Below are positions 1-64,000 of a stretch of DNA of 64,000 nucleotides, in pieces. Numbering within the stretch: the first letter of the stretch is position 1; every line of letters begins with the position of its first letter. Below the pieces are notes generated by a model, which saw only the letters and a list, made by a program, of their open reading frames with translations, was not told the origin of the DNA and searched no databases. Source of the DNA: Luteolibacter pohnpeiensis (lineage in GTDB: Bacteria; Verrucomicrobiota; Verrucomicrobiia; Verrucomicrobiales; Akkermansiaceae); assembly GCF_016595435.1 (NCBI RefSeq), contig NZ_JAENIJ010000014.1, positions 1 through 64,000 on the forward strand, in the 5' to 3' direction. A program made the position numbers and the translations under genes.

Positions 1-171
1 TTTGGTGGGTTTGGTGGGTTTGGTGGGTTTGGTGGGTTTGGTGGGTTTGGTGGGTTTGGTGGGTTTGGTGGGTTTGGTGGGTTTGGTGGGTTTGGCGGGT
101 TTGGCGGGTTTGGCGGGTTTGGCGGGTTTGGCGGGTTTGGCGGGTTTGGCGGGTTTGGCGGGTTTGGCGGG
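1..171. repeat. 9-bp tandem repeat array, truncated by window edge
   Basis: Nineteen uninterrupted 9-bp units: ten copies of TTTGGTGGG (1-90) followed by nine copies of TTTGGCGGG (91-171), then a degenerate end at 172. The two variants lie in separate blocks rather than mixed, as expected for slippage or unequal exchange after one T-to-C change. The + strand has a GGG run every 9 bases, so G-quadruplex formation is plausible. One frame would encode (Val/Ala-Gly-Leu)n and another (Phe-Gly-Gly)n, so it could be the low-complexity tail of a gene left of the window, but nothing here proves it is coding. Confidence 0.95.
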
Positions 172-260
172 TTTGGGCGTTGTGACCCGAGGATGTGAAA
201 TTTGGCGGCCCGTTTACTTTTCCAATGATGCCCGTTTGCATGGAATCATGGACTACGGGA

Positions 261-341
261 TGCCCCATCGGGGCAGGATGAAATAGCCCAGGGCATGGCC
301 CTGGGATTGGTGTCACCAATGATATTGAGCCCTGTAAGGGC
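261..341. repeat. Cluster of four perfect hairpins (REP-like element?)
   Basis: Four short perfect inverted repeats follow one another: TGCCCC-ATC-GGGGCA (261-275), CCCAGGGC-ATG-GCCCTGGG (287-305), ATTGGTG-T-CACCAAT (306-320) and GCCCT-GTA-AGGGC (329-341). They lie between the tandem array and the 3' end of the uup-like gene, so they could protect or end that transcript. Density and perfection resemble a dispersed palindromic element more than one terminator. No second copy was seen in this window. Confidence 0.75.
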
Positions 342-369
342 GAAACCTAACGCGGTCCTGTCGTTCGAC

Positions 370-2265
370 TTACTCCGGATTTTCCGCGCGAATGGCTTCC
401 AGCTCTTCCCAACGGGCATAAAGACCGGTGACGTGGGTTTTGGCGGCTTCGAGCTTTTCCACCATGACCGGGATTTCGTTGAAATTCGCAGCTTGGAACG
501 CGGGGTCGTTGAGCTTGGTTTCGAGCTCGGAAACTTCCTCTTCAGTTGCGAGGATGGATTCCTCCATGGTCTCAAGTTCAGCCCGCTCTTTGAAGGTCAA
601 CTTGCGGGGCTTGTTTTTGGCAGGCCGGGCGGGCGCTGGATTCGCCTTCTTGCTCCACGCCAACGCCTGCGCTTTCGCCGCCGCTTCGCGCGATTGGCGT
701 TTTTCCAAATAGTAGGAGTAATTTCCTTCCTGCAACACTACGCCGTCGTCTTCAAAGGCAATGATCTGGTCGCAAATCCGATCGAGGAAATACCGATCGT
801 GGGAGACGACGATCACAGAACCATCATAGTCAGCGAGCGCTTCCTCCAGCATCCGCAGCGATGGCAAATCGAGGTCGTTGGTCGGCTCGTCGAGGACAAT
901 CACGTTGCCGCCGTTTTTCAAAACCTTCGCCAACATCAAGCGCGCGCGCTCGCCGCCGGACATGAGATCGACCCGTTCGTTGATGCGTTGATCGTTGAAA
1001 AGAAACCGCCGCAGGTAGGCGCGGGCACCCAGCGTTTGATCGCCGAACTGGACCTTTTCGTTGCCGTCGGAAATTTCGTCGAGCAGCGAGCCGGTTCCAT
1101 CGAGTTGCATCCGCGTCTGGTCGATGTAGTTGACCTTGACCCGTTTTCCAACGACGGCCGTGCCTTCGCTCGGAGTAATCTGGCCAAGGCAAAGTTTGAG
1201 CAAGGTCGTCTTGCCGACGCCATTACGACCGATGATGCCGGTGCATTGGCCCGGGCGCAGACTGAGCGTCAGATGACGAAACAACCAGCGCGGCGACCGT
1301 TCATCGCCGACGTTGATGCCGGCGTCTTCCAGTTCCACCACGACGTTGCCGAGGTCCGGCGGCGGCGGGATGAGCAGGTCCATCTCGCGCTCTTCCGGCG
1401 GGGCTTCGATGCCCTCGACTTCGTAAAACTGGTCCAATCGATGCCGCGATTTGGTGCCGCGCGCTTTGACCCCGGAGCGCACCCATTCCAGCTCGGTGCG
1501 CAAAAACCGCTGGCGGCGGCGTTCGGTTTGTTCGGCGATCTGCGCCCGAATCGCTTTTGATTCCAGGTAGGCGGTGTAGTTTCCGGGGTGGGAAAACGCT
1601 TTGCCCTGATCGATCTCGATGATGCGGGTGGCGATGACGTCGAGGAAATACCGATCGTGAGTGACGAAGATCACCGCGCCGCCGAAGCCTTTGAGATAAT
1701 CCTCGAGCCAGCGGATCGATTCCGCATCAAGGTGGTTGGTCGGCTCGTCGAGCAAAAGCAGATCCGGCTGGCAGGCGAGCGCGCGGCACAGGGCGACGCG
1801 GCGTTTTTCTCCACCCGAGAGCGGGCCGACCGGTGCATCGAGCGGCGGAGTGCCGAGGGCCGTCGCGGCGGCTTTGATGCGCGCATCGAGATTCCAGCCA
1901 TCGGTGTGATCGATGAAATGCAGCACTTCCGCGAGCTCGATTTCCGTGCCTTCGCCCGCTTCGTAGCGCCGGATGGCTTCGACGATGTCAGCTGCTCCTG
2001 CGGCGATGTTTTCCTGCACGGTCAGCGAGGGATCGAGCTCGAATTCCTGGGGCAGGTAGCCGATGCGAATGCCGCGCCGCAGCGAAATATCACCCGAGTC
2101 CGCATTTTGTTCGCCGGTCAGGATTTTCAGCAGCGAGGTTTTGCCGCAGCCGTTCCGGCCGACCAATCCGACCTTTTCGCCGGCGGCGACAGCGAGCGTG
2201 ACGCCGTCCAGCAAGGTTTGATAACTGTAGGCGAGGCGAATTTCGGTGGCGGAGATGAGCGACAT
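370..2265 (-). CDS. uup: ABC-F family ATPase, Uup-like
   Basis: Soluble protein of about 631 residues with two ABC ATPase domains and no membrane segments, which is the ABC-F layout (ribosome- or DNA-associated ATPases). First domain: Walker A GRNGCGKT, signature LSGGEKRR, Walker B ending LLLLDEPTNHLD. Second domain: GRNGVGKTT, signature MSGGERAR and VLDEPTNDLDLPS; the NDLDLPS form and the charged C-terminal coiled coil (about the last 90 residues, starting near KLTFKERAELE) are typical of Uup rather than EttA or YheS. The Met at 2265 begins the usual start MSLISATEI; an upstream Met at 2304 would add 13 unlikely residues. Monocistronic as far as visible; the hairpin cluster at 261-341 lies just downstream. 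Confidence 0.93.
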   Translation of the reverse strand: MSLISATEIRLAYSYQTLLDGVTLAVAAGEKVGLVGRNGCGKTSLLKILTGEQNADSGDISLRRGIRIGYLPQEFELDPSLTVQENIAAGAADIVEAIRRYEAGEGTEIELAEVLHFIDHTDGWNLDARIKAAATALGTPPLDAPVGPLSGGEKRRVALCRALACQPDLLLLDEPTNHLDAESIRWLEDYLKGFGGAVIFVTHDRYFLDVIATRIIEIDQGKAFSHPGNYTAYLESKAIRAQIAEQTERRRQRFLRTELEWVRSGVKARGTKSRHRLDQFYEVEGIEAPPEEREMDLLIPPPPDLGNVVVELEDAGINVGDERSPRWLFRHLTLSLRPGQCTGIIGRNGVGKTTLLKLCLGQITPSEGTAVVGKRVKVNYIDQTRMQLDGTGSLLDEISDGNEKVQFGDQTLGARAYLRRFLFNDQRINERVDLMSGGERARLMLAKVLKNGGNVIVLDEPTNDLDLPSLRMLEEALADYDGSVIVVSHDRYFLDRICDQIIAFEDDGVVLQEGNYSYYLEKRQSREAAAKAQALAWSKKANPAPARPAKNKPRKLTFKERAELETMEESILATEEEVSELETKLNDPAFQAANFNEIPVMVEKLEAAKTHVTGLYARWEELEAIRAENPE

Positions 2266-2416
2266 GAACAGCGGCAGACTCAGAGTTGCGGGCGCAACAA
2301 GCAAGTGAAGAGGTGGTGCGCCGATCGGGCGAATTGCAGCAATTCACCGGAAAATCGATTTTGGATCGTCATCCCGGCGAAATGTGTTTGGACTGAGAGC
2401 ATTCCGATATTGAACT

Positions 2417-3070
2417 ATGGATTCCGATTCTGAACCGACCAACGATCAACCGAAGCCATCGCTGCCTAAGCCAAGCATGCCGCCGCCTTCTCTGCCGAAG
2501 GTGCCCGCGCCATCGCTGCCGCCAGTGTCGATCAATCACCCATCGCCCGGAGAAGCACCTCCACCGCCGCCACCGCCAAAGGGGGATCCATCCATGGCTC
2601 CGTCTCCTGCCAAGGCTGAACCTGAAGAGGAAATCGTGCCTCGGATTGGTGAGGCGACCTTGGGTAGCCGGGTTGTTGGCGGGGTCATCGATATGGTGAT
2701 TGCCATTTTGATCTTCGCGGTCTTTGGCAGGTTCAGTGGTGCGCTTGGGTTCCTGCTTTCGGTAGGTTATGTCCTGGTGAAAGATTCGCTGCCGTTCCTT
2801 GATGGCCAGAGTATTGGCAAAAAGGCTGTTAAAACCAAAGCGGTCACCGAAGAAGGCGAGAGCCTTTCCGGCAACTGGAAGGCAGGGGCGATTCGCAATG
2901 CATCCCTCTGCGTTTGGTTTTTCTCATGGGTCGAGCTGATCGTGCTTTTGATCAACAAAAACGAAGCGATCGGCCTCCGCCGCTTGGGTGACCAATGGGC
3001 GAAGACCAAAGTCATCACCTGGCCGCCCGTTGAGCAGCCAGAAGTGGTAGTGTCCGAGCCGGAAGCTTAA
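2417..3070 (+). CDS. RDD family membrane protein
   Basis: 217 residues. The first ~75 residues are Pro/Ser/Lys-rich and probably a disordered cytoplasmic tail (PSLPKP, PPPPPPP). The rest fits the RDD family: an Arg/Asp-containing first membrane helix (SRVVGGVIDMVIAILIF), a second helix, the loop motif DGQSIGKKAVKTKAV, and a third helix (ASLCVWFFSWVELIVLLI) ending with the family's RRLGDQWAKTKV tail. Function of most RDD proteins is unknown; some act in sodium/proton exchange. Its stop overlaps the stop of the convergent homoserine dehydrogenase gene within the palindrome AAGCTTAAGC. Confidence 0.85.
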   Translation: MDSDSEPTNDQPKPSLPKPSMPPPSLPKVPAPSLPPVSINHPSPGEAPPPPPPPKGDPSMAPSPAKAEPEEEIVPRIGEATLGSRVVGGVIDMVIAILIFAVFGRFSGALGFLLSVGYVLVKDSLPFLDGQSIGKKAVKTKAVTEEGESLSGNWKAGAIRNASLCVWFFSWVELIVLLINKNEAIGLRRLGDQWAKTKVITWPPVEQPEVVVSEPEA

Positions 3071-4392
3071 GCGAGGCTCTCAATTCTGAAAACCACCGGC
3101 GTGCTGTTCACGCAATCGAGTTCCTCGACGGCGTGCAGCGCGCCTTGCAATTTGCCGAAAGTGCAGGTGTGGAGCAGAAACACCATGTCGACGAAATCGG
3201 CATCCGGGTTGGATGGATTCACCGGCGAGTGAGTTCCCGAAATCCCGATGCCGTGGTCGGCCAGGATTCGCGCGATTTCCGCGACCACACCAGGGCGGTC
3301 GGTGACATCGAATCGCACGTAATACGGCGTCGAAGTTTCTTCCACTGGCAACAGTTCGCCCGATTCCTGATAGGGCAGGAATCCGCGGTGGCCACTGGGC
3401 TGTCGCAGCGTGCGGGCAGCCTCGACCAAGTCTGCCACGACTGACGAAGCGGTTGGGTCCTGGCCTGCGCCGCGACCGTAAAACAAGGACTCTCCGGCCG
3501 CGTCGCCGTGGACGGCGATGGCGTTGAACACGCCGTGGACCGAGGCAAGGATGTGGGCTTGCGGGATGAAAGAAGGCTGAACGCGCAGCTCGACCGCGCC
3601 GCTTGGATGTTCCCGGATCACCGCCAGCAGCTTCACCACGTAACCGAGGTTTTTGGCGAAGGTGATGTCGGTCGGGCGCACTTGCTCGATCCCTGAAACA
3701 TGGATTTTTTCCGGATCGACGGTGAAACCGTAGGCCAGCGCGGCCAACAAAATCGCTTTGTGCGCCGCGTCCCAGCCGTTCACGTCCAATGCGGGATCGG
3801 CCTCGGCGTAGCCAAGGTTTTGCGCTTCCTGCAAGGCTGCTGCAAAGCTCAGCCCGGCATCGGTCATACGGCCGAGGATGTAATTCGACGTGCCATTGAT
3901 GATTCCGGAAAAGGATTTGATGCGATTGCCAATGAACGAGGCCTGCACCGCATGGATGATCGGAATGCCGCCGGCCACCGCAGCCTCGAAATGGATCGGT
4001 GTGTCGGTTTCCCGGGAAATGGCGAACAATTCCGGCCCGCGCTCGGCCAAGAGAGCTTTGTTGCCAGTGACGACCGGTTTTTTCGCCCGAAGGGCGGCGG
4101 CGACGATGTCGAAAGCGTCGGTGGTGCCGCCGATCAGCTCGACCACGATGTCGACTGCTGGGTCACTGACCAGCGCGTGCCAGTCGGTGGTGAACATTTC
4201 CGCCGGGGCATCGGTGGTGGTGCTGCGAGTTTTTGCAAGATCGCGAACGAGGATTTTAGCGATGTGCATGACCACATTTCCACCGGTGCGGCCGGTGATG
4301 AGGTCGCCATTGCGCTGCAGGGTATTCCAGACTCCGGAACCGACGGTCCCGAATCCAGCCAAGCCAATACCGATTGATGAGCAGGAGTTCAC
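3067..4392 (-). CDS. hom: Homoserine dehydrogenase
   Basis: Reduces aspartate semialdehyde to homoserine with NAD(P)H, on the path to threonine and methionine. About 441 residues, the normal length for the ACT-containing form. The N-terminal Rossmann motif GLAGFGTVGSGV is followed by KKPVVTGNKALLA, the catalytic-domain signature GIINGTSNYILGRM, and a C-terminal ACT domain beginning at YYVRFDVTDRPGVVAEIA that usually senses threonine. GTG at 4392 is chosen: the frame stays open to 4524, but that extension would run into the DUF2934 gene and is not family-like. A GGAGG lies upstream of this GTG, though at long spacing. Confidence 0.93.
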   Translation of the reverse strand: MNSCSSIGIGLAGFGTVGSGVWNTLQRNGDLITGRTGGNVVMHIAKILVRDLAKTRSTTTDAPAEMFTTDWHALVSDPAVDIVVELIGGTTDAFDIVAAALRAKKPVVTGNKALLAERGPELFAISRETDTPIHFEAAVAGGIPIIHAVQASFIGNRIKSFSGIINGTSNYILGRMTDAGLSFAAALQEAQNLGYAEADPALDVNGWDAAHKAILLAALAYGFTVDPEKIHVSGIEQVRPTDITFAKNLGYVVKLLAVIREHPSGAVELRVQPSFIPQAHILASVHGVFNAIAVHGDAAGESLFYGRGAGQDPTASSVVADLVEAARTLRQPSGHRGFLPYQESGELLPVEETSTPYYVRFDVTDRPGVVAEIARILADHGIGISGTHSPVNPSNPDADFVDMVFLLHTCTFGKLQGALHAVEELDCVNSTPVVFRIESLA

Positions 4393-4447
4393 GCAGGCGA
4401 CTGTGCCCTCCGATGCCCATTCGTCCAAGCGGGAACGGTCGGGAATT

Positions 4448-4714
4448 TCAAGATTCCTTGGAAAGCTGGCTTGCGGCTTCGAGCCAATCCCCATCGCTAT
4501 CGCCGGGTAGGCCGAGTTCGACACGTCGACGGTAGTTTAGATAGGCCGCCTTCGCGATTTCATCGGGTGAAGGAGGAGTTGGCTTTTTTACCGGTGCGGC
4601 TTTTGCTGTCGCCTTCTTGGCCGCTTTTTTTGCGGTTTTTACGGCCTTGGTGGTGGAAGCGGCTTTTTTTGCCGTTTTCTTCGCGGCTTTCTTCGCAGTT
4701 TTTTTAGCAGCCAT
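4448..4714 (-). CDS. Histone-H1-like Lys/Ala-rich protein with DUF2934 domain
   Basis: 88 residues. The first ~45 are KKTAKKAAKK-type repeats as in histone H1 and the bacterial H1-like Hc1/AlgP tails, so nucleic-acid binding is likely. The rest (IAKAAYLNYRRRVELGLPGD then DGDWLEAASQL) matches DUF2934, a short helical domain of unknown function typically ending DWLEAE. Placed 55 bp upstream of hom on the same strand, possibly co-transcribed. Start ATG at 4714 gives MAAKK. The lysine-rich part has a low-complexity AAG/GCC codon pattern. Confidence 0.85.
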   Translation of the reverse strand: MAAKKTAKKAAKKTAKKAASTTKAVKTAKKAAKKATAKAAPVKKPTPPSPDEIAKAAYLNYRRRVELGLPGDSDGDWLEAASQLSKES

Positions 4715-4822
4715 GATGTCGTATAAGGTGAGGTTTCAACTGGCATTCTAGGAAATCGCCGATGCGATCTAGCACATGATTCGCGGCATTGCCAGTCTGT
4801 TTGCAGCGCGTATAGTGCCGAT

Positions 4823-6184
4823 GTGGCAAGAAACAACACATGGGAAAATGTGCTGCGCGAGACCCACGGTCGGTCACGCGAGCCGAGCCGCTTGGGTTGG
4901 TGGGCGGCGGTGGCGATGATTCTCTCGCTGCTGCTGCATGTGTTGGTCTTTTTTGCGCTCGATCGGATCCAGATCGCCCTGGGGATCCAGGATTCCACCG
5001 ATTTGGAAACCGGGCCGGTGATCGTCCAGAATGTGGAGGAGACACCACGGGATTTCCCGAGTCTTCCGCCGACGAAAGAGGTGGAAATTCCGAAGCCGGA
5101 CATGACTTCGATGCTCGAGGATGTCGATATTCTGCAAGCCTTGCCGAAGGATCAGGAGCTGGAAATGCGTCCTGATGTGGAGCAGGAGAAGTTCGCTATC
5201 GAGATGGCGGACCCGGTTGCCGCATCTGGATCTCCGGACGCGCCATCCATCGATATTTCCTCCGGAATGGATCTCGACTCGAATCTGCCCGAGCTGGGTA
5301 AAATGGAGGACACTTTGATTCCTGGAGCCATCGGTCAGGTGACGATTGATCCGGGATCGATACAGGCAGATGATTTACAGCTAAGTGGTTACACGGATGA
5401 ACTGCTGAAAAAGGGGGCGAACGGCAAAGTGGAAAAGGGCACTCTGGATGGCCTGGCTTCGTTGGATGATCTCCTTGGATTGCCGGCCAATGAGTTGGTC
5501 GGGAAGAAAACCATGTTGCCGAGTGATTTGCTGTTCGAATTCAACAGTTCCGAATTGCGGGAAAGCGCTAAGGTTGGGCTGATGAAGCTGGGAATGTTGA
5601 TCGATTTGAATCCGGATCTTTATTGCTGGATCGAGGGCTACACCGACTTGGTGGGTAGTGATTCCTACAATCTGGAGTTGTCGAAAAAGCGGGCGGATGC
5701 GGTGAAAAATTACCTCGTGAAATCACTGCGGATGAAAGGTGACCGGATCATTACCCGAGGATTTGGCAAGGCCAGTCCGCTGGTGACGGGAGGGGATGTG
5801 GATCAGCAGGCGCCGAATCGGCGGGTGGAAATCCGCATGCGAAAAAACGCCCCACCGCCGGAGGTGAAAATCGAACCGACGCCAACTCCAGAGACAGAAG
5901 TGAGCCAGGCACCTGAGCCGCAGCCTGAAACTCCGCCCAAGGCGATTTTGGTCAAGCCGAACAAGACCTACCCTGACCGACAGGTCATCAAAGAGCCGGT
6001 CCCACCACGAGCCGTTCCGGTTGAGGAAAATCAAGTCAATCCCGCTGCTCCGGAGTCTGAGCCAGTTCCGCCGAAAGCTCAACCTGTGGAAGACCCAGAT
6101 ACAGTGCCGCCGCGTGCGACACCAGTGGAGGAAGAGGAATCGCCGACCATCCCGCCGAAAGCTGTGCCGGTGGAAGAACCCTAG
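4823..6184 (+). CDS. OmpA-domain, inner-membrane-anchored envelope protein
   Basis: 453 residues starting at GTG 4823. One membrane helix near residues 25-50 (WWAAVAMILSLLLHVLVFFAL) anchors a periplasmic region of acidic linkers. Residues ~225-345 are an OmpA/MotB-type peptidoglycan-binding domain: LLFEFNSSEL, IEGYTDLVGSDSYNLELSKKR, and GFGKASPL with NRRVEI; the Asp and Arg of these motifs contact diaminopimelate in the family. The final ~100 residues are a Pro/Glu-rich tail with PP(K/R)AxPVE(E/D) repeats. A role in tethering envelope to cell wall is inferred. It ends in a short hairpin shared with the convergent smpB gene. Confidence 0.85.
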   Translation: MARNNTWENVLRETHGRSREPSRLGWWAAVAMILSLLLHVLVFFALDRIQIALGIQDSTDLETGPVIVQNVEETPRDFPSLPPTKEVEIPKPDMTSMLEDVDILQALPKDQELEMRPDVEQEKFAIEMADPVAASGSPDAPSIDISSGMDLDSNLPELGKMEDTLIPGAIGQVTIDPGSIQADDLQLSGYTDELLKKGANGKVEKGTLDGLASLDDLLGLPANELVGKKTMLPSDLLFEFNSSELRESAKVGLMKLGMLIDLNPDLYCWIEGYTDLVGSDSYNLELSKKRADAVKNYLVKSLRMKGDRIITRGFGKASPLVTGGDVDQQAPNRRVEIRMRKNAPPPEVKIEPTPTPETEVSQAPEPQPETPPKAILVKPNKTYPDRQVIKEPVPPRAVPVEENQVNPAAPESEPVPPKAQPVEDPDTVPPRATPVEEEESPTIPPKAVPVEEP

Positions 6185-6198
6185 CCAGCAGGCTGGGG
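6179..6198. terminator. Candidate bidirectional terminator hairpin
   Basis: CCCTAGCC-AGCA-GGCTGGGG forms an 8-bp stem (one T-G pair) at the stop of the OmpA-domain gene and 10 bp before the stop of convergent smpB. There is no clear T-run on either side, so termination efficiency is uncertain. Confidence 0.45.
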
Positions 6199-6208
6199 TG
6201 TTGGGAAA

Positions 6209-6670
6209 TTACATCCGCTGGTTGAAGCGGGCCATTTCGCGCTGAGCCTCGCGCAGTTCGACCTTTTCCTTCAGGTCCTGGCGTTGATCCGAGTGGGTCT
6301 TGCCTTTGCCAACGCCGATCTCGACCTTCACCCGGCGGTTCTTCCAATACATGCGCAAAAGCGGCAGGGTGCAGCCTTTGATCGCGGTGGCGGATGCCAG
6401 TTTCAGGATTTCCCGTTTGTGCAGGAGCAAACGCCGTGGGCGTTTTGGAGCATGGTTGTACCAATCACCAGCGGTCAGCCAGGGTTGGATGTCACAACCG
6501 TACAAAAAAAGTTGGTTGTTTTCGACGCGGGCGAAGGCATCGGAAACATTGATTTTCCCGGCACGGATCGATTTGACCTCGGTGCCTTTGAGTTCCAGCC
6601 CGGCCTCGTATTTCTCCAAGATATGGAAATCGCGGCCGGCCTTGCGGTTGGTTGCGATTTCCGAGCTCAT
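6209..6670 (-). CDS. smpB: SsrA-binding protein SmpB
   Basis: 153 residues, the typical length. SmpB binds tmRNA and delivers it to stalled ribosomes for trans-translation. Recognisable motifs: NRKAGRDFHILEKYEAGLEL and GTEVKSIRAGKINVSDAFA near the N terminus, HKREILKL in the middle, and the basic tail GKGKTHSDQRQDLKEK ending with EMARFNQRM. Located 34 bp downstream of rpoZ on the same strand, so the two probably form an operon. Confidence 0.97.
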   Translation of the reverse strand: MSSEIATNRKAGRDFHILEKYEAGLELKGTEVKSIRAGKINVSDAFARVENNQLFLYGCDIQPWLTAGDWYNHAPKRPRRLLLHKREILKLASATAIKGCTLPLLRMYWKNRRVKVEIGVGKGKTHSDQRQDLKEKVELREAQREMARFNQRM

Positions 6671-6704
6671 GGGGATCGGGATGGGTCAGGAAAGGGTCGC
6701 GAAC

Positions 6705-6908
6705 TCAAGGAGCGCTCTTTTCGATCAGCTTGATTTTGCCTTCGATGATTTCAGTGAGGGCAATATCAGCCACGCCCATGCTTGGGCGGGTTGGGATCAA
6801 GGGCGAACGACCGCTGTTCAATTGTCTGACACGCTGGGAGACCAGATTGACCAGTACGAGTGGATCGGGGACAATATCAGAAGCCTTTTCGACAAGATCG
6901 CTTTTCAT
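6705..6908 (-). CDS. rpoZ: RNA polymerase omega subunit
   Basis: 67 residues from ATG 6908 (MKSDLVEKASD). The pattern DPLVLVNLVSQRVRQLNSG, then PLIPTRPSMGVADIALTEIIEGKI, fits the omega subunit, where a helix reading RARQL and the later ALREI.EGKI are conserved. Omega stabilises the beta' subunit during RNA polymerase assembly. The frame is open further upstream to a TTG at 7007, with an ATG at 6974; those residues look unlike omega, so the short form is preferred. Gene order rpoZ-smpB. Confidence 0.85.
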   Translation of the reverse strand: MKSDLVEKASDIVPDPLVLVNLVSQRVRQLNSGRSPLIPTRPSMGVADIALTEIIEGKIKLIEKSAP

Positions 6909-7114
6909 GGGAGAGCCGGGAAATCGCGAAGTGGGACGCGCCTGCTCGAACGGGATAACGTTATCAGGGAGCATGGGCGGGACTTTTTCGCTCAAAACAA
7001 AGTGCAAGTTTGGGGTGTTCGGTGGTGACCGGACCGGTGGTCAAAGCAGTTCATGGCTTGCTTGGCAAGCGTAAACTGGTGAGGAGTGTGAGATTGCTGC
7101 CGCAAAGAGGACGA

Positions 7115-7510
7115 TTATTTCGGCATCAAGTCGATGCCAAACCGTCTGAGTACGAACACGGTGAGCCAGAAAAAGCCTGCGGTGAGCAGGCAGTTGGCCA
7201 GAAGGGTGGGCCAGAAAGTCCAACCGTGGCGCAACATCCATGGCATGATTAGAAACATCGGCAAGGTCGGCAGGACAAACCAGAAGGTGCCTCCGGCATG
7301 GTTGGCGATGCGCTCGGACGATTGACCTCCGTGGTGCATCCAGATCATGGCCAACACCGAGGTGAGGGGGAGGGCGATCAGCAAGGCGGATAGTCGATCG
7401 TTGAAGATCTGGATCTTGTTGACGAACAGGATAATGGCGGCGGTCAGGAACAGCTTGAAAATATCAAACGGAGTGACTGCGAGAACTTTTTCCCAAGGAA
7501 TACGGCTCAT
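7115..7510 (-). CDS. DUF3147-like membrane protein
   Basis: 131 residues with four predicted membrane helices (IFKLFLTAAIILFVN, LSALLIALPLTSVLAMIWM, TFWFVLPTLPMFLIMPWML, TLLANCLLTAGFFWLTVFVL). The order, with a small soluble loop containing HHGG.SSERIANHAGG between helices 2 and 3, fits the DUF3147 family of unknown function. Start ATG at 7510. It is divergent from the lipoprotein gene at 7580. Confidence 0.7.
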   Translation of the reverse strand: MSRIPWEKVLAVTPFDIFKLFLTAAIILFVNKIQIFNDRLSALLIALPLTSVLAMIWMHHGGQSSERIANHAGGTFWFVLPTLPMFLIMPWMLRHGWTFWPTLLANCLLTAGFFWLTVFVLRRFGIDLMPK

Positions 7511-7579
7511 GGATGGAAGATGGGTGACTTGTTTAGCAAAACTTGTCGTTCGGCGCAGAGTGGCGTTATTTTAGGAGTC

Positions 7580-8395
7580 ATGCAAGCTACCATCCTGCCG
7601 TGTTTCGCCCTCATTCTCGCCTTGAGCGCCTGTGCTCCGGGAGGGCCGCCCACTTCTGCGCCTGTGGCTGCTAGCCAGCTTTCGGCGACCCAAAAAGCCG
7701 CGATCGGTCGCAAGATCTGGCAGAATGAAAGTGGCGGCACCGTCGCTGGTTTGACCGCATGGAATAGCGGCGAGGAATTCCCTTCGCTGGGGATAGGCCA
7801 TTTCATCTGGTATCCCGCCGGGTTCAACGGTCGGTTTGAGCAGAGCTGGCCCTTGTTCATCGCATTTGCCAAAAGCCACGGAGCGAATCCTCCACCAATC
7901 GCGATGGAACGCAATGCGCCTTGGAAAACCCGCGCGGCGTTTCAGGCGGAATTTAACAGCGGTCGCATGACGGGGTTGCGTAACTGGCTGGCTGCCAATG
8001 TGGAGCTTCAGACGGATTTCATCATTTCCAGATCGCGCGCCGCATTGCCGAAGATCCTGTCGGCGGCACCGGCGAGCGAGCGGGCGAAGATTTCGGGCAA
8101 TTACCACAAGGTCGCGACCACACCGCAGGGGACTTATGCGTTGATCGATTATGTGAATTTCAAGGGCGACGGAACGCAAACTTCCGAGCGCTACAACGGT
8201 CAGGGCTGGGGACTGATGCAGGTGCTCGGTGGCATGCATGAGGTATCGGCTGGGCCAGCTGCTGCGGCTGAATTCGCGGCCTCTGCCAAGCGGGTTCTGT
8301 CCCGCCGGGTTTCCAATTCGCCACCTGCACGCGCGGAAGCGAAGTGGCTGCCAGGCTGGCATAACCGGTGCGATACCTACGCACGGCCCTTGTGA
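7580..8395 (+). CDS. Lipoprotein with lytic-transglycosylase-like motifs, function unknown
   Basis: 271 residues from ATG 7580; the longer open frame from 7520 lacks a signal-like start. The N terminus is a lipoprotein signal with lipobox LSAC (Cys18). The body carries KIWQNESGG (Glu50), WNSGEEFPSLGIGHFIWYP and, near the C terminus, YNGQGWGLMQVLGG. A Glu in an ESGG context plus a GLMQV segment is reminiscent of the goose-lysozyme/SLT fold of lytic transglycosylases, so cleavage of peptidoglycan is possible. This is inference: I do not recognise a named family. Convergent with the nucleoside transporter, 5 bp between stops. Confidence 0.75.
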   Translation: MQATILPCFALILALSACAPGGPPTSAPVAASQLSATQKAAIGRKIWQNESGGTVAGLTAWNSGEEFPSLGIGHFIWYPAGFNGRFEQSWPLFIAFAKSHGANPPPIAMERNAPWKTRAAFQAEFNSGRMTGLRNWLAANVELQTDFIISRSRAALPKILSAAPASERAKISGNYHKVATTPQGTYALIDYVNFKGDGTQTSERYNGQGWGLMQVLGGMHEVSAGPAAAAEFAASAKRVLSRRVSNSPPARAEAKWLPGWHNRCDTYARPL

Positions 8396-8400
8396 GGGTT

Positions 8401-9615
8401 TCAGGAAATGAAAAATCCAACGATGGCGGCGCTGGTGAGATTCGACAACGTGCCGGCGAGCACGGCTTTCATCCCGAGCCGTGCGATGTCGGCGCGCCGG
8501 TTGGGAGCCATGCTGCCGAGCCCGCCCAGCAGGATGGCGATCGATGAAAGGTTGGCGAATCCGCAAAGCGCGACGGAGCAGATTGCCTGCGATTTTGGAG
8601 TCAAGGCTGACTTATACTGAATGAATTCGAAATAGGCGACGAATTCGTTCAGAGCGAGTTTCTGTCCGATCAAGGTGCCACCTTGTGAGGCTTCAGACCA
8701 TGGAATGCCCGTCGCCCACGCTACCGGCGAAAACACAAATCCGAAGATCTCCTGCAAGCTCAGGCTGGGGTGGTGAATCCAGTTTCCGATGCCGCCGAGC
8801 AGCAGGTTAATCAACGCGATCAGTCCGACGAAGGCCAACAGCATCGCCCCGACGTTCAATGCCAGCTTCAGTCCGCTTGCTGCACCGAGGGCGGCTGCGT
8901 CGACCACATTTGCCGGTTTTTCGTCGCCTTCCGCGAAGTCGAGTCGGGATTCGCGGGGCTTGTCGACCTCCGGCTTCATCAGTTTGGCATAAAGCAGGCC
9001 GCCTGGTGCCGCCATGAAGGATGCGGAAATCAGGAATTTCATGTCCACGCCTATGGCTGCGTAACTGGCGAGCACCGATCCAGCAATGCTCGCAAGACCT
9101 CCAACCATCACCGCAAATAACTCGGATTGAGTCATTCGCGAAATGTAGGGCTTCACGATGAGCGGAGCTTCGGTCTGGCCGACGAAAATATTTGCAGCGG
9201 CAGACATGGATTCGGCGCGACTGGTTTTCAGCACCGCGCGCAGTCCTCCGCCCAAAATGAGGATCACCTTTTGCATGATGCCGAGGTGATACAACACGGC
9301 GATGAGTGATGAGAAAAAGATGATCATCGGCAGCACCCGAAAAGCGAAGATGAATCCGAGGCTCGTGCTCCCGTCCTGGCTTAACGGTCCGAACAGGAAA
9401 TCAACGCCCGCTTTTCCGGCACCGATGGTATCGGAAACGCGATCGCTCACCAGTTCCAGGATGGATCGCCCCTGCGGAACTCCGAAAACGAAGGCGCCGA
9501 TCCCGATTTGAAGTGCTAGAGCCACTCCGACAGTTCGCCAGTTGATCGCCTTCCGGTTGTCACACGCGAAATAAGCGATTGCCAGAAACAACAGGATACC
9601 AAGGAGTGCGACCAT
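8401..9615 (-). CDS. Concentrative nucleoside transporter (CNT/NupC family)
   Basis: About 404 residues from ATG 9615 ([16 protein letters not shown]). Inner-membrane symporter that takes up nucleosides with H+ or Na+. CNT hallmarks: N-terminal helices with VPQGRSILE, a middle segment [14 protein letters not shown] (the Q/E re-entrant loop that binds nucleoside), [25 protein letters not shown], and a later [22 protein letters not shown] followed by [17 protein letters not shown]. Length and motif order match the bacterial family. An upstream open stretch to 9672 is not used because it lacks family residues. Substrate specificity cannot be read from the sequence. Confidence 0.92.
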
Positions 9616-9851
9616 CGCCCGCAGCAAGCACGAGCAAGGCCAACTCCATTTGATTGAGATGCTGACCGCCAACTAAAAGGCGCGGATCCGTTTCCAGACC
9701 CGCGCCAAATATTTGCCTAGAATACCAACTTGCGGAACAACTCGGCTCCCCCCGGATCCTTATTGCCGCTGCGCTCGCACTAGGCTGCAGCCATTCTGTA
9801 GGTAAATTTCCGATGTGTGAATAGTAAATTAATCCAAAGTGAATATTTGGA

Positions 9852-10286
9852 TCAATTCGACATCGCAGACAGTGGCGGAATGTTGATCGAATCGTCGGTC
9901 ATCAAAGGTAAGTTGGCCGATTCTGCCCGACTGAGATCATAGATATTCGTTATGCCATCTCGCGTAAGTTGAGTATGTTGAATATCTCCCAATGCTGTGG
10001 GTCCGCCGACTCGGTCAATTAAATCAGAGAGTGTGGTCTTAGGTGAAACACTGATGGCTCCAGGCTCTTTGACTTCGCCCGTTATCTGCAAATGGAGATA
10101 TTTCGACCGTATCCAGGTTGCCAATGAAAGATCACCCATGGTGCTTTTCAGTGACCTGGTTGGTTTGGATGGATCCTGATAGATTGCGTGAATCTCATCG
10201 TCCGTTCCGTTTCGAAGTTTGATATAAACCAATAGCGCTGCCAAACCCAGGCAAGCAGCACCGATGAGTTTGAGAAACGACTTCAT
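9852..10286 (-). CDS. SLBB-domain protein with N-terminal membrane anchor
   Basis: 144 residues from ATG 10286. One hydrophobic segment at residues 3-20 (SFLKLIGAACLGLAALLVYI) is a signal peptide or anchor. The C-terminal half fits the SLBB fold of polysaccharide-export and competence proteins: QITGEVKEPGAISVSPKTTL, then LSDLIDRVGG, a strand with LTRDG, and DDSINIP at the end. No Wza-type export domain is present, so it is not a full exporter. Divergent from blaI across ~140 bp that contain two inverted repeats, so co-regulation with the BlaI/M56 genes is likely but not shown. Confidence 0.7.
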   Translation of the reverse strand: MKSFLKLIGAACLGLAALLVYIKLRNGTDDEIHAIYQDPSKPTRSLKSTMGDLSLATWIRSKYLHLQITGEVKEPGAISVSPKTTLSDLIDRVGGPTALGDIQHTQLTRDGITNIYDLSRAESANLPLMTDDSINIPPLSAMSN

Positions 10287-10365
10287 GTTAGGTTGGGGAA
10301 TGCGGTGAGTGGATGATTTTTCCGAGCGTTCAGCAAGTTCACGATGATTGGATAAAAAATCAAAC

Positions 10366-10381
10366 GACGACATTTGTCGTC
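10366..10381. promoter_or_regulatory. Candidate BlaI operator 1
   Basis: GACGACA-TT-TGTCGTC is a near-perfect 16-bp palindrome between the divergent SLBB and blaI-like genes, 43 bp before the blaI ATG. BlaI/MecI repressors bind palindromes with ACA/TGT half sites as dimers, so this is a plausible autoregulatory and divergent operator. Confidence 0.55.
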
Positions 10382-10391
10382 TTTGTGGATT

Positions 10392-10409
10392 GACATGCCG
10401 ACGGATGTC
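10392..10409. promoter_or_regulatory. Candidate BlaI operator 2
   Basis: GACAT-N8-ATGTC (18 bp) lies 15 bp upstream of the blaI-like ATG. Its GACA/TGTC halves match those of the first palindrome but with a wider spacer, consistent with a second, weaker operator. Confidence 0.4.
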
Positions 10410-10424
10410 GTCAAAAAGGCGGGT

Positions 10425-10820
10425 ATGAGCGATCGAAATTTACCAGCCTTGTCGCCAGCGGAGCAGGCCTTGATGGACCGGATTTGGAAAAAGCAGCCTG
10501 TAGCCGCTTCGGATTTGTTGGGCCTGGTCAATGCGGATCGCGACGAACCGATCACGCGCAACACCTTGCAGACCCAGTTATCGCGATTGGAAGCCAAGGG
10601 CTGGATCGCGCGTGAGGGGGGAGGACGGTCGATTCAGTATCGGGCTTTGGTTTCTGAGAAACGGGGTCGCGGCCGGATTTTGAAAGAATTGAAGCAGCGC
10701 ATGTTCGGAGGTTCCGCCCTATCGATGATGCGTTGCTTGGTGGAGGATGGTGGATTTTCCAAAAACGAGATCAGCGAATTGCGGAAACTGCTGGAGGAAA
10801 AGAAAGGTGGTGAAAAATGA
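10425..10820 (+). CDS. BlaI/MecI/CopY family transcriptional repressor
   Basis: 131 residues from ATG 10425 (MSDRNLPALSPAEQALMDRIWKK). The N-terminal winged helix shows the family pattern: LSPAEQALMDRIW, ASDLLGLVNADRD, TRNTLQTQLSRLEAKGWIARE, then a wing and a C-terminal dimerisation helix (LMRCLVE-like, ISELRKLLEEKK). Such repressors are released when a membrane M56 (BlaR1/MecR1-type) protease triggers their cleavage. The stop overlaps the ATG of the first M56 gene (ATGA), so the two are translationally coupled. The open frame upstream to 10374 would run through the operators and is not used. Confidence 0.88.
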   Translation: MSDRNLPALSPAEQALMDRIWKKQPVAASDLLGLVNADRDEPITRNTLQTQLSRLEAKGWIAREGGGRSIQYRALVSEKRGRGRILKELKQRMFGGSALSMMRCLVEDGGFSKNEISELRKLLEEKKGGEK

Positions 10821-12952
10821 AGTCACTCCTGAACGAGATTCCGGAGTTTTGGCTAAACTTCGCGCTGCACAGCGCTTTGCTTTCAGTGATAGCTGGGCTG
10901 GCATGCCTTCTGTTGCGTGATCCCGCGAAGCGGGCGTTTGTCGCGGCAGTCGGTATCGGTGCCATTGGTGTCTTGCCGTGGATCTCAGCGATGCGGTTGA
11001 ATCCGCAAATTTCAACTCCGGTATCGGAGGCTGTGCTTTCGGAGTCTGTGAACTCGAAGGCGATACCTTCGAGTTCAGTGATTCCCGAATGGACGATTCG
11101 GATAGAGCGTGCCGCTCAAGAATTCTCACAGACGCCCGTGAGGATACCTGAGTCCCCCGCGCGCGGTCAGCAGCAAAAGGTCGATCCATGGGCTGTGGTT
11201 GCCGTGATTTGGTTTAGCGGAATGTTGCTGGGATTGTTAGGGATTTCGATCCGCCAGGCGCGGGTATTCCGTTGGTTTGGAATGACTCAAGCAGTGGACC
11301 ATGAGGAATGGAGGCAAATCCGGCATCACGGTTTGAAGCCGAGGCAATTCCGTGTAACGACTGCGGCGGTTAGCCCCTGTGTGGTCGGTTTTTTCAGACC
11401 AAGGATCGTGCTTCCAAAGCATTTGCTCGAACTCCGTGATGATACCAAGCTGGATTGGGCAATCCGTCATGAGGCGGAGCATCTACGATGCGGCGATTCG
11501 CGGGTCGCAGTGCTTTTATCCTGTGCTAAGGCGATCGTGTGGTGGAATCCAATGGTCCATCTGCTTTGCAGAACTTGGGCAAGCGAACGGGAGTGTGCCT
11601 GCGATGCCAGCGCGACGGCGCGGGATGAGGACCGTCGAGGCTATGGCAACTTTCTACTAGAATTATCCGAGACCTTGTCCTGTTCGGTCAACGGCGCTGT
11701 TCTGATGGCGACACCCGGGGAGTTTCGGAGAATGAAGCGGCGGCTTATTTCATTGGTGAACAGACAACCGGTCGTCCAAATGACGGCAATCTTCAAAGCG
11801 GCAACAGTTGCAATCGCAATCTCGAGCGGGCTCGCAATGTCCTGTGCGGGAATTGCATGGGCGGATGCAAACGATATGCCAGAAGACGGAGTCGTAGAGG
11901 CTCCGACTATCGATTCGGTGATAAGCGAAGCCGCGCCACCGGCAGAGACGAAAATGGTCGAAGAAAGGTCCTTGATGCTGCCTCAGCTCTATTTCGCGAT
12001 GAAACTGGTTGCCACTAAAGATCCAATTCCTGAAGCCGGACAGTCTTTGAATGAAAAAGAGCTAGCGCTTCTCATGACCCGATTAAAAGCGCTGCCAGAA
12101 AACGAGATTATCGTGGCTCCAACTGTCACCATGCGCAGTGGGGAAAAGGCGACGATCGAAATCAGTCGTGAGTTAATATGGGGTGTCGAAGGTGATGACT
12201 ATAACGTTGATCTGCTTGGTTGGCATACTGAGGTTAGGGCCGTAAATCATGGAGATGAAGCGATATTAGAGATCGAATCCCGTCACACTTACTTGTCTGA
12301 TCTATATGATTTTGGAAATCCGAAAAAACTGCCAGAAGATTACCATTATCATGGTGGTTTGGTTGTTAATATGGCCAAGTTGAGTGGTTATGAGATGGTG
12401 AATGGGGAGACGGCAGTTGTTCAATTTAATCAGAAGGAAGAGGGTAAATATGTAACCGCGCTCATGACCCTGAAGGCAGCTGATCATTCTGGAGCTGCGG
12501 ATCGAACGATTCCTGGAAAGATCCGCGTTTCCGGGGAGTTTTTCGATTCCACGGATCTTCCGAGCAATTACGGTGGAGATCAATCGGCTGTAGGAAAAAA
12601 TTTTTATCGTAGACCCGAAATTGTAGGTTTCTTCAGTGCAGATCAGTTCGAAACGATTAAGGCGAAATGTAAGGAAAAAAATCCGAGCTTTGCGCCGATT
12701 GAACTGAAGACTGTTGAAGTGGATTCTGGGGTAAAGGCACAGCCATGGAATAAATTTCCAAACTTTTCCGTGAAATTGTCCAAATGGACGAATGTGTTTT
12801 GTGCGCTGGAATTAAGTGATTCGGCGGACGATGAAGGAGACTTGGTTGAAACTGTTTATGGAAAAAATTATGTATTCCTTGTGCGTTTGTTTGATGGGGC
12901 TGGTGATAACTTCAAGGTTATTGCTGTGAGATTTGAAGGGGTTGAAGAATAG
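10817..12952 (+). CDS. M56 (BlaR1/MecR1-type) metallopeptidase with secretin-like C-terminal domain
   Basis: 711 residues. Membrane helices near residues 12-33, 40-58, 125-147 and 325-347 surround a cytoplasmic zinc protease domain with HEAEH (218-222) and the later SERECACDASA, as in M56 peptidases. The protease would act on the BlaI-type repressor encoded upstream. The ectodomain is not the penicillin-binding domain of BlaR1; residues ~431-452 read APTVTMRSGEKATIEIS, similar to the conserved secretin core of GspD-type proteins, followed by beta-rich sequence with HTYLSDLYDF. The sensed signal is unknown. An AAGGTGG precedes the ATG. Nucleotide sequence at 10919-10998 is nearly repeated at 13078-13157, showing tandem duplication with the next gene. 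The last ~800 bp are noticeably more A+T-rich. Confidence 0.85.
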   Translation: MKSLLNEIPEFWLNFALHSALLSVIAGLACLLLRDPAKRAFVAAVGIGAIGVLPWISAMRLNPQISTPVSEAVLSESVNSKAIPSSSVIPEWTIRIERAAQEFSQTPVRIPESPARGQQQKVDPWAVVAVIWFSGMLLGLLGISIRQARVFRWFGMTQAVDHEEWRQIRHHGLKPRQFRVTTAAVSPCVVGFFRPRIVLPKHLLELRDDTKLDWAIRHEAEHLRCGDSRVAVLLSCAKAIVWWNPMVHLLCRTWASERECACDASATARDEDRRGYGNFLLELSETLSCSVNGAVLMATPGEFRRMKRRLISLVNRQPVVQMTAIFKAATVAIAISSGLAMSCAGIAWADANDMPEDGVVEAPTIDSVISEAAPPAETKMVEERSLMLPQLYFAMKLVATKDPIPEAGQSLNEKELALLMTRLKALPENEIIVAPTVTMRSGEKATIEISRELIWGVEGDDYNVDLLGWHTEVRAVNHGDEAILEIESRHTYLSDLYDFGNPKKLPEDYHYHGGLVVNMAKLSGYEMVNGETAVVQFNQKEEGKYVTALMTLKAADHSGAADRTIPGKIRVSGEFFDSTDLPSNYGGDQSAVGKNFYRRPEIVGFFSADQFETIKAKCKEKNPSFAPIELKTVEVDSGVKAQPWNKFPNFSVKLSKWTNVFCALELSDSADDEGDLVETVYGKNYVFLVRLFDGAGDNFKVIAVRFEGVEE

Positions 12953-12954
12953 GT

Positions 12955-14760
12955 ATGTCTAACTCTTGCAGTGTTATGAATTCGATCATTTATGAATTTC
13001 CGGCATTCTGGCTGAACTTTGCGCTGCACACGGCATTGCTATCAGCTCTAGTCTGGATGGCTTGCAGATTAATGCGTGATCCCGCGAAGCGGGCGTATGT
13101 CGCGGCAGTTGGCATCGGTGCCATTTGCGTATTGCCGTGGATTTCGGCAATGCGGCTGGGTTCTGGTCATTCTAAATTGCCTGCTGGATCGGAAGAATCC
13201 GCTCAAGCAACATCAATGGGGGAATTCGTGCCAACTGAATCGCCGCTACCGGATTGGACCATTCATCTCGAACGCAAGGCTCCGTCTGAGGTTCCAGCCG
13301 AACGGACAGAAATGATTTCACCGTCGATTCCAGAAGCGAATCAAATCGATCTTCTCTCGACTGCCGGTTTCGTCTGGATCGCTGGGAGCGTGATGGGACT
13401 GGTGTGGATTTCCATTCGTCAAGCGATGGTGGTTCGTTGGGCTTCGTCGACGCGCGAGGTCGTTGATGGGGAATGGGAAACATTGAAACGCGGCGATTTA
13501 AGACGCGATCAGTTTCGGATTTCTACAGAGGTGGTGAGCCCTTGCGTGGTGGGATTTTATAAGCCGAAAATAGTGATCCCGACCTGGCTGTTAGAATCGT
13601 CCGAGAATTTGCATCGCACGTGGGCGATCAAGCACGAGGCAGAGCATTTGCACGCCGGTGACTCCAGAGTGGCGGTGCTACTATCTTTGGCAAAGGCACT
13701 GCTTTGGTGGAATCCGGTAGTGCATCTGCTCAGCTTATCTTGGGCAGCGGATCGTGAGCGGGTTTGCGATGCACGTGCAGTCGGATCAGCGAGCGAACGG
13801 CATCGCTATGGCAACTTCCTACTAGATTTATTGGAGCAATCTCAAACTTGGATTGGTGGATCGATTTCGATGGCACGTAAAGGAAAACTCAGGGAAATGA
13901 AGATGAGACTTAAGTATTTGATGAAAAATCAACCGGTGGCGAACGCTTCCTTGTCGTTTAAGGCAATGGTGAGTTGCGCTTTGTTATTAACGACTACGTT
14001 GATCGCTTTCACGGGATGTGAATTGGCAACGGTCAAATCGTCACCTTCAATAGCGTTCGGGAAAGCAGATGGGGAGATTGTAGAAGTATTAGAAGAATCT
14101 ACTCCCCCTGACCAACTAGAAAGCGATCAGCTTGAAGTATATGACCGAACGCTCGCGTCCGTTGATCTGATGGTCGTCGCCACACAAGATCCTTTACCAG
14201 AGAGCGGACGAATGTTGAGTAAAGACGAAAAAAATGACCTATTGCGACGCTTGTCTCTAGCAAGTGAGTCTCGCGTGATGAAATTCCCGCATATTACCTT
14301 ACGCAGCGGACAAAGAGCGAATACTGAAATCTATCGAGAGGTGACTGTCGTTTCGAAGAAACACGAAGCTACGCAAATCAAGCTCGGTTGGCTAGCAACC
14401 TTTTTTAGGAGAGGCGGAGGCAAGGATGTGATGTTGGATTTTCGTCTGAAACATACCTATCTTCCAGACTTATACGATGAAAATAAAATTTATGATGAAA
14501 AATTTGAAATCGATGAAGTCCCGGCCGACTATCTGTTTAAAGGTGATTTGGTAATAAATCTGGCGGAGGTGAAGCAGCGGGTGATGTCGAGCGAGAGCAC
14601 TATCGTAGTTCCGTTCGCAAGTGTTGAGAAAGGTAAGCATCTATCAGCCCTGGTTACAGTTAACGCAATCAATTTTGCGGGGCTTCCAATCCCTGACTTT
14701 CAATCACCGGACTCGGCGAGTCCTCATTATAATGGAGTATTGGGACTTCCCGGTGATTAG
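12955..14760 (+). CDS. Second M56 metallopeptidase paralogue, cut by an in-frame TAG
   Basis: 601 residues up to a TAG at 14758-14760. Same architecture as the upstream gene: N-terminal helices with RDPAKRAYVAAVGIGA, zinc motif HEAEH (227-231), DRERVCDARA, a hydrophobic segment ending in TGCE, and the secretin-like core PHITLRSGQRANTEIYRE with HTYLPDLYDE. It begins 2 bp after the first gene's stop; a second Met at 12976 is an alternative start. The same frame continues open beyond the TAG to 15228 and stays similar to the C terminus of the first paralogue, so the protein is either truncated, a recent nonsense mutant, or made full length by stop-codon readthrough. The protease domain is intact. 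Confidence 0.8.
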   Translation: MSNSCSVMNSIIYEFPAFWLNFALHTALLSALVWMACRLMRDPAKRAYVAAVGIGAICVLPWISAMRLGSGHSKLPAGSEESAQATSMGEFVPTESPLPDWTIHLERKAPSEVPAERTEMISPSIPEANQIDLLSTAGFVWIAGSVMGLVWISIRQAMVVRWASSTREVVDGEWETLKRGDLRRDQFRISTEVVSPCVVGFYKPKIVIPTWLLESSENLHRTWAIKHEAEHLHAGDSRVAVLLSLAKALLWWNPVVHLLSLSWAADRERVCDARAVGSASERHRYGNFLLDLLEQSQTWIGGSISMARKGKLREMKMRLKYLMKNQPVANASLSFKAMVSCALLLTTTLIAFTGCELATVKSSPSIAFGKADGEIVEVLEESTPPDQLESDQLEVYDRTLASVDLMVVATQDPLPESGRMLSKDEKNDLLRRLSLASESRVMKFPHITLRSGQRANTEIYREVTVVSKKHEATQIKLGWLATFFRRGGGKDVMLDFRLKHTYLPDLYDENKIYDEKFEIDEVPADYLFKGDLVINLAEVKQRVMSSESTIVVPFASVEKGKHLSALVTVNAINFAGLPIPDFQSPDSASPHYNGVLGLPGD

Positions 14761-15228
14761 TCTCAATTTCGTGATCTAATTTCGGTTGATCCACCGCGTG
14801 AGCGCATCGTGCGGTACACGGGAGCCGTCATCGAGATGCCGGATCATGATTTTCAAGTTGAAGGCGAAACGTTTCGGTATTGGACGGACAATTCCGAGCC
14901 CTTTGGACGTGCTCTGCCTCAAGTTCTACTATGGAAGCTTTGGCGCGAATCCCAAAAAACCAACTCATCGGTCAAGTGGACCGATCTGGAGCCAATCGAT
15001 GTCCCAAGCGGAAAATCCACCAAGCTCTGGCCGGTTTATCCGAAACTGACAGTTACACCCGGAAAGGAAGAAAACGAGGGGCAGGTCAAGACCGAGGTGA
15101 CGATCGAAGGATGGCGCACCACCGAATTTGTGAATTTTCCGAAAGGGGCGATGAGCACGTTCAAACTCGGGGATTCTGATGGCAGACGGCGCTATTTTGT
15201 GTTCGATGGCCGGTTTATTGAGAAATGA
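14761..15228 (+). pseudogene. Detached C-terminal part of the second M56 paralogue
   Basis: 156 codons in exactly the frame of the preceding gene, without a stop until TGA at 15226-15228. The segment DLEPIDVPSGKSTKLWPVYP then KLTV aligns by eye with ELKTVEVDSGVKAQPWNKFP then NFSV in the first paralogue, so it is the missing ectodomain end. Within it a GTG at 14809 could begin a 139-residue product, but that protein would have no signal peptide. Read as a remnant or as the readthrough extension of the gene before it. Confidence 0.75.
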
Positions 15229-15334
15229 ATATCAGGGAAATGTGACCATTTTCTGAATCAGTTGTCCTGGAAACCTGATTTCATTCGTAGTAGGGATATC
15301 GGGCAATGAATGCCCCGAATAACCACTCCCTACG

Positions 15335-15847
15335 ATGACTACTCCTGTTTCCCCAACTTGTGATTCCTCCTCCGTTGAGCCAGTTCCAGCTGAAATGAAC
15401 ACGGTCACTCCACACCTTGTTTGTGCTGGTGCTGCGGCAGCGATCGATTTTTATCAAAAGGCATTCGGCGCGGTGGAATTGACCCGATTGGAAACCCCGG
15501 ACGGCAAAATCATGAACGCCGGGATTCGCATCGGGAACTCGATGCTGATGCTCGTGGATGAAATGCCAGACTGGAATTGTTTGGGACCGAAGGCACGTGG
15601 CGGGACTTCCGTGACGATTCATTTGCAGGTGCCGGATGCCGATGCGCTATTCGCTCAAGCAGTGGCCGCAGGTGCTCAGCCGAAGATGCCTGTGACTGAA
15701 ATGTTCTGGGGTGACCGCTATGGCATGGTGGAAGATGCATGGGGCCATTCATGGTCGATGGGAACCCGGGTGAAAAATCTGACTCAGGAGGAAATCGCCA
15801 CTGCAGCTGCAAACGCGCAGTGTGGGGAAGGATGCTGCGAATCATAA
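15335..15847 (+). CDS. VOC-fold protein (glyoxalase/PhnB-like)
   Basis: 170 residues. After a ~20-residue Ser/Pro-rich leader comes a two-module VOC fold: TPHLVCAGAAAAIDFYQKAFGA, then GKIMNAGIRIGNSMLMLVDE, and the second half VTIHLQVPDADALFAQAVAAGA with FWGDRYGMVEDAWGHSWSMGT. This is the PhnB/YdfO-like branch of the glyoxalase superfamily; the enzymatic reaction is not predictable. The C terminus ends in a CGEGCC cluster, unusual for the fold and possibly metal- or thiol-reactive. ATG at 15335; followed 21 bp later by a second VOC gene. Confidence 0.85.
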   Translation: MTTPVSPTCDSSSVEPVPAEMNTVTPHLVCAGAAAAIDFYQKAFGAVELTRLETPDGKIMNAGIRIGNSMLMLVDEMPDWNCLGPKARGGTSVTIHLQVPDADALFAQAVAAGAQPKMPVTEMFWGDRYGMVEDAWGHSWSMGTRVKNLTQEEIATAAANAQCGEGCCES

Positions 15848-15868
15848 AACTCAAACGGAATCGGAGTC

Positions 15869-16384
15869 ATGGCGATCTCTGCTAAAATCACACCGTGTCT
15901 TTGGTTTGATTCTGAAGCTGAACAGGCGGCTGAGTTTTACGTTTCGATCTTCAAAAACTCACGAATTGTCCGGAGGACTTACTATAGCGATGTAGGCAAA
16001 GAAATTCATGGTAGGGAGGCAGGGTCCGTCATGACGATCGAGTTCGAGCTGGAAGGGCAAACCTTCACGGCTTTGAACGGTGGTCCGCTGTTTACCTTAA
16101 CCGAAGCGATTTCATTCATGGTCGACTGTGCGGATCAGGCTGAAGTGGACTATTTCTGGGATCAGCTGAGTGATGGCGGACCGGAGGAGTCCCAACAATG
16201 CGGTTGGTTGAAAGATCGCTTTGGGGTGACTTGGCAAATCGTGCCATCGATTTTACCCGAATTGGTTACTGGGCCGGATCGGGAAAAATCCGACCGTGCG
16301 ATGAGTGCCATGTTGGAAATGAAAAAGTTAAACATTGCCGCACTTCAAGCAGCATATGAGGGCATCGATCCAATGGAGCCATAG
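15869..16384 (+). CDS. PhnB-like VOC protein (3-dmu-9_3-mt type)
   Basis: 171 residues with the pattern of the family named after 3-demethylubiquinone-9 3-methyltransferase: KITPCLWFDSEAEQAAEFY, VSIFKNSRI, VMTIEFELEGQTFTALNGG, then AEVDYFWDQLSDGG, GWLKDRFGVTWQIVP and a C-terminal RAMSAMLEMKKLNIAAL helix. Most members have no methyltransferase activity and the true role is unknown. It follows the other VOC gene at 21 bp, so they are probably co-transcribed. Confidence 0.87.
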   Translation: MAISAKITPCLWFDSEAEQAAEFYVSIFKNSRIVRRTYYSDVGKEIHGREAGSVMTIEFELEGQTFTALNGGPLFTLTEAISFMVDCADQAEVDYFWDQLSDGGPEESQQCGWLKDRFGVTWQIVPSILPELVTGPDREKSDRAMSAMLEMKKLNIAALQAAYEGIDPMEP

Positions 16385-16461
16385 TTTCTTTTGTATAAGT
16401 TCCGGTTTAAATTTGTGAAGTTGACGTAGTTTGGCTGTCGCCATTATTTCATACATCAATC

Positions 16462-17202
16462 ATGAAAATCTTAGATGGAAAACGGGCCTTGGTAACTGGT
16501 GGGAGTCGCGGAATCGGGGCTGGTATTGCCAAAGCGTTGGCCGCGGAAGGAGCGAGTGTGGTGATCACCTATGAACGTTCCGAGGAAAAGGCCCAGCAGG
16601 TCGTGCGCGAGATCGAAGAAGCAGGCGGTAAAGCGATCGCGATTGCTGCAGACAGCGCTGACCCAGCCGCTGTGAAAAATTCAGTCGAGCAGACAGTGGC
16701 CGCCTTGGGAGGATTGGATATTTTAGTCAATAACGCCGGTATTGGTCGCAGCGGAATGATCGCGGATATCAAACTGGAAGACCTCGATGCGATGTTGAAT
16801 GTGAATATTCGAGGCGTGGTTTTGACCAGCCAGGCGGCGATTCCCCACCTCGGTCAAGGCGGGCGGATTGTAAATATCGGCAGTTGCTTGGGAGAACGTG
16901 TCGGCTGGGGCGGTGTTACCGTCTATTCCATGACGAAGGCAGCGCTGAACATTTTTTCGCGCGGGCTATCCCGGGAACTTGGACCTATGGGAATCACGGT
17001 CAATACGGTTCAGCCAGGGCCGACAGATACGGATATGAATCCAGCAGACGGCCCGGCGGCGGACGGAATGCGGAAAGTGATGTCACTTGGTCATTACGGC
17101 ACGGTGGAAGATATTGCTGCAGCCGTGGTTTTCTTGGCTGGGCCAAGCGGTCGTCAAATTACCGGTACGGCAATCACCGTAGACGGTGGACTCAATGCCT
17201 GA
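16462..17202 (+). CDS. SDR family oxidoreductase (FabG-like)
   Basis: 246 residues, classical short-chain dehydrogenase length. Cofactor loop TGGSRGIGAGIAKAL near residues 12-26, the structural NNAGIG at about 90, and the catalytic YSMTKAALN (Tyr and Lys of YxxxK) near 155 with the preceding Ser in NIGSCLG. The C-terminal TVQPGPTDTDMNPADG and GTAITVDGGLNA are usual for FabG-like SDRs that use NADP(H). The substrate is unknown; the gene is not in a fatty-acid operon, so it is likely an accessory SDR. The strong hairpin at 17206-17260 follows directly. Confidence 0.92.
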   Translation: MKILDGKRALVTGGSRGIGAGIAKALAAEGASVVITYERSEEKAQQVVREIEEAGGKAIAIAADSADPAAVKNSVEQTVAALGGLDILVNNAGIGRSGMIADIKLEDLDAMLNVNIRGVVLTSQAAIPHLGQGGRIVNIGSCLGERVGWGGVTVYSMTKAALNIFSRGLSRELGPMGITVNTVQPGPTDTDMNPADGPAADGMRKVMSLGHYGTVEDIAAAVVFLAGPSGRQITGTAITVDGGLNA

Positions 17203-17205
17203 TGA

Positions 17206-17260
17206 GCCAACTGGAATTCATCCGTCTGCATGAATGGCGACGGATGAATTCTGATTTGGC
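17206..17260. terminator. Long bidirectional hairpin terminator
   Basis: A perfect 13-bp stem, GAATTCATCCGTC (17214-17226) with GACGGATGAATTC (17239-17251), is extended outside by GCCAA/TTGGC pairing. It sits between the stop of the SDR gene and the stop of the convergent YHS-like gene. No T-run is present, but size and position point to termination for both strands. Confidence 0.65.
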
Positions 17261-17268
17261 ATATCAAA

Positions 17269-17637
17269 TCAAGACTGGCTGTCCTTGGTTGCTTCTTTGA
17301 GCTTGGCCATGAATTTCTCCGGGTCTTTTTTGAAATCCGGGAGACAGTGCTTGCAGCAGAACTTAATCAACTGGCCTTTGTAGACGAGCTCGGGAGGTGT
17401 TCCCATCGTGCCTACTTCTTCACCGGACACGAGGCAGACTGTGAGCGGGTATGGCTTTGCATCGGCAGGAGCTACATCATTGAATCCTGCAGGCAAAGTT
17501 TCGGTTTCTGTCGCAACTTCAGCCGGGGCGGCTGGGGCTTCGGCACTTTCTGTTTTCGTGGTTTCCGTTTTTTTAGGTTGGCAGGCAGCGAGTGCAAGGG
17601 CCGCTGCAGCGAAGGTCAGGATTCGGGTTGGTTTCAT
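17269..17637 (-). CDS. YHS-like small lipoprotein, metal-associated
   Basis: 122 residues with a lipoprotein signal (lipobox LAAC, Cys19), a Glu/Thr/Ala-rich linker (~20-60), and a compact C-terminal domain PYPLTVCLVSGEEVGTMG followed by VYKGQLIKFCCKHCLPDFKK. The C-x-x-S-G-E start and the FCCKHC segment resemble the YHS metal-binding domain found with copper ATPases and efflux proteins. It is the last gene of the cusCBA-type operon, 28 bp after cusA, so handling of the exported metal in the periplasm is a reasonable inference. Confidence 0.8.
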   Translation of the reverse strand: MKPTRILTFAAAALALAACQPKKTETTKTESAEAPAAPAEVATETETLPAGFNDVAPADAKPYPLTVCLVSGEEVGTMGTPPELVYKGQLIKFCCKHCLPDFKKDPEKFMAKLKEATKDSQS

Positions 17638-17665
17638 ATTCGTATTTGTTTGGAGTGATGGGTTG

Positions 17666-20600
17666 TTAGTCGGGTGAGTTGAGATGGAGCGACTGATGCA
17701 GCGTTCCTTTTTTGAATTCCCGGCTTCGCAGCCAGAGGAAAATCACAGGTGTGACAATGAGAATGTGAAGCAGGCTGGAAATCATTCCGCCGATGACTGG
17801 AGTCGCAAGTGGTTTCATCACTTCCGCTCCTTGACGATGGCTCCACATGATGGGCAGCAAACTGGCGACGATGGTGGCCACGGTCATGACCTTGGGTCGA
17901 AGGCGCAACCGGGCGCCATCTTTTACCGCCTGCACCAGATCAGCATGGGTGAAGGCAGAGCCCAATTCGCGGAGCCGATCCCGCACGGTTTCTTCGAGGT
18001 AGACGACCATCACGACGCCAGTCTGAACCGCCGTTCCGAAAAGCGCAATGTATCCGACCCAAACCGCGCCATTGAAGTGATAGCCTAGGATTTTTTGAAG
18101 AAGGACACCGCCACTCAAAGCAAATGGAACCGCAAGCATCACGTGGGCTGCCTCAAGTGCGCTGTGATAAACGAAATAGAGGAGGACAAAAATCACCATC
18201 AACACGAGCGGGAAAACCAATGTCATGGTTTTCGCAAAGCGACGTTGGTTTTCGAAATCGCCGGTGAGCTTGTAGGTCATGCCTTCCATGTCGAAATGGG
18301 CGAGCTTTTGTTCCACTTCTTCGACGAAGCTACCGAGGTCGCGATCGCGAACATTTGCCTGCACGAACGATCGCAGCATGCCGTTCTCCGACGCGATTTC
18401 ATTGGCCCCGATGTCGCGGCTGATTTTGGCGACCATGGCAAGTGGGATGTAGGGCATGGGTTGGGAATTTCCTTCACCGGCCATTCCGGGTTTGGTGGCG
18501 ATGAGAATCCGGCCGAGTTTTTCAATGTCATCGCGCTCGCTACGCTCAACCCGAATCTGGATCGGAAAGCGCTCACGGCCTTCGATGGTTGTGCTGACAT
18601 TCTTGCCGCCGATGGACACTTCGACTGCATCGAGCACATCTTTGGCGCTCAAGCCGTAGCGCGCCATGGCTTTGCGATCGACCTGAATGTTGAGGTAGGG
18701 CTTGCCCTGCACGCGCGATGGCGAGACGCCGTCTGCGCCAGGAATGGCTTTCACCAGCTTTTCAATTTCCAGGGCCTTGCGTTGGATTTTATCGAGATCA
18801 TCGCCGTAAATCTTGATGCCGACCTGAGCGCGAATGCCGGTGTAGAGCATCAAAATCCGATTTTCGATCGGTTGCAAAAATGCCGGGACGTAGCCGGGGA
18901 CGAGCTTCATTTTCTCGGTTAGCTCGGCCTTGAGTTTCGCGGTCGTCATGCCCTTGCGCCACTCAGGATTGCGTTTCATTCCGAAAATCCCATTCGGGAT
19001 GTATTCGGGTTTCAGCAAGATCGTGGTCTCTAACATTTCGGTCGGTGCCGGATCGGTCGCGGTTTCGAATCGGCCCAGTTTGCCGGCGACATTTGCCACT
19101 TCCGGTGTTTCCGCGATGATCCGATCCTGCCAGGACATGACACGCTGGATTTCTGTTAGGCCGGTCTTTGGCATCATCACCGGCATGAAGAGCAGGCTGC
19201 CTTCGTTGAGTGGTGGCATGAATTCCTTGCCAAAGCCAGTGACCATTGCGGCAACCCTTGGATGACCGGAATCGGCGATTTTTCGAATGACCGGTCGAGG
19301 CAAACCGAAGGCTTCTAACAAGGCCACGGAAAGAATGACGCAGGCGGCGGCAACCACGGTCTTCTTGTGATTGAGCGCCCAATTGAGCACCGGATCATAG
19401 AGGCGGAGCAGGAATCTCATGATGAAATTCCGATCCTCGGAATGGAAGGGACCGCGCACCAGAATCGAGCAAAGCACCGGCACCAATGTGACGGCCAGCA
19501 GGCTGGAACCGATCATGGCGAAGGTCTTGGTAAACGCCAGCGGATGGAACAGTTTGCCTTCCTGGCCGGTCAGCGCGAACACCGGGACGAATGCGAGGAT
19601 GATGATGGCCATGGCGAAAAAGATCGGGCGGCCGACTTGTTTGCTCGCTACCAGTGCGGTTTCCCAGGTTTCGCGGGCAGTGAGTTTTTCGCCCTTTGCC
19701 GCCTCCGCTTTTTCACCATGCCGTAGCACGTTTTCCGTGACCACGATGGCGGCATCGACCAATACGCCGATGGCGATCGCGATGCCTGTTAGAGACATGA
19801 TGTTGCTGCTGATATCGAATTGCTTCATCAGCAAAAACGAGATCAGGATCGAGATCGGTAGCGGCAGTGTCACGATCAGGATGCTGCGGAAATGCCACAG
19901 GAAAAGAACGTGGGCCAGCGTGACCAGAATGATTTCCTCGATCAATGCATGCTTCAGCGTGCCAATCGTGTGGTCGATCAGTTCGCTACGGTCGTAGAAA
20001 GGCTTGATGGTAACGCCGGGCGGCAGGCTCGATTGAATTTGGGTGACCTTTTGTTTCACCCGCTCAATCACGGCCTTCGCGTTTTCTCCGGTGCGCATGA
20101 CGACGGTTCCGCCGACGGCTTCATGGCCATTGAGGTCAAGCGCGCCACGTCGGAAATCCCCGCCGATTTGCACCGTGGCGATGTCCTTTAAATAAATTGG
20201 AGTACCATCTACGGCTTTAATCGTAGTCAATTCCAGATCTTCCGTGCTGGTTACCAAGCCGATTCCGCGCAGGACGAACTCCGCGCCATTTTCCTCAACC
20301 ACTTTTCCGCCGACATTGAGGTTGGCGTCCTGAACCGCACTCATCACCTCCTGAAGCGTCACATTCGAAGCGCGCATTTTAGTGGAGGAAAGCTCGATCT
20401 GGTATTGTTTCACGAATCCGCCGATGCTTGCGACTTCGGCGACGCCTTGCACGCTGGCGAGTTGATAGCGAACATACCAGTCCTGGATCGATCGGAGCCG
20501 CGCGAGATCGTATCCACCGTTCGGAGCCTTAGCTGGATCGACATCAAGGTAATATTGATAGACCCAGCCAAGACCGGTGGCGTCGGGTCCGAGTTGTGGA

Positions 20601-20977
20601 GTGACCCCTTCCGGCATCGAGCTTTGCAGATAGTTCAATCGCTCAAGCACGCGGCTCCGGGCGAAGTACTGATCTACGCCGTCTTCAAAGATGATCGTGC
20701 TCAAGGAAAAGCCGAACATTGAGCTGGCTCGCACTTCTTTTACACCGGCAAGTCCTTGAAGGCCGGTGGTCATGGGGTAGGTAATTTGATCCTCAACCTC
20801 CTGGGGACTGCGTCCCGGCCAATCCGCGTAAACGAGAACCTGATTTTCCGTTAGATCCGGAAAGGCATCGACCGGCGTTTGATAGACCGCGCGAATGCCA
20901 AGTGCGACGATCAACAGGGTGGCACAGGCGACGAGGAACCGGTTTTTCAGGCTCCATTCAATGATGCGTTCGATCAT
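17666..20977 (-). CDS. cusA: Heavy-metal RND efflux pump, CusA/CzcA family
   Basis: 1103 residues, slightly longer than typical CusA. Inner-membrane proton-driven pump that exports Cu+/Ag+ or divalent metals through a tripartite complex. N terminus MIERIIEWSLKNRFLV is standard, as is the TM4 motif GIAIAIGVLVDAAIVVTENVL with the proton-relay Asp and Glu. The porter domain contains FMPPLNEGSLLFMPVMMPKT, with the methionines common in the Cu/Ag branch. A ~20-residue insert (LPRPVIRKIADSGHPRVAAM) follows the TM segment after residue ~550. Encoded 9 bp after cusB and upstream of the YHS-like gene. Which metal is moved cannot be proved from sequence; the partner's metal-binding domain favours Cu/Ag. 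Confidence 0.93.
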   Translation of the reverse strand: MIERIIEWSLKNRFLVACATLLIVALGIRAVYQTPVDAFPDLTENQVLVYADWPGRSPQEVEDQITYPMTTGLQGLAGVKEVRASSMFGFSLSTIIFEDGVDQYFARSRVLERLNYLQSSMPEGVTPQLGPDATGLGWVYQYYLDVDPAKAPNGGYDLARLRSIQDWYVRYQLASVQGVAEVASIGGFVKQYQIELSSTKMRASNVTLQEVMSAVQDANLNVGGKVVEENGAEFVLRGIGLVTSTEDLELTTIKAVDGTPIYLKDIATVQIGGDFRRGALDLNGHEAVGGTVVMRTGENAKAVIERVKQKVTQIQSSLPPGVTIKPFYDRSELIDHTIGTLKHALIEEIILVTLAHVLFLWHFRSILIVTLPLPISILISFLLMKQFDISSNIMSLTGIAIAIGVLVDAAIVVTENVLRHGEKAEAAKGEKLTARETWETALVASKQVGRPIFFAMAIIILAFVPVFALTGQEGKLFHPLAFTKTFAMIGSSLLAVTLVPVLCSILVRGPFHSEDRNFIMRFLLRLYDPVLNWALNHKKTVVAAACVILSVALLEAFGLPRPVIRKIADSGHPRVAAMVTGFGKEFMPPLNEGSLLFMPVMMPKTGLTEIQRVMSWQDRIIAETPEVANVAGKLGRFETATDPAPTEMLETTILLKPEYIPNGIFGMKRNPEWRKGMTTAKLKAELTEKMKLVPGYVPAFLQPIENRILMLYTGIRAQVGIKIYGDDLDKIQRKALEIEKLVKAIPGADGVSPSRVQGKPYLNIQVDRKAMARYGLSAKDVLDAVEVSIGGKNVSTTIEGRERFPIQIRVERSERDDIEKLGRILIATKPGMAGEGNSQPMPYIPLAMVAKISRDIGANEIASENGMLRSFVQANVRDRDLGSFVEEVEQKLAHFDMEGMTYKLTGDFENQRRFAKTMTLVFPLVLMVIFVLLYFVYHSALEAAHVMLAVPFALSGGVLLQKILGYHFNGAVWVGYIALFGTAVQTGVVMVVYLEETVRDRLRELGSAFTHADLVQAVKDGARLRLRPKVMTVATIVASLLPIMWSHRQGAEVMKPLATPVIGGMISSLLHILIVTPVIFLWLRSREFKKGTLHQSLHLNSPD

Positions 20978-20986
20978 GGCAGTGGA

Positions 20987-22669
20987 TCAGGGATTGAGTT
21001 GTTCGCCGCAATCGATCATCTCCGAACCAAAGAATGGATTTTGTATGGGGCGGACACCGATCTGAATCCAGCGGCCTTGATCGCCGGCATCCGGGACGGC
21101 TTTGTTCACCATCGGGCATTGCCATATCTGCATGCTTGGAAAATCTTTTATGCTTCGAAGTGGCTGCAGCACCTCGGTCGCAGCCATCGTGAAAGTGAGG
21201 AATCTAGATCGGGCTTCGCCGATGCTGTCCGATCCATGAAAATGGCGGGCGTTGTTCAGTGCTTCCAGTTTGTCAGAGGGAATTTTCAGTCCGGCCAGGG
21301 CACCCGTCAGTGCGGATGTTTGCTGCATCACCGGCGTGCTCACTTGGTTGAACTTAGCGAGATCATCAGCAGCGAGCGCGGCGGCCATCGCGTCCGCCGA
21401 AGTGAGAAACTGATGGATCACTTGTTTTTGCGATTCGGAAAGGGTGGGCTGGTCGGAAGTATCGACGGGTTCAGGTTTTGCACGAAATGTCTGGTTCATT
21501 TCGGCTTGTCCATCGATGAGAAGATTGCCGTTGGTGACGACCTTATCGCCTTCTGTTAGGCCAGATTTTACCTCGATCCATGCGTCTCCGCGACGTCCTG
21601 TCTGGATCGCGACCTGGCGATAAGCGCCTCCACCTTGATCCACGTAAACGACGGCTTGCGGCCCGGTCTTGATGATTGCCGATTTGGGAATCGCCAGCAC
21701 CGGCTGGGTATCGATCTCCACTTCGGCATCCGCATAGACATTGCGCAGAAGTTCGCGTTGGCCGTTGACTTCGGGATTGGGAATTTCAACCCGGACCTGG
21801 GTGGATCGGGTCGAAGGGTCCAGATTCGGATCGATGAAAGTGACCTTGCCGGTGAAGGTTTTTCCCGGTCGGGACGGGGTGGTGAGCCGGACGGTTTGGC
21901 CGAGCTGAATCGATGATAGATCGGATTCGTAGGCAATGAATTGGAACCACATGGTTGAGAAATCCGCGATCTCGAACAGCTTCTGCCCCGTTGTCACATA
22001 TTGTCCCTCGTAGACATCCTGCGCGACGACGGTGCCGCCGATTGGGGCGAGAATCTGACTGACCAGCGCTTCGGCCGACTTGTTAGGGAGCGCATCAATT
22101 TGCTCTGGAGTAAGTCCCATCTGGCGAAGCCGGAGCGCAGTGTTGGTTTTCAGATCGCCGCTGAGCTGCCGGTATTCCCGTTCGGCTTGAAGCAAGGATG
22201 GACTGTAGAAATCGGCCAAGGGTTGACCTTCTTTTACTTCGGCGCCGACGTAGTTGATGTGCAGTTTTTCAATCCTGCCATCAATGTAAGCGGAAATGAT
22301 GCGATGGCGTGACATGTCATCATCGATCGTCCCAGCGACCTGAAGGGTTTCGTTCAACGGCCTGATTTTTGCCTCCGCTGTCTCAACGTTGATCACGCGA
22401 ATCTGGCTTTTGCTGAGCGTGATCGTGTTGGCATTCGCTGCGTTGTCGAATGCCTCTTCGCCTGGATAGATCGGAGTCAATTCCATGCCGCAAATCGTGC
22501 AACGGCCCGGCTTGTCACTTTTGATCCAGGGATGCATCGGGCTCTGATAGTAGAGCGGCTTCGGTTTGGATGACGCGGATTGCGTAGCGGACGAACGGTT
22601 GCTCTGGATGAACCAGGTGACGCCAGCGGCTAGCCCGGCAGAGATGAGAATGATGAGGATGGTTTTCAT
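20987..22669 (-). CDS. cusB: RND efflux periplasmic adaptor (CusB-like) with heavy-metal-binding domain
   Basis: 560 residues. Signal/anchor helix at 1-20; residues ~41-70 form a heavy-metal-binding domain, YYQSPMHPWI followed by CTICGMELTPIYPGEE, as in CusB and ZneB relatives. Membrane-fusion modules follow: barrel-sandwich (DDMSRHRIISAYIDGRIEKL), a helical hairpin, lipoyl return (ILAPIGGTVVAQDVYEGQYV) and beta barrel (VRLTTPSRPGKTFTGKVTFIDP). The C-terminal ~150 residues resemble the DUF3347 domain found fused to copper adaptors, with late WQCPMVNKAV repeating a C-P-M metal motif. Located between cusC (12 bp) and cusA (9 bp) in one operon. Confidence 0.92.
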   Translation of the reverse strand: MKTILIILISAGLAAGVTWFIQSNRSSATQSASSKPKPLYYQSPMHPWIKSDKPGRCTICGMELTPIYPGEEAFDNAANANTITLSKSQIRVINVETAEAKIRPLNETLQVAGTIDDDMSRHRIISAYIDGRIEKLHINYVGAEVKEGQPLADFYSPSLLQAEREYRQLSGDLKTNTALRLRQMGLTPEQIDALPNKSAEALVSQILAPIGGTVVAQDVYEGQYVTTGQKLFEIADFSTMWFQFIAYESDLSSIQLGQTVRLTTPSRPGKTFTGKVTFIDPNLDPSTRSTQVRVEIPNPEVNGQRELLRNVYADAEVEIDTQPVLAIPKSAIIKTGPQAVVYVDQGGGAYRQVAIQTGRRGDAWIEVKSGLTEGDKVVTNGNLLIDGQAEMNQTFRAKPEPVDTSDQPTLSESQKQVIHQFLTSADAMAAALAADDLAKFNQVSTPVMQQTSALTGALAGLKIPSDKLEALNNARHFHGSDSIGEARSRFLTFTMAATEVLQPLRSIKDFPSMQIWQCPMVNKAVPDAGDQGRWIQIGVRPIQNPFFGSEMIDCGEQLNP

Positions 22670-22681
22670 CGGACGGAAAAG

Positions 22682-23920
22682 TTAAGGACGGGGAACGAGG
22701 AGGTTCAGTTGCTCGATCGCGGCGAGTTGCATCGCAACGAATCGACGTTGTTGCAGCTCGATCGAAAACAGGCTGCGGTTGGCATCGAGTAGATCGGTTA
22801 GTGGTGACTCCGAGCTGATCCAAGCGGCTTCGATGGAGCGTTTGGCGGCATCGGCTTTTTCGTAAACCTCGCCAGCGTAAGCGCGTGCCTGGGCGGCGGC
22901 ATTCGCGGCGTCGGTGACAGATGAAAGAACTTGGTCGGCGACGTTCAATCGAGCCGTCTCGACATCCTGGACCGCTGCTTTTTGTCGGAGTTCTGCGGCG
23001 TGGATTTGCGCGTCATAGGAGGCGTGATTGATAATGGGCAGGCTCATTTTCAGACCGATGCCGACACTCCTGACATCGCCACCCGAGTAGATCGCGGATT
23101 CCACGCCGACGGCAAATTGCGGCAGCCTGTTGCGATCGGCGATGCGAACCTCTGCATCCGCGGCGTGCGCCATTTCCTCCATCGATCGGACCTCGGGGTT
23201 CAGCCTCTGGATGCGCGCGATCTCCGAACTGGCGATGGGTGTCGGTGCAGGATTCAGGGTGAGGGTGAGCGTTGGCCATTGCGATTCCAAAGGGCGCCCG
23301 AGTCGCAGGTTCAGGCTTTGGGAAATGCTATCCCGGCTGCGCTTTGCGGCGGCGAGCACTTGGTTTTCCTGCGCAAGTTCGCTTTCCAATCGCAGTGCAT
23401 CCGCGCTGGTGGAACCCGGGTTGATCGCTTTTTCCTTCGCGTTTTCGACCATCGATTTCAGCCAGTCGATTTGCGATGTTTGAAGGCGGATCGATTCATC
23501 CGCCAGGGCGAGTTCGATTGCGTCGTTGGCAGCGGCGGCACCGACTTGCAGCGCCGACATCCGGGCATTTTCCCGCTTCGCGCGCTCAATCGCTTCGGCT
23601 TTCGAGATCTTGGCTGCATAAAGCCCGGGTTTGGGGAGCGGTTGTTCAAAGCTGAGCCGGATGTCACCTTGGTTGGCGCGCATTGGGCTTTCAGCACCCA
23701 TCAGCGAGAGGCCAACCCTCGGATCGTCCCAAAGCCGGACGCCCCGGATGTCTACGAGGGCGGCGTCGCTTGTTAGAGCCGAGGATTTGGCAGCGGGATG
23801 GTGGGCCGCCGCTTCTTTGCGGATGGAATCGAGGAAAGAATCGTTAACGAGTTTAGGTTCCTGCGCGTGCAGGGATCCGGCCACGCAAAGGCCGGCAAAG
23901 ATCGGTCGGATCAAGTTCAT
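22682..23920 (-). CDS. cusC: Outer-membrane efflux channel, TolC/CusC family
   Basis: 412 residues with a signal peptide (FAGLCVAGSLHAQ, cleavage after about residue 19). Two internally similar helical halves typical of OEP proteins: RLSFEQPLPKPGLYAAKISKAEAI early and GIGLKMSLPIINHASYDAQIHAAEL later, with long coiled-coil stretches rich in Ala/Glu/Gln. Forms the trimeric exit duct for CusAB. No lipobox Cys was seen, unlike E. coli CusC. First of the three pump genes; the 12-bp palindrome TGGAATTTCCAA lies 21 bp upstream of its ATG. Confidence 0.88.
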   Translation of the reverse strand: MNLIRPIFAGLCVAGSLHAQEPKLVNDSFLDSIRKEAAAHHPAAKSSALTSDAALVDIRGVRLWDDPRVGLSLMGAESPMRANQGDIRLSFEQPLPKPGLYAAKISKAEAIERAKRENARMSALQVGAAAANDAIELALADESIRLQTSQIDWLKSMVENAKEKAINPGSTSADALRLESELAQENQVLAAAKRSRDSISQSLNLRLGRPLESQWPTLTLTLNPAPTPIASSEIARIQRLNPEVRSMEEMAHAADAEVRIADRNRLPQFAVGVESAIYSGGDVRSVGIGLKMSLPIINHASYDAQIHAAELRQKAAVQDVETARLNVADQVLSSVTDAANAAAQARAYAGEVYEKADAAKRSIEAAWISSESPLTDLLDANRSLFSIELQQRRFVAMQLAAIEQLNLLVPRP

Positions 23921-23940
23921 GAGTCATGTGAGTCAATGGA

Positions 23941-23952
23941 TGGAATTTCCAA
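23941..23952. promoter_or_regulatory. Repeated palindrome TGGAATTTCCAA upstream of cusC
   Basis: TGGAATTTCCAA, containing the 11-bp palindrome TGGAATTTCCA, starts 21 bp upstream of the cusC ATG. The identical 12-mer occurs at 24422-24433 at a similar distance before the next gene upstream. Exact repetition within 500 bp at equivalent places suggests a regulator site. Confidence 0.45.
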
Positions 23953-24026
23953 ATTGCCCGTGTCCCGGTTACGGAAAAATTACCGTTATCGATGGATGGG
24001 CACAGTACGCCTGTCAGGGCGCAAAC

Positions 24027-24395
24027 TCAGATGACATAACTGCAGAAGGCCACGGAAAGCGGCACTCCTTCATAACCGACGTTCAGATCAGCAGGCACGC
24101 TCGGCGGGGCGACCGGAAGCCCGGAAGCAATCAACATCCCCGGCTCATGGTCGAGCTCGACGGGCGCGGGAAATTCGAGTTTCAGCTGTGCGGTTGCCGG
24201 AGCAATCGGCGCGGGCTTTGGCTCGTCTTCGCTGTTCGAGGCACACGGGCATGAGGCTTGGTCAGCGCAGCATGACATTGTGTGCGACTTCATTGGCGCG
24301 CAATCGTCGGTCGTCAGGCAAGCAAGGCCAGCCTGCACCTGGGAGAGCTGCAGCAGCAGTCCCAGAAAAAGTGCGACGATGGATTTGATTGCCAT
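24027..24395 (-). CDS. Small Cys-rich secreted protein of the metal-efflux operon
   Basis: 122 residues from ATG 24395 (MAIKSIVALFLGLLLQ). A signal peptide (about 1-22) precedes a Cys cluster: C26, C32, C42, C43, C49 and C51 within 26 residues, with His and Met between them (DDCAPMKSHTMSCCADQ then CPC). The remainder is Pro/Ala-rich. I do not recognise a family. Cys/Met/His density and position at the head of the cusCBA genes (107 bp upstream of cusC) suggest a periplasmic metal buffer or sensor. An upstream Val/Leu-type start to 24464 is possible but would hide the signal peptide. Confidence 0.7.
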   Translation of the reverse strand: MAIKSIVALFLGLLLQLSQVQAGLACLTTDDCAPMKSHTMSCCADQASCPCASNSEDEPKPAPIAPATAQLKLEFPAPVELDHEPGMLIASGLPVAPPSVPADLNVGYEGVPLSVAFCSYVI

Positions 24396-24421
24396 GAACG
24401 GAGCTACAATAACCGAACTTT

Positions 24422-24433
24422 TGGAATTTCCAA
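24422..24433. promoter_or_regulatory. Repeated palindrome TGGAATTTCCAA upstream of the Cys-rich gene
   Basis: Second copy of the 12-mer, here extended to the perfect 13-bp palindrome TTGGAATTTCCAA (24421-24433), 27 bp upstream of the Cys-rich gene's ATG. It probably marks the operon promoter; the copy at 23941-23952 may serve an internal one. Confidence 0.45.
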
Positions 24434-24460
24434 GTCGAGTTTCAGAGTTGGCTAAATTGG

Positions 24461-24808
24461 TCACTCTATCGAATCGATTTGAACTTCGATTCCAAATCCG
24501 CAGTTCACTGCAAACTCAAGGAGGGTTGGCGTCAGGCTGATCGGCTGAAAAGAGGAAGTCGTGATCGCCAGATGAAGTGTGTAGTCCGACGAACCGTCTT
24601 TTAGTTTTTCTAATGTTGCTCGATGCGGATCGAGTTGATTCAGAAGATGTGAAATCTGCTTCGGCCAATCTTGCTCTTGTCTCAACGTGGTTAATTCCAA
24701 TACCCAAAGGCCACCCACCGCAGCGATCTTTTCAAAACCTGGAATCGATTCCTGACCGTTTCGGCGGCATCGCAGCAGAGCGTTGGCAATGGAGATGTCC
24801 AAACTCAC
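24461..24808 (-). CDS. DUF4279-like small protein
   Basis: 115 residues starting at GTG 24808, whose GTGA overlaps the TGA of the DUF1552 gene, indicating translational coupling. Pattern GGLWVLEL, then a helix around PKQISHLLNQLDPHRATLEKL, a strand DYTLHLAITTSS and SLTPTLLEFAVNCGFGIEVQI fits DUF4279, a small alpha/beta domain of unknown function sometimes linked to toxin immunity. No signal peptide, so cytoplasmic, unlike its exported operon partners. Confidence 0.65.
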   Translation of the reverse strand: MSLDISIANALLRCRRNGQESIPGFEKIAAVGGLWVLELTTLRQEQDWPKQISHLLNQLDPHRATLEKLKDGSSDYTLHLAITTSSFQPISLTPTLLEFAVNCGFGIEVQIDSIE

Positions 24809-26118
24809 GCAATCACCTCAAACTTGCCATTGGAGTCGCCGATGCGTTCGGCTTTGACATTCATGCGGTCGAGCATGGAAAGGTAGAGGTTCGTCATCGG
24901 TGTGCCGTTTTGCGCAGTGATGACGCGACCCTGGCTCAGGGTGCCATTGCCGTGGCCAGCGAGCAGCAGGGGCAGGTCGTTGTGGTTGTGGCGATTGCCA
25001 TCCCCGATGCCGCCACCGTAGACGATCATGGATCGCTCCAGCAAATTGCTTTCGTCTTCCTGAGTGGTGCGGAGTTTTTCCAGGAACCACGCGAATTGCT
25101 CGACGTAGAATTGATCAATGCGGCCGATTTTTTCGAGAATTTCGGCGTTGTTGCGGTGATGGGAAAGCTGGTGATGCGCGTCCGTGACGCCGATTTCCGG
25201 GAAGGTCCGGTTTGATCCGTCATGGGCCAGGAGGAACGAGGCGATGCGGGTGGTATCGGTTTGGAAAGCGAGTGCCATCATCTGATACATCAACCGAATG
25301 TGTTCCTGATAGGTTTCCGGAATGCCATTTGGCTTTTGATCTTCCGGCACCTCAACGCGGAATTTTTCTGCTTGGGCGATCCGCATTTCGACATCGCGAA
25401 CCGAGGTTAAATACTCGTCCATCTTGCCGCGATCCGTGCCGTCGAGCCGCTTGTTGAGGCGTTTGGCATCGTCCAATACGAAATCGAGAATGCTTTTTTC
25501 GTAATGGCGGCGCTTGGCGTCTTCTTCCTGATTGCCGGAGCCGAAGAGTTTCTCGAACACCAGTCTTGGGTCGCGCTCGGCCGGAGCGGGGGTGCTTTCG
25601 CCGCGCCAGGAAAGGTTGAATTGATAGGCACACGAGTAGCCGGAATCGCACTGACCGGATCGACGCGGCGGATCGGTGGAAAGTTCGAGCGATGGCACCC
25701 GTGTCAGGTGCCCGATTTGGCGTGCGGCGATTTGGTCAACCGACATGCCTACCTCGATGTCAGCGCCTGCGGTTTTGCGCGCCTGGCAGCCGGTCAGGAA
25801 GGTGGCGTTGGCACGGGCGTGGTCGCCGGGGCCGTCGCCATTCGCGAAAGCTTTTTCCTGATCGAGTCCGCGCATTACCGAATAGTGGTCGCGCAAATTT
25901 GCCAGCGGTTTCAGCGTTTCGGACGTATTCTGCGCATCCTTTGGCTGCCAGAGGTCGAGATTGACGCCGTTGGGAATGTAGACGAATGCCATGCGCAGTG
26001 GCGCAGCAGCTTTGCTGGCTTTGGCGGCGGTTGCGGTCGCTGCTCCGAGCGATTGCAACGAGGGCAAGGCCAGGGTGGTGGCGATGCCTTTGAGGAAATT
26101 GCGGCGGCTGGATGTCAT
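24805..26118 (-). CDS. DUF1552 domain protein, Tat-exported
   Basis: 437 residues. The N terminus MTSSRRNFLKGIATTLALPSL carries a twin-arginine motif (SRRNFLK), so it is exported folded, as usual for DUF1552. The body has the family pattern RMAFVYIPNGVNLDLW, MRGLDQEKAFANGDGPGDHARANATFLTG, the Cys-containing CDSGYSCAYQFNLSWRGESTP, AHDGSNRTFPEIGVTDAHHQLSHH, and VYGGGIGDGNRHNHNDLPLLLAGHG; it is related to DUF1501 sulfatase-like proteins. DUF1552 proteins of Planctomycetes and Verrucomicrobia regularly pair with DUF1592-type cytochromes, as here (20 bp apart). The reaction is not known. Confidence 0.9.
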   Translation of the reverse strand: MTSSRRNFLKGIATTLALPSLQSLGAATATAAKASKAAAPLRMAFVYIPNGVNLDLWQPKDAQNTSETLKPLANLRDHYSVMRGLDQEKAFANGDGPGDHARANATFLTGCQARKTAGADIEVGMSVDQIAARQIGHLTRVPSLELSTDPPRRSGQCDSGYSCAYQFNLSWRGESTPAPAERDPRLVFEKLFGSGNQEEDAKRRHYEKSILDFVLDDAKRLNKRLDGTDRGKMDEYLTSVRDVEMRIAQAEKFRVEVPEDQKPNGIPETYQEHIRLMYQMMALAFQTDTTRIASFLLAHDGSNRTFPEIGVTDAHHQLSHHRNNAEILEKIGRIDQFYVEQFAWFLEKLRTTQEDESNLLERSMIVYGGGIGDGNRHNHNDLPLLLAGHGNGTLSQGRVITAQNGTPMTNLYLSMLDRMNVKAERIGDSNGKFEVIA

Positions 26119-26138
26119 GGCAGGAAAAAATTCCGGGG

Positions 26139-28439
26139 TTAATCGCGCTGATATTGAAACGGCACGGAGTCGATGACGGCGAGGATCAAAGGAATGAAAC
26201 GCGATTCTTCAGTCTCGGCTTTCAAAACAATTTGGTCAACGGCCGGGCGGTCATACCATTCAAGTCCGCGGCCAAGGGCGTAAGTGAGTAATTTCGTGGC
26301 GAGTGCACGGTGAAACAGAGGGCGTTGCTTGCCGGATATCAACTCTCGCAATTCCGTGGAATTGGCAAACGTGCTGCCGTCCGCGAGCTTTCCTGACGAA
26401 TCAATCGGCTTCCCGCGATCTTCAGAACGCCAGGCTCCCACGGCGTTGAAGTTTTCCAAGCCGAAACCGATCGGGTCCATCAGCGCATGGCAGGACGAGC
26501 AAGAGGGATCACTGCGATGCAACTCCATCTGCTGGCGCAAACTCAGGTTTTTGCCGTGCGCACCAGCGGCCTCAAGTTGCGGAATGTTTGGCGGCGGTGG
26601 TGGCGGCGGCGTGTCCAAAATGTTTTCCAACACGTATTTTCCCCGCAATACAGGTGAAGTCCGACGAGGATAGGAGGTGAGTGTCAGAACCGACCCTTGG
26701 TTGAGGATGCCACGGCGCTCCGTTCCTTCCAGCGATACTTTGCGAAACTCGTTTCCTTGTATGCCATCAATGCCGTAATGCTCGGCAAGCTTTTGATTCA
26801 GGAAGGTGTAATCCGCATCTAACAACCGATCAACCGGTTCGTTCTGATGCAGCACATCACTGAAAAGCATCAGGGTTTCTGTGGCCATGGAGCGGGCGAG
26901 ATTGCCATCATAATCCGGGAAAATCTTATTGTCGGGAAAGATCGACTGCAGGTCACGCAGTTGCAGCCATTGCCCGGCGAAGTTTTCCACAAACTGCCCG
27001 GACTTCGGACTTGCGATCATCCGCTCAACTTGAGCTTTCAGATTTTCACGCAGTTTCCCACTCGCAGCCAGATCGAATAGCTGCTGGTCCGGCATGCTGC
27101 TCCACAGGAAATAGGACAAGCGGGAAGCAAGCGCATACTCACTAATCAACCGGATATCTCCATGACTTTCACCGGTTTTCGGTTCTTCGTGAAACAGAAA
27201 AGCCGGAGAAACCAGCATGGCTTCGAGTGCATGGCGGATGGCATAATCGACATTCTCACCGTTTTGTTCGGCGGTTTTGAGGAATACCAGATAGTGCTCG
27301 ATTTCACCGGGCTCGGGTGGCCGACGAAATGCTCGGCGTGCGAAGCGATCGAGCACCGCCAGCATGTAAGATCGGTCATCCTGGCCTTCTTCACGACTGC
27401 CATAAATCTGGCGGTGCCGGGCTGGTTTCGGCTGGCGCGGTCCATCCAGCGGCCCCTCGATGACGAGGCGCTTCAACCGGACATTCCGATCGCGCTGGTT
27501 CGGATCCGGGATGGTCTCGTCCCAAAAATCATTGGTAAACGCCGCGCCGACCTTGAACCGGTTGCCGCTCTCAATCGTGATCTCAGTCGAGTATTCCTTC
27601 GGCGCTTCGATGGGAGCAGTAATGTCCCAGGTGTGCATCACTTCGTCTTCCAATAAAAAATCGAGCTTCGGGGCGATGCCTGCACCGCTGGTGCCTCCCG
27701 CGATGACTTTGATCAGATAACGCCCAGGTTTCGGTAGATTGACCTCTTTGCTGGCTGTTCCATTTCCATAAAAATACCAGCCTTCTTTTGATGGCTCGCC
27801 GCCCTCTCCAGCCAGCTGATTTCCTTCGATCTTGATCTGTGGAAATGGCATCGGCTTCAGGTGAACCGCCTGATCCAGCGCTTCCTTGGCGGCATCCAGA
27901 TATCGCTCCAGATGCAGTGGGGAAATTGTGAGCACATCACCGATGTGATCGAAGCCATATCCACTATCATCCGGAGGAAGGATTTCATCCACCTTGATAT
28001 TGGCCCCAAGCAGATCTTGAATCGTGTTCCGGTATTCCGTGCGATTGAGCCTTCGGAGTGTGACATGGCCGGGATCCGGATGATCGGGATCGATCGGAAA
28101 CACGGCATCGTCAATCCATTTGACCAACTTGCTTCGCTCAAGATCGCTCGGCTGATACTCGTCCGGCGGAGGCATCAATCGAAAATCGATGTGATCGCGA
28201 ATCCGTTTCCAAACGCTGCGATTGGCGATCATCGAGTCGATCGATTGGTATTCGTCCAATGCCAAATCTCCCTTGCTCAAACCATCACCATGGCAATCAT
28301 AGCAGTAGTTGATAAAAATCGGTTCGATCTCATCATGAAACTGTTGCGCCGGGTCAGCGCTGACACCCAGCGGAACCACACAGGCAATCCATGCCAGGTG
28401 GCGCGCTAGTTGGTGTGATCGGAAAAATACCATGGGCAA
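26139..28439 (-). CDS. Planctomycete-type cytochrome protein (PSCyt1/DUF1587/DUF1595/DUF1592/DUF1588/DUF1585)
   Basis: 766 residues with a signal peptide (LAWIACVVPLGVSA). Haem-binding CYDCH near residue 45 belongs to the N-terminal PSCyt1 cytochrome domain. Then in order: DUF1587 (LRRLNRTEYRNTIQDLLG), a carbohydrate-binding-like sandwich around residues 210-330 (YFYGNGTASKEVNLPKPGRY), DUF1595 (ARRAFRRPPEPGEIEHYL), DUF1592 (LASRLSYFLWSSMPDQQLFDLA), DUF1588 (YPRRTSPVLRGKYVLENIL, then PPPPPPNIP) with CSSCHALMDPIGFGLENF as a second haem site, and DUF1585 (LTYALGRGLEWYDRP). Probably a periplasmic redox enzyme acting with the DUF1552 protein; substrate unknown. Confidence 0.93.
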   Translation of the reverse strand: MPMVFFRSHQLARHLAWIACVVPLGVSADPAQQFHDEIEPIFINYCYDCHGDGLSKGDLALDEYQSIDSMIANRSVWKRIRDHIDFRLMPPPDEYQPSDLERSKLVKWIDDAVFPIDPDHPDPGHVTLRRLNRTEYRNTIQDLLGANIKVDEILPPDDSGYGFDHIGDVLTISPLHLERYLDAAKEALDQAVHLKPMPFPQIKIEGNQLAGEGGEPSKEGWYFYGNGTASKEVNLPKPGRYLIKVIAGGTSGAGIAPKLDFLLEDEVMHTWDITAPIEAPKEYSTEITIESGNRFKVGAAFTNDFWDETIPDPNQRDRNVRLKRLVIEGPLDGPRQPKPARHRQIYGSREEGQDDRSYMLAVLDRFARRAFRRPPEPGEIEHYLVFLKTAEQNGENVDYAIRHALEAMLVSPAFLFHEEPKTGESHGDIRLISEYALASRLSYFLWSSMPDQQLFDLAASGKLRENLKAQVERMIASPKSGQFVENFAGQWLQLRDLQSIFPDNKIFPDYDGNLARSMATETLMLFSDVLHQNEPVDRLLDADYTFLNQKLAEHYGIDGIQGNEFRKVSLEGTERRGILNQGSVLTLTSYPRRTSPVLRGKYVLENILDTPPPPPPPNIPQLEAAGAHGKNLSLRQQMELHRSDPSCSSCHALMDPIGFGLENFNAVGAWRSEDRGKPIDSSGKLADGSTFANSTELRELISGKQRPLFHRALATKLLTYALGRGLEWYDRPAVDQIVLKAETEESRFIPLILAVIDSVPFQYQRD

Positions 28440-28493
28440 ACACCGCTACGTCGATGGGGTGCGAAAACTCACAGATATTTTCCGCAATCGTGA

Positions 28494-31340
28494 TCATTTA
28501 AAATCCGCGGAATTCCATGGTTGCTGGCGGGATTCATGGGCGCTCCGGATGGCCTCAACTTCCTTAACTTGGACTGCCCGTGCATCATTCGACCAAGAGT
28601 GACGCACATAACTCAGGACGTCGGCGATGTCCGCATCGGACAATCCCATCACTGGTGGCATCAATGAATTCACGTCAGGTTTTCCGTCGATCTTCACCAC
28701 GCCAGTCAATCCGTGGAGCACAATCCGGATCGGAACCTCAGGGTTGCCAGTCAAACGCTTCGATCCATCAAGCGGTGGAAATGCCGAGTCAACGCCGGTT
28801 CCGTCAGCCTGATGACAGGCGATGCACGTCTGACCATAAATGGTTTCGCCGCGCTTCAGCTGCTCAGCGGAAACTGGGTGCGTTTTCGGTTTCTCAGCGA
28901 TCACCTGGGACTCCCGATCGCGGCTGGCAAACGCAAGGCAGCGTTGGAGAATGACACCTTGGAACAAGTCCGCATGCTGATCGTGGAGGGTTTGCAATTG
29001 AGCGGAAAGTTCAGAACTCAACGGCATGCGGCCAGCCAGCAGCAACCATTCGCGCCGCACCAATGCATCCGATTCCTTGGCGGGATCAAAGTCCGGCATT
29101 TCATCGGAATCCCAGATCGTCAGCGCGATTCGGCGTCGTTCAGGACGCGTGTGATGAACCAGCGCCGTCGGAATTTTCGCGCCCAATCCATGCAGGGCCC
29201 ACAAGGCGTGATCGCCTGCGAAGCCCTCATCCGATTCCGCGAGCTGAAGCAATTTTTCCTGCAAATCGGTGCGGCGCTGCTCGACGATTTGCTGTTGCGA
29301 CTTTTGCCGCCAGAACAGATTCGGACTTGAAAGGCCGTCGATCAAATCGCTGGGAACGGCGGTGTTTTTGCTACCTTTCGGGTAAACCCGGTAAATGCGG
29401 CCGAGCGGTTTTTCACGCAGCGGCGTCACATACGCAGCTCCCTTGCCGCGATCGACCTTGGTTTGTTCGAATGGCGCGCCGGGTCGGTTGTGCTGGACGA
29501 TGATGTTATACCAATCCGCGATCCACACTGCGCCATCCGGGCCGACTTCGGCCGCGACGGGAGCTGACCAGGCATCGGCGCTGGCGTAGAGATTGTTGCC
29601 TTCGAAATAGGTGAAAAACTCAGCGTTCTCATGCCGCATTTCACCGACGGAAACCAAGTGCCCGGTCGGCTCGCAAACGAATGCGGTGCGATTCCACCAA
29701 CTTTCCGGAAACCGCCGGGCGGTGTAAATCGCATGTCCGGCAGCAGCGGTGTAGTGGCGTGACTTTGCCCGGATTTTGCCGTTTCCGAGCAACTCGATCG
29801 GCGGTTCCCAGCCATCGCTTTGTTGCACATCCTGAGTGATCGGGAAAAATCGGGTGCCGCGATCCGCCCGGTCAGCCGGGCCATTATCACCGACAATTTG
29901 CCAGCTTGGTTGGCGGTTGGCGGTCGATCCCATTACGTCGAATTGCTCGGTGAATCCGAGGCCCCAGGTGTTGTTGGAAGTTTTGCCAAGAAACTCCAGC
30001 TTACTGTCGTCTGGTAAAAATCGGAAGGCGCCGGTGTCGAATTTCATCGGCTTGCCACCGACCTCGCCTTCGAATCCGGCGTAGCCAATGGTTGCATAAA
30101 TCCATCCGTCAAAACCGTAGCGCAGATTGGATTGTCCGGCGTGGGTGTCGTGTTTCTTGAAGCCCTCGAACAGCACCTTTCGCACATCGGCGTGATCATC
30201 CCCGTCAGTGTCCTGTAAAAACAGCATGCGCGGTCCATCGCTCACGATCACCCCGCCATTGGCCTCGACCACGGAGGTGGCGAGCGAAAGCCCGTCTGCA
30301 AACACGGTGAAACGGTCGGCTTTGCCATCGCCGTCTGTGTCTTCGTAGATTTTCAGTCGATCGTTTCCGGTGTCTTCCGGCTGCTGGTGATTTGGATAAT
30401 CCAGAGTTTCGACCACCCACAGACGGCCGCGGTGGTCCCAGTGGATCGCGATTGGATTCACCACATCCGGTTCACTGGCGAAGAGCGAAACCTCAAATCC
30501 TGGAGGCACCTGGGCGAGCTTCAGCGATTCTTCCGGCGCCAGCGGTTGTTGAATTTTCGGAACGGGTTGGCTTGTTTGGTATCGCTCCGGAAGTAGGGGA
30601 ACCTCGTATTTCAGTTCGGGAAGATCGGGAGGTGAAATTCCTTCCCCAGCTGCCCATCGCAGTCCGCGGGTGAGCAACTCTTGAAAACCATCCTGATGCC
30701 AGCATCGCTCATCGTGACCGTAGGCGGTATAAAAAACCCGACCTTTCCCCTGGGTTCTCACCCAGGTCCATGGCTCGTCTCCATTGCGCTGTAAAATGGT
30801 GAGGTCCTTTTCCAATCGATGATGGTGATAGGTCTCGTCCCAGGTTTCGAACGGTTTGTAACCTTGCATCGTCGGGTGGTCAGGATCCGTGATGCGAGCG
30901 GTGAAAACTCCTTCGCCGTGATTTTCGATCTGCCCACCAACGAGCGCGATGTAGCCGTCAGTTTTTTTGAAGCAGGCGGAGCCACAATGCACTGGAACAA
31001 AGCCGCCGCCGTCATCGACATAGTGGGTTAGTGCCGCGAGCTGCTCGGGACTGATCTCCTGGTGATTGGCGTAGATCAACACCGCATCGTATTGCGAAAG
31101 ATTGGCCGGGTTCAGCGCCTCCATCCGCTTTTCATAAGTCAGATGAATGCCGCGTTGGCCGCTGACTTCCTTGAAATCCTGGTATCGGTCCAGCGGATGG
31201 TGGTAGGCATCGTCGCCGAAAAAGAGCACTTCCAGCGGGCGCTTCTCGCTCTCTTGAGCGTGGCTGATAGATGTTGAAACGATCCAGCAAAGCCCGATCG
31301 CCAACTGGTTGATTCTCAAATTTGATCGCAGAAAACCCAT
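28494..31340 (-). CDS. ThuA / PVC-type dehydrogenase / cytochrome c fusion protein
   Basis: 948 residues, exported (signal around residues 12-28). Residues ~35-245 are a ThuA trehalose-utilisation-like domain (LEVLFFGDDAYHHP, VDDGGGFVPVHCGSACF, WDETYHHH). Residues ~270-640 are a beta-propeller of the PVC-type membrane-bound dehydrogenase family (PPGFEVSLFASEPDVVNPIAIHWDHRGRLWV, DTDGDGKADRFTVFADGL). A helical repeat segment follows, and the C-terminal ~90 residues are cytochrome c with CIACH and the distal Met in LMPPV. Probably oxidises a sugar or sugar acid. Transcribed ahead of the DUF1592 and DUF1552 genes (54-bp gap) and divergent from the GH43-like gene. Confidence 0.9.
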   Translation of the reverse strand: MGFLRSNLRINQLAIGLCWIVSTSISHAQESEKRPLEVLFFGDDAYHHPLDRYQDFKEVSGQRGIHLTYEKRMEALNPANLSQYDAVLIYANHQEISPEQLAALTHYVDDGGGFVPVHCGSACFKKTDGYIALVGGQIENHGEGVFTARITDPDHPTMQGYKPFETWDETYHHHRLEKDLTILQRNGDEPWTWVRTQGKGRVFYTAYGHDERCWHQDGFQELLTRGLRWAAGEGISPPDLPELKYEVPLLPERYQTSQPVPKIQQPLAPEESLKLAQVPPGFEVSLFASEPDVVNPIAIHWDHRGRLWVVETLDYPNHQQPEDTGNDRLKIYEDTDGDGKADRFTVFADGLSLATSVVEANGGVIVSDGPRMLFLQDTDGDDHADVRKVLFEGFKKHDTHAGQSNLRYGFDGWIYATIGYAGFEGEVGGKPMKFDTGAFRFLPDDSKLEFLGKTSNNTWGLGFTEQFDVMGSTANRQPSWQIVGDNGPADRADRGTRFFPITQDVQQSDGWEPPIELLGNGKIRAKSRHYTAAAGHAIYTARRFPESWWNRTAFVCEPTGHLVSVGEMRHENAEFFTYFEGNNLYASADAWSAPVAAEVGPDGAVWIADWYNIIVQHNRPGAPFEQTKVDRGKGAAYVTPLREKPLGRIYRVYPKGSKNTAVPSDLIDGLSSPNLFWRQKSQQQIVEQRRTDLQEKLLQLAESDEGFAGDHALWALHGLGAKIPTALVHHTRPERRRIALTIWDSDEMPDFDPAKESDALVRREWLLLAGRMPLSSELSAQLQTLHDQHADLFQGVILQRCLAFASRDRESQVIAEKPKTHPVSAEQLKRGETIYGQTCIACHQADGTGVDSAFPPLDGSKRLTGNPEVPIRIVLHGLTGVVKIDGKPDVNSLMPPVMGLSDADIADVLSYVRHSWSNDARAVQVKEVEAIRSAHESRQQPWNSADFK

Positions 31341-31477
31341 GTAAGGGCCGTTCTACGCCAATATCGGAGCAAACCTCACGGAAAAACCTTATCCGCGATC
31401 CAAGTCTGCTTATTCGAGATCCCGAAATTGGCTTAAGGACTTCCTATCCGCCGATTTTTGCCGAGCGTTGGACACAC

Positions 31478-32497
31478 ATGAAGAAACTCGCTTCGCTGAT
31501 CGCGCTGGCCGTGGGATTGACTGGATTTACCGCATTTGCAGGCGATGACGTGTGGATGCTCGCTTATTTCCGCCAACGCTATGAAGGCCGGGTGGAGTAT
31601 GATGCGAATGGGAAACCCTATCAGGTTCCGTTGCCGAATCCGATGAAGGTCGAGCAGTTGCACCTCGCCGTTTCGGAGGATGGTCGGCATTGGAAACCCC
31701 TTCATGACAATCAGCCCGTGTGGAGCCAGAGGTTGCGTGATCCATTCATTCATCGTGGCAACGACGGGCTTTTCCATCTGCTCGCGACCGGTGGTGGGTC
31801 GGCGAGAAACGGCAAAGACCGAAAGCAAGCCGGGCCGGTTTGCCTGCATGCGACCTCGAAGGATCTCAAGCATTGGGAATCAGTTGAAGCGTTGCCCTTG
31901 ATGAAAGGAGTGAGCGATGACGATGGCCGACCTTCGCGAAATATTTGGGCGCCTGAGTGGTTTTTCGACGAAGAAAAGGGCGATTACCTTTTGGTCTGGT
32001 CGTCCTCGTTCGAGGATGCGGGGTGGAAGAAAAGCCAGCTGTGGTTTTGCCGGACCAAGGATTGGAAGGAATTCACCCCTGCCAAGGTGTTGTTTTCGCC
32101 CGGTTATTCCGTGATTGATGGCACGTTGATGAAGCACGATGGCCGCTATTATCTATTCCACAAAGAAGAGGAATTCAGCCCGGCGACTGGAGAGCGTCGG
32201 GCCATCCGCCTGGCGGTTTCCGACCAGCTCGAAGGGCCGTATGAGATTCAGGATGGAGAGATGAATGGTGGCCAATTGGTGCCAACGATTACCGAAGGGC
32301 CTTCGGTGATGCCGGACCCGACCAAGCCCGGCTGGTTGCTGCTTTACGACTACTGCATGACCGATCGCTACGGGCTTTCATCGTCCCCGGACCTGAAAAA
32401 GTGGACCATAGAGGAGGATGTCTCATTTCCGCCCGATGCCCGCCATAGCAGCGTTTTCAAATTGAGCCGCGAGGAATTTGAGAAGTTGGAGGAATGA
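31478..32497 (+). CDS. GH43-like secreted glycoside hydrolase
   Basis: 339 residues from ATG 31478, which opens a clear signal peptide (MKKLASLIALAVGLTGFTAFAGD); the frame is open upstream to 31322 but that part looks non-coding. Five-bladed propeller features of GH43/GH32-related enzymes: HLAVSEDGRHWKPL, RDPFIHRGNDGLFHLLAT (RDPF base motif), RNIWAPEWFFDEEKGDYLLVWSS (W-APE motif), VIDGTLMKHDGRYYLFHK, and TEGPSVMPDPTKPGWLLLYD (EGP acid motif). Substrate is unknown; arabinan, xylan and galactan are common for the family. Divergent from the ThuA fusion gene, so both may serve the same substrate. Confidence 0.8.
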   Translation: MKKLASLIALAVGLTGFTAFAGDDVWMLAYFRQRYEGRVEYDANGKPYQVPLPNPMKVEQLHLAVSEDGRHWKPLHDNQPVWSQRLRDPFIHRGNDGLFHLLATGGGSARNGKDRKQAGPVCLHATSKDLKHWESVEALPLMKGVSDDDGRPSRNIWAPEWFFDEEKGDYLLVWSSSFEDAGWKKSQLWFCRTKDWKEFTPAKVLFSPGYSVIDGTLMKHDGRYYLFHKEEEFSPATGERRAIRLAVSDQLEGPYEIQDGEMNGGQLVPTITEGPSVMPDPTKPGWLLLYDYCMTDRYGLSSSPDLKKWTIEEDVSFPPDARHSSVFKLSREEFEKLEE

Positions 32498-32567
32498 TAG
32501 CTCCGGCATACAAATGGACCGAATCGGGGCAATCTTTAAAGATTCGCGTTGATTCCGGCCCCGGCTG

Positions 32568-32584
32568 GCGGTGACATTCACCGC
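32568..32584 (+). promoter_or_regulatory. Hairpin directly before the serS start codon
   Basis: GCGGTG-ACATT-CACCGC forms a 6-bp stem that ends 3 bases before the serS ATG; no Shine-Dalgarno is visible. A 14-bp palindrome AATCTTTAAAGATT (32531-32544) lies further upstream. Together they could affect translation initiation of serS; no T-box element was recognised. Confidence 0.35.
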
Positions 32585-32587
32585 GCC

Positions 32588-33868
32588 ATGCTCGACATCC
32601 GCGTCATTCGCGAAAATCCAACCGCCATTCAGGACCGCCTCAAATTGAGGGGCGGTGACCATTGGAAGCTCATTGATGAAGTGCTCGCTTGCGACGAGTC
32701 CCGCCGCAAGGCCGAGACCGACAAGCAGCAGCTGCAAAGTTCCCGCAAAACGATTTCCAAGCAAATCGGCATGCTCAAGGGCAAAGGTGAGGACACGTCC
32801 GCGATCGAGGCCGAGGTCCGTGGCATCAACGAACAAATCGCCGCACTCGATGTGGAGGCGGAGGCTGCTTCGGCGAAGCAAAACGAATTGCTGCTCAACA
32901 TTCCAAACCTGACGCACGACGCCTGCCCGGTCGGCGAGGACGAGGAATCGAATCCCGTGGTCCGCGAATGGGGGACGAAACCGGAAGTGGTCGATCCGAA
33001 AGATCACGTCGAGCTGGCGATGCAGCACGGCTTGGTGAACTGGGACGATGGCACGCGCGTCGCGGGTTCCGGCTTTGTCGTTTATCGCGGCAAAGGTGCT
33101 CGCCTTGAGCGCGCCCTGATCAATTTCCTTTTGGATACGCAGGGAGCAAACGGCTACGAAGAAGTCAATGTGCCGCATCTCGTGAAACGCGAGTGCATGG
33201 AAGGCACCGGTCAACTGCCAAAATTCGAGGACGACATGTATGGAACCGACGCCGATGAAAACGGCATCAACAGCCTGTTCCTAGCGCCGACCGCCGAAGT
33301 TCCGGTGACCAACTTGTATCGCGATACGCTTCTCGCCGAAACCGATTTGCCGATCCAAATGGCAGCTCACACGCCGTGTTTCCGTCGCGAAGCCGGATCG
33401 GCTGGTCGCGATAACAAAGGCATCATCCGCATGCACCAGTTCGACAAGGTCGAGCTCGTGCAGATCGTCCATCCGGATCTTGGATTCGAAGTGCTGGAGC
33501 AATTGACCGGTCATGCCGAGTCGATTCTGCAGAAGCTCGGATTGCATTACCGCGTGATCGAACTGTGCACCGGCGACATCGGATTTTCTTCGGCGAAAAC
33601 CTATGACATCGAAGTCTGGGCACCCGGTCACGGCAAATATCTGGAGGTTTCCAGTTGCTCGTGCTTCACCGATTACCAGGCGCGCCGGATGAAACTTCGG
33701 TTTAAAGACGGCGAAGGCAAAAACCGTTTCCCGCACACCCTGAACGGATCCGGCACCGCCTTGCCACGGCTCTACGTCGCGCTGTTGGAGCAATACCAAC
33801 AACCCGACGGCTCGATCAAAATCCCCGAAGCCCTCGTGCCCTATTTCGGTGCCGAGAGCATCGGGTGA
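32588..33868 (+). CDS. serS: Seryl-tRNA synthetase
   Basis: 426 residues from ATG 32588 (MLDIRVIRENP), the canonical start. Charges tRNA-Ser, and tRNA-Sec where present, in the cytoplasm. An N-terminal coiled-coil arm (~residues 25-105) binds the long variable arm of tRNA-Ser. Class II motifs: motif 1 around GANGYEEVNVPHLV, motif 2 with CFRREAGSAGRDNKGIIRMHQFDKVELV, and motif 3 with LNGSGTALPRLYVALLEQY. The TAEVPVTNLY serine site and EVSSCSCFTDYQARR are present. Length is normal. Followed closely by the TMEM175-like gene. Confidence 0.98.
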   Translation: MLDIRVIRENPTAIQDRLKLRGGDHWKLIDEVLACDESRRKAETDKQQLQSSRKTISKQIGMLKGKGEDTSAIEAEVRGINEQIAALDVEAEAASAKQNELLLNIPNLTHDACPVGEDEESNPVVREWGTKPEVVDPKDHVELAMQHGLVNWDDGTRVAGSGFVVYRGKGARLERALINFLLDTQGANGYEEVNVPHLVKRECMEGTGQLPKFEDDMYGTDADENGINSLFLAPTAEVPVTNLYRDTLLAETDLPIQMAAHTPCFRREAGSAGRDNKGIIRMHQFDKVELVQIVHPDLGFEVLEQLTGHAESILQKLGLHYRVIELCTGDIGFSSAKTYDIEVWAPGHGKYLEVSSCSCFTDYQARRMKLRFKDGEGKNRFPHTLNGSGTALPRLYVALLEQYQQPDGSIKIPEALVPYFGAESIG

Positions 33869-33895
33869 TGTTGGTATGCGCAGATCGAACAGATC

Positions 33896-34483
33896 ATGAA
33901 AACTTCCCGGCTTGAGGCGTTCAGCGATGGGGTGATTGCCATCATCATCACGATCATGGTGCTGGAGATGAAAATCCCGCACGGCACCACCCTGGCTGAG
34001 CTGAAGCCTCTCACGGGAACGTTTTTGAGCTATGTGCTCAGCTTCATCTACGTCGGAATTTATTGGAACAACCATCACCATCTGTTTCATGTCACCAAGC
34101 GGGTGACGGGTGGGATTCTATGGGCGAATCTCCACCTCTTGTTCTGGCTTTCCTTGTTTCCGTTCGTGACGGGATGGATGGGTGAAAATCATTTCACCGC
34201 CCTGCCGGTCGCTCTGTATGGCTTCGTGCTTCTCATGGCTTCCATCGCGTATTGGGTGCTTCAAAGCACGATTTCGCGAGATACGAAAGCCGGTGAATTA
34301 CTTCGGTCGGCGCTTGGCAAGGACTTCAAGGGCAAACTTTCCCCGCTGCTCTACCTTTGCGCGATCGGCTTTGCTTTCCTGCAACCTTGGGTTTCCGCAT
34401 TTTTGTATGTGGCCACTGCGTTGATGTGGCTGATCCCGGACCGTCGATATGAGCGGGCGCTGGAGGTTGAGGCATCGGATTAG
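33896..34483 (+). CDS. TMEM175-like (DUF1211) potassium channel family protein
   Basis: 195 residues, six predicted membrane helices. The first helix has the family signature RLEAFSDGVIAIIITIMVLEMKIP, where FSD is critical in TMEM175/DUF1211 potassium channels. Later helices include FLSYVLSFIYVGIYWNNHHHLFH, LHLLFWLSLFPFVTGW and VALYGFVLLMASIAYWVL. Bacterial members form tetramers that conduct K+. It starts 27 bp after serS and may be co-transcribed; no functional link is evident. Confidence 0.88.
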   Translation: MKTSRLEAFSDGVIAIIITIMVLEMKIPHGTTLAELKPLTGTFLSYVLSFIYVGIYWNNHHHLFHVTKRVTGGILWANLHLLFWLSLFPFVTGWMGENHFTALPVALYGFVLLMASIAYWVLQSTISRDTKAGELLRSALGKDFKGKLSPLLYLCAIGFAFLQPWVSAFLYVATALMWLIPDRRYERALEVEASD

Positions 34484-34556
34484 TTGAAAATCCACGGATC
34501 ATTTCCACCTCGAATTTGCGGTTTCTTAAATCGACGTCGTCAGGTTAGAGTCAGAC

Positions 34557-35105
34557 ATGACTGAGTCGGGCAAGACACCGAAGAACATCGTTCTGATCGG
34601 TTTCATGGGAAGTGGAAAGACGACGGTGGGGCGTGAGCTGCACCATCGGCTCGGCTATTCATTGGTCGATATGGATGCGGTGATTGAACAGCGCGAGGGA
34701 CGCCCGATTGCAAAGATTTTCGAAGAAAAAGGCGAAGCTGCCTTCCGCTCCATGGAGAGCCAGTTGCTTCATGAAATGGCGGAAATCGATGACAGTCGCC
34801 GCATCATTTCAACCGGTGGTGGAGTGGTGACCCAGGAGAGAAATCGGGCGCTGCTACGGCAGTTGGGGTATGTGGTCTGGCTACATGCGCCGATCGAAAC
34901 GATTCTGGAACGGACATCGAGAAATCGTGACAGGCCACTTTTGAACGGGCCGGATGCGGCTGAGCGAGCCCGGGTTTTGCTGGAACAGCGCAAGCCTTGG
35001 TATGCGCAGTCCGCGCATCTGAAGGTGGACACCGCGGGGTTGGATTCCGCGGAAGTGGCTACGGGGATTTTGGAAAGCGCGCGCTATTTTTTCACGCGGA
35101 TCTAA
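34557..35105 (+). CDS. aroK: Shikimate kinase
   Basis: 182 residues. Phosphorylates shikimate with ATP in the aromatic amino-acid pathway. P-loop GFMGSGKTTVGREL near residue 16, the shikimate-binding DMDAVIEQREGRPIAKIFEEKGEAAFRSMESQLL, GGGVVTQERNRALL, and the adenine/lid segment RNRDRPLLNG are all present. The basic LID arginines and the length match AroK. Separated by 3 bp from queG, so the two share an operon. Confidence 0.95.
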   Translation: MTESGKTPKNIVLIGFMGSGKTTVGRELHHRLGYSLVDMDAVIEQREGRPIAKIFEEKGEAAFRSMESQLLHEMAEIDDSRRIISTGGGVVTQERNRALLRQLGYVVWLHAPIETILERTSRNRDRPLLNGPDAAERARVLLEQRKPWYAQSAHLKVDTAGLDSAEVATGILESARYFFTRI

Positions 35106-35108
35106 CGA

Positions 35109-36134
35109 ATGATGGAGCAGCAGGTCAAAGCGCTGGCGGCCGAGCTCGGATTCGATGACTGCCGCATCGCGATCGCGAAGCAGGCGAGCCATGCCGGGCT
35201 TTTTCAGGATTGGATTGCCGAAGGAAAACACGGCGAGATGACCTGGATGGAAAAGACACCGGAACGCCGCTGCGATCCGCGCGAGGTCCTGCCTGGTTGC
35301 AAATCAATCATTTGCCTGGCTCTGAACTACTATCCGGGTCGTAGTCCTTTTCCGGACGGAGCGGAAGGTGGGTATCGCATCGCGCGCTACGCCTGGAATA
35401 ATGATTATCACGATCTGATTTGGAAGAAACTCAAGGAGTTCGACCTGCGCCTGCAGGAACTCGGCGGGGTAAATCGATACTACGTTGATACCGGTCCTGT
35501 GCTGGAACGTGATTTTGCAAGCGACTCCGGCCTCGGTTGGAATGGCAAATCGACGGTGCAGATCCATCGGAAATTGGGTGCCTGGTTTTTCCTGGCCGAG
35601 CTTCTAACAACTCTCGATCTCAAACCGGACGAGCCCTTCGGTGATCATTGCGGCAAATGCACCCGTTGCATCACCGCATGTCCTACCCAGGCGATCACCG
35701 CGCCACGACGTGTCGATGCCCGACGTTGTGTTTCCTATCTAACCATTGAACACAAGGGGCCAATTCCCGAGGAGTTCCGTGAGGCGATGGGCGATCGGAT
35801 CTATGGCTGTGATGATTGCCTGGATGCGTGTCCGTGGAATAAATTTGCCGAGAAATCGCGTGATCTCTGGTTTCATGCGCGAGGAGAAGTGTTTGCGAAA
35901 AGCCTGCGTGATTTCCTGGATCTGGATGAGGAAGGCTTCCGAGCTCTATTTGCCAAGTCGCCGATCAAACGAATCAAGCGTCCGCGCTTTCTGCGCAATG
36001 TGTGCGTGGCACTCGGAAATACCGGGACGTCTGAAGACCTTGTTGCGCTGGAGCGAGCTGCGGCGGATGAGGATCCGCTGATTGCAGAGCATGCTGCCTG
36101 GGCGATTGAGAAGATACGCAAACGTCTGAATTAA
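35109..36134 (+). CDS. queG: Epoxyqueuosine reductase QueG
   Basis: 341 residues, near the family's ~350-380. Reduces epoxyqueuosine to queuosine in tRNA using cobalamin and two [4Fe-4S] clusters. N-terminal cobalamin-binding part contains SIICLALNYYPG and RYAWNNDYHDLIWKKL; the catalytic region VDTGPVLERDFASDSGLGWNGKS includes the essential Asp. Cluster ligands: HCGKCTRCITACPTQAI and GCDDCLDACPWNKFA. A shortened HEAT-like tail (VALERAAADEDPLIAEHAAWAIEKI) ends the protein. Start ATG 35109, immediately followed by another Met at 35112; either is possible. Confidence 0.95.
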   Translation: MMEQQVKALAAELGFDDCRIAIAKQASHAGLFQDWIAEGKHGEMTWMEKTPERRCDPREVLPGCKSIICLALNYYPGRSPFPDGAEGGYRIARYAWNNDYHDLIWKKLKEFDLRLQELGGVNRYYVDTGPVLERDFASDSGLGWNGKSTVQIHRKLGAWFFLAELLTTLDLKPDEPFGDHCGKCTRCITACPTQAITAPRRVDARRCVSYLTIEHKGPIPEEFREAMGDRIYGCDDCLDACPWNKFAEKSRDLWFHARGEVFAKSLRDFLDLDEEGFRALFAKSPIKRIKRPRFLRNVCVALGNTGTSEDLVALERAAADEDPLIAEHAAWAIEKIRKRLN

Positions 36135-36433
36135 GGTGTTCTACAACGGATGGTCAAAGTTGAGCCTCGATATTTTTAAATACAGGGTAACAACTCAAAC
36201 TTGCCCGGATTGATGAATTCAGTCTAAAGTTTGCGGAGATTCATACAGTAAATATTTAAATGTCTGAGGTTTAGTCTCTTCGGAGGCTTACCGCTGGTGG
36301 TGTAAGAGTGCTTGGCGTTCTTGCTGTTTTGCAAAACCACTGGGGCAATCTTCTTGTCCCTTTCCAGTGAACGCCAGCCCTCAGGGAGTCCAAGTATTCC
36401 AGACAAAAGACATTATAGCCAATCCATAAAGAC
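36135..36433. other. A+T-rich intergenic region with a doubtful 60-codon frame
   Basis: 299 bp between queG and the FecR-domain gene, more A+T-rich than its surroundings. On the minus strand 36224-36406 is an open frame from a TTG, preceded two codons earlier by a stop; its product (ILGLPEGWRSLERDKKIAPV, then LQNSKNAKHSYTTSGKPPKR) is amphipathic and protein-like, but no family was recognised and no start signal is visible. It may be a remnant of a gene. The left part of the region, 36135-36223, contains nothing I can support. Confidence 0.35.
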
Positions 36434-38701
36434 ATGCGTATAATACAACTCCTCCTCGTTATTGGTCTTTTCATGCTCTCCGTGGGTTATGCTTCCGCTC
36501 AGGATGCACCAGCCAAGTTAAGCTTTCCCTCAACTGCGGCATTTGTGGGAACTTATATTGACTCCAATGTTGGTGAGGTTTCGGATAGCTCGTCGATATC
36601 CGTTATTTCTGCAAATAGCTTTACCGCTGCCAATACCACAGGGACCTACAGCTATACCAAAACTGGAGCGAGCAAGGCAACATTGAGTTATACGTCGGTG
36701 TGGTCTTCGGGGGATGATTCAGAAACGGAGCATAACACCGTTTTGCTCACGTTTACCTCAGCGGGTGGGGGAACTTATACATCATCTGGCTCATATACAG
36801 GGGTCCAGGACGATTTCAACTATAGTGGGAGCTTCACGGGATCAGGAACTTTTACCTACGACTTTGAAAATACTGCACCCACAATTTCTGCTATCTTAGA
36901 TGAGGTGATCCAAATCGGTGAGACGACAGGTGAAATCGATTTCTCCATTGCTGATGAAGAATCTGAAGCTTCGGATCTCGTGGTTACGGTCGATTCGTCG
37001 AATCTGGAATTGGTTCCGTTAGATCATATCACCACTGGTGGGAGTGATGAAAATCGAATGGTATCCATTACACCAGTTGCCAATCGATCCGGCATATCAA
37101 CGATCACCGTAACGGTAAGCGATGGTGAGCTAACGGATTCAACGACCTTCCAGTTGACCGTGAAAATCGGCGAGATTAGCTACATTTCAGGGGCCAATCA
37201 CATGATTTCACGGGGCGGCTCGTCGAGCCAGGCTTCCTTGGGAGATCCGGTTTTTACCAATGACACGGTCATTACCGGAGCAACAGGATTGCTGCGAATC
37301 CAATTTGTTGACGGTTCTGTCGTCACGGTCAGTCCTTCATCGAGTATGGTGGTTGAAATGTTTGAACCCGTGACTGAGGGGTATTTCGATACCATGATCA
37401 ATTTGCTCAAGGGATTGCTTAACTCGGCTGTGACTAGCCGCGATGGCTGGAGCTTCGGGATCAGAACAAAAAACGCCTCGATAGGTGTTAGAGGGACCAA
37501 TTTTGATGTATCCTATGAGGACGATGGTTCGGTGGGATCTACGGTGGTTACCGTATCCAGTGGTGTCGTTGAGGTGACCGACCTGATGAAAGACGAGGTC
37601 AGTACCTTGACCGGTGACCAAACGATCACGATTGAAAGCAGCACTTTGCTTTCTTCCCCATCGATTGTCGGCAGCTGGACGTTTGATAACGGAGCTGGCG
37701 GGGCTTGTCTGACGTTTTTACCCAACGGAGAGTTCACTTATTTTGAAGATGGTGACAGCGTCGAAAACCCAGGTGGCCAGGATGGTGTCGAGAGAGGTAC
37801 ATACAGCTGGAATTCTGATGCTGGCACTTTGGAAGTGAATGTCACTCTTGATACCTGCGGAGATTGGGGATTTTCCAGTGGAGTAGGCACGGTTTCAGGA
37901 ATCTCAACGGTGGTTTCAGAGACCAGTCTGAATTTAGAAAGCGCTGATGGGGAAAGTTACGGTTTTTCCCGTATTTCCACAGGTGATACGTCACTGACTG
38001 GAGCTTGGTTTCGGATGGATAACGAACTCATGACTGTTGTCTCGATCGAGTCAGATGGAACCTATTATTTGGTTCAGGACGATGATGTTGAATTGAATCC
38101 GGGAGGCCAGGATGGTGGTGAAAAAGGGACGATCAGTTGGAATGAGAGTACCGGCTTGATCACGTCGACCGTGTTGAATGATACCAATGGCGGTTGGGGA
38201 CTTTCGGATCTCGGGGAGAATCCAACGCTGGTTCTGGGCGATGATGGAAATTCCTTTGTTTTCAGCGATGACGAGACCGAACCGGTGACTTTCTATCGGG
38301 TTCGCCCATTTGATGGAACTTTTGAAAGTTGGTTGACCGTGCAGTCGCTTTTCGGAGCGCAAGCCGCCCCCCATGCTGCGCCCTTCGCAGATGGGCTTCC
38401 TAACTTGGTTCGCTATGCGATGAACCTATCAAAAGAACCCTCATCGGCGGACTTGCCTAGTTTTAGAGTCGAGACGATTGATGATACCCCCTACCTCACA
38501 CTTGAGTTCCGTGTTCGAAAGTTTCTTGGCGATGTTACTTTGGTGCCGATGCTGAGTGTCGATACCCTGGAAGATTGGCAAGAAGTGCCTTCGGAGTACG
38601 TCGAGGATCTGGCCGATGCTGATTCAGAGACGCTGCGAAAAATGGTCCGCGTTCCCGCATCAAGTTCGCGTGTGTTCCTTCAGCTTGTCGCCTCAGAATA
38701 A
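36434..38701 (+). CDS. Large secreted FecR-domain protein with beta-rich repeats
   Basis: 755 residues with a signal peptide (LLLVIGLFMLSVGYASAQ). Residues ~28-140: a Ser/Thr-rich beta region. ~145-245: a cadherin/Ig-like domain (NTAPTISAILDEV ... VTVSDGELTDSTTFQLTV). ~250-405: a FecR-type domain (GDPVFTNDTVITGATGLLRIQFVDGS, SFGIRTKNASIGVRGTNFDV). ~412-625: two tandem lipocalin-like repeats sharing NPGGQDGxExGTxSWN. The C-terminal ~120 residues hold DGLPNLVRYAMNL, a module also seen at the end of the GH97 enzyme here. Probably an extracellular structural or sensory protein; no sigma gene is adjacent. ATG at 36434. Confidence 0.8.
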   Translation: MRIIQLLLVIGLFMLSVGYASAQDAPAKLSFPSTAAFVGTYIDSNVGEVSDSSSISVISANSFTAANTTGTYSYTKTGASKATLSYTSVWSSGDDSETEHNTVLLTFTSAGGGTYTSSGSYTGVQDDFNYSGSFTGSGTFTYDFENTAPTISAILDEVIQIGETTGEIDFSIADEESEASDLVVTVDSSNLELVPLDHITTGGSDENRMVSITPVANRSGISTITVTVSDGELTDSTTFQLTVKIGEISYISGANHMISRGGSSSQASLGDPVFTNDTVITGATGLLRIQFVDGSVVTVSPSSSMVVEMFEPVTEGYFDTMINLLKGLLNSAVTSRDGWSFGIRTKNASIGVRGTNFDVSYEDDGSVGSTVVTVSSGVVEVTDLMKDEVSTLTGDQTITIESSTLLSSPSIVGSWTFDNGAGGACLTFLPNGEFTYFEDGDSVENPGGQDGVERGTYSWNSDAGTLEVNVTLDTCGDWGFSSGVGTVSGISTVVSETSLNLESADGESYGFSRISTGDTSLTGAWFRMDNELMTVVSIESDGTYYLVQDDDVELNPGGQDGGEKGTISWNESTGLITSTVLNDTNGGWGLSDLGENPTLVLGDDGNSFVFSDDETEPVTFYRVRPFDGTFESWLTVQSLFGAQAAPHAAPFADGLPNLVRYAMNLSKEPSSADLPSFRVETIDDTPYLTLEFRVRKFLGDVTLVPMLSVDTLEDWQEVPSEYVEDLADADSETLRKMVRVPASSSRVFLQLVASE

Positions 38702-38754
38702 ACATGGTGGCTTCGACTTGCGACACGGTGGTAGCGGGTTCAGATTCGATCTGC

Positions 38755-39222
38755 ATGAAACTCTATCAGCTCAAGCAGGAACAGGATTTGCCGATGAGTA
38801 TGGCTGAGGCTTGGGAGTTCTTTTCTTCACCGAAAAATCTGGAAGAGATCACTCCCGGAGATGTGCCATTCGAAATTATCAGTGGTGGTGATGGCAAGAC
38901 GTTCGAGGGGCAGATCATTGCCTACAAAGTCGGCATTGCCCCGGGGATTCGAGTGGGCTGGGTCACGGAAATCACTTCAGTCGATGAGGGTCGCTCGTTC
39001 ATCGATGAACAACGCTTCGGACCATACAAGTTTTGGCATCACCGGCATACTTTTGAAGCGATCGATGGTGGAGTCCGCATGTGTGATCACGTCCAATATG
39101 GGCTGCCTTTGGGTTGGATTGGGCAGGTAGTCCATGCGCTTTTTGTTGGCGCGAAGCTTCGATCCATCTTCGCGTTCCGACGTGAAATTTTGCAGCAGAA
39201 ATTCGGGACTCTTGATGCCTGA
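38755..39222 (+). CDS. SRPBCC-fold ligand-binding protein
   Basis: 155 residues from ATG 38755 (MKLYQLKQEQDLPM). The pattern SMAEAWEFFSSPKNLEEITP, FEGQIIAYKVGIAPGIRVGWVTEI, FIDEQRFGPYKFWHHRHTFEAIDGGVRMCDHVQYGLPLG and the C-terminal helix LRSIFAFRREILQQKF is the CoxG/YfjH-like SRPBCC helix-grip fold that binds hydrophobic ligands. Precise role is unknown; YfjH-like members sometimes accompany NAD-dependent epimerases, which is not the case here. The frame is open from 38704 but those 17 residues lack fold character. Confidence 0.82.
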   Translation: MKLYQLKQEQDLPMSMAEAWEFFSSPKNLEEITPGDVPFEIISGGDGKTFEGQIIAYKVGIAPGIRVGWVTEITSVDEGRSFIDEQRFGPYKFWHHRHTFEAIDGGVRMCDHVQYGLPLGWIGQVVHALFVGAKLRSIFAFRREILQQKFGTLDA

Positions 39223-39224
39223 AG

Positions 39225-39261
39225 CCCATCCGGCGCGAGGGTGAATCGCGCGATGGATGGG
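39225..39261. terminator. Candidate bidirectional terminator hairpin
   Basis: Outer stem CCCATCC/GGATGGG and inner stem GCGCGA/TCGCGC make a two-level hairpin between the convergent SRPBCC and PQQ-dehydrogenase genes, 3 bp after the first stop. No T-run is seen. Confidence 0.5.
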
Positions 39262-39281
39262 TGGCATTGGAGCCAGTCCGC

Positions 39282-41459
39282 TTATTTGGCGGGGATGCGT
39301 GTCCGGAAGCTGGAGAATCCGGGTGCGGATGCGCTGATCTCCCAAGCGCCCCCAGCACTGACGTTTTCTGGTTTTTCGGACAGAACGAGTTTGCCTTCGG
39401 TCACGCCTGACACAGCGCTGATGCCGTCGCCAAGGTGGAGGATGGCGTTGATGAGTTCCTGAATCTCTTCATCGTTGGCACCTAACTGCGGCGGCATGGG
39501 AACGTCGCCCCAGACCCCGGAACCGCCGGTTTTGAGTTTGTTGGTCAAATGGCTGATGGCCGCTGTGTCGCCGCGATACTTGAGTGCGACGTGGACATAA
39601 CTCGGGCCTGTGGATGTTTTGTCGATTTGATGGCAGGCAAGGCAGGCCTTGGCCTCGATGAGCTTGGTGATCTCTGAACTGAATTGTGGACCGCCAGCGT
39701 CATGGCCGGTGGGCGGAATGTAGCGGGCCCGGACCTCGACTTGCTTTTGATGGTCGCCGAAGTTGCCAAATAGTTTGAACTGAAATGCTTCGCCAAATCC
39801 GAGCTGCTGCGGATGCCCGGCGATTTCCAGGCCGACTTGAGGCAGCGTTTCTTCGTGAATCAGGCTCTGGCGGGCGATCGTGTGATTTCCTGCAGTATCT
39901 GTCGCAACCGCACGGATCTCGCTGCCGCCGTGGTTTTCCGGCAGGGTGACGCTGGAGCCATTGCCAACTTTGATCTCGGTGGTGCCGGTGGTGAGCCACC
40001 AGTCGACGACGATTTTCTCATTTTCCGGGTCTTTGGCCTCGGTGACTTTGAAGGTGAGCGGGTCATCGCCTGCTGCGATGCTCAAGGTCGGTGCCTGATC
40101 GGCATCGGCCGGAAGAAGCCGGAACACGCGGCCGTTTTGGTTGAACCACCATTCGGTGCCGTATTCGAGCATCACCAGACTGCCATCCCGGTCCATTTGC
40201 AGATCGATTGGCAATTTGAAGCCGTCCGCGTAGGCGGTCAGGCTTTTGAGGGATTCGTCGTTTCCGAGCTCGGCTTTCCAGATTTTTCCACGAATCCAAT
40301 CGTAGGTGAGCAAGGTGTGGTCATCCTGCTTGGGAAGCATGTTGTACTTCCGAGTGGAGTCGTAATAGAAAACCGGCCCAGCCATGGCATTTCGTCCGCC
40401 GGACCCGACCACTGGGAATTCCGGGCTATTGGCGTAAGGATACCAGATGAAGGCCGAATGAGCCGGTGGCAGGTTTTTCAAGCCGGTGTTGCTGCGGCTG
40501 GGATTCACCGGCGCTGCGGGGTCGGTCATGGGACCCGGCTCATTTTTTGAAAAGTCGAAATAGGAATAAGATTTGTTGTTCCCGACAAAGAATGGCCATC
40601 CGTAATTTCCGGCGGATTTCGCCTGGTTCACTTCATCGTAACCGCGTGGCCCGCGAGGGGTGTCGTTGCCGGCGTCCGGCCCGACTTCTCCCCAATAGAG
40701 CACATCGGTTTTGGGATCAATCGAGGTGCGGAAGGGGTTCCGACAGCCCATCACATAAATTTCCGGGCGGGTTTTGTCCGTTCCAGGTGGGAAAAGATTG
40801 CCCTTTGGGATTTCGTAGCCGTCTTCAGTCGGCTTGATGCGCAGGATTTTACCACGCAGGTCATTGGTGTTGCCAGCGCTGCGCATGGCATTGGCGAATT
40901 CGTGGCCTTCCCGATCATCGATCGGAGCGGAGCCGTCGCTCTCGAACGGGTTCGTGTTGTCGCCGACGCTGAGATAAAGCAATCCATCCGGACCAAAGGT
41001 GAGGCAGCCGCCGTGGTGACAAACCCGGTGGTCGCGGTAAAGCGGGATGTCGATCAGGATTTTCTCTGAGGAAAGGTCGAGCAGGCCATCCTTGAGGGTG
41101 AAACGGGAAAGCCGGTCGACGATCTGATCCGGTGGGCTGTAGTAGATGAAAACCCGCTGATTATGCACAAAATCCGGATCGAGCGCGATGCTCTGAAGAC
41201 CGTCTTCCCGGGCGTAGTCGCTATCGGGATTGCTTTGGCGCAGCGCCTCGACAGGGATCTCGCCAATCTTGAAAAGTCCGCCAGTATCGGGATTCAAACG
41301 CAGCACCCGACCTTCCCGCTCGACGATGTAAATGTCTCCGGCGGGGGCAATCGCCAGTTTCATCGGGTCATGCAGGCCTTCGGCCAATGTCTGGCGCTGG
41401 AGCTGCTGGGCGAACGTGGAGCCGATGAGGAAAAACGGCAAGGCGAGGAGGGCTTTCAT
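39282..41459 (-). CDS. PQQ-type sugar dehydrogenase fused to Ig-like and cytochrome c domains
   Basis: About 725 residues from ATG 41459, which is preceded by AGGAGAGG, one of the few strong Shine-Dalgarno sequences in the window. Signal peptide LLALPFFLIGSTFA. Residues ~20-470 form the six-bladed propeller of soluble aldose/sorbosone dehydrogenases (DPMKLAIAPAGDIYIVEREGRV, DHRVCHHGGCLTFGPDGLLYLSVGD, ILRIKPTEDG, WGEVGPDAG). An Ig/PKD-like domain follows (DPENEKIVVDWWLTTG), and the last ~100 residues are cytochrome c with CLACH and a distal Met in MPPQLG. Likely oxidises a sugar in the periplasm and passes electrons to its own haem. Confidence 0.88.
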   Translation of the reverse strand: MKALLALPFFLIGSTFAQQLQRQTLAEGLHDPMKLAIAPAGDIYIVEREGRVLRLNPDTGGLFKIGEIPVEALRQSNPDSDYAREDGLQSIALDPDFVHNQRVFIYYSPPDQIVDRLSRFTLKDGLLDLSSEKILIDIPLYRDHRVCHHGGCLTFGPDGLLYLSVGDNTNPFESDGSAPIDDREGHEFANAMRSAGNTNDLRGKILRIKPTEDGYEIPKGNLFPPGTDKTRPEIYVMGCRNPFRTSIDPKTDVLYWGEVGPDAGNDTPRGPRGYDEVNQAKSAGNYGWPFFVGNNKSYSYFDFSKNEPGPMTDPAAPVNPSRSNTGLKNLPPAHSAFIWYPYANSPEFPVVGSGGRNAMAGPVFYYDSTRKYNMLPKQDDHTLLTYDWIRGKIWKAELGNDESLKSLTAYADGFKLPIDLQMDRDGSLVMLEYGTEWWFNQNGRVFRLLPADADQAPTLSIAAGDDPLTFKVTEAKDPENEKIVVDWWLTTGTTEIKVGNGSSVTLPENHGGSEIRAVATDTAGNHTIARQSLIHEETLPQVGLEIAGHPQQLGFGEAFQFKLFGNFGDHQKQVEVRARYIPPTGHDAGGPQFSSEITKLIEAKACLACHQIDKTSTGPSYVHVALKYRGDTAAISHLTNKLKTGGSGVWGDVPMPPQLGANDEEIQELINAILHLGDGISAVSGVTEGKLVLSEKPENVSAGGAWEISASAPGFSSFRTRIPAK

Positions 41460-41496
41460 GATAAAACCTCTCCTACGTGGGCCGCATTGCAATCTA

Positions 41497-42858
41497 TCAA
41501 ATCTCGTAAGGCTCGCCGGGCTGCGGCACAATGATTTCGGTATCCGGCAAACGTGCTGCAATTTCTTGGCGGAACCACTCGATCGCCGGTTCGTCGCCAT
41601 GGACGAGGAAGGCTTTTTTCGGCCGCACTTTCACGATGTAATCGGCGATGGCCTCACGCGTCGAGTGGCCGCTGAAGTCGAAGGTTTTGACCTCGCAGTT
41701 CAATTTTACTTTCGGATAGGCCGGATCGAGCAGGATCTCATCGCCCGGTTGGGCAGCGCGGATGCGGCCGCCGGGGGATTCTGGATCCGCATAGCCGACA
41801 AAGAACAATCCGTGTTTTTTGTTCTCAAGCACGCCCATGCGGGCGAAATTGTTCGACACGGTTTTCTCCGTCATCATGCCACTGGACAGCGCGTAGATGC
41901 AGCCGGGAAGAAATGGGATCGGGCCGGTGCGCTTGCGTTTTCCAGCCTCAATCTCCATGTCTTTCATGAAGCGGAACCCCTGCATCTTGCGGCGTGAGGT
42001 TTTGCTGTGCCGGTCGTAAACCAGCGTCATCTTGGTGCTCAGGCCCCCGATGTAAACGGGCGTGGTTTTCGGGATGAGCCCTTCTTTTTTGAAGCGCTGC
42101 AACATCCCCAGGACTTCCTGAGTCTTACCCATGGCGAAAACCGGGATCAGCACAGAGCCGCGGCGTTCCAGCACGCCCTGGATCGCAGCCGCCAGCGCGT
42201 CCTCTTCGTCAGAGCGAGCGTAGTCGGGTCGCCGTGCGTGATCGCCCCGCGTGGTTTCCACGATCAGCGCGTCGACCGGTTCTTCCGGGAACAATGCGCC
42301 TTTTTGGACCGTTGCGTCTTCGAAATTGACATCGCCGGTGTAGAAAATCGTTTTCCCATCGCCTTTGATCGTCATCCCGACCGATCCGAGAATATGCCCG
42401 GCATCGTGGAAAGTCGCCTTCAGCGTGCCATACTGGTCCAGCTCGAACGGGCGCTCAATGCCGCGCAACTCGTAGGTTTCGGTGATTTGATCCAGCTCCT
42501 TGTGGTCAAAAAGCGGGTATTCGGCGATGCCGAGTTCAATCCGCTTGGACTGCATGACATTGACCGAGTTATGCAGCAGGGCCGAGGAAAGCTCGGCCGT
42601 TTCCGGGGATAGGAAAACTTTCGCCTGTGGTTGCGATTCCAAAAACACGGGCAGTGTGCCGACGTGATCGAGGTGGGAATGGGAAATCACGATCGAATCG
42701 ACGCTCCCCGGCTCCAAAAACTCAAAATGTGGCACGGCTTCATTGCCCTCATGCTTCGGGTGCATGCCGGCGTCCAAGACCACCCGTGCAGCGCTGGTTT
42801 CGATCAGATAGGAATTCGCACCGATTCCAGCGTGGCGGCAGAGGCTTTTAAAAATCAT
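41497..42858 (-). CDS. Metallo-beta-lactamase / beta-CASP ribonuclease
   Basis: 453 residues, cytoplasmic. The metal site HSHLDHVG (HxHxDH) lies near residue 60, with GDVNF and later VHGD/HSTREAI motifs. Between them is the beta-CASP domain (FAMGKTQEVLGMLQRFK, and SGMMTEKTVSNNFARMGVL). The layout is that of CPSF73-like/YSH1-type RNA exonucleases, which process mRNA or rRNA ends. Start ATG at 42858 gives MIFKSLCRHAGIGANSYLIE, an N terminus typical of bacterial members. A 7-bp hairpin (42909-42928) sits in its upstream region. Confidence 0.9.
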   Translation of the reverse strand: MIFKSLCRHAGIGANSYLIETSAARVVLDAGMHPKHEGNEAVPHFEFLEPGSVDSIVISHSHLDHVGTLPVFLESQPQAKVFLSPETAELSSALLHNSVNVMQSKRIELGIAEYPLFDHKELDQITETYELRGIERPFELDQYGTLKATFHDAGHILGSVGMTIKGDGKTIFYTGDVNFEDATVQKGALFPEEPVDALIVETTRGDHARRPDYARSDEEDALAAAIQGVLERRGSVLIPVFAMGKTQEVLGMLQRFKKEGLIPKTTPVYIGGLSTKMTLVYDRHSKTSRRKMQGFRFMKDMEIEAGKRKRTGPIPFLPGCIYALSSGMMTEKTVSNNFARMGVLENKKHGLFFVGYADPESPGGRIRAAQPGDEILLDPAYPKVKLNCEVKTFDFSGHSTREAIADYIVKVRPKKAFLVHGDEPAIEWFRQEIAARLPDTEIIVPQPGEPYEI

Positions 42859-42908
42859 AAGTATTCGGACGGATGCGGATCATGTGCGGCTTGGCTCGAC
42901 CTGTCAAA

Positions 42909-42928
42909 CCTGAGGGGATTTCCTCAGG
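42909..42928. promoter_or_regulatory. Hairpin upstream of the beta-CASP nuclease gene
   Basis: CCTGAGG-GGATTT-CCTCAGG forms a perfect 7-bp stem 51 bp upstream of the nuclease ATG. RNases often autoregulate through leader hairpins; that is only a possibility here. Confidence 0.3.
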
Positions 42929-43016
42929 ATTTGAGGTTTTGGAAGATTTCGATGGACAAAAGTCCGTCCTGCCGATACCCGGTTTGCCCCGGCGGCAAGA
43001 AACGCCGGAAATTGAT

Positions 43017-43091
<75 letters not shown>

Positions 43092-43210
43092 TCAATCCGC
43101 TTTGGCACCAGATTCGCCAATTTCAGTCCGCGACCGTTTGCGGATGATCAAAATGCCAGGCGTTTGATTTTTATGACAACTGATTCACGGTTGTGGCGTA
43201 AGGCTCGATC

Positions 43211-44464
43211 ATGAAAAGCGTTCGGTTGAGTCAAATTCCATGGGTGCACGGCGCGTGGGGCACGGTTGCGATCGCGTCATTCGTCATCGGATCGCAAATG
43301 TTTCCGAAACACGGTGGGGCTGCGGATTCGTCACAGGACCACGCCGCGAATTCCGGCGGCTCTGGCTGGTTTGGTTCTGCAGGCCGCCGCGATACCGATG
43401 GCTCATCGGACAAACGATCCGCCCGCCTGGGAGATCGGGCTTCTTTTTCTCAGGATCGGGCGGCCGTGGTGCTCACCGGTCGCGATATTGAGGATCTCGG
43501 CGAAACGTTTCGTAAAGCCGGCAGCCCGATTGAGCGGCGGCTTGCCTTTGACAAACTTCTGCAGGGCCTGACTGCGGAAAACGCGACATTGATCCGCGAG
43601 CAAATCGCCGATCTTCCCGATAATAGCCCGGAATTCCGTGAATTTCACTACGCATGGGGGGCGATTGGTGGCGCAAAAGCCGTCGCTTTCGGGGCGGATA
43701 CCGACAAGAACGACATGACCGCGACGATCGCCGGTTGGGCCAGCGCGGATTCACACGCGGCGATCGAGTGGCTCAATGGCCTCGCAGATGATCCTTCGCT
43801 CTCAAAACTTTTCGCCGACAAAGGAATCGATGTCGAACAGATGAAAAACCGCCTCATGATCGGCGTGGTGTATGGATTGAGCGATTCCGATCCACAGGCC
43901 GCTTCGGATTTGGTGCTCCAGCGCGCGCAGGATGGAGACGGTCGGGCCAATTGGATGATGGGGATGGTAGCTGAGAAAATGCTGCGCAGTGAAGATACGC
44001 AGGCCGCCGCCGAATGGGCTCAGGATTTGCCACCTGGCACAGCGCGGGCTGCAGCATTGAGCAAAATTGCAGAAAGTTATTCGCGAGAAGATCCACAGCA
44101 AACCGTGCAGTGGCTCGAATCGATTCCTGGCGGCGAAGATACTTCGAACGCCATGCAATCCGCCTTTGCCGACTGGGCACGCAAAAATCCGGAAGCATCC
44201 GGCGAATACATCAACCAGATGCCCGCATCTTCGCAAAAAGATTGGGCGATCAATGGCTTCGCAACCAATGTCGTCGGCAAAGATCCACAAACGGCGATCG
44301 CCTGGGCAAACTCGGTGCAGGACCCGAAAGTCCGCGAGGACACGCTGATCCGCACCGGACAAATTTATTACCATCGTGTCGATAAGGAGGCCGCGAAAAA
44401 CTGGTTGGCAACCAGCGGGCTTTCTCCTGAAGCGCAGGAGCAAATCATCCACCCGCGGCGTTAA
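43211..44464 (+). CDS. Hypothetical exported helical-repeat protein
   Basis: 417 residues. A hydrophobic N-terminal segment (GTVAIASFVIGSQMF) acts as anchor or signal; a Ser/Gly/Asp-rich linker follows to about residue 75. The rest is helical, with ~30-35-residue units containing W and a small-residue patch: IAGWASADSHAAIEWLNGL, AAEWAQDLPPGTARAAALSKIAESY, QQTVQWLESIPGG, AFADWARKNPEASGEYINQMP, TAIAWANSVQDPKVREDTL. This resembles TPR/SEL1-like repeats, suggesting protein-protein contacts. I know of no assigned function. A hairpin lies just after the stop. Confidence 0.7.
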   Translation: MKSVRLSQIPWVHGAWGTVAIASFVIGSQMFPKHGGAADSSQDHAANSGGSGWFGSAGRRDTDGSSDKRSARLGDRASFSQDRAAVVLTGRDIEDLGETFRKAGSPIERRLAFDKLLQGLTAENATLIREQIADLPDNSPEFREFHYAWGAIGGAKAVAFGADTDKNDMTATIAGWASADSHAAIEWLNGLADDPSLSKLFADKGIDVEQMKNRLMIGVVYGLSDSDPQAASDLVLQRAQDGDGRANWMMGMVAEKMLRSEDTQAAAEWAQDLPPGTARAAALSKIAESYSREDPQQTVQWLESIPGGEDTSNAMQSAFADWARKNPEASGEYINQMPASSQKDWAINGFATNVVGKDPQTAIAWANSVQDPKVREDTLIRTGQIYYHRVDKEAAKNWLATSGLSPEAQEQIIHPRR

Positions 44465-44475
44465 GTTTCGCCAAT

Positions 44476-44500
44476 CGCAAGAACCGGAGTTTTTCTTGCG
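44476..44500 (+). terminator. Candidate terminator hairpin
   Basis: CGCAAGAA-N9-TTCTTGCG is a perfect 8-bp stem 11 bp after the helical-repeat gene and before the ada-like gene. No T-run follows, so efficiency is uncertain. Confidence 0.5.
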
Positions 44501-44523
44501 CTGAAATGGGCTAGGTTTCATCC

Positions 44524-45393
44524 ATGGATGTGAAAGTCATGGGCGAGACCCGCTCAACATTTCAGGTGGATTCGCCACATGCCGCAGTGATCGCGAAGGT
44601 TTGCCGAATGATCGATCAGGCGACGGAGGCCCCTTGCCTGGAGGAGCTGGCTGAGGCGGCGGGATTGAGCCCGCATCATTTCCATCGGGTCTTCAAAAAA
44701 CTCGTGGGTCTGACTCCCAAAGCTTATGCCAATGGGGTGCGTGCGGAAAAACTCCGATCGGCACTCACCACGCGAAGCACGGTGACGGAAGCGATTTATG
44801 AGGCGGGGTTTAATTCCAGTGGGCGATTTTACGAACAGTCGAAGCAGACGCTCGGGATGGATGCGAAGCGTTACCGGGCGGGTGGCAAAGACGAGATGAT
44901 CCGATTCGCGATCGGGCAATGTTCGCTCGGAGCGGTTCTGGCGGCGTCATCGGCGAAAGGCGTTTGCTGTATTTTGTTAGGCGATGATCCGGGGCAGTTG
45001 TTAGAGCAATTGCAGGACCGATTTCCCTGCGCGGAACTGGTGGGTGGCGATCCGGATTATGAGCAAACCATGGCTTTGATCATCGGCTTCGTGGATGCCC
45101 CGCGGATCGGGCTTTCTTTGCCGCTGGACATTCGCGGAACATCCTTCCAGCGACGGGTTTGGCAAGCACTGAGGGATATTCCAGCCGGTGTGACGATGAG
45201 TTATCGCGACATTGCTGAAAAAATCGGCTCGCCGAAAAGTTGCCGTGCGGTGGCAGGCGCGTGTGCCGCCAATCCTCTTGCGGTGGCGATCCCGTGTCAT
45301 CGTGTGGTGAGGACTGATGGTGAACTTTCCGGCTATCGCTGGGGAGTTCAACGCAAGCGCGCATTGCTGGATCGCGAAGGCGAAGACTCCTAA
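44524..45393 (+). CDS. AraC / O6-alkylguanine-DNA methyltransferase fusion (Ada-like)
   Basis: 289 residues. Residues ~15-110 are an AraC-type double HTH (LEELAEAAGLSPHHFHRVFKKLVGLTPKAYA, and VTEAIYEAGFNSSGRFYE). Residues ~120-289 are an Ogt/AGT domain with FQRRVWQALRDIPAGVTMSYRDIAE and the acceptor motif AIPCHRVV (reactive Cys). It removes O6-methylguanine from DNA by self-methylation. The N-terminal zinc domain of E. coli Ada, which repairs methylphosphotriesters and triggers activation, is missing, so sensing must differ. The AlkB gene follows after 4 bp, supporting an adaptive-response operon. Confidence 0.9.
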   Translation: MDVKVMGETRSTFQVDSPHAAVIAKVCRMIDQATEAPCLEELAEAAGLSPHHFHRVFKKLVGLTPKAYANGVRAEKLRSALTTRSTVTEAIYEAGFNSSGRFYEQSKQTLGMDAKRYRAGGKDEMIRFAIGQCSLGAVLAASSAKGVCCILLGDDPGQLLEQLQDRFPCAELVGGDPDYEQTMALIIGFVDAPRIGLSLPLDIRGTSFQRRVWQALRDIPAGVTMSYRDIAEKIGSPKSCRAVAGACAANPLAVAIPCHRVVRTDGELSGYRWGVQRKRALLDREGEDS

Positions 45394-45397
45394 TCAG

Positions 45398-46003
45398 ATG
45401 GACCTTTTTTCACCGGACCCCGCAGCCAATTTTCTTCCTCATGACGGGGTCGTGAATGATTACGGTCGGCTTTTGGATGGGAGCGATGCTGATTTCTATT
45501 TTGACCGGCTTTTCAAAACCATCCCGTGGCAACATGATGAGGCTGTCATCTTCGGCAAGCACATCGTGACCGCCAGAAAGGTGGCATGGTATGGTGATGC
45601 GAATTTTTCCTACACCTATTCAGGCAGAACCAAGCATGCCTTGCCTTGGATAGTTGAGCTGACTCAATTAAAGCAATTGGTCGAGGATCGGACTGGGATT
45701 GCTTACAATTCGTGTCTGCTCAACTTATATCATGACGGCAACGAGGGCATGGCTTGGCACAGTGATGATGAACGGTCGCTGAAGCGTGGGAGCGGCATCG
45801 CTTCCTTGAGTTTCGGCGCCGAGCGTAAATTTTCATTCCGCCACAAGATCACCAAGGAAACCCTATCTCTGATTCTCGGACACGGTGCTCTTCTGGTGAT
45901 GAAAGGAGAAACCCAAACGCACTGGCATCACTGCATTCCCAAGTCCAAAAAAGTGCTGACCCCAAGAATCAACCTGACCTTCCGCTCCATGGCCGGAAGC
46001 TAA
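45398..46003 (+). CDS. AlkB-like 2-oxoglutarate/Fe(II) DNA dioxygenase
   Basis: About 201 residues from ATG 45398. Repairs N1-methyladenine and N3-methylcytosine by oxidative demethylation. Motifs: PWQHDEAVIFGKHIVTARKVAWYGD in the nucleotide-recognition lid, LNLYHDGNEGMAWHSDDE with the HxD iron ligands, then HWHHCIPKSKK with the distal His and TPRINLTFR with the Arg residues that bind 2-oxoglutarate. This is the AlkB branch (ALKBH2/3-like). The frame is open upstream to 45317 but that part overlaps ada. Its stop overlaps the stop of the convergent membrane-protein gene. Confidence 0.93.
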   Translation: MDLFSPDPAANFLPHDGVVNDYGRLLDGSDADFYFDRLFKTIPWQHDEAVIFGKHIVTARKVAWYGDANFSYTYSGRTKHALPWIVELTQLKQLVEDRTGIAYNSCLLNLYHDGNEGMAWHSDDERSLKRGSGIASLSFGAERKFSFRHKITKETLSLILGHGALLVMKGETQTHWHHCIPKSKKVLTPRINLTFRSMAGS

Positions 46004-47094
46004 GTCGCAGGGGTGAAATTGAATGGGCGTAGTGCTAATCCCCCGCAGTCACTGCAGGTTGCAGCCTTCAGCAGATAGAGCGAGTGACATCTTGGGCAAT
46101 AAGCATTTGCTTCAGGATCGTTTTCGTTGGTCGGGGGAATATCGTAGTCGGCACACGATTTGCCGAATTGAGACAGTGCCCGATCCATGAGTGGGCGGAG
46201 CGCCGCGCAACGGAGTGCGTCGGATTGATCCTGCAAGTGAGGAAACAATAACTTGCGGGAAAACTCGGCAAGCCATCGGTTCTCCGTATCCCCTGAAGAC
46301 AAGATAAGCGCCGCAGGATGGGTGCTGGCCATGGCATGGACGGCCGTCATTTCGATAGCCCGCATCGCATGAAACGGCACCACGAGACACAGCCACGCGT
46401 CAGTCCTGATTTCTGATTTGAGCTTCGGATAGACGCGACTTGAGATCCACCAAAGTCTGGCGGCAATCATCCACATCAGTAGCCAAATATAGGCGGCCAG
46501 CCCGATCAGGGCGAATTGATCAAGAAGCAGATAGGCGGCTGGAAGGGCGACGAATATGCCGATTGTTAGAAGTCCAACCATCAAGACCAGCGGCTCGAAA
46601 CATAGCCGCCAGCGTTGCCATTCCCGCTTCGCGCGGGTGGGGGAGAGTGCCTGGTTCCACTGCGCAAGAACCGCCGTTGAAACTGACTCGCCGAGCATCT
46701 TGCCCTGCCTCAGTCGGTCCAGTGCTCTCGGTGATGATATCCTGATTTTTTCTCCACACACCGAAATCGAATTGGCCGATTCATGGAGATCTGCCCAATC
46801 TCTGACTTCAACTGCGGAGCATGTTTCGTCGGTGTTTTGGCTAAGAAATTGTCCGTGTTCATCGACCAAAAGTGGCGGCGACTGACAAGGCGCGATGCCG
46901 ATGTCAGGAAGGAACGGACGAAGGAAAACGAGGCCAAGGCGCGGTGTCGCCAGCAAATTGCCGGGTCGGATCACCTTCCAGCTTTTTTTGAACCAGCGGC
47001 GTCGGAGTATGACAGCCCTTCTGGGAAGCCATAGGCTGGATTCCCAGAGATAGATCAGTAATGCGACGACGATGAGTTTGGCGAAATCCGGCAT
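46000..47094 (-). CDS. Hypothetical membrane protein with C-terminal zinc ribbon
   Basis: 364 residues. N-terminal hydrophobic helix (LIVVALLIYLWESSLWL), two central helices (LVLMVGLLTIGIFVALPAAYLLL; LIGLAAYIWLLMWMIAARLWW), a soluble domain, and a C-terminal zinc ribbon YCPRCHSLYLL followed by CSDCGGLAL. I do not recognise a family; the same layout occurs in uncharacterised PVC proteins. The ribbon would lie in the cytoplasm if both helix pairs are in-out. Lies 8 bp after the DUF2167 gene and is probably co-transcribed. Confidence 0.72.
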   Translation of the reverse strand: MPDFAKLIVVALLIYLWESSLWLPRRAVILRRRWFKKSWKVIRPGNLLATPRLGLVFLRPFLPDIGIAPCQSPPLLVDEHGQFLSQNTDETCSAVEVRDWADLHESANSISVCGEKIRISSPRALDRLRQGKMLGESVSTAVLAQWNQALSPTRAKREWQRWRLCFEPLVLMVGLLTIGIFVALPAAYLLLDQFALIGLAAYIWLLMWMIAARLWWISSRVYPKLKSEIRTDAWLCLVVPFHAMRAIEMTAVHAMASTHPAALILSSGDTENRWLAEFSRKLLFPHLQDQSDALRCAALRPLMDRALSQFGKSCADYDIPPTNENDPEANAYCPRCHSLYLLKAATCSDCGGLALRPFNFTPAT

Positions 47095-47102
47095 GGATGC
47101 CG

Positions 47103-47996
47103 TTAGATGGATTCTTGCTTTTTGCCGCGGATGATGCGCTTGATCATCGTTCCGATGGCGACAAGCCCAGCAGCGATGGGTTTCCAGAGTTTTGCCAACA
47201 AGCCGGTTTTTGCGGCAGCCAACAAGGTGCCACCTACGATGAGGCCCGTAAGTCCATATTTCGCCACTTTGTCACCTTTGGTGAAGGCCGCATAGGACTC
47301 CTCCTTCTTGAAAGTGAATCCTTTCAACAGTTTTTCATATTGCGGAACGACTGTGGAAAGTTGCTCCTCGGAGCACACCAAAACCACATCCATGACTCCC
47401 CTCCGTCCGAGAAGTTTGGTTTTATAGTTAATGGTGTCCGTGCCATCACTACTATGCAGCTTGATCGCCCATTCCAGATTTTTAGTATCCGGGTTATAGA
47501 ATGGAGGGGTGTGCCAGCCGACGACGGTCAAGGTTGGCGATCCTCTTTCCCTGAGCATTTTGTTAGCCGCTTTCTGGTTCTCGCGGAGTTGTTTCAGGAT
47601 CTCATCCGCATCGAGTTTATCTTTTTCGTTGTCTTTGACGTAACCGACCTCGTCGAACTCAAATTCCGCAAACCAGCTAAAGTCCATTGGCGAAAGGTAA
47701 CCAAGCTCAGCTCCACTGGTGAGGTTCCCGTATTCTCTCATCAGCTTGATGGTGCCATCGGCTCCTGTGAAACAGTAACCATCAGGAATTTCAATCTGGG
47801 CCATGGTGCCGATTGGCGAAGTTCCTTCGGTTTTCCAATCGATCGACTGGATCAATTTGACCAATTTGTCCTCCTCTGGAGCCGCTTGCTCAGTGGCTGG
47901 TTGCTGGGCATCTTCCTCCGCTTGGGCATGGGCGAGTGATGGAATTGCCAGTGAGAATACGGCGCAGAATAGGAGTGGGAGGTTTCGCAATTGCAT
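47103..47996 (-). CDS. DUF2167 membrane-anchored protein
   Basis: 297 residues with a signal peptide (LLFCAVFSLAIPSLAHA). The body is DUF2167: GTMAQIEIPDGYCFTGADGT, AELGYLSPMDFSWFAEFEFDEVGYV with DADEILKQLRENQKAAN, then VVGWHTPPFYNPDTKNLEWAIKL and INYKTKLLGRRGVMDVVLV. A C-terminal hydrophobic segment (YGLTGLIVGGTLLAAAKTGLLAKL, and VAIGTMIKRIIRG) anchors it. Function unknown; E. coli homologues are of uncharacterised membrane type. First gene of a two-gene unit with the zinc-ribbon protein. Confidence 0.88.
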   Translation of the reverse strand: MQLRNLPLLFCAVFSLAIPSLAHAQAEEDAQQPATEQAAPEEDKLVKLIQSIDWKTEGTSPIGTMAQIEIPDGYCFTGADGTIKLMREYGNLTSGAELGYLSPMDFSWFAEFEFDEVGYVKDNEKDKLDADEILKQLRENQKAANKMLRERGSPTLTVVGWHTPPFYNPDTKNLEWAIKLHSSDGTDTINYKTKLLGRRGVMDVVLVCSEEQLSTVVPQYEKLLKGFTFKKEESYAAFTKGDKVAKYGLTGLIVGGTLLAAAKTGLLAKLWKPIAAGLVAIGTMIKRIIRGKKQESI

Positions 47997-48029
47997 GGCT
48001 TGATACGGTTTCTGGTTGAAACAGCGGAA

Positions 48030-48049
48030 AGCTTGCGACTTGGCAAGCT
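48030..48049 (-). terminator. Candidate terminator of the aae-like operon
   Basis: AGCTTGC-N6-GCAAGCT is a perfect 7-bp stem 22 bp after the aaeA-like stop; on the minus strand it is followed by TTTCC. Short T-tract, so modest confidence. Confidence 0.5.
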
Positions 48050-48070
48050 ACAATCGCCTCCCATCGAACT

Positions 48071-49063
48071 TTAGGACGAATCCCGATTGCGATGAGTCAT
48101 GTTAACCGGAACTTCTTTGGACCAGGATTTGAAGGCAAAGGCGAACGGGTTGTGATCCGGTTCGGCTGCTTCAGGCGTGTGACTTTTCGGGTGGACGGAA
48201 ATGCTGCAGGTCATGCCAGCGGCGAGGAAACGGTCGTCGATCGGGGTGTCGATCTTGATTCTAACAGGAATGCGTTGTGCGAGTCGGACCCAGTTGAAAA
48301 TCGGATCGACGTCGGCCAAGCCGGTGCCGCTGCTCGTGCTGTCCGCGATGCCACGGCTAATTGCTTCGACATGGCCACGCAGGGGAGCGGTTCCTGCCAT
48401 GAAGGTAATGTCAGCAAGATCACCAGGATGGACGGAAGGCAGTTTTGTTTCCTCAAAGTAGCCGGCGACCCAATAGGACTCGCGATCAATGATCGAGAAT
48501 TGCGGACTGCCAGCGGATGCATAATCGCCAAGTCGAAGGTGGAGGTTGGTGATGTAACCATTCACGGGTGAAACCACGGTGGTGCGCCTTAAGTTCAGAT
48601 TTGCCAGATCGCGAGTGGCGACAGCATTGGCAAGGGCAGCTTGGGCAACCGCGACGGCAGTATCGGCACTTTGCTGCTCTTCGGCGGAGATCGCATTGGC
48701 GCTGACTAACAGGCCGCGGCGGTCGGCTTTTTGTTTGGCGAGATCCAGTTCGGATTGGCGGGTCTTGAGCTGGGCTTCCGCTTGTTCGAGAGCCAGCTGA
48801 AAGTTCTCTGGATCAATCGTGAAAAGGACATCGCCTTTTTGGACCAGCTGGTTGTCGACAACCGGGAGTTGTGCGATTTTTCCGGAAACTTCCGGGACGA
48901 TTTTTACGAGCTCGGCATTCACCCGTCCATCGCGTGTCCATGGCTCGGTCCGGTAGTGCAACCAGCAGCGGCGGGCCGCTTGAACGCCTAGGAATATGAA
49001 GGCGAGGGTGAGGAAACATCGCACCAATGCCAGGAGGATGCGTGAGCGAAATAGAGATTTCAT
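48071..49063 (-). CDS. aaeA: HlyD-family efflux adaptor (AaeA-like)
   Basis: 330 residues with an N-terminal membrane anchor (LLALVRCFLTLAFIFLGVQAA). Membrane-fusion order: first lipoyl half (KIAQLPVVDNQLVQKGDVLFTIDPENFQLALEQAEAQL), a ~90-residue coiled-coil hairpin, second half (VVSPVNGYITNLHLRLGDYASAG) and beta barrel (YFEETKLPSVHPGDLADITFM). Matches AaeA/EmrA-type adaptors that couple an inner-membrane pump to efflux of aromatic acids. Third gene after aaeB and aaeX homologues on the same strand. Confidence 0.88.
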   Translation of the reverse strand: MKSLFRSRILLALVRCFLTLAFIFLGVQAARRCWLHYRTEPWTRDGRVNAELVKIVPEVSGKIAQLPVVDNQLVQKGDVLFTIDPENFQLALEQAEAQLKTRQSELDLAKQKADRRGLLVSANAISAEEQQSADTAVAVAQAALANAVATRDLANLNLRRTTVVSPVNGYITNLHLRLGDYASAGSPQFSIIDRESYWVAGYFEETKLPSVHPGDLADITFMAGTAPLRGHVEAISRGIADSTSSGTGLADVDPIFNWVRLAQRIPVRIKIDTPIDDRFLAAGMTCSISVHPKSHTPEAAEPDHNPFAFAFKSWSKEVPVNMTHRNRDSS

Positions 49064-49081
49064 GAGTCTGTGGGAATTCGG

Positions 49082-49273
49082 TTAGAAGGTGGTGCTTGCA
49101 GCTAACAGCGCCAGGAAAAGCGCGAGCTGACACAGGTTGGGAAAGTAAACGATCCGATCGAATCCAAGCGCGCTGGCCAGCCGGGACAGTGGATACCAAA
49201 CCGCCAGGGAAAGCAGGAAACGCGGAACAATGGAGGAAAAATACAATCCCAGAAATTCGGATTCGATGGTCAT
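49082..49273 (-). CDS. aaeX: DUF1656 small membrane protein (AaeX-like)
   Basis: 63 residues, two membrane helices (LYFSSIVPRFLLSLAVWYPLSRL; LALFLALLAAS). N-terminal ESEFLGLYFSSIVPRFLLSL matches DUF1656, the AaeX family always found with AaeA and AaeB pumps. Start overlaps the end of the aaeB-like gene by 4 bp (ATGA), and aaeA follows 18 bp later. Confidence 0.85.
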   Translation of the reverse strand: MTIESEFLGLYFSSIVPRFLLSLAVWYPLSRLASALGFDRIVYFPNLCQLALFLALLAASTTF

Positions 49274-51210
49274 GATCGCAGGTGGTTGAATGCGTCGTTT
49301 TGCTTGATTTGCTGCAGTTGAGCGGACAGAAAACCCTGCAGTGCGGGATCCATGGATTTGGCTTCCGTGAGCAATGCCAGACCTTGGTCCGGTATTTCTG
49401 TTAGATGTGGATCTTGCCGATAAATGCTTTCAGGAAGGCGTTTCAGAACTTTCCGCAAATCCGGAAATGCCACGAGATCCGCATCGGCTTCTTGCAGATA
49501 AAGCAGCCCCGATCCCAAGTCATATAAGGCAAGCCCTCTGGATTGGTCTTCCGGCGTTGATGCGGGATTTTGCTGAAGTTGGTTTAGCAGACGATGAGCG
49601 GTGATTCTCCACGGGTGTCGTTTCAGTTGATGCTTCGGATGGCGGACGCCCGGTAGACGGCGTGTGAGGCGGTGCAAAGTTTTCCGGACTTCCCGGGGTT
49701 CCCGAGTGGGTAAAATGATCGCGAAGATCGGGACATTGAACAAGGTTCCGAAAACCGCTGCGGCTGCGAAATTCATGAAATGCTGTGGATCATAGCTCAT
49801 GTGATTTGCCGGTTGCATGGTCACGAGGGTGAACAATCCCGAGGTTCCACCGATCACCGACAGCCATGGATTTCGCGAAGCGAATGGACAGGACAGAGGG
49901 ATCATCACCAAGGCGATGAACAACCACATCGAAAAGAGATTGTCTGCGAGTGGCAGCAGGTAAAACTCACAGAAGAATCCGGCCACTGCGGCGATGGCCA
50001 CGCTGGCGGTCATCATGAGAACGGCTTTGGCAGGTCGGTTCATGGTCGAAGCCAGTGCGCATATCGCCGCGCTTTGCATCAGGAACGATGATCCGTTTTG
50101 CCATCCGGTCAGCCCCCAGAAACCAGCGGCAAGAAGTACGGAGCAGGTCGTACGTATCATGTGCCTTACCGCGCCACGGGTATCTGGATCGAATGGATCT
50201 TTGAGCGAAGCCTGATCCAGGACGGCGGGCTGCAGTTTTTCGATCCACGGGGTTAGCGATTGGATGATGGGCTGCAGTTCTATCGCCTCCGGCGCCGTCC
50301 GCATTCTGGAAAGAATCTGTGAAAGGCGATGGCGAGTTTGGTTCAGAATCGTATGGCTCGCATCCTGATAGGCGGGTTCCAGCGCCTGCTGAATTTCTAA
50401 CAGGTAAGGATGAACTCCCTGCTGATGACGGCCTGCATCGAGCAGATCAAACAACAAGCCAGTCATCGCGCGGCGGCGATGGATGCGATGACGGAAGCCG
50501 GGGTTTTCAATATCGGCAAATTCCAGCTTCTCTTCGGCCTCAATGTATTCGCGACTGAGCATGAGTCGTCGATCACGGATGATATCGATCGGAGTTTGAT
50601 GCCGAATCGTGAGAGCTTGCAGTAGGTGGATTTGAACGCGCTTCAGCTGTTCCTCCATCTGTTTGCCGCTGCGTCTTTTGCCGATCAGCGAGCAGACCAG
50701 GGACATGCTGAGCACGCCGATGACGATGCTAGCGGTCCGGTCCAGCGCGACGTTCATCACTTGATCAGGTTGGGTTTGTGCTCCGATCAGGACGAACGCC
50801 GCGGTGTAGCCGGAAAGCAGCCCGGCATAGGTGCGGAAGTGCCGGAAAAGATTGCCCAAGCCAGTGCAGACTCCTACCCACAGAGCCAGTGAAGTGAACA
50901 TCAGCACTGGCATGTTATCCATCGTGGCCACCAGGAAAATGGCAAAACTTGCCCCTACCAGGGTGCCGACGATGCGATAAAAACTCTTGGCGAGAACTTG
51001 ACCCGGCTGGGTGTTGGCCACGACCCAAACCGTGAGTGCGGCGGAGTAGGGAGTTTTGAGATCGAGCAAGATGGCGGCGTAAAAAGCGAGAGAGGTCGCC
51101 AACATTCCCTGGATGCCAAATTCGAGACCTTGCCATTTTTCCCGCCACGCATCCGCGCGCTGCGGAAGCGATTTGAGGGCAATGCAAAAGTTGGAAACAG
51201 CGGCGGTCAT
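49270..51210 (-). CDS. aaeB: FUSC-family efflux transporter (AaeB-like)
   Basis: 646 residues. Two membrane halves of five to six helices each: FGIQGMLATSLAFYAAILLDLKTPYSAALTVWVVANTQPGQ, then after a long cytoplasmic segment, VRHMIRTTCSVLLAAGFWGLTGWQNGSSFLMQSAAICALAS. This is the FUSC/ArAE pattern of AaeB, which exports p-hydroxybenzoic and other aromatic acids. Second soluble part (~residues 170-330 and the last ~130) is helical. Transcribed away from the LysR-type regulator across 89 bp; in E. coli the same genes are controlled by the divergent AaeR. Confidence 0.9.
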   Translation of the reverse strand: MTAAVSNFCIALKSLPQRADAWREKWQGLEFGIQGMLATSLAFYAAILLDLKTPYSAALTVWVVANTQPGQVLAKSFYRIVGTLVGASFAIFLVATMDNMPVLMFTSLALWVGVCTGLGNLFRHFRTYAGLLSGYTAAFVLIGAQTQPDQVMNVALDRTASIVIGVLSMSLVCSLIGKRRSGKQMEEQLKRVQIHLLQALTIRHQTPIDIIRDRRLMLSREYIEAEEKLEFADIENPGFRHRIHRRRAMTGLLFDLLDAGRHQQGVHPYLLEIQQALEPAYQDASHTILNQTRHRLSQILSRMRTAPEAIELQPIIQSLTPWIEKLQPAVLDQASLKDPFDPDTRGAVRHMIRTTCSVLLAAGFWGLTGWQNGSSFLMQSAAICALASTMNRPAKAVLMMTASVAIAAVAGFFCEFYLLPLADNLFSMWLFIALVMIPLSCPFASRNPWLSVIGGTSGLFTLVTMQPANHMSYDPQHFMNFAAAAVFGTLFNVPIFAIILPTREPREVRKTLHRLTRRLPGVRHPKHQLKRHPWRITAHRLLNQLQQNPASTPEDQSRGLALYDLGSGLLYLQEADADLVAFPDLRKVLKRLPESIYRQDPHLTEIPDQGLALLTEAKSMDPALQGFLSAQLQQIKQNDAFNHLRS

Positions 51211-51286
51211 CGGGGTGGAACTGGATCGGGAAGCGACTTTATCACGATCGGTGGTTCATCCGAATTGCTATTAAACTCTAATGGAG

Positions 51287-51301
51287 ATACCTTTTTGGTA
51301 T
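51287..51301. promoter_or_regulatory. LysR-type box overlapping the regulator's start codon
   Basis: ATACC-TTTTT-GGTAT is a perfect inverted repeat with the T-N11-A core of LysR-type binding sites. It overlaps the ATG of the lysR-like gene (51300) and lies 76 bp upstream of the aaeB-like ATG, so it could repress its own gene while activating the efflux operon. Confidence 0.5.
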
Positions 51302-52211
51302 GGAGAGGATCGAAGTCCGTGAAATCGAATGTTTCGTCGCAGTGGCGGAGAATTTGAGTTTTTCCAGGGCAGCGCGGTTGCTGCACATGACCCAGCCGCC
51401 GCTTTCGCGCCAAATCCAGAAACTGGAGGGAAAACTTGGAGTGGAATTATTTTTCCGGAACAACCAAGGCGTGGAAATGACTCCGGAAGGGCAGCTCTTT
51501 TTGCAGGAGAGCATTTTTTTGCTGCGTCATATCGATCGCGTTTCGGATGCGGTTCGGTTTGCCCACTCGGGCAGACTCAGCACGCTCAATGTCGGATTTC
51601 TCGGGGCGTTGCTGGATGACCAGATTGTCGGCTTGCTGAGACAATTTCGGGAGGGGATGCCGGATTGTCGTGTGAACACTCATGAGGTCAGCCTGGATAC
51701 CGTGGCGGATCGATTGGCAAACCGGGAAGTGGATGGAGTTTTCGTTGGCAGCGCGGAGGACGTCACTGGTAAGGATCTGGGGTTTTTGCAGTGGAGGATT
51801 CCTAAATACAAAGTGTTGCTGGCAGCCAATCATCCGCTGGCGAATCGGCAAGAGTTACGGCTCAAGGATTTGATCGATGAGAACTGGATGATGCTATCAC
51901 GCAATAGCGCTCCATTTTTCCACCGGCAGTTCATCGATGCCTGTGTGAAGCAGGGATTTCAGCCGAAGATTGTGGCGGAATCAGATCGACTGCCTGCGAT
52001 CCTCGCCATGGTGGCGCTTGGTGAAGGGATTGGTCTGCTTTCGCATGAAAACATGCTCGTTTCGATCCCGCGACTGGTCCTGAAGCCTCTGATCGGCGGC
52101 ATTCCCAAAGTGAAACATAGCTTCGTCTATCGGAAATCGGATCGGATTCCGGCTTTGGAAGCGTTGAAAAAACTTCTAACGGAGAAGCGGACGAAGCCGT
52201 CTCAGAAGTGA
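51300..52211 (+). CDS. LysR-family transcriptional regulator (AaeR-like position)
   Basis: 303 residues. N-terminal winged HTH: MERIEVREIECFVAVAENLSFSRAARLLHMTQPPLSRQIQKLEGKLGVELFFR, the standard LTTR form. The C-terminal ~210 residues are the periplasmic-binding-type effector domain (LNVGFLGALLDDQIVGLLRQF ... VDGVFVGSAEDVTGKDLGFL ... ILAMVALGEGIGLLSHENML). Divergent from the aaeBXA-like operon, as AaeR is in E. coli, so an aromatic-acid effector is plausible but unproven. Confidence 0.92.
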   Translation: MERIEVREIECFVAVAENLSFSRAARLLHMTQPPLSRQIQKLEGKLGVELFFRNNQGVEMTPEGQLFLQESIFLLRHIDRVSDAVRFAHSGRLSTLNVGFLGALLDDQIVGLLRQFREGMPDCRVNTHEVSLDTVADRLANREVDGVFVGSAEDVTGKDLGFLQWRIPKYKVLLAANHPLANRQELRLKDLIDENWMMLSRNSAPFFHRQFIDACVKQGFQPKIVAESDRLPAILAMVALGEGIGLLSHENMLVSIPRLVLKPLIGGIPKVKHSFVYRKSDRIPALEALKKLLTEKRTKPSQK

Positions 52212-52282
52212 GACAAATCGATCAAAGAGATTTCACAGATCTGTTCTTTTCAAATGCATTCAAACTGCTAACAAAACGATGA

Positions 52283-52987
52283 ATGAACCAAGTGCATTTG
52301 ATCGGTGGCGAAAAGGGCGGCGTCGGGAAATCCGTGATGTCGAGAGTGTTTGCGCAATACTGCATCGACCGTGAGATTCCATTTGCTGGATTTGATTCGG
52401 ATCGCTCCCACGGTTCGTTCACCAGATTTTACTCGGAGTTCACCAAGCATTTGATTCTGGAGGATTTTCAAAGCCTGGATCAGCTGGCGGAAACCGCGCT
52501 GACGGGGAATCGTCTCCAGGTAGTGGTGGATTTGGCTGCACAGAGCAGCACCTCCCTGCGTGGATGGATGGAGGACACGGGGGTGCTGGAGCTGTTCCGC
52601 GAGGCCGGCGTGATGGTGACGTGCTGGCACATTCTTGACGATGGAAAGGATTCGTTAGAAATGCTGGGACGTCTGTTAGATGATTTCAAAACCGGAGTCC
52701 GCTATGTTGTGGTCTTGAACCACGGGCGCGGAAGCCGGTTTGACGCGTTTTTTGCCTCCAGGGAAAAGAATCGCGCTGTGGAATTGGGAGCCAAAATCAT
52801 CGAGCTTCCGAAGTTGAGCGAAGGCTCGATGCGCCTGGTCGACCATTCCAATTCCAGCTTTTGGGCTGCGGCCCACGGCGGAACCAATGGCGAACAATTG
52901 TTAGGCTTGTTAGATCGTCAGCGGGTGAAAATCTGGCTGAAGAAAGTTTATGCGGAGCTCGATAAACTCGGACTGCAGCAGAACTGA
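52283..52987 (+). CDS. Orphan ParA/MinD-like P-loop ATPase
   Basis: 234 residues. Deviant Walker A GGEKGGVGKS with the signature Lys near residue 11, switch I/Walker A' FDSDRSHGSF, and a Walker B-like strand LQVVVDLAAQSS. Members of this family place DNA, chemoreceptors or other cargo by ATP-driven dimerisation. No parB or cargo gene lies beside it; neighbours are lysR and a GH32 gene. Some close relatives are labelled mobilisation-type ATPases on plasmids. Start ATG 52283; an overlapping ATG four bases earlier is in another frame. Confidence 0.82.
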   Translation: MNQVHLIGGEKGGVGKSVMSRVFAQYCIDREIPFAGFDSDRSHGSFTRFYSEFTKHLILEDFQSLDQLAETALTGNRLQVVVDLAAQSSTSLRGWMEDTGVLELFREAGVMVTCWHILDDGKDSLEMLGRLLDDFKTGVRYVVVLNHGRGSRFDAFFASREKNRAVELGAKIIELPKLSEGSMRLVDHSNSSFWAAAHGGTNGEQLLGLLDRQRVKIWLKKVYAELDKLGLQQN

Positions 52988-53005
52988 TGAAAGCCGAACG
53001 GTAGC

Positions 53006-55156
53006 TCACTTCCAGACGGATTGGATCCGGTGGATTTTCAGGGAATCGAAATGCGCGGCACCACCCTCTGCGACCACGCGGATGGCAGGAGCCTCCGGAT
53101 TCTGGCGAATGTAGCGACTGGTGTAAGTGCCGTTGACGAACACTTCGAGTGATACGGTATCGACAAAAACCTGCAGCCGGATCTTGCCGTCCACCGGCGG
53201 CTGAGGTCCTTCGGCTCCGGTGAAGGATTGGTCCGCTTTTTTCCAAACGACCGTGTTTTGACCGAATAGATTCAAGCCGATGGCTGCGGCTGGTGAGTCC
53301 GCATCGATGACGGCATCGATTTCGAATTGTCCGCCTTTGAAATCTGCAAATGGGTCAGCTTCTCCAGCTGACCAGTTCAGGTTGTCCCAGGATTTGGTTT
53401 CCGATCGGAGTTTTTCGACTTCCTTCGATGGCTCAGCCCACAGTCGGAGTTCTCCTGCGGCATCGGTTCGCAGTGAGAAATCCATCGGCAATGTCATTTG
53501 AAGGTTGAATGGAGCACCATCAAGGCCCGGTCCGCCATCGCGCATCCAGCCGATGTGTACTCGGCGACCATCTGGTGCGTTGTCATAACTCTGGCCTGCG
53601 TAGGCACTGCCAAAGTAATGGCGATGAGGGCCGCTCTCGGCTTTGAATTTTTTGCCGTCGAATTTGCCAATCATGTATTTGCCGTTGGCTCCCCAAACGA
53701 TCCAACGGGTATCCTTCGGATTGCCATCGACCGGTAACTCGAACATGTCCGGGCACTCAGCTTCGCCCGGGATTTGATACTCATCGGTCTTGGTCCACTT
53801 CACCAGATCCGGTGAAGTATAAATTCCGTAATCATTGGCATCATAATAAAGGTTCATGATCCAGTGATGATCCGGAGCATACCAGGCGATCTTTGGATCC
53901 CGGTTTTCCGCCCGATCGTGAGCGACTACGGGATTGCCTGCGTATTTCGTAAATGTTTTCCCGTGGTCATTGCTGAAAGCGACCGACTGAACGGGCAAGC
54001 GATCCGCCTCGTAGCTGAGATTTCCATTCGCGGTATAGGCGAGGACGATGCCTTCCGAACCTTGCAGTGGTAGCGAGGTCGTGGATTTTGGCGCAATGGT
54101 GGCAGACCCGGAATACATGTAACCTTCCGCATCCGGGAACAAAGCGTCGGCATGCTCGTGCCAATGGAAAAGATCGGTGCTGGTCGCATGTCCCCAATGC
54201 ATGTTGTCCCAGCCGTGGTTGTATGGGTTGTGCTGATAGAAAAGATGCCAGGTGCCATCTTGATACACCAAGCCGTTCGGGTCGTTGAGCCAACCCCGGC
54301 GACTGGTGAAGTGGTACTGGGGACGTAGTGGTTCGGAGTAAAGTTCCGACTCACCTGGATAGCTTGCGCTGATTTTGACCAACTTCCACGCGTCCTGCAG
54401 GTTGCCAGGAATCTTGCCACGGATGGTGATGGTCCGGCCCTGATAATTTTCCAGATCCGTGAAGACCCAGAAATCCGGTTTGTCGGTTAGATAGATGTCA
54501 GAGTAAAAAAGCGGATCGGTAGCCCCATCAAGAGTGCCGAAAAAACGCAGCCTGTGTGAGGTATCGCGAGTCACCGGCCAGATCAGGTAGCGCTGGTTGA
54601 TCTTGAACTGCTGGTCGATCGCGACCACTGCCGGTGAATCACTCTGGGTGATTTGATCGATGCTGATGTGTCCCCAGGTTCCGGTTTGAGCATCGACGAT
54701 TTCGAGCGTTACCATTTCGCCTTTGAATTCGGAAACGTCCCAGGTTTCCCAAGCCAGACGCTCGCTACCGCCGGGTTTTTGATTCGGGCCGGTCGCGGTG
54801 CGGACGACCTTACCCTTGGAGATCAGATTGATGCAGGTTTTCTCAGGAAATCCACCGCCGCCGATGAGGAAGTTCAGGTTCGATCGTTCGATCTTGAAGG
54901 GCTTCGATTTCAATTTTCCGGTCGATCCGTCCCTGCCGTGAAAGCTGCTGGCGAAACTTTTGCCTTCGAAGCCATCGACTTTCATTTGCCCGTCCAGAGC
55001 TCCGCTGGCGGGTCCTTTGCCAAATGCATCTCCGGTGGCTTTCCAATCCCCGAAGGTGTCATTCTCAAAATCGGCCACCACCAAGTCCTCTGCTCCTAGA
55101 GCAACTGAGCAAAGAAGTAGCGGGATCGAGAGAAAATGAATTCTGGGAAAGGTCAT
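53006..55156 (-). CDS. GH32 fructan hydrolase (levanase/inulinase type)
   Basis: 716 residues with a signal peptide (IPLLLCSVALGAED). Residues ~25-265 hold two beta-sandwich modules (ENDTFGDWKATGDAF ... ISIDQIT). The GH32 five-bladed propeller follows: WLNDPNG with nucleophile Asp292, RDPKIAWY with transition-state Asp420, and ECPD with acid/base Glu467. The C-terminal ~180 residues are the GH32 beta-sandwich. It hydrolyses fructose-containing glycans outside the cytoplasm. Divergent from a GntR/LacI-type regulator, suggesting substrate-controlled expression. Convergent with the ParA-like gene. Confidence 0.95.
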   Translation of the reverse strand: MTFPRIHFLSIPLLLCSVALGAEDLVVADFENDTFGDWKATGDAFGKGPASGALDGQMKVDGFEGKSFASSFHGRDGSTGKLKSKPFKIERSNLNFLIGGGGFPEKTCINLISKGKVVRTATGPNQKPGGSERLAWETWDVSEFKGEMVTLEIVDAQTGTWGHISIDQITQSDSPAVVAIDQQFKINQRYLIWPVTRDTSHRLRFFGTLDGATDPLFYSDIYLTDKPDFWVFTDLENYQGRTITIRGKIPGNLQDAWKLVKISASYPGESELYSEPLRPQYHFTSRRGWLNDPNGLVYQDGTWHLFYQHNPYNHGWDNMHWGHATSTDLFHWHEHADALFPDAEGYMYSGSATIAPKSTTSLPLQGSEGIVLAYTANGNLSYEADRLPVQSVAFSNDHGKTFTKYAGNPVVAHDRAENRDPKIAWYAPDHHWIMNLYYDANDYGIYTSPDLVKWTKTDEYQIPGEAECPDMFELPVDGNPKDTRWIVWGANGKYMIGKFDGKKFKAESGPHRHYFGSAYAGQSYDNAPDGRRVHIGWMRDGGPGLDGAPFNLQMTLPMDFSLRTDAAGELRLWAEPSKEVEKLRSETKSWDNLNWSAGEADPFADFKGGQFEIDAVIDADSPAAAIGLNLFGQNTVVWKKADQSFTGAEGPQPPVDGKIRLQVFVDTVSLEVFVNGTYTSRYIRQNPEAPAIRVVAEGGAAHFDSLKIHRIQSVWK

Positions 55157-55221
55157 GAGTGGGAAATACGTGATGACGAATTTTTCCTATCATGCTGACA
55201 GCTCACAATGTTCATGTTGCG

Positions 55222-55234
55222 AACCTGAAAGGTT
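55222..55234. promoter_or_regulatory. Inverted repeat between GH32 and its regulator
   Basis: AACCT-GAA-AGGTT is a perfect 5-bp-arm inverted repeat in the ~109 bp between the divergent ATGs, 32 bp from the regulator start and 66 bp from the GH32 start. It is a good operator candidate for the GntR-type HTH. Confidence 0.4.
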
Positions 55235-55265
55235 TCTGCCAGTACAGGATGCCAAGCCTGTCACT

Positions 55266-56405
55266 ATGAGCGAACTTCCTGAGCACCCGGTCCGATATCG
55301 TGAAGTAGCGCGTCAGCTACGGGACGAAGTGATTTCCGGTCGCTACGGCAAAAACGGTAAGATGCCGAGCGAGGCGCAATTGGTGAGTCGGTTTGGCGTT
55401 TCCAGGCCGACGGTGGCCAAGGCGCTATCCTTGTTGGGAAGTGAAGGATTGGTTGAACGTCGAGCCGGCTCCGGGACTTATGCGAAATCAGAACCCGCGG
55501 TGGCGGAGTCGTCGAAGTTGTTAGCGCTCTTGATCCCCAATCTTGAGAATACCGAGATTTTCCAACTCATCTGTGGCGAAATTGCCAGCCTGGCGCGGCT
55601 TCACAACTTCAGCTTGGTTTGGGGTGGCTCGGGGCAGCCCAAACTGGATGCGCAGCTGAATTACCAGCAGACCGAGGAGCTGTGTCGGCAATTCATTGAA
55701 CGCCGCGTCTCCGGAGTGTTTTTCGCACCGCATGAGTTGATCGAGGAAAAGGAGAAAGCGAATCGCGCCATGGCGGTGATGCTGAGGGAGGCGGGGATTC
55801 CGGTCGTGTTGTTAGATCGCGATTTTACCCCGTTTCCGACGCGCAGCGATTTTGACCTGGTTGGAATGGACAACGCAGCCGCCGGTTTTTTGCTGGCGGA
55901 TCACTTGCTTCGACTTGGCTGCACGCGGATTCACTTTGTCGCGCGCCCGCATTCTGCTCCGAGTGTCGATGCCCGCATCTCGGGTGTCCGGGAAGCGCTC
56001 GGCAGAAAAGGGATCAATCCCGATCGAAACTGGCTGCATGTCGGCGAAATGAGTGATCGCAAATTCATCCGCGGATTGATTGGGCCGCTGCGACCGGATG
56101 CCTACATTTGCGCCAATGATCATACGGCAGCCTTGTTGATGCGGGAGTTTCACAAGGCAAATGTCAGGGTTCCGCAAGACGTGCGGGTGGTGGGATTTGA
56201 TGACGTGAAATTTGCCACTTTGGTATCGCCGCCGCTGACAACGGTCCAGCAACCCTGCCGGGAAATGGCGTTGACCGCATTTCGGGCAATGATGGCGAGA
56301 CAGTCCGATCCGATGCTGCCGGCGTGTCATCTGACTTTGCCGCCACGACTGGTGATCCGTGATTCATGCGGCGCATATTTGCCACGGACCTCAGCGGTTT
56401 CGTAA
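55266..56405 (+). CDS. GntR-HTH / LacI-type sugar-responsive regulator
   Basis: 379 residues from ATG 55266 (MSELPEHPVRYREVARQLRDEVISG). N-terminal winged HTH of GntR type: KMPSEAQLVSRFGVSRPTVAKALSLLGSEGLVERRAGSGTYA. The C-terminal ~280 residues are a LacI/periplasmic-binding effector domain (LLALLIPNLENTEIFQLICGEIASL, VVLLDRDFTPFPTRSDFDLVGMDNAAAGFLLADHLL, AYICANDHTAALLMREF, VVGFDDVKFATLVSPPLTTV). This AraR-like combination senses sugars; controlling the divergent fructanase gene is likely. The frame is open upstream to 55155 but that part is not family-like. Confidence 0.9.
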   Translation: MSELPEHPVRYREVARQLRDEVISGRYGKNGKMPSEAQLVSRFGVSRPTVAKALSLLGSEGLVERRAGSGTYAKSEPAVAESSKLLALLIPNLENTEIFQLICGEIASLARLHNFSLVWGGSGQPKLDAQLNYQQTEELCRQFIERRVSGVFFAPHELIEEKEKANRAMAVMLREAGIPVVLLDRDFTPFPTRSDFDLVGMDNAAAGFLLADHLLRLGCTRIHFVARPHSAPSVDARISGVREALGRKGINPDRNWLHVGEMSDRKFIRGLIGPLRPDAYICANDHTAALLMREFHKANVRVPQDVRVVGFDDVKFATLVSPPLTTVQQPCREMALTAFRAMMARQSDPMLPACHLTLPPRLVIRDSCGAYLPRTSAVS

Positions 56406-56419
56406 ACGGGGTGAAGGCT

Positions 56420-57427
56420 TTATTCGGGCGGGTAGACTTCGATCGAAAGGTCGTCCAAAAATAGAACCGCATCGGGAGATCGGCTGTCGATCGAGAGCGA
56501 TAGCTCGCGATTCTCCAAATTGATCGGGGGTGGTTGCTGGGTAAAATTGATCGAACTATCGCTCGGTGGCGCTTGCAAATCGTCCGGGACGATCAACTCC
56601 ATCTGGAACTTTTTCCACCCGCCGGTTTCGACCTTGATGGTCGTTTGAGCCGCCTCGTATTGGATCATATCCGGGTAGCCGCTGGCGACGAATCGCAGGC
56701 TGCTCCGCAAATGGTGTTCGGTGCCACCTTCGCAATAGACCCAGCCGGTCAGAGCGACGCGAAGCCCGGGTTTGGCTTTGAGGGGCTTGCCGAATTTGTT
56801 GAGGATCAGTTGATTGATGAATGCTCGATTTTCCAGACGGACGACGTTTCTGCCGGATTTTGCATAGATTTTTCCTTGGGATACCCTGCCGATTTCCTGG
56901 AGCTGTGCGTCCTCGGTGGAAAAATTGTCCTGCCAATACAAGATCGATTTCGCTCTGCCGGATGGACTTTGGCTCAAGTCCATGGCTTCGAAATCACCAT
57001 TCCTCAGTTGGAAGCTCTTGGACTGGCCGAGGGCGAAGAAAATTGCTCCGACCGCCACGGCCAGGAGAGTTCCGCCAATGATGAACATCGGCCATCTTTT
57101 GCGGACTGCGGTCGATAACAACGGACGGCGTGGATTGCCGAAGCGAAGCGTCTGCTCGCGTTGAATGGACCACGCTGGAGTGCCCTGTTTCGGATCGAAA
57201 ACGATTCGCCGGGTTTCTTCCCATTCCAGAGTTTGAGGTTCTAACACCTCCTGCATCGCTGCGTCAAAACGAAGGCATTGCGCACAATATTGTTGCGCTG
57301 CGGGTTCTTCGCGCAGCCGTTGTTCCAGGCGTTTCGTCTCCGCATCGGTCAGGCATTGATCGAGAAATCGGGAGACGAGCCGCTGCAGCTCTGCGTCCGG
57401 CGGATCTGGGGCGACAGGGTGGCTCAT
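56420..57427 (-). CDS. Membrane anti-sigma factor with carbohydrate-binding-like ectodomain
   Basis: 335 residues. The N-terminal ~90 residues hold the ZAS-like pattern of anti-sigma factors in this phylum (DAELQRLVSRFLDQCLTDAETKRLEQRLREEP, then YCAQCLRFDAAMQEVLE), with CAQC possibly binding zinc. One membrane helix lies at ~110-133 (FIIGGTLLAVAVGAIFFAL). The exported part (~140-335) is a galactose-binding-like beta sandwich (FQLRNGDFEAMDLSQSP, LRVALTGWVYCEGG, DAVLFLDDLSIEVYPPE). The start overlaps the end of the sigma-factor gene (ATGA). Confidence 0.78.
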   Translation of the reverse strand: MSHPVAPDPPDAELQRLVSRFLDQCLTDAETKRLEQRLREEPAAQQYCAQCLRFDAAMQEVLEPQTLEWEETRRIVFDPKQGTPAWSIQREQTLRFGNPRRPLLSTAVRKRWPMFIIGGTLLAVAVGAIFFALGQSKSFQLRNGDFEAMDLSQSPSGRAKSILYWQDNFSTEDAQLQEIGRVSQGKIYAKSGRNVVRLENRAFINQLILNKFGKPLKAKPGLRVALTGWVYCEGGTEHHLRSSLRFVASGYPDMIQYEAAQTTIKVETGGWKKFQMELIVPDDLQAPPSDSSINFTQQPPPINLENRELSLSIDSRSPDAVLFLDDLSIEVYPPE

Positions 57428-58068
57428 TCAGATTGGGAAGATTTTGCGTCGACGCAATCGCGCAATCTGGATCGCAGCCGTTCCAGTTTTTTATAGATCG
57501 CATCCATGGACTTTCCGCCGGACTCCGCGATGCGTTTCAGTGCTGTAGGATCTTTTGAAAAGTAGCGCGTTTCCAAAAGGCGGCGCGGTTCTGGTCCGAG
57601 TTTGTCCATGCATCGGCGCAAGGCGGAAAGCCTCTCGACCGGGGGCGTCGTTTCCTGGAGTTCCTGAGACACCACGGTATCGGCCAGAGATGAAATGATT
57701 TCCGGATCGAGCAGTCGCAGCTTGCTGCGATATTTTTTCCGTACTTCACCCATGGCAATGCGCTTTGCACAGGCGATGCAAAAGCCGAGAAAGGCTTCAG
57801 GAGTGGAGTCCTGTGGGCCTTTTTTCCATGCGAGCAAGGCGACTTCCTGAATGCAGTCATCCACCACCGAGCGGTCGCTCAAATAGCTGGTGAGAAATGC
57901 TCGAACGGACAGCTGAGCTTCCGCCCAAAGCGCGGTGAATGCTTCCGGCGCGGGCTGGGAAAGCGCTGATCGGGCATTCGTTGGCGGACCTTGCGACATT
58001 TGCAATAGCTTGTTGGCCAATGGAAAAGAGTTTCCTGACTCAAAAGGCGTGGGGGCGAAATCAGTCAT
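57424..58068 (-). CDS. Sigma-70 family factor (Rhodopirellula/Verrucomicrobium type)
   Basis: 214 residues from ATG 58068; a longer start at 58212 is possible but runs into the upstream region of GH97. Region 2: FLTSYLSDRSVVDDCIQEVALLAWKK and AFLGFCIACAKRIAMGEVRKKYRSK. Region 4: LDKLGPEPRRLLETRYFSKDPTALKRIAESGGKSMDAIYKKLERLRSRLRDCV. This is the ECF-like subgroup common in Planctomycetes and Verrucomicrobia. Co-translated with the anti-sigma gene and divergent from the GH97 gene, which is a plausible target. Confidence 0.85.
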   Translation of the reverse strand: MTDFAPTPFESGNSFPLANKLLQMSQGPPTNARSALSQPAPEAFTALWAEAQLSVRAFLTSYLSDRSVVDDCIQEVALLAWKKGPQDSTPEAFLGFCIACAKRIAMGEVRKKYRSKLRLLDPEIISSLADTVVSQELQETTPPVERLSALRRCMDKLGPEPRRLLETRYFSKDPTALKRIAESGGKSMDAIYKKLERLRSRLRDCVDAKSSQSE

Positions 58069-58261
58069 GAAAAGATCGGGTTCATTCGAGACATTCTTGC
58101 CTTCGGCCAATCTACCAACATCAAAAAAACGTTCCGGTAAAGAATGCGTTTCAAAATGGAATCGCGCGGAATTCAGAAAATCTGTCAGAATGGCCGGTGG
58201 CGGACACTGCATGGTTGTTCAGCGAAAATTACGCAACGACCTACGACCTGCATTTCAAGAT

Positions 58262-61200
58262 ATGATAACTCGCCCGATTTTATGTGCCTTGTTAGGCGGA
58301 ACCCTTGCCACCGCTTCCGCGGAGACGGTTAGCAGCCCGGATGGCAGAATCTCCGCCGATATCCTGATGAACGGCACGCGGCTTTCCTACACGGTATCGA
58401 TGGATGGAACCGCCGTTCTGGGAACTTCAGCGCTTGGATTCACATGGAATGGAACCGACGTGGGCGATCAGGTCACCATGGGTGAAGTAACGGAAGAGTC
58501 CGTAGATGAAACTTTCGCGTCACGCCATGGAGTTCATGCACAGGCGAGGAACCATTATCACGGGAAACGCATCGAGATTACCCACACGCCTAGCGGGAAC
58601 ACTTACATCCTGAACGTTCGTGCTTTCGACAGCGGGATCGCATTTCGATATGAATTGGCACAAAGCGGAACGAAGAATATCAGCGATGAAAGCACGAGTT
58701 TTTCCCTGCTTTCCGGCACGCTGATTTCCTCCCAGCAAGGCAAGGACGTGTATGAAAGTATCCCTTCGTCGACTGATGCCCGGAGGTTTGCTTCAGGAAC
58801 GATCGCAGGCCCTCCACTACTCGGAAAGCTCGCTGGCGACAGGGGTTACATTGCAATTACCGAGTCAGTTCCGGGTCCACAGTTTGGCAATCCATTCCTG
58901 ACATCCATGTCAGCAGGTGTGTTGAAAGTCACGTATCCGCAGAACGGCGACGGCACTTACGGAGCATCTACAAGCGGCGATCTGCAAACTCCATGGAACG
59001 TGGTAATGGTCGGGAGTGACCTGAATGCACTGGTCAATAGTGACATCGTGGAAAGTCTCGCTCCCGCGCCGGATGCTACGGTTTTTCCTGATGGAAATGA
59101 TACCGAGTGGGCGAAGCCCGGATACTCGTCCTGGGACTGGATGTCGCGGTTTCCGGGCGGCATCACTGCGGAAAATGCCAAGCTGAATTCGTTCTGGGGG
59201 AGCCAGCTGGGCTGGACCTACAATACCATCGATGAGGGCTGGGGGAATTGGAATGGTGGCAATCCATGGCCGGAAGTGAAGGAGGTCACGGACTACGCCA
59301 CTCCTCTCGGCATCAAAACTTTGCTCTGGACGCGTTCAGCTGACCTCGCAACCGAGGCACAGCGCACGGCCTTTTTTACCAAGCTCCGCGATAGTGGCGT
59401 CAGTGGATTCAAAGCGGACTTTTTTGATTTCAATTCGGTTTCCCCGGCCGCGAAAGAGCGCGTCCAGTTGGTCGAATCGATTTTGAAGGAAGCGGCTGCT
59501 TACCATTTGATGGTGAACTTGCACGGAGTTGCGAAACCGATGGGGCAGTTCAGAACTTATCCGAACTTGCTCAACTTTGAGTCGGTTTACGGCAAGGAGT
59601 CCTATCCAGCCGCCAACGTTACCCTCTACTATCCGTTCACTCGCTTCCTCGCCGGTCCTTCCGATTACACGCCACTTGGCCTTCAGGGAAATTTGCAAGG
59701 GGCGCAGACCCAGGCATTCGAAATTGCCAGCGTTGCGACTTTTGCCGGTCCGTTGATCACGATTGCCGAGCGCCCGGATCGTGTGGCGGAAAGCCCGTTT
59801 GCTCCGGTGATCAAAGGCATTCCGGTTTGGTGGGATGAAACAAAAGTTCTTCCTCAAAGCTCGGTGGGTAGTGCCTCACTGATGGCCAGGCGCAAGGGCG
59901 ATACATGGTATCTCGTGGTGATGAACGGGCTCAGTGCGAAGAATTACGAAGTCCCGCTGGATTTCCTCACACCGGGAGTGACCTATCAGGCTGAAATCGT
60001 CGAAGACTCCAGTGACGAGCTGGTTCATCGCACCGTGACCAGTGGTGATACTTTGAGTGTTGAAGCAGCCTCAAGCGGTGGATATGTGGCGCGATTCACG
60101 ATCCCTTCCACGGCGAAAATCGATCAATTCCCTTTTGTCACCCATTTCAATACGGGCCGCGGTTCGGTCTATGCGGAGAATGGTGAAATCCTAAGCGAGG
60201 AAAGCTGGGCTTCGAATTTGTTAGAAGAGCCGATGCCCAAGATTCTTTGGGATATTTCCAGTGCGGGAACCTTGTTAGAGCCAAAGCTGGATTTTACGGA
60301 CCCTTATGAAGGTGGTTCTTCGTTGCGGGTCTCCGGGACTCTGGATGCAGCCAATGATTTGAAATTATATGACGCGGATTTGACGGTGACGACCGATAGT
60401 CGGCTGGCGCTTTCATTCAAGCGTGGCGCAGTGACCGACTCGAATTTGCAGATCGGACTCGAGTTCGAAGATGCTTCCGGCTCGCCCATTTTCATTGATG
60501 TCGGAGCGGCAGAGAATGCGGGGTGGAATGATCGTGAACTCAGTCTTGCAGCCTACGCAGGAAGAACCATCACTGGCATTTCCCTGCGGTTTACAAGTGC
60601 GACGACGATCGCGGATTATTCGATCAAGATCGGGCGTTTGGCGATTTATCATACCTCACTTACCTCAGCCGCACCGGTCACCAATCTGCAGGCTCAGAAT
60701 GTCGAATTCATCAGCTTGGATTCATTCAATGCAACGCTTCAGTGGACTGCTGCCGAAGGGGAAATCAGTTATTATCGGATCTATCAGAAGAATCCAGTAT
60801 CAGGCGCCCGCGTGTGGTTGGGGGCAACGGCCGGGAGCTCCTTCGATCTAACCGGTGCTTCACGCAAGGATGCGGAAGCTTCCGCGGTTTTGCAAGTGGT
60901 CGCCGTTGGCACCAATGGCATGGCCTCTGATGAAGTGGAAACCGAGATTGCGTTGCCGGAAATCCCATCTCTAACCAATCCTCTTGCTGGAACGATCATT
61001 GGCACGACGGGATCGTTTCAAGGTTCGGGAAATACCCGGGACAAGGTTTTCGATGACAATGTGACCACATTCTTCGATGCGGCTGTTAGCGATGGAGTTT
61101 GGGCTGGCATTGACCTCGGTGCTGATGGGGCGAGCAAGGTGATCGCGCTGCGTTACTATCCACGCGATAGCTGGTCTGCGCGCATGGTGGGCGGCGTATT

Positions 61201-62002
61201 CCAGGGCGCGAATCAGGCCAATTTCAGCGATGCGGTTACTCTTTTCACCATCGATCAAACGCCCACCGAAGGAACCTATACGCTGGTTCCCATCAGCGTG
61301 GATCAAACCTTTCGCTATCTCCGCTATCTGTCGCCGAATGGTGGATGGGGCAATGTGGCGGAAGTGAAGTTTTACGGCCCGGGGACTCCTGTTGCTCCAG
61401 AAGTGAACGGGGCGGACCGATCCGAGGGTTCCGTCATTCTGAAATGGTCGACTGTTGCCGGAGCGGATTCCTACAAGGTCAAGCGGAGCATGGTGTCGGG
61501 CGGACCTTACGAAGTCGTGGCAGAGAATCTAACCGAACCGGTTTTCACCGATAGCGGACTTTCGCCAGATAGCTCGTATTACTACGTGGTCGTTGCCGTT
61601 TCGTCATCGGACGGCGACGGCGTCGATTCTGCGGAAGTCGAAGCCGTGGACGGATTCGTCGCCTGGGCACTGGGAAACGGTTTGCCTGAGACCGCGGGAT
61701 TTGACGGGGACGCCGATGGCAATGGCATCAAGGATGGCTTGGAATACGCGGTTCCGGCGGGGTTGCAATTCAATCCACCGGATCAAGCACAGGTCGAGTT
61801 GTCCGCCGATTTGCGGAATGATCCATTTCTAACAATGGCACTATTTCATTCGTTCGATCTAACCATCTGGTCTGAAGTTCCCTCACTCGAAGACGTGGAA
61901 CAAGACGGAGTTCCAAGCGGATTTCATCGGGTGAAATTCTTTGATCAAGCGACCGGAGATTTTCAATCGCGTGGATTTTACCGATTGCAGGTATCCCGCT
62001 GA
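58262..62002 (+). CDS. GH97 alpha-glycosidase with C-terminal binding modules
   Basis: 1246 residues from ATG 58262 with a signal peptide (ILCALLGGTLATASA). Residues ~20-270: N-terminal GH97 sandwich (SSPDGRISADILMNGTRLSYTV). ~280-560: catalytic barrel with KPGYSSWDWMSRFPGG, WTYNTIDEGWGNW, GFKADFFDF and AYHLMVNLHGVAKPMGQFRTYPN; the Asp of KADFFDF would act as nucleophile in retaining GH97 enzymes. ~560-620: C-terminal sandwich. Then ~620-870 beta-rich, FN3-like (~800), an F5/8-type lectin domain (~920-1040), another FN3 and the ending DGDADGNGIKDGLEYAV module. Substrates of GH97 are alpha-glucosides or alpha-galactosides. Confidence 0.9.
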   Translation: MITRPILCALLGGTLATASAETVSSPDGRISADILMNGTRLSYTVSMDGTAVLGTSALGFTWNGTDVGDQVTMGEVTEESVDETFASRHGVHAQARNHYHGKRIEITHTPSGNTYILNVRAFDSGIAFRYELAQSGTKNISDESTSFSLLSGTLISSQQGKDVYESIPSSTDARRFASGTIAGPPLLGKLAGDRGYIAITESVPGPQFGNPFLTSMSAGVLKVTYPQNGDGTYGASTSGDLQTPWNVVMVGSDLNALVNSDIVESLAPAPDATVFPDGNDTEWAKPGYSSWDWMSRFPGGITAENAKLNSFWGSQLGWTYNTIDEGWGNWNGGNPWPEVKEVTDYATPLGIKTLLWTRSADLATEAQRTAFFTKLRDSGVSGFKADFFDFNSVSPAAKERVQLVESILKEAAAYHLMVNLHGVAKPMGQFRTYPNLLNFESVYGKESYPAANVTLYYPFTRFLAGPSDYTPLGLQGNLQGAQTQAFEIASVATFAGPLITIAERPDRVAESPFAPVIKGIPVWWDETKVLPQSSVGSASLMARRKGDTWYLVVMNGLSAKNYEVPLDFLTPGVTYQAEIVEDSSDELVHRTVTSGDTLSVEAASSGGYVARFTIPSTAKIDQFPFVTHFNTGRGSVYAENGEILSEESWASNLLEEPMPKILWDISSAGTLLEPKLDFTDPYEGGSSLRVSGTLDAANDLKLYDADLTVTTDSRLALSFKRGAVTDSNLQIGLEFEDASGSPIFIDVGAAENAGWNDRELSLAAYAGRTITGISLRFTSATTIADYSIKIGRLAIYHTSLTSAAPVTNLQAQNVEFISLDSFNATLQWTAAEGEISYYRIYQKNPVSGARVWLGATAGSSFDLTGASRKDAEASAVLQVVAVGTNGMASDEVETEIALPEIPSLTNPLAGTIIGTTGSFQGSGNTRDKVFDDNVTTFFDAAVSDGVWAGIDLGADGASKVIALRYYPRDSWSARMVGGVFQGANQANFSDAVTLFTIDQTPTEGTYTLVPISVDQTFRYLRYLSPNGGWGNVAEVKFYGPGTPVAPEVNGADRSEGSVILKWSTVAGADSYKVKRSMVSGGPYEVVAENLTEPVFTDSGLSPDSSYYYVVVAVSSSDGDGVDSAEVEAVDGFVAWALGNGLPETAGFDGDADGNGIKDGLEYAVPAGLQFNPPDQAQVELSADLRNDPFLTMALFHSFDLTIWSEVPSLEDVEQDGVPSGFHRVKFFDQATGDFQSRGFYRLQVSR

Positions 62003-62040
62003 TTCATCAATCGGACTGATTTGTCTGTTAGAAATTATAA

Positions 62041-62079
62041 TAAAAAAAGCCCCGGGGTTTGCTGGAACACCGGAGCTTT
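62041..62079 (-). terminator. Rho-independent terminator of argD
   Basis: Read on the minus strand, AAAGCTCCGG and CCGGGGCTTT pair (one G-T pair) around a 14-base loop and are followed by TTTTATTATAATT. It lies 28 bp after the argD stop, a textbook intrinsic terminator; it may also stop GH97 transcription from the other side. Confidence 0.85.
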
Positions 62080-62106
62080 GGAGGTCGGAAATGAAGTGTT
62101 GCGAAA

Positions 62107-63375
62107 TCAGCGGTCGGCCACGGATTCGAGGACGTTTTTGAAAATGGAGAGTCCTTCCTCGATCTCTACGGTTGTTGCATTGAGCGGAGGCAGCCAGCGC
62201 ACGACGTTCGGGCCGGCGGGAACCACCAGCAATCCGGCGTCGAGGCAGAGTTGGCCGATCCAGATCGATGGCATCGCGCCATTTGATTTCGTCTCAATGA
62301 ACGGGCCGTTGAGCTCGAAACCGATCATGCAGCCGAAAGCGCGGACAGCTTTCAGGATGGGGAGCTCCCACGAGGTTGCGGTATCGGCGATGGTGCTGCC
62401 CAGCTGTTTGGCGTGAACCTGGAGCTGATCGCGAAGGATCACCTTGAGCGTTGCGAGCGCGGTGGCGCAGGCGAGTGGCGAACCGCCGTAGGTGCTGCCA
62501 TGGCTGCCAGCGGCGAGAATGTCGCAGAGGTCCGTGCCAGCGGCGTCGCCGACAGGGCGTTTGCGAGCCCAGAACGAACCCAGCGCATAGCCACTGCCAA
62601 TGGATTTCGCCCAGCTGATCGCATCCGGCAAAATTTCGTCACCCGGAACGATGGCACGCCATCCGCCGAATTCACCGGTCCGGCCGAGGCCGCATTGGAT
62701 TTCATCGAGCAGCAACAGCAGATCGTGTTGATCGCGGAGCTTGGCCGCGGCCCGAAGAAACTCCGGGGTCGCGGGCATGATGCCGCTTTCACCCTGCACA
62801 GGCTCCATCATGATGGCCACGGTGTTCGGGGTGATCGCTGCTTCCAGAGCGGCGACATCATTGAAAGGAAGGTATTTGAAGCCAGGCACCAGCGGGCCAA
62901 ATCCGCCGTGGACTTTTTCCTGCGCGGTCGCCGTCATGGTGGCGAACGTCCGGCCGTGGAAGCTGCCGGTGAAGGTCAGGATTTCATGGCGCGGAGTGCC
63001 GTCTGCCGCTGGTTTGGCGATGCCGTATTTGCGGGCGATTTTGATCAGCCCCTCATTGGCTTCGGCTCCGGAGTTGCCGAAAAAGCATTTTCCGGGGATG
63101 CCGAGGACATCCTCCACCAGAACTTTCGCCAGCTCGCCTTGCTGCGGAATTTGATACCAGTTCGAGACATGGATCAGCTTTGCCGCTTGCTCTTGAATGG
63201 CTTGCACGACTTCCGGGTGGGAATGACCGAGCGGGCAGACTGCCACGCCGCCTGCGAAGTCGAGGAACTTTCGGCCCTCTCGATCCCACAGATACGAGCC
63301 TTCGCCCCGTTCGGGAGAGAAATCGTAGCGCCGATAATTCGGCATGGTGTATTGATCGAGATTTGCGTCACTCAT
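62107..63375 (-). CDS. argD: Acetylornithine aminotransferase
   Basis: 422 residues from ATG 63375 (MSDANLDQYTMPNYRR). PLP-dependent class III aminotransferase of arginine biosynthesis. Motifs: GREGRK-like WDREGRKFLDFAGGVAV, GHSHPEVVQAIQEQA, FFGNSGAEANEGLIKIAR, LTFTGSFHGRTFATMTATAQEK, the PLP-ring Asp in LLLLDEIQCGLGRTG, and the Schiff-base Lys in AISWAKSIGSGYALG. Short N-terminal TMPNYRRYDF is typical of ArgD. Related ornithine or GABA aminotransferases are possible; ArgD is best supported. No other arg genes adjoin. Confidence 0.9.
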   Translation of the reverse strand: MSDANLDQYTMPNYRRYDFSPERGEGSYLWDREGRKFLDFAGGVAVCPLGHSHPEVVQAIQEQAAKLIHVSNWYQIPQQGELAKVLVEDVLGIPGKCFFGNSGAEANEGLIKIARKYGIAKPAADGTPRHEILTFTGSFHGRTFATMTATAQEKVHGGFGPLVPGFKYLPFNDVAALEAAITPNTVAIMMEPVQGESGIMPATPEFLRAAAKLRDQHDLLLLLDEIQCGLGRTGEFGGWRAIVPGDEILPDAISWAKSIGSGYALGSFWARKRPVGDAAGTDLCDILAAGSHGSTYGGSPLACATALATLKVILRDQLQVHAKQLGSTIADTATSWELPILKAVRAFGCMIGFELNGPFIETKSNGAMPSIWIGQLCLDAGLLVVPAGPNVVRWLPPLNATTVEIEEGLSIFKNVLESVADR

Positions 63376-63546
63376 GGTCGTTTCGAAAAGGGGGAGACGA
63401 ATGCCGTTTTTCGGCCCCGGCTGCAATGAGATATTTTCAACCGGTTGACTGGTCTCATGGCTGTGATGGCGATCCGCCCATATCGATGGTGTTAGATGCG
63501 GTGATGATCGGTAAGTTGGGCGAATGCTTCTACTCCCAACCTTGGT

Positions 63547-63999
63547 TCACTTGGGGGCGAGCGGCAGTAGATATTTCTGCCAGAACAGATTGGAGAAGCG
63601 ATCCGTTGGATCGTATTTACGTTTGAGCGCCGCAAAGTGGGATGCGTTTGGGTAGGCTTGCTGGAATTGTCTCAAAGTGGCATGGGGCCGATAGGGTAGG
63701 TAATAGCTACCGTCACAGGCTAAGACCGCATCGATCAGGTCTTGGGTGAGTTTCCGCATTTGGTCATCACCGGTCTGTTGATTGGCATAATTGAATAAGA
63801 TGACGAGAGCGTAGCGATCCTGCCTGGCGTAGCGTAGATAAGTATCGGGATCAGCGCGGACTTTACGAACCGTGATATTGAGCAAATCCATTTGTGGATA
63901 ACGTGGAATGATTTCGCGGGCGTGTTCCACGAAGGCGTCGAGTGAATCCGGCGGGACGAAGTATTCGTGCAAAATTTCCGCCCGTGAAGGATCCCGATT
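63547..63999 (-). CDS. FAD-linked oxidase, C-terminal part (runs off window)
   Basis: The frame is open to the window edge, so the first part lies outside; 150 residues are visible. They match the C-terminal D-arabinono-1,4-lactone oxidase-like/ALO region of FAD-linked oxidoreductases: HEYFVPPDSLDAF, the strand LLNITVRKVRADPDTYLRYA, DRYALVILFNY, and the end SYYLPYRPHAT with FAALKRKYDPTDRFSNLFW. Enzymes of this type oxidise sugar lactones or alditols with O2 or another acceptor. The FAD-binding half is not in view, so the substrate cannot be told. Confidence 0.8.
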   Translation of the reverse strand, partial: NRDPSRAEILHEYFVPPDSLDAFVEHAREIIPRYPQMDLLNITVRKVRADPDTYLRYARQDRYALVILFNYANQQTGDDQMRKLTQDLIDAVLACDGSYYLPYRPHATLRQFQQAYPNASHFAALKRKYDPTDRFSNLFWQKYLLPLAPK

Positions 64000-64000
64000 T

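Follow-up and report, generated by a model that had tools for sequence, protein, structure and literature searches.

A BlaI-type repressor with secretin-tipped M56 receptors in Luteolibacter pohnpeiensis: a candidate envelope-sensing module of the Verrucomicrobiales

Switches of the BlaI/BlaR1 type normally detect penicillin, and the proteases of the BlaR1 type are known mostly as beta-lactam sensors. In Staphylococcus aureus a signal received on the ectodomain of BlaR1 activates its protease, which cleaves BlaI directly and so relieves repression (PMC9834060). Mislocalised secretins are reported to stress the inner membrane and to enter a complex with Psp proteins (PMC5596341).

Here we describe a locus of Luteolibacter pohnpeiensis (contig NZ_JAENIJ010000014.1; genome of 4.67 Mb) lying in a window of 64,000 nucleotides, the whole stretch of DNA that was analysed. 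The module would work in the manner of BlaI-BlaR1 but lacks the sensor feature which defines BlaR1, and it carries a domain of the secretin family yet is no secretin. Its composition suggests an undescribed envelope-sensing system made up of BlaI and a secretin-tipped M56 protease. The combinations BlaR1 with secretin, BlaI with SLBB, and M56 with secretin returned nothing relevant from the open-access literature, to which the search was confined.

Gene organization and repressor

From left to right the locus comprises slbb on the minus strand, two dyads and, on the plus strand, blaI followed by two receptor genes in tandem. The features are:

9852..10286, minus strand: SLBB gene, 144 aa (PF10531 8e-11 and PF22461 1.4e-7, both above cut-off)
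10366..10381, no strand: predicted operator 1, a perfect dyad of GACGACA and TGTCGTC about a central TT (GACGACATTTGTCGTC)
10397..10412, no strand: predicted operator 2, GCCGACGGATGTCGTC, a 2-mismatch copy of the dyad lying 31 bp from the first
10425..10820, plus strand: blaI-type repressor gene, 131 aa (PF03965 5e-22)
10817..12952, plus strand: receptor 1, M56 metalloprotease, 711 aa (PF05569 7.5e-32)
11981..12499, plus strand: secretin-like core of receptor 1, aa 389-561 (hhalign, Amuc_1098 family, Foldseek)
12500..12949, plus strand: C-terminal domain of receptor 1, without a Pfam match, conserved in several relatives
12955..14760, plus strand: receptor 2, M56 paralogue, 601 aa (PF05569 4e-30), ending at an in-frame TAG
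14152..14688, plus strand: secretin-like core of receptor 2 (alignments, and a match at E 4e-53 to profile A6, which includes the receptor 2 sequence itself)
14761..15228, plus strand: severed C-terminal tail of receptor 2, in the same frame with one TAG before it, containing an ORF at 14809-15228

An earlier note, made from the sequence alone, had placed a BlaI repressor, two tandem M56 reading frames and a divergent SLBB gene here, and Pfam identifies each of them at those positions. The blaI and receptor 1 genes overlap and the two receptor genes almost abut, which is operon-like spacing. The blaI frame is open from a TTG at 10374; its likely start, 10425, was picked from the N-terminus MKSLPxLSxAEQALM common to the relatives. 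The likely start of slbb is 10286, the alternative ATG at 10373 falling inside the dyad, and no convincing candidate for an slbb promoter was found. Named matches to the module come from the Verrucomicrobiaceae and Brevifollis.

The repressor possesses the Penicillinase_R winged-helix domain (PF03965, above cut-off), and its matches to the NCBIfam BlaI, MecI and CopY models are all below cut-off; the CopY/CopR model TIGR02698 gives 57 bits against a cut-off of 122. The C-terminal CXC metal motif of CopY/CopR is absent from its sequence. Operator 1 agrees with the CopY/BlaI-type consensus RNYKACANNTGTMRNY (PMC7253601), of which it is the sole match within the window, and it has no other exact copy in the whole genome, in which some eight copies of the quality of operator 2 occur. 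In close relatives GACGACAnnTGTCGTC is found upstream of blaI as one copy or, mostly, as two, 31-36 bp apart. The dual dyad before the repressor's own gene is thus retained, and for this reason the dyads are not considered a chance occurrence; the palindromes which the earlier note saw as shared between the divergent genes are real. In the other receptor classes the dual dyads before blaI differ in sequence (CCGACAnnTGTCGG and GGYTGAAATTTCARCC), so that repressor and operator appear to have stayed together.

A wider BlaI regulon was not apparent. There is no further exact site in this genome, where sites at up to 3 mismatches are no more frequent than in a reversed-pattern control, and in seven relatives' genomes all 13 of the 13 copies of GACGACAnnTGTCGTC at ≤1 mismatch sit at the module locus. 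With the dyad so confined the circuit looks local and autoregulated; judging from these sites, the module looks to control itself and at most its divergent neighbour. Five contigs of the genome (C44, C66, C88, C166 and C177) carry recurring sites resembling TACGNCANNTGTCGTA, which may serve a different BlaI/CopY-type repressor as operators.

Two VOC-type genes (15335-16384) lie immediately 3' of the module on the same strand. In one relative (G114) a VOC gene is divergent from the module, its similarity to the window VOC genes being undetectable at the threshold applied. About 2.4 kb downstream is a CusA/CzcA-type heavy-metal efflux pump (17666-20977, minus strand; TIGR00914 above cut-off). 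A copper/CopY reading, raised by this pump, was rejected on the missing CXC motif and the lack of an operator at the pump.

The receptors and their ectodomains

By hydropathy and motif search, receptor 1 has four predicted TM helices and an HEAEH motif at aa 218, then the ectodomain. In receptor 2 the HEAEH zinc motif is intact at aa 227, the TM segments are near the expected places and the ectodomain is again C-terminal. Both share the BlaR1-like layout, in which an HEXXH-bearing M56 domain, together with TM helices, precedes a C-terminal ectodomain. A C-terminal penicillin-binding sensor domain was detected by Pfam in neither, as the earlier note had maintained, and the two receptors reach just 55.3 and 48.3 bits with the NCBIfam model blaR1_generic (cut-off 400 bits). 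Elsewhere the genome encodes a canonical BlaI-BlaR1 pair with a transpeptidase/penicillin-binding domain (L050), giving beta-lactam sensing a separate locus. BlaI and M56 are paired a third time at L051, in a short version.

In a tree of M56 domains receptor 2 clusters with receptor 1, one long-branch row aside. Translation shows a single TAG in its frame, at 14758-14760, followed by open frame to 15228; codon-position GC does not change across the TAG, and the tail shares KWTDLEP with the C-terminal domain of the G114 receptor. Because of the common frame and the match to relatives' C-terminal domains, ORF 14809-15228 is regarded as the severed tail of receptor 2 and not as a separate gene. 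The TAG may be a single-base assembly error. Since receptors naturally without this domain occur in relatives (L047 and L143), the shortened receptor 2 could still function.

Pfam gave no match for either core in the window or for the C-terminal domain of receptor 1. Comparison of profiles was more productive: hhalign aligned ten receptor cores with 25 Verrucomicrobial secretins from the first helix to the end (98.1%, E 1e-13), the controls, one reversed and five column-shuffled profiles, reaching at most 0.3%. Run over 338 genomes of the order, the core profile found in most of them full receptors first and, next, true secretins some 900 aa long (about 1e-14), and a phylum-wide profile search in which three candidates were scored per genome returned secretins. 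The NCBIfam family of the Amuc_1098 pilus secretin matches receptor 1 at 1.5e-5 and the receptors of most relatives tested at 4e-3 to 4e-52. In a PDB sequence search the type II secretins ranked first, though at no better than E 0.015.

Structure prediction agrees. From an alignment of five sequences the core was modelled with a pLDDT of 71 and a pTM of 0.68, and its 18 best Foldseek matches in the PDB are all secretins or secretin-containing needle complexes; the modest TM-scores are attributed to the channel strands missing from the core. The model of the full ectodomain, from an alignment of five sequences, is of low confidence (pLDDT 52). The secretin-like core postulated in the earlier note is therefore a real secretin relative, and structure prediction, which that note had recommended for the ectodomain, leads for the core to secretins and not to an unrelated fold.

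Alignments reveal that, relative to secretins, the receptors lack the segment running from the RE strand to the GQTVV strand; this segment we take to contain the membrane-spanning part. The type IV pilus secretin of Verrucomicrobia (Amuc_1098 family), less that part, is the homologue of the ectodomain core. None of the attributes of a secretin channel (a membrane-spanning part, a gate, PF00263 above cut-off) is present in the window receptors; PF00263 is above cut-off in relatives L070 and L173-L180. The C-terminal domain of receptor 1 (12500-12949) was considered as a second, degenerate core and rejected, hhalign giving a non-significant 2-3%. A 924-aa receptor in another genome (L043:4853-7627, G026) carries the secretin-like core as a tandem duplicate.

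Distribution of the module and its possible SLBB partner

The pairing of BlaI with a secretin-type M56 protein proved to be a recurrent module of the Verrucomicrobiales with its own operators, a recognizable blaI being present at 45 of 50 loci. Among the five others, L168 and L174 are at a contig end, L171 and L181 have no M56 match, and one is a class-B receptor (G184). In Brevifollis gellanilyticus (L072 / G184:C52) a secretin-type M56 receptor is preceded by two dyads with no adjacent blaI found; it may be regulated in trans. Over the 50 loci no conserved target gene was seen beside the module other than the module itself, the divergent neighbours elsewhere being a VOC protein, purE, a helicase or a GH43 glycosidase. 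The last is divergent upstream of the module in genus g7, where five genomes have it (L044, L047, L048, L049 and L143), and was rejected as a conserved output, being limited to one genus and perhaps mere synteny.

The SLBB protein of the window consists of an N-terminal membrane anchor (aa 4-22 by hydropathy) and one SLBB domain, its sole domain in Pfam, where the Poly_export domain of the Wza type was absent. A separate SLBB gene adjoins the module at 1 of the 50 loci, that of the window genome. The earlier note had held that its idea would fall if SLBB did not regularly accompany the BlaI-M56 pair and, taken literally, that is what was found. The proposed link nevertheless finds independent support in a different guise: of the 68 genomes of the related family f4, 13 have M56, Secretin and SLBB in one polypeptide beside blaI, with SLBB at the C-terminus. 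The eight fusions run through Pfam have both the Secretin and the SLBB domain above cut-off. Among the 13, one carries a second SLBB domain, and a frame break splits another. These receptors (loci L173-L180 and L208-L220) have the dual dyad GGYTGAAATTTCARCC near the blaI start. The fusion renders a functional SLBB link plausible, short of proof. Close kinship of the window SLBB to the fused SLBBs was rejected; its sequence is nearer to the SLBBs of polysaccharide export.

The M56 tree places the SLBB-fused clade with canonical BlaR1 (98/93), apart from the window clade, a join rendered uncertain by the long branches that meet there. With the M56 domain of the fused clade nearer to canonical BlaR1, secretin sensors have, on the sequence data, probably been captured by M56 proteases at least twice. 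An Acidobacteriota M56 protease (L083:5548-7071) weakly matches PilQ N domains in its C-terminal half (NCBIfam 2.4e-5) and is possibly a third, independent M56-secretin coupling.

Interpretation and comparison with known systems

The sequences establish the architecture, the intact catalytic motif, the secretin homology, the operators with their uniqueness, and the fused homologues. We propose, at roughly even chances, regulated proteolysis of the BlaI/BlaR1 type in which an envelope sensor derived from a pilus secretin replaces the penicillin-binding one, with SLBB as an accessory. A BlaI dimer on the two dyads would repress the operon that encodes BlaI, and probably slbb on the opposite strand too. 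By analogy with BlaR1, an envelope signal on the secretin-like ectodomain would switch on the cytoplasmic zinc protease, which would cut BlaI and lift repression. As the likeliest signal we take the condition of the type IV pilus, or of another secretin, such as protomers left unassembled or misplaced. The SLBB protein, with its membrane anchor, may act as a separate accessory on the same side, matching the role of the fused SLBB in f4.

Favouring this secretin-sensor reading are the BlaR1-like motif and TM layout, the direct cleavage of BlaI by BlaR1 in S. aureus, the secretin homology, the dyads confined to the locus, the dual dyad that each receptor class has preserved for itself before blaI, the f4 fusions, and the inner-membrane stress known from mislocalised secretins. 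Set against it are the lack of a conserved target gene, the rarity of SLBB adjacency, the export-like character of the window SLBB, the absence of a convincing slbb promoter, the different M56 lineage of the fused clade, and a core without the channel-forming part. The secretin-derived fold and SLBB might bind peptidoglycan or exported polysaccharide in place of secretins, making the receptors glycan sensors; the closest relatives of the window SLBB include one beside a Wzc-like protein in a polysaccharide-export neighbourhood (G067 locus), the fused SLBBs match the EpsE/EpsY export models of NCBIfam, and there is the divergent GH43 gene of genus g7. That gene, however, is confined to one genus, perhaps by synteny alone, and in 3 of the 5 genomes has its start some 800 bp or more away from blaI, and the element common to all loci is the secretin fold and not SLBB or GH43; we consider glycan sensing rather unlikely. 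It is only a little less probable than our own proposal, and compatible with either kind of sensor, that SLBB is a chance neighbour and the module proper is blaI with its receptors. The 49 other loci lack the adjacency, the divergent gene varies among them and, as the genome has some ten SLBB genes, the probability of chance adjacency is an estimated 0.5% or so, low yet not negligible. The SLBB-M56-secretin fusion in 13 genomes lowers the likelihood of coincidence, as does the position of both operators between the start codons, given an slbb start at 10286.

The two remaining explanations carry much less weight. The in-frame TAG of receptor 2 could mark the whole module as a decaying relic, but receptor 1, BlaI, the operators and the HEXXH motifs are all intact, the tail of receptor 2 is still open, naturally short receptors exist and a single-base assembly error may be the cause, so that decay is quite improbable. 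Still less credible, to the point of being nearly negligible, is an ordinary BlaR1-type sensor of beta-lactams or another antibiotic: the homology of BlaI and M56 would allow it, but the receptors lack the penicillin-binding domain which the canonical pair elsewhere in the genome retains.

The secretin-sensor reading can be extended, tentatively and with more doubt than belief, to a class of transmembrane protease receptors with captured pilus secretin domains and SLBB as a fused or separate co-sensor. These would watch whether secretins or pili are assembled or become misplaced at the inner membrane, and would respond by degrading the BlaI repressor, a proteolytic counterpart of Psp that would have evolved more than once. 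If a widespread pilus-secretin branch is genuine, the signalling chassis of BlaR1 would be modular and a pore-forming protein would have been converted into a sensor domain. The module is a testable candidate for the means by which Verrucomicrobia, relatives of Akkermansia among them, monitor their envelope export machinery.

Among the described systems, the CopY/CopR copper repressors belong to the same repressor superfamily and share the operator type, and differ in that the window BlaI is without the metal motif and has a protease partner. The Psp response is a proposed parallel only, as an inner-membrane reaction to secretin or envelope trouble; it has no proteins in common with the module, whose relay would be repressor proteolysis. 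With secretins of the Amuc_1098 family the receptors share the helix, the strand pair PSVTTRSGQKATIEVxRE, GxxLEV, a GQTVVxGGL-type strand and the final strand; unlike them, they are without the membrane-spanning stretch and the N domains and are joined to a membrane metalloprotease. The f4 fused receptor, as in Brevifollis gellanilyticus, likewise has a blaI neighbour, dual dyads and M56, secretin and SLBB domains, but as one polypeptide with a fuller secretin domain, an M56 domain closer to canonical BlaR1 and an operator of its own. In common with BlaI-BlaR1 and MecI-MecR1 of S. aureus, the locus has a BlaI-family repressor with dual dyads, an adjacent four-TM M56 HEXXH protease with a C-terminal ectodomain, and a further divergent gene; it departs from them in its secretin-derived ectodomain, its two tandem receptors, and a divergent gene which encodes SLBB and not a beta-lactamase or PBP.
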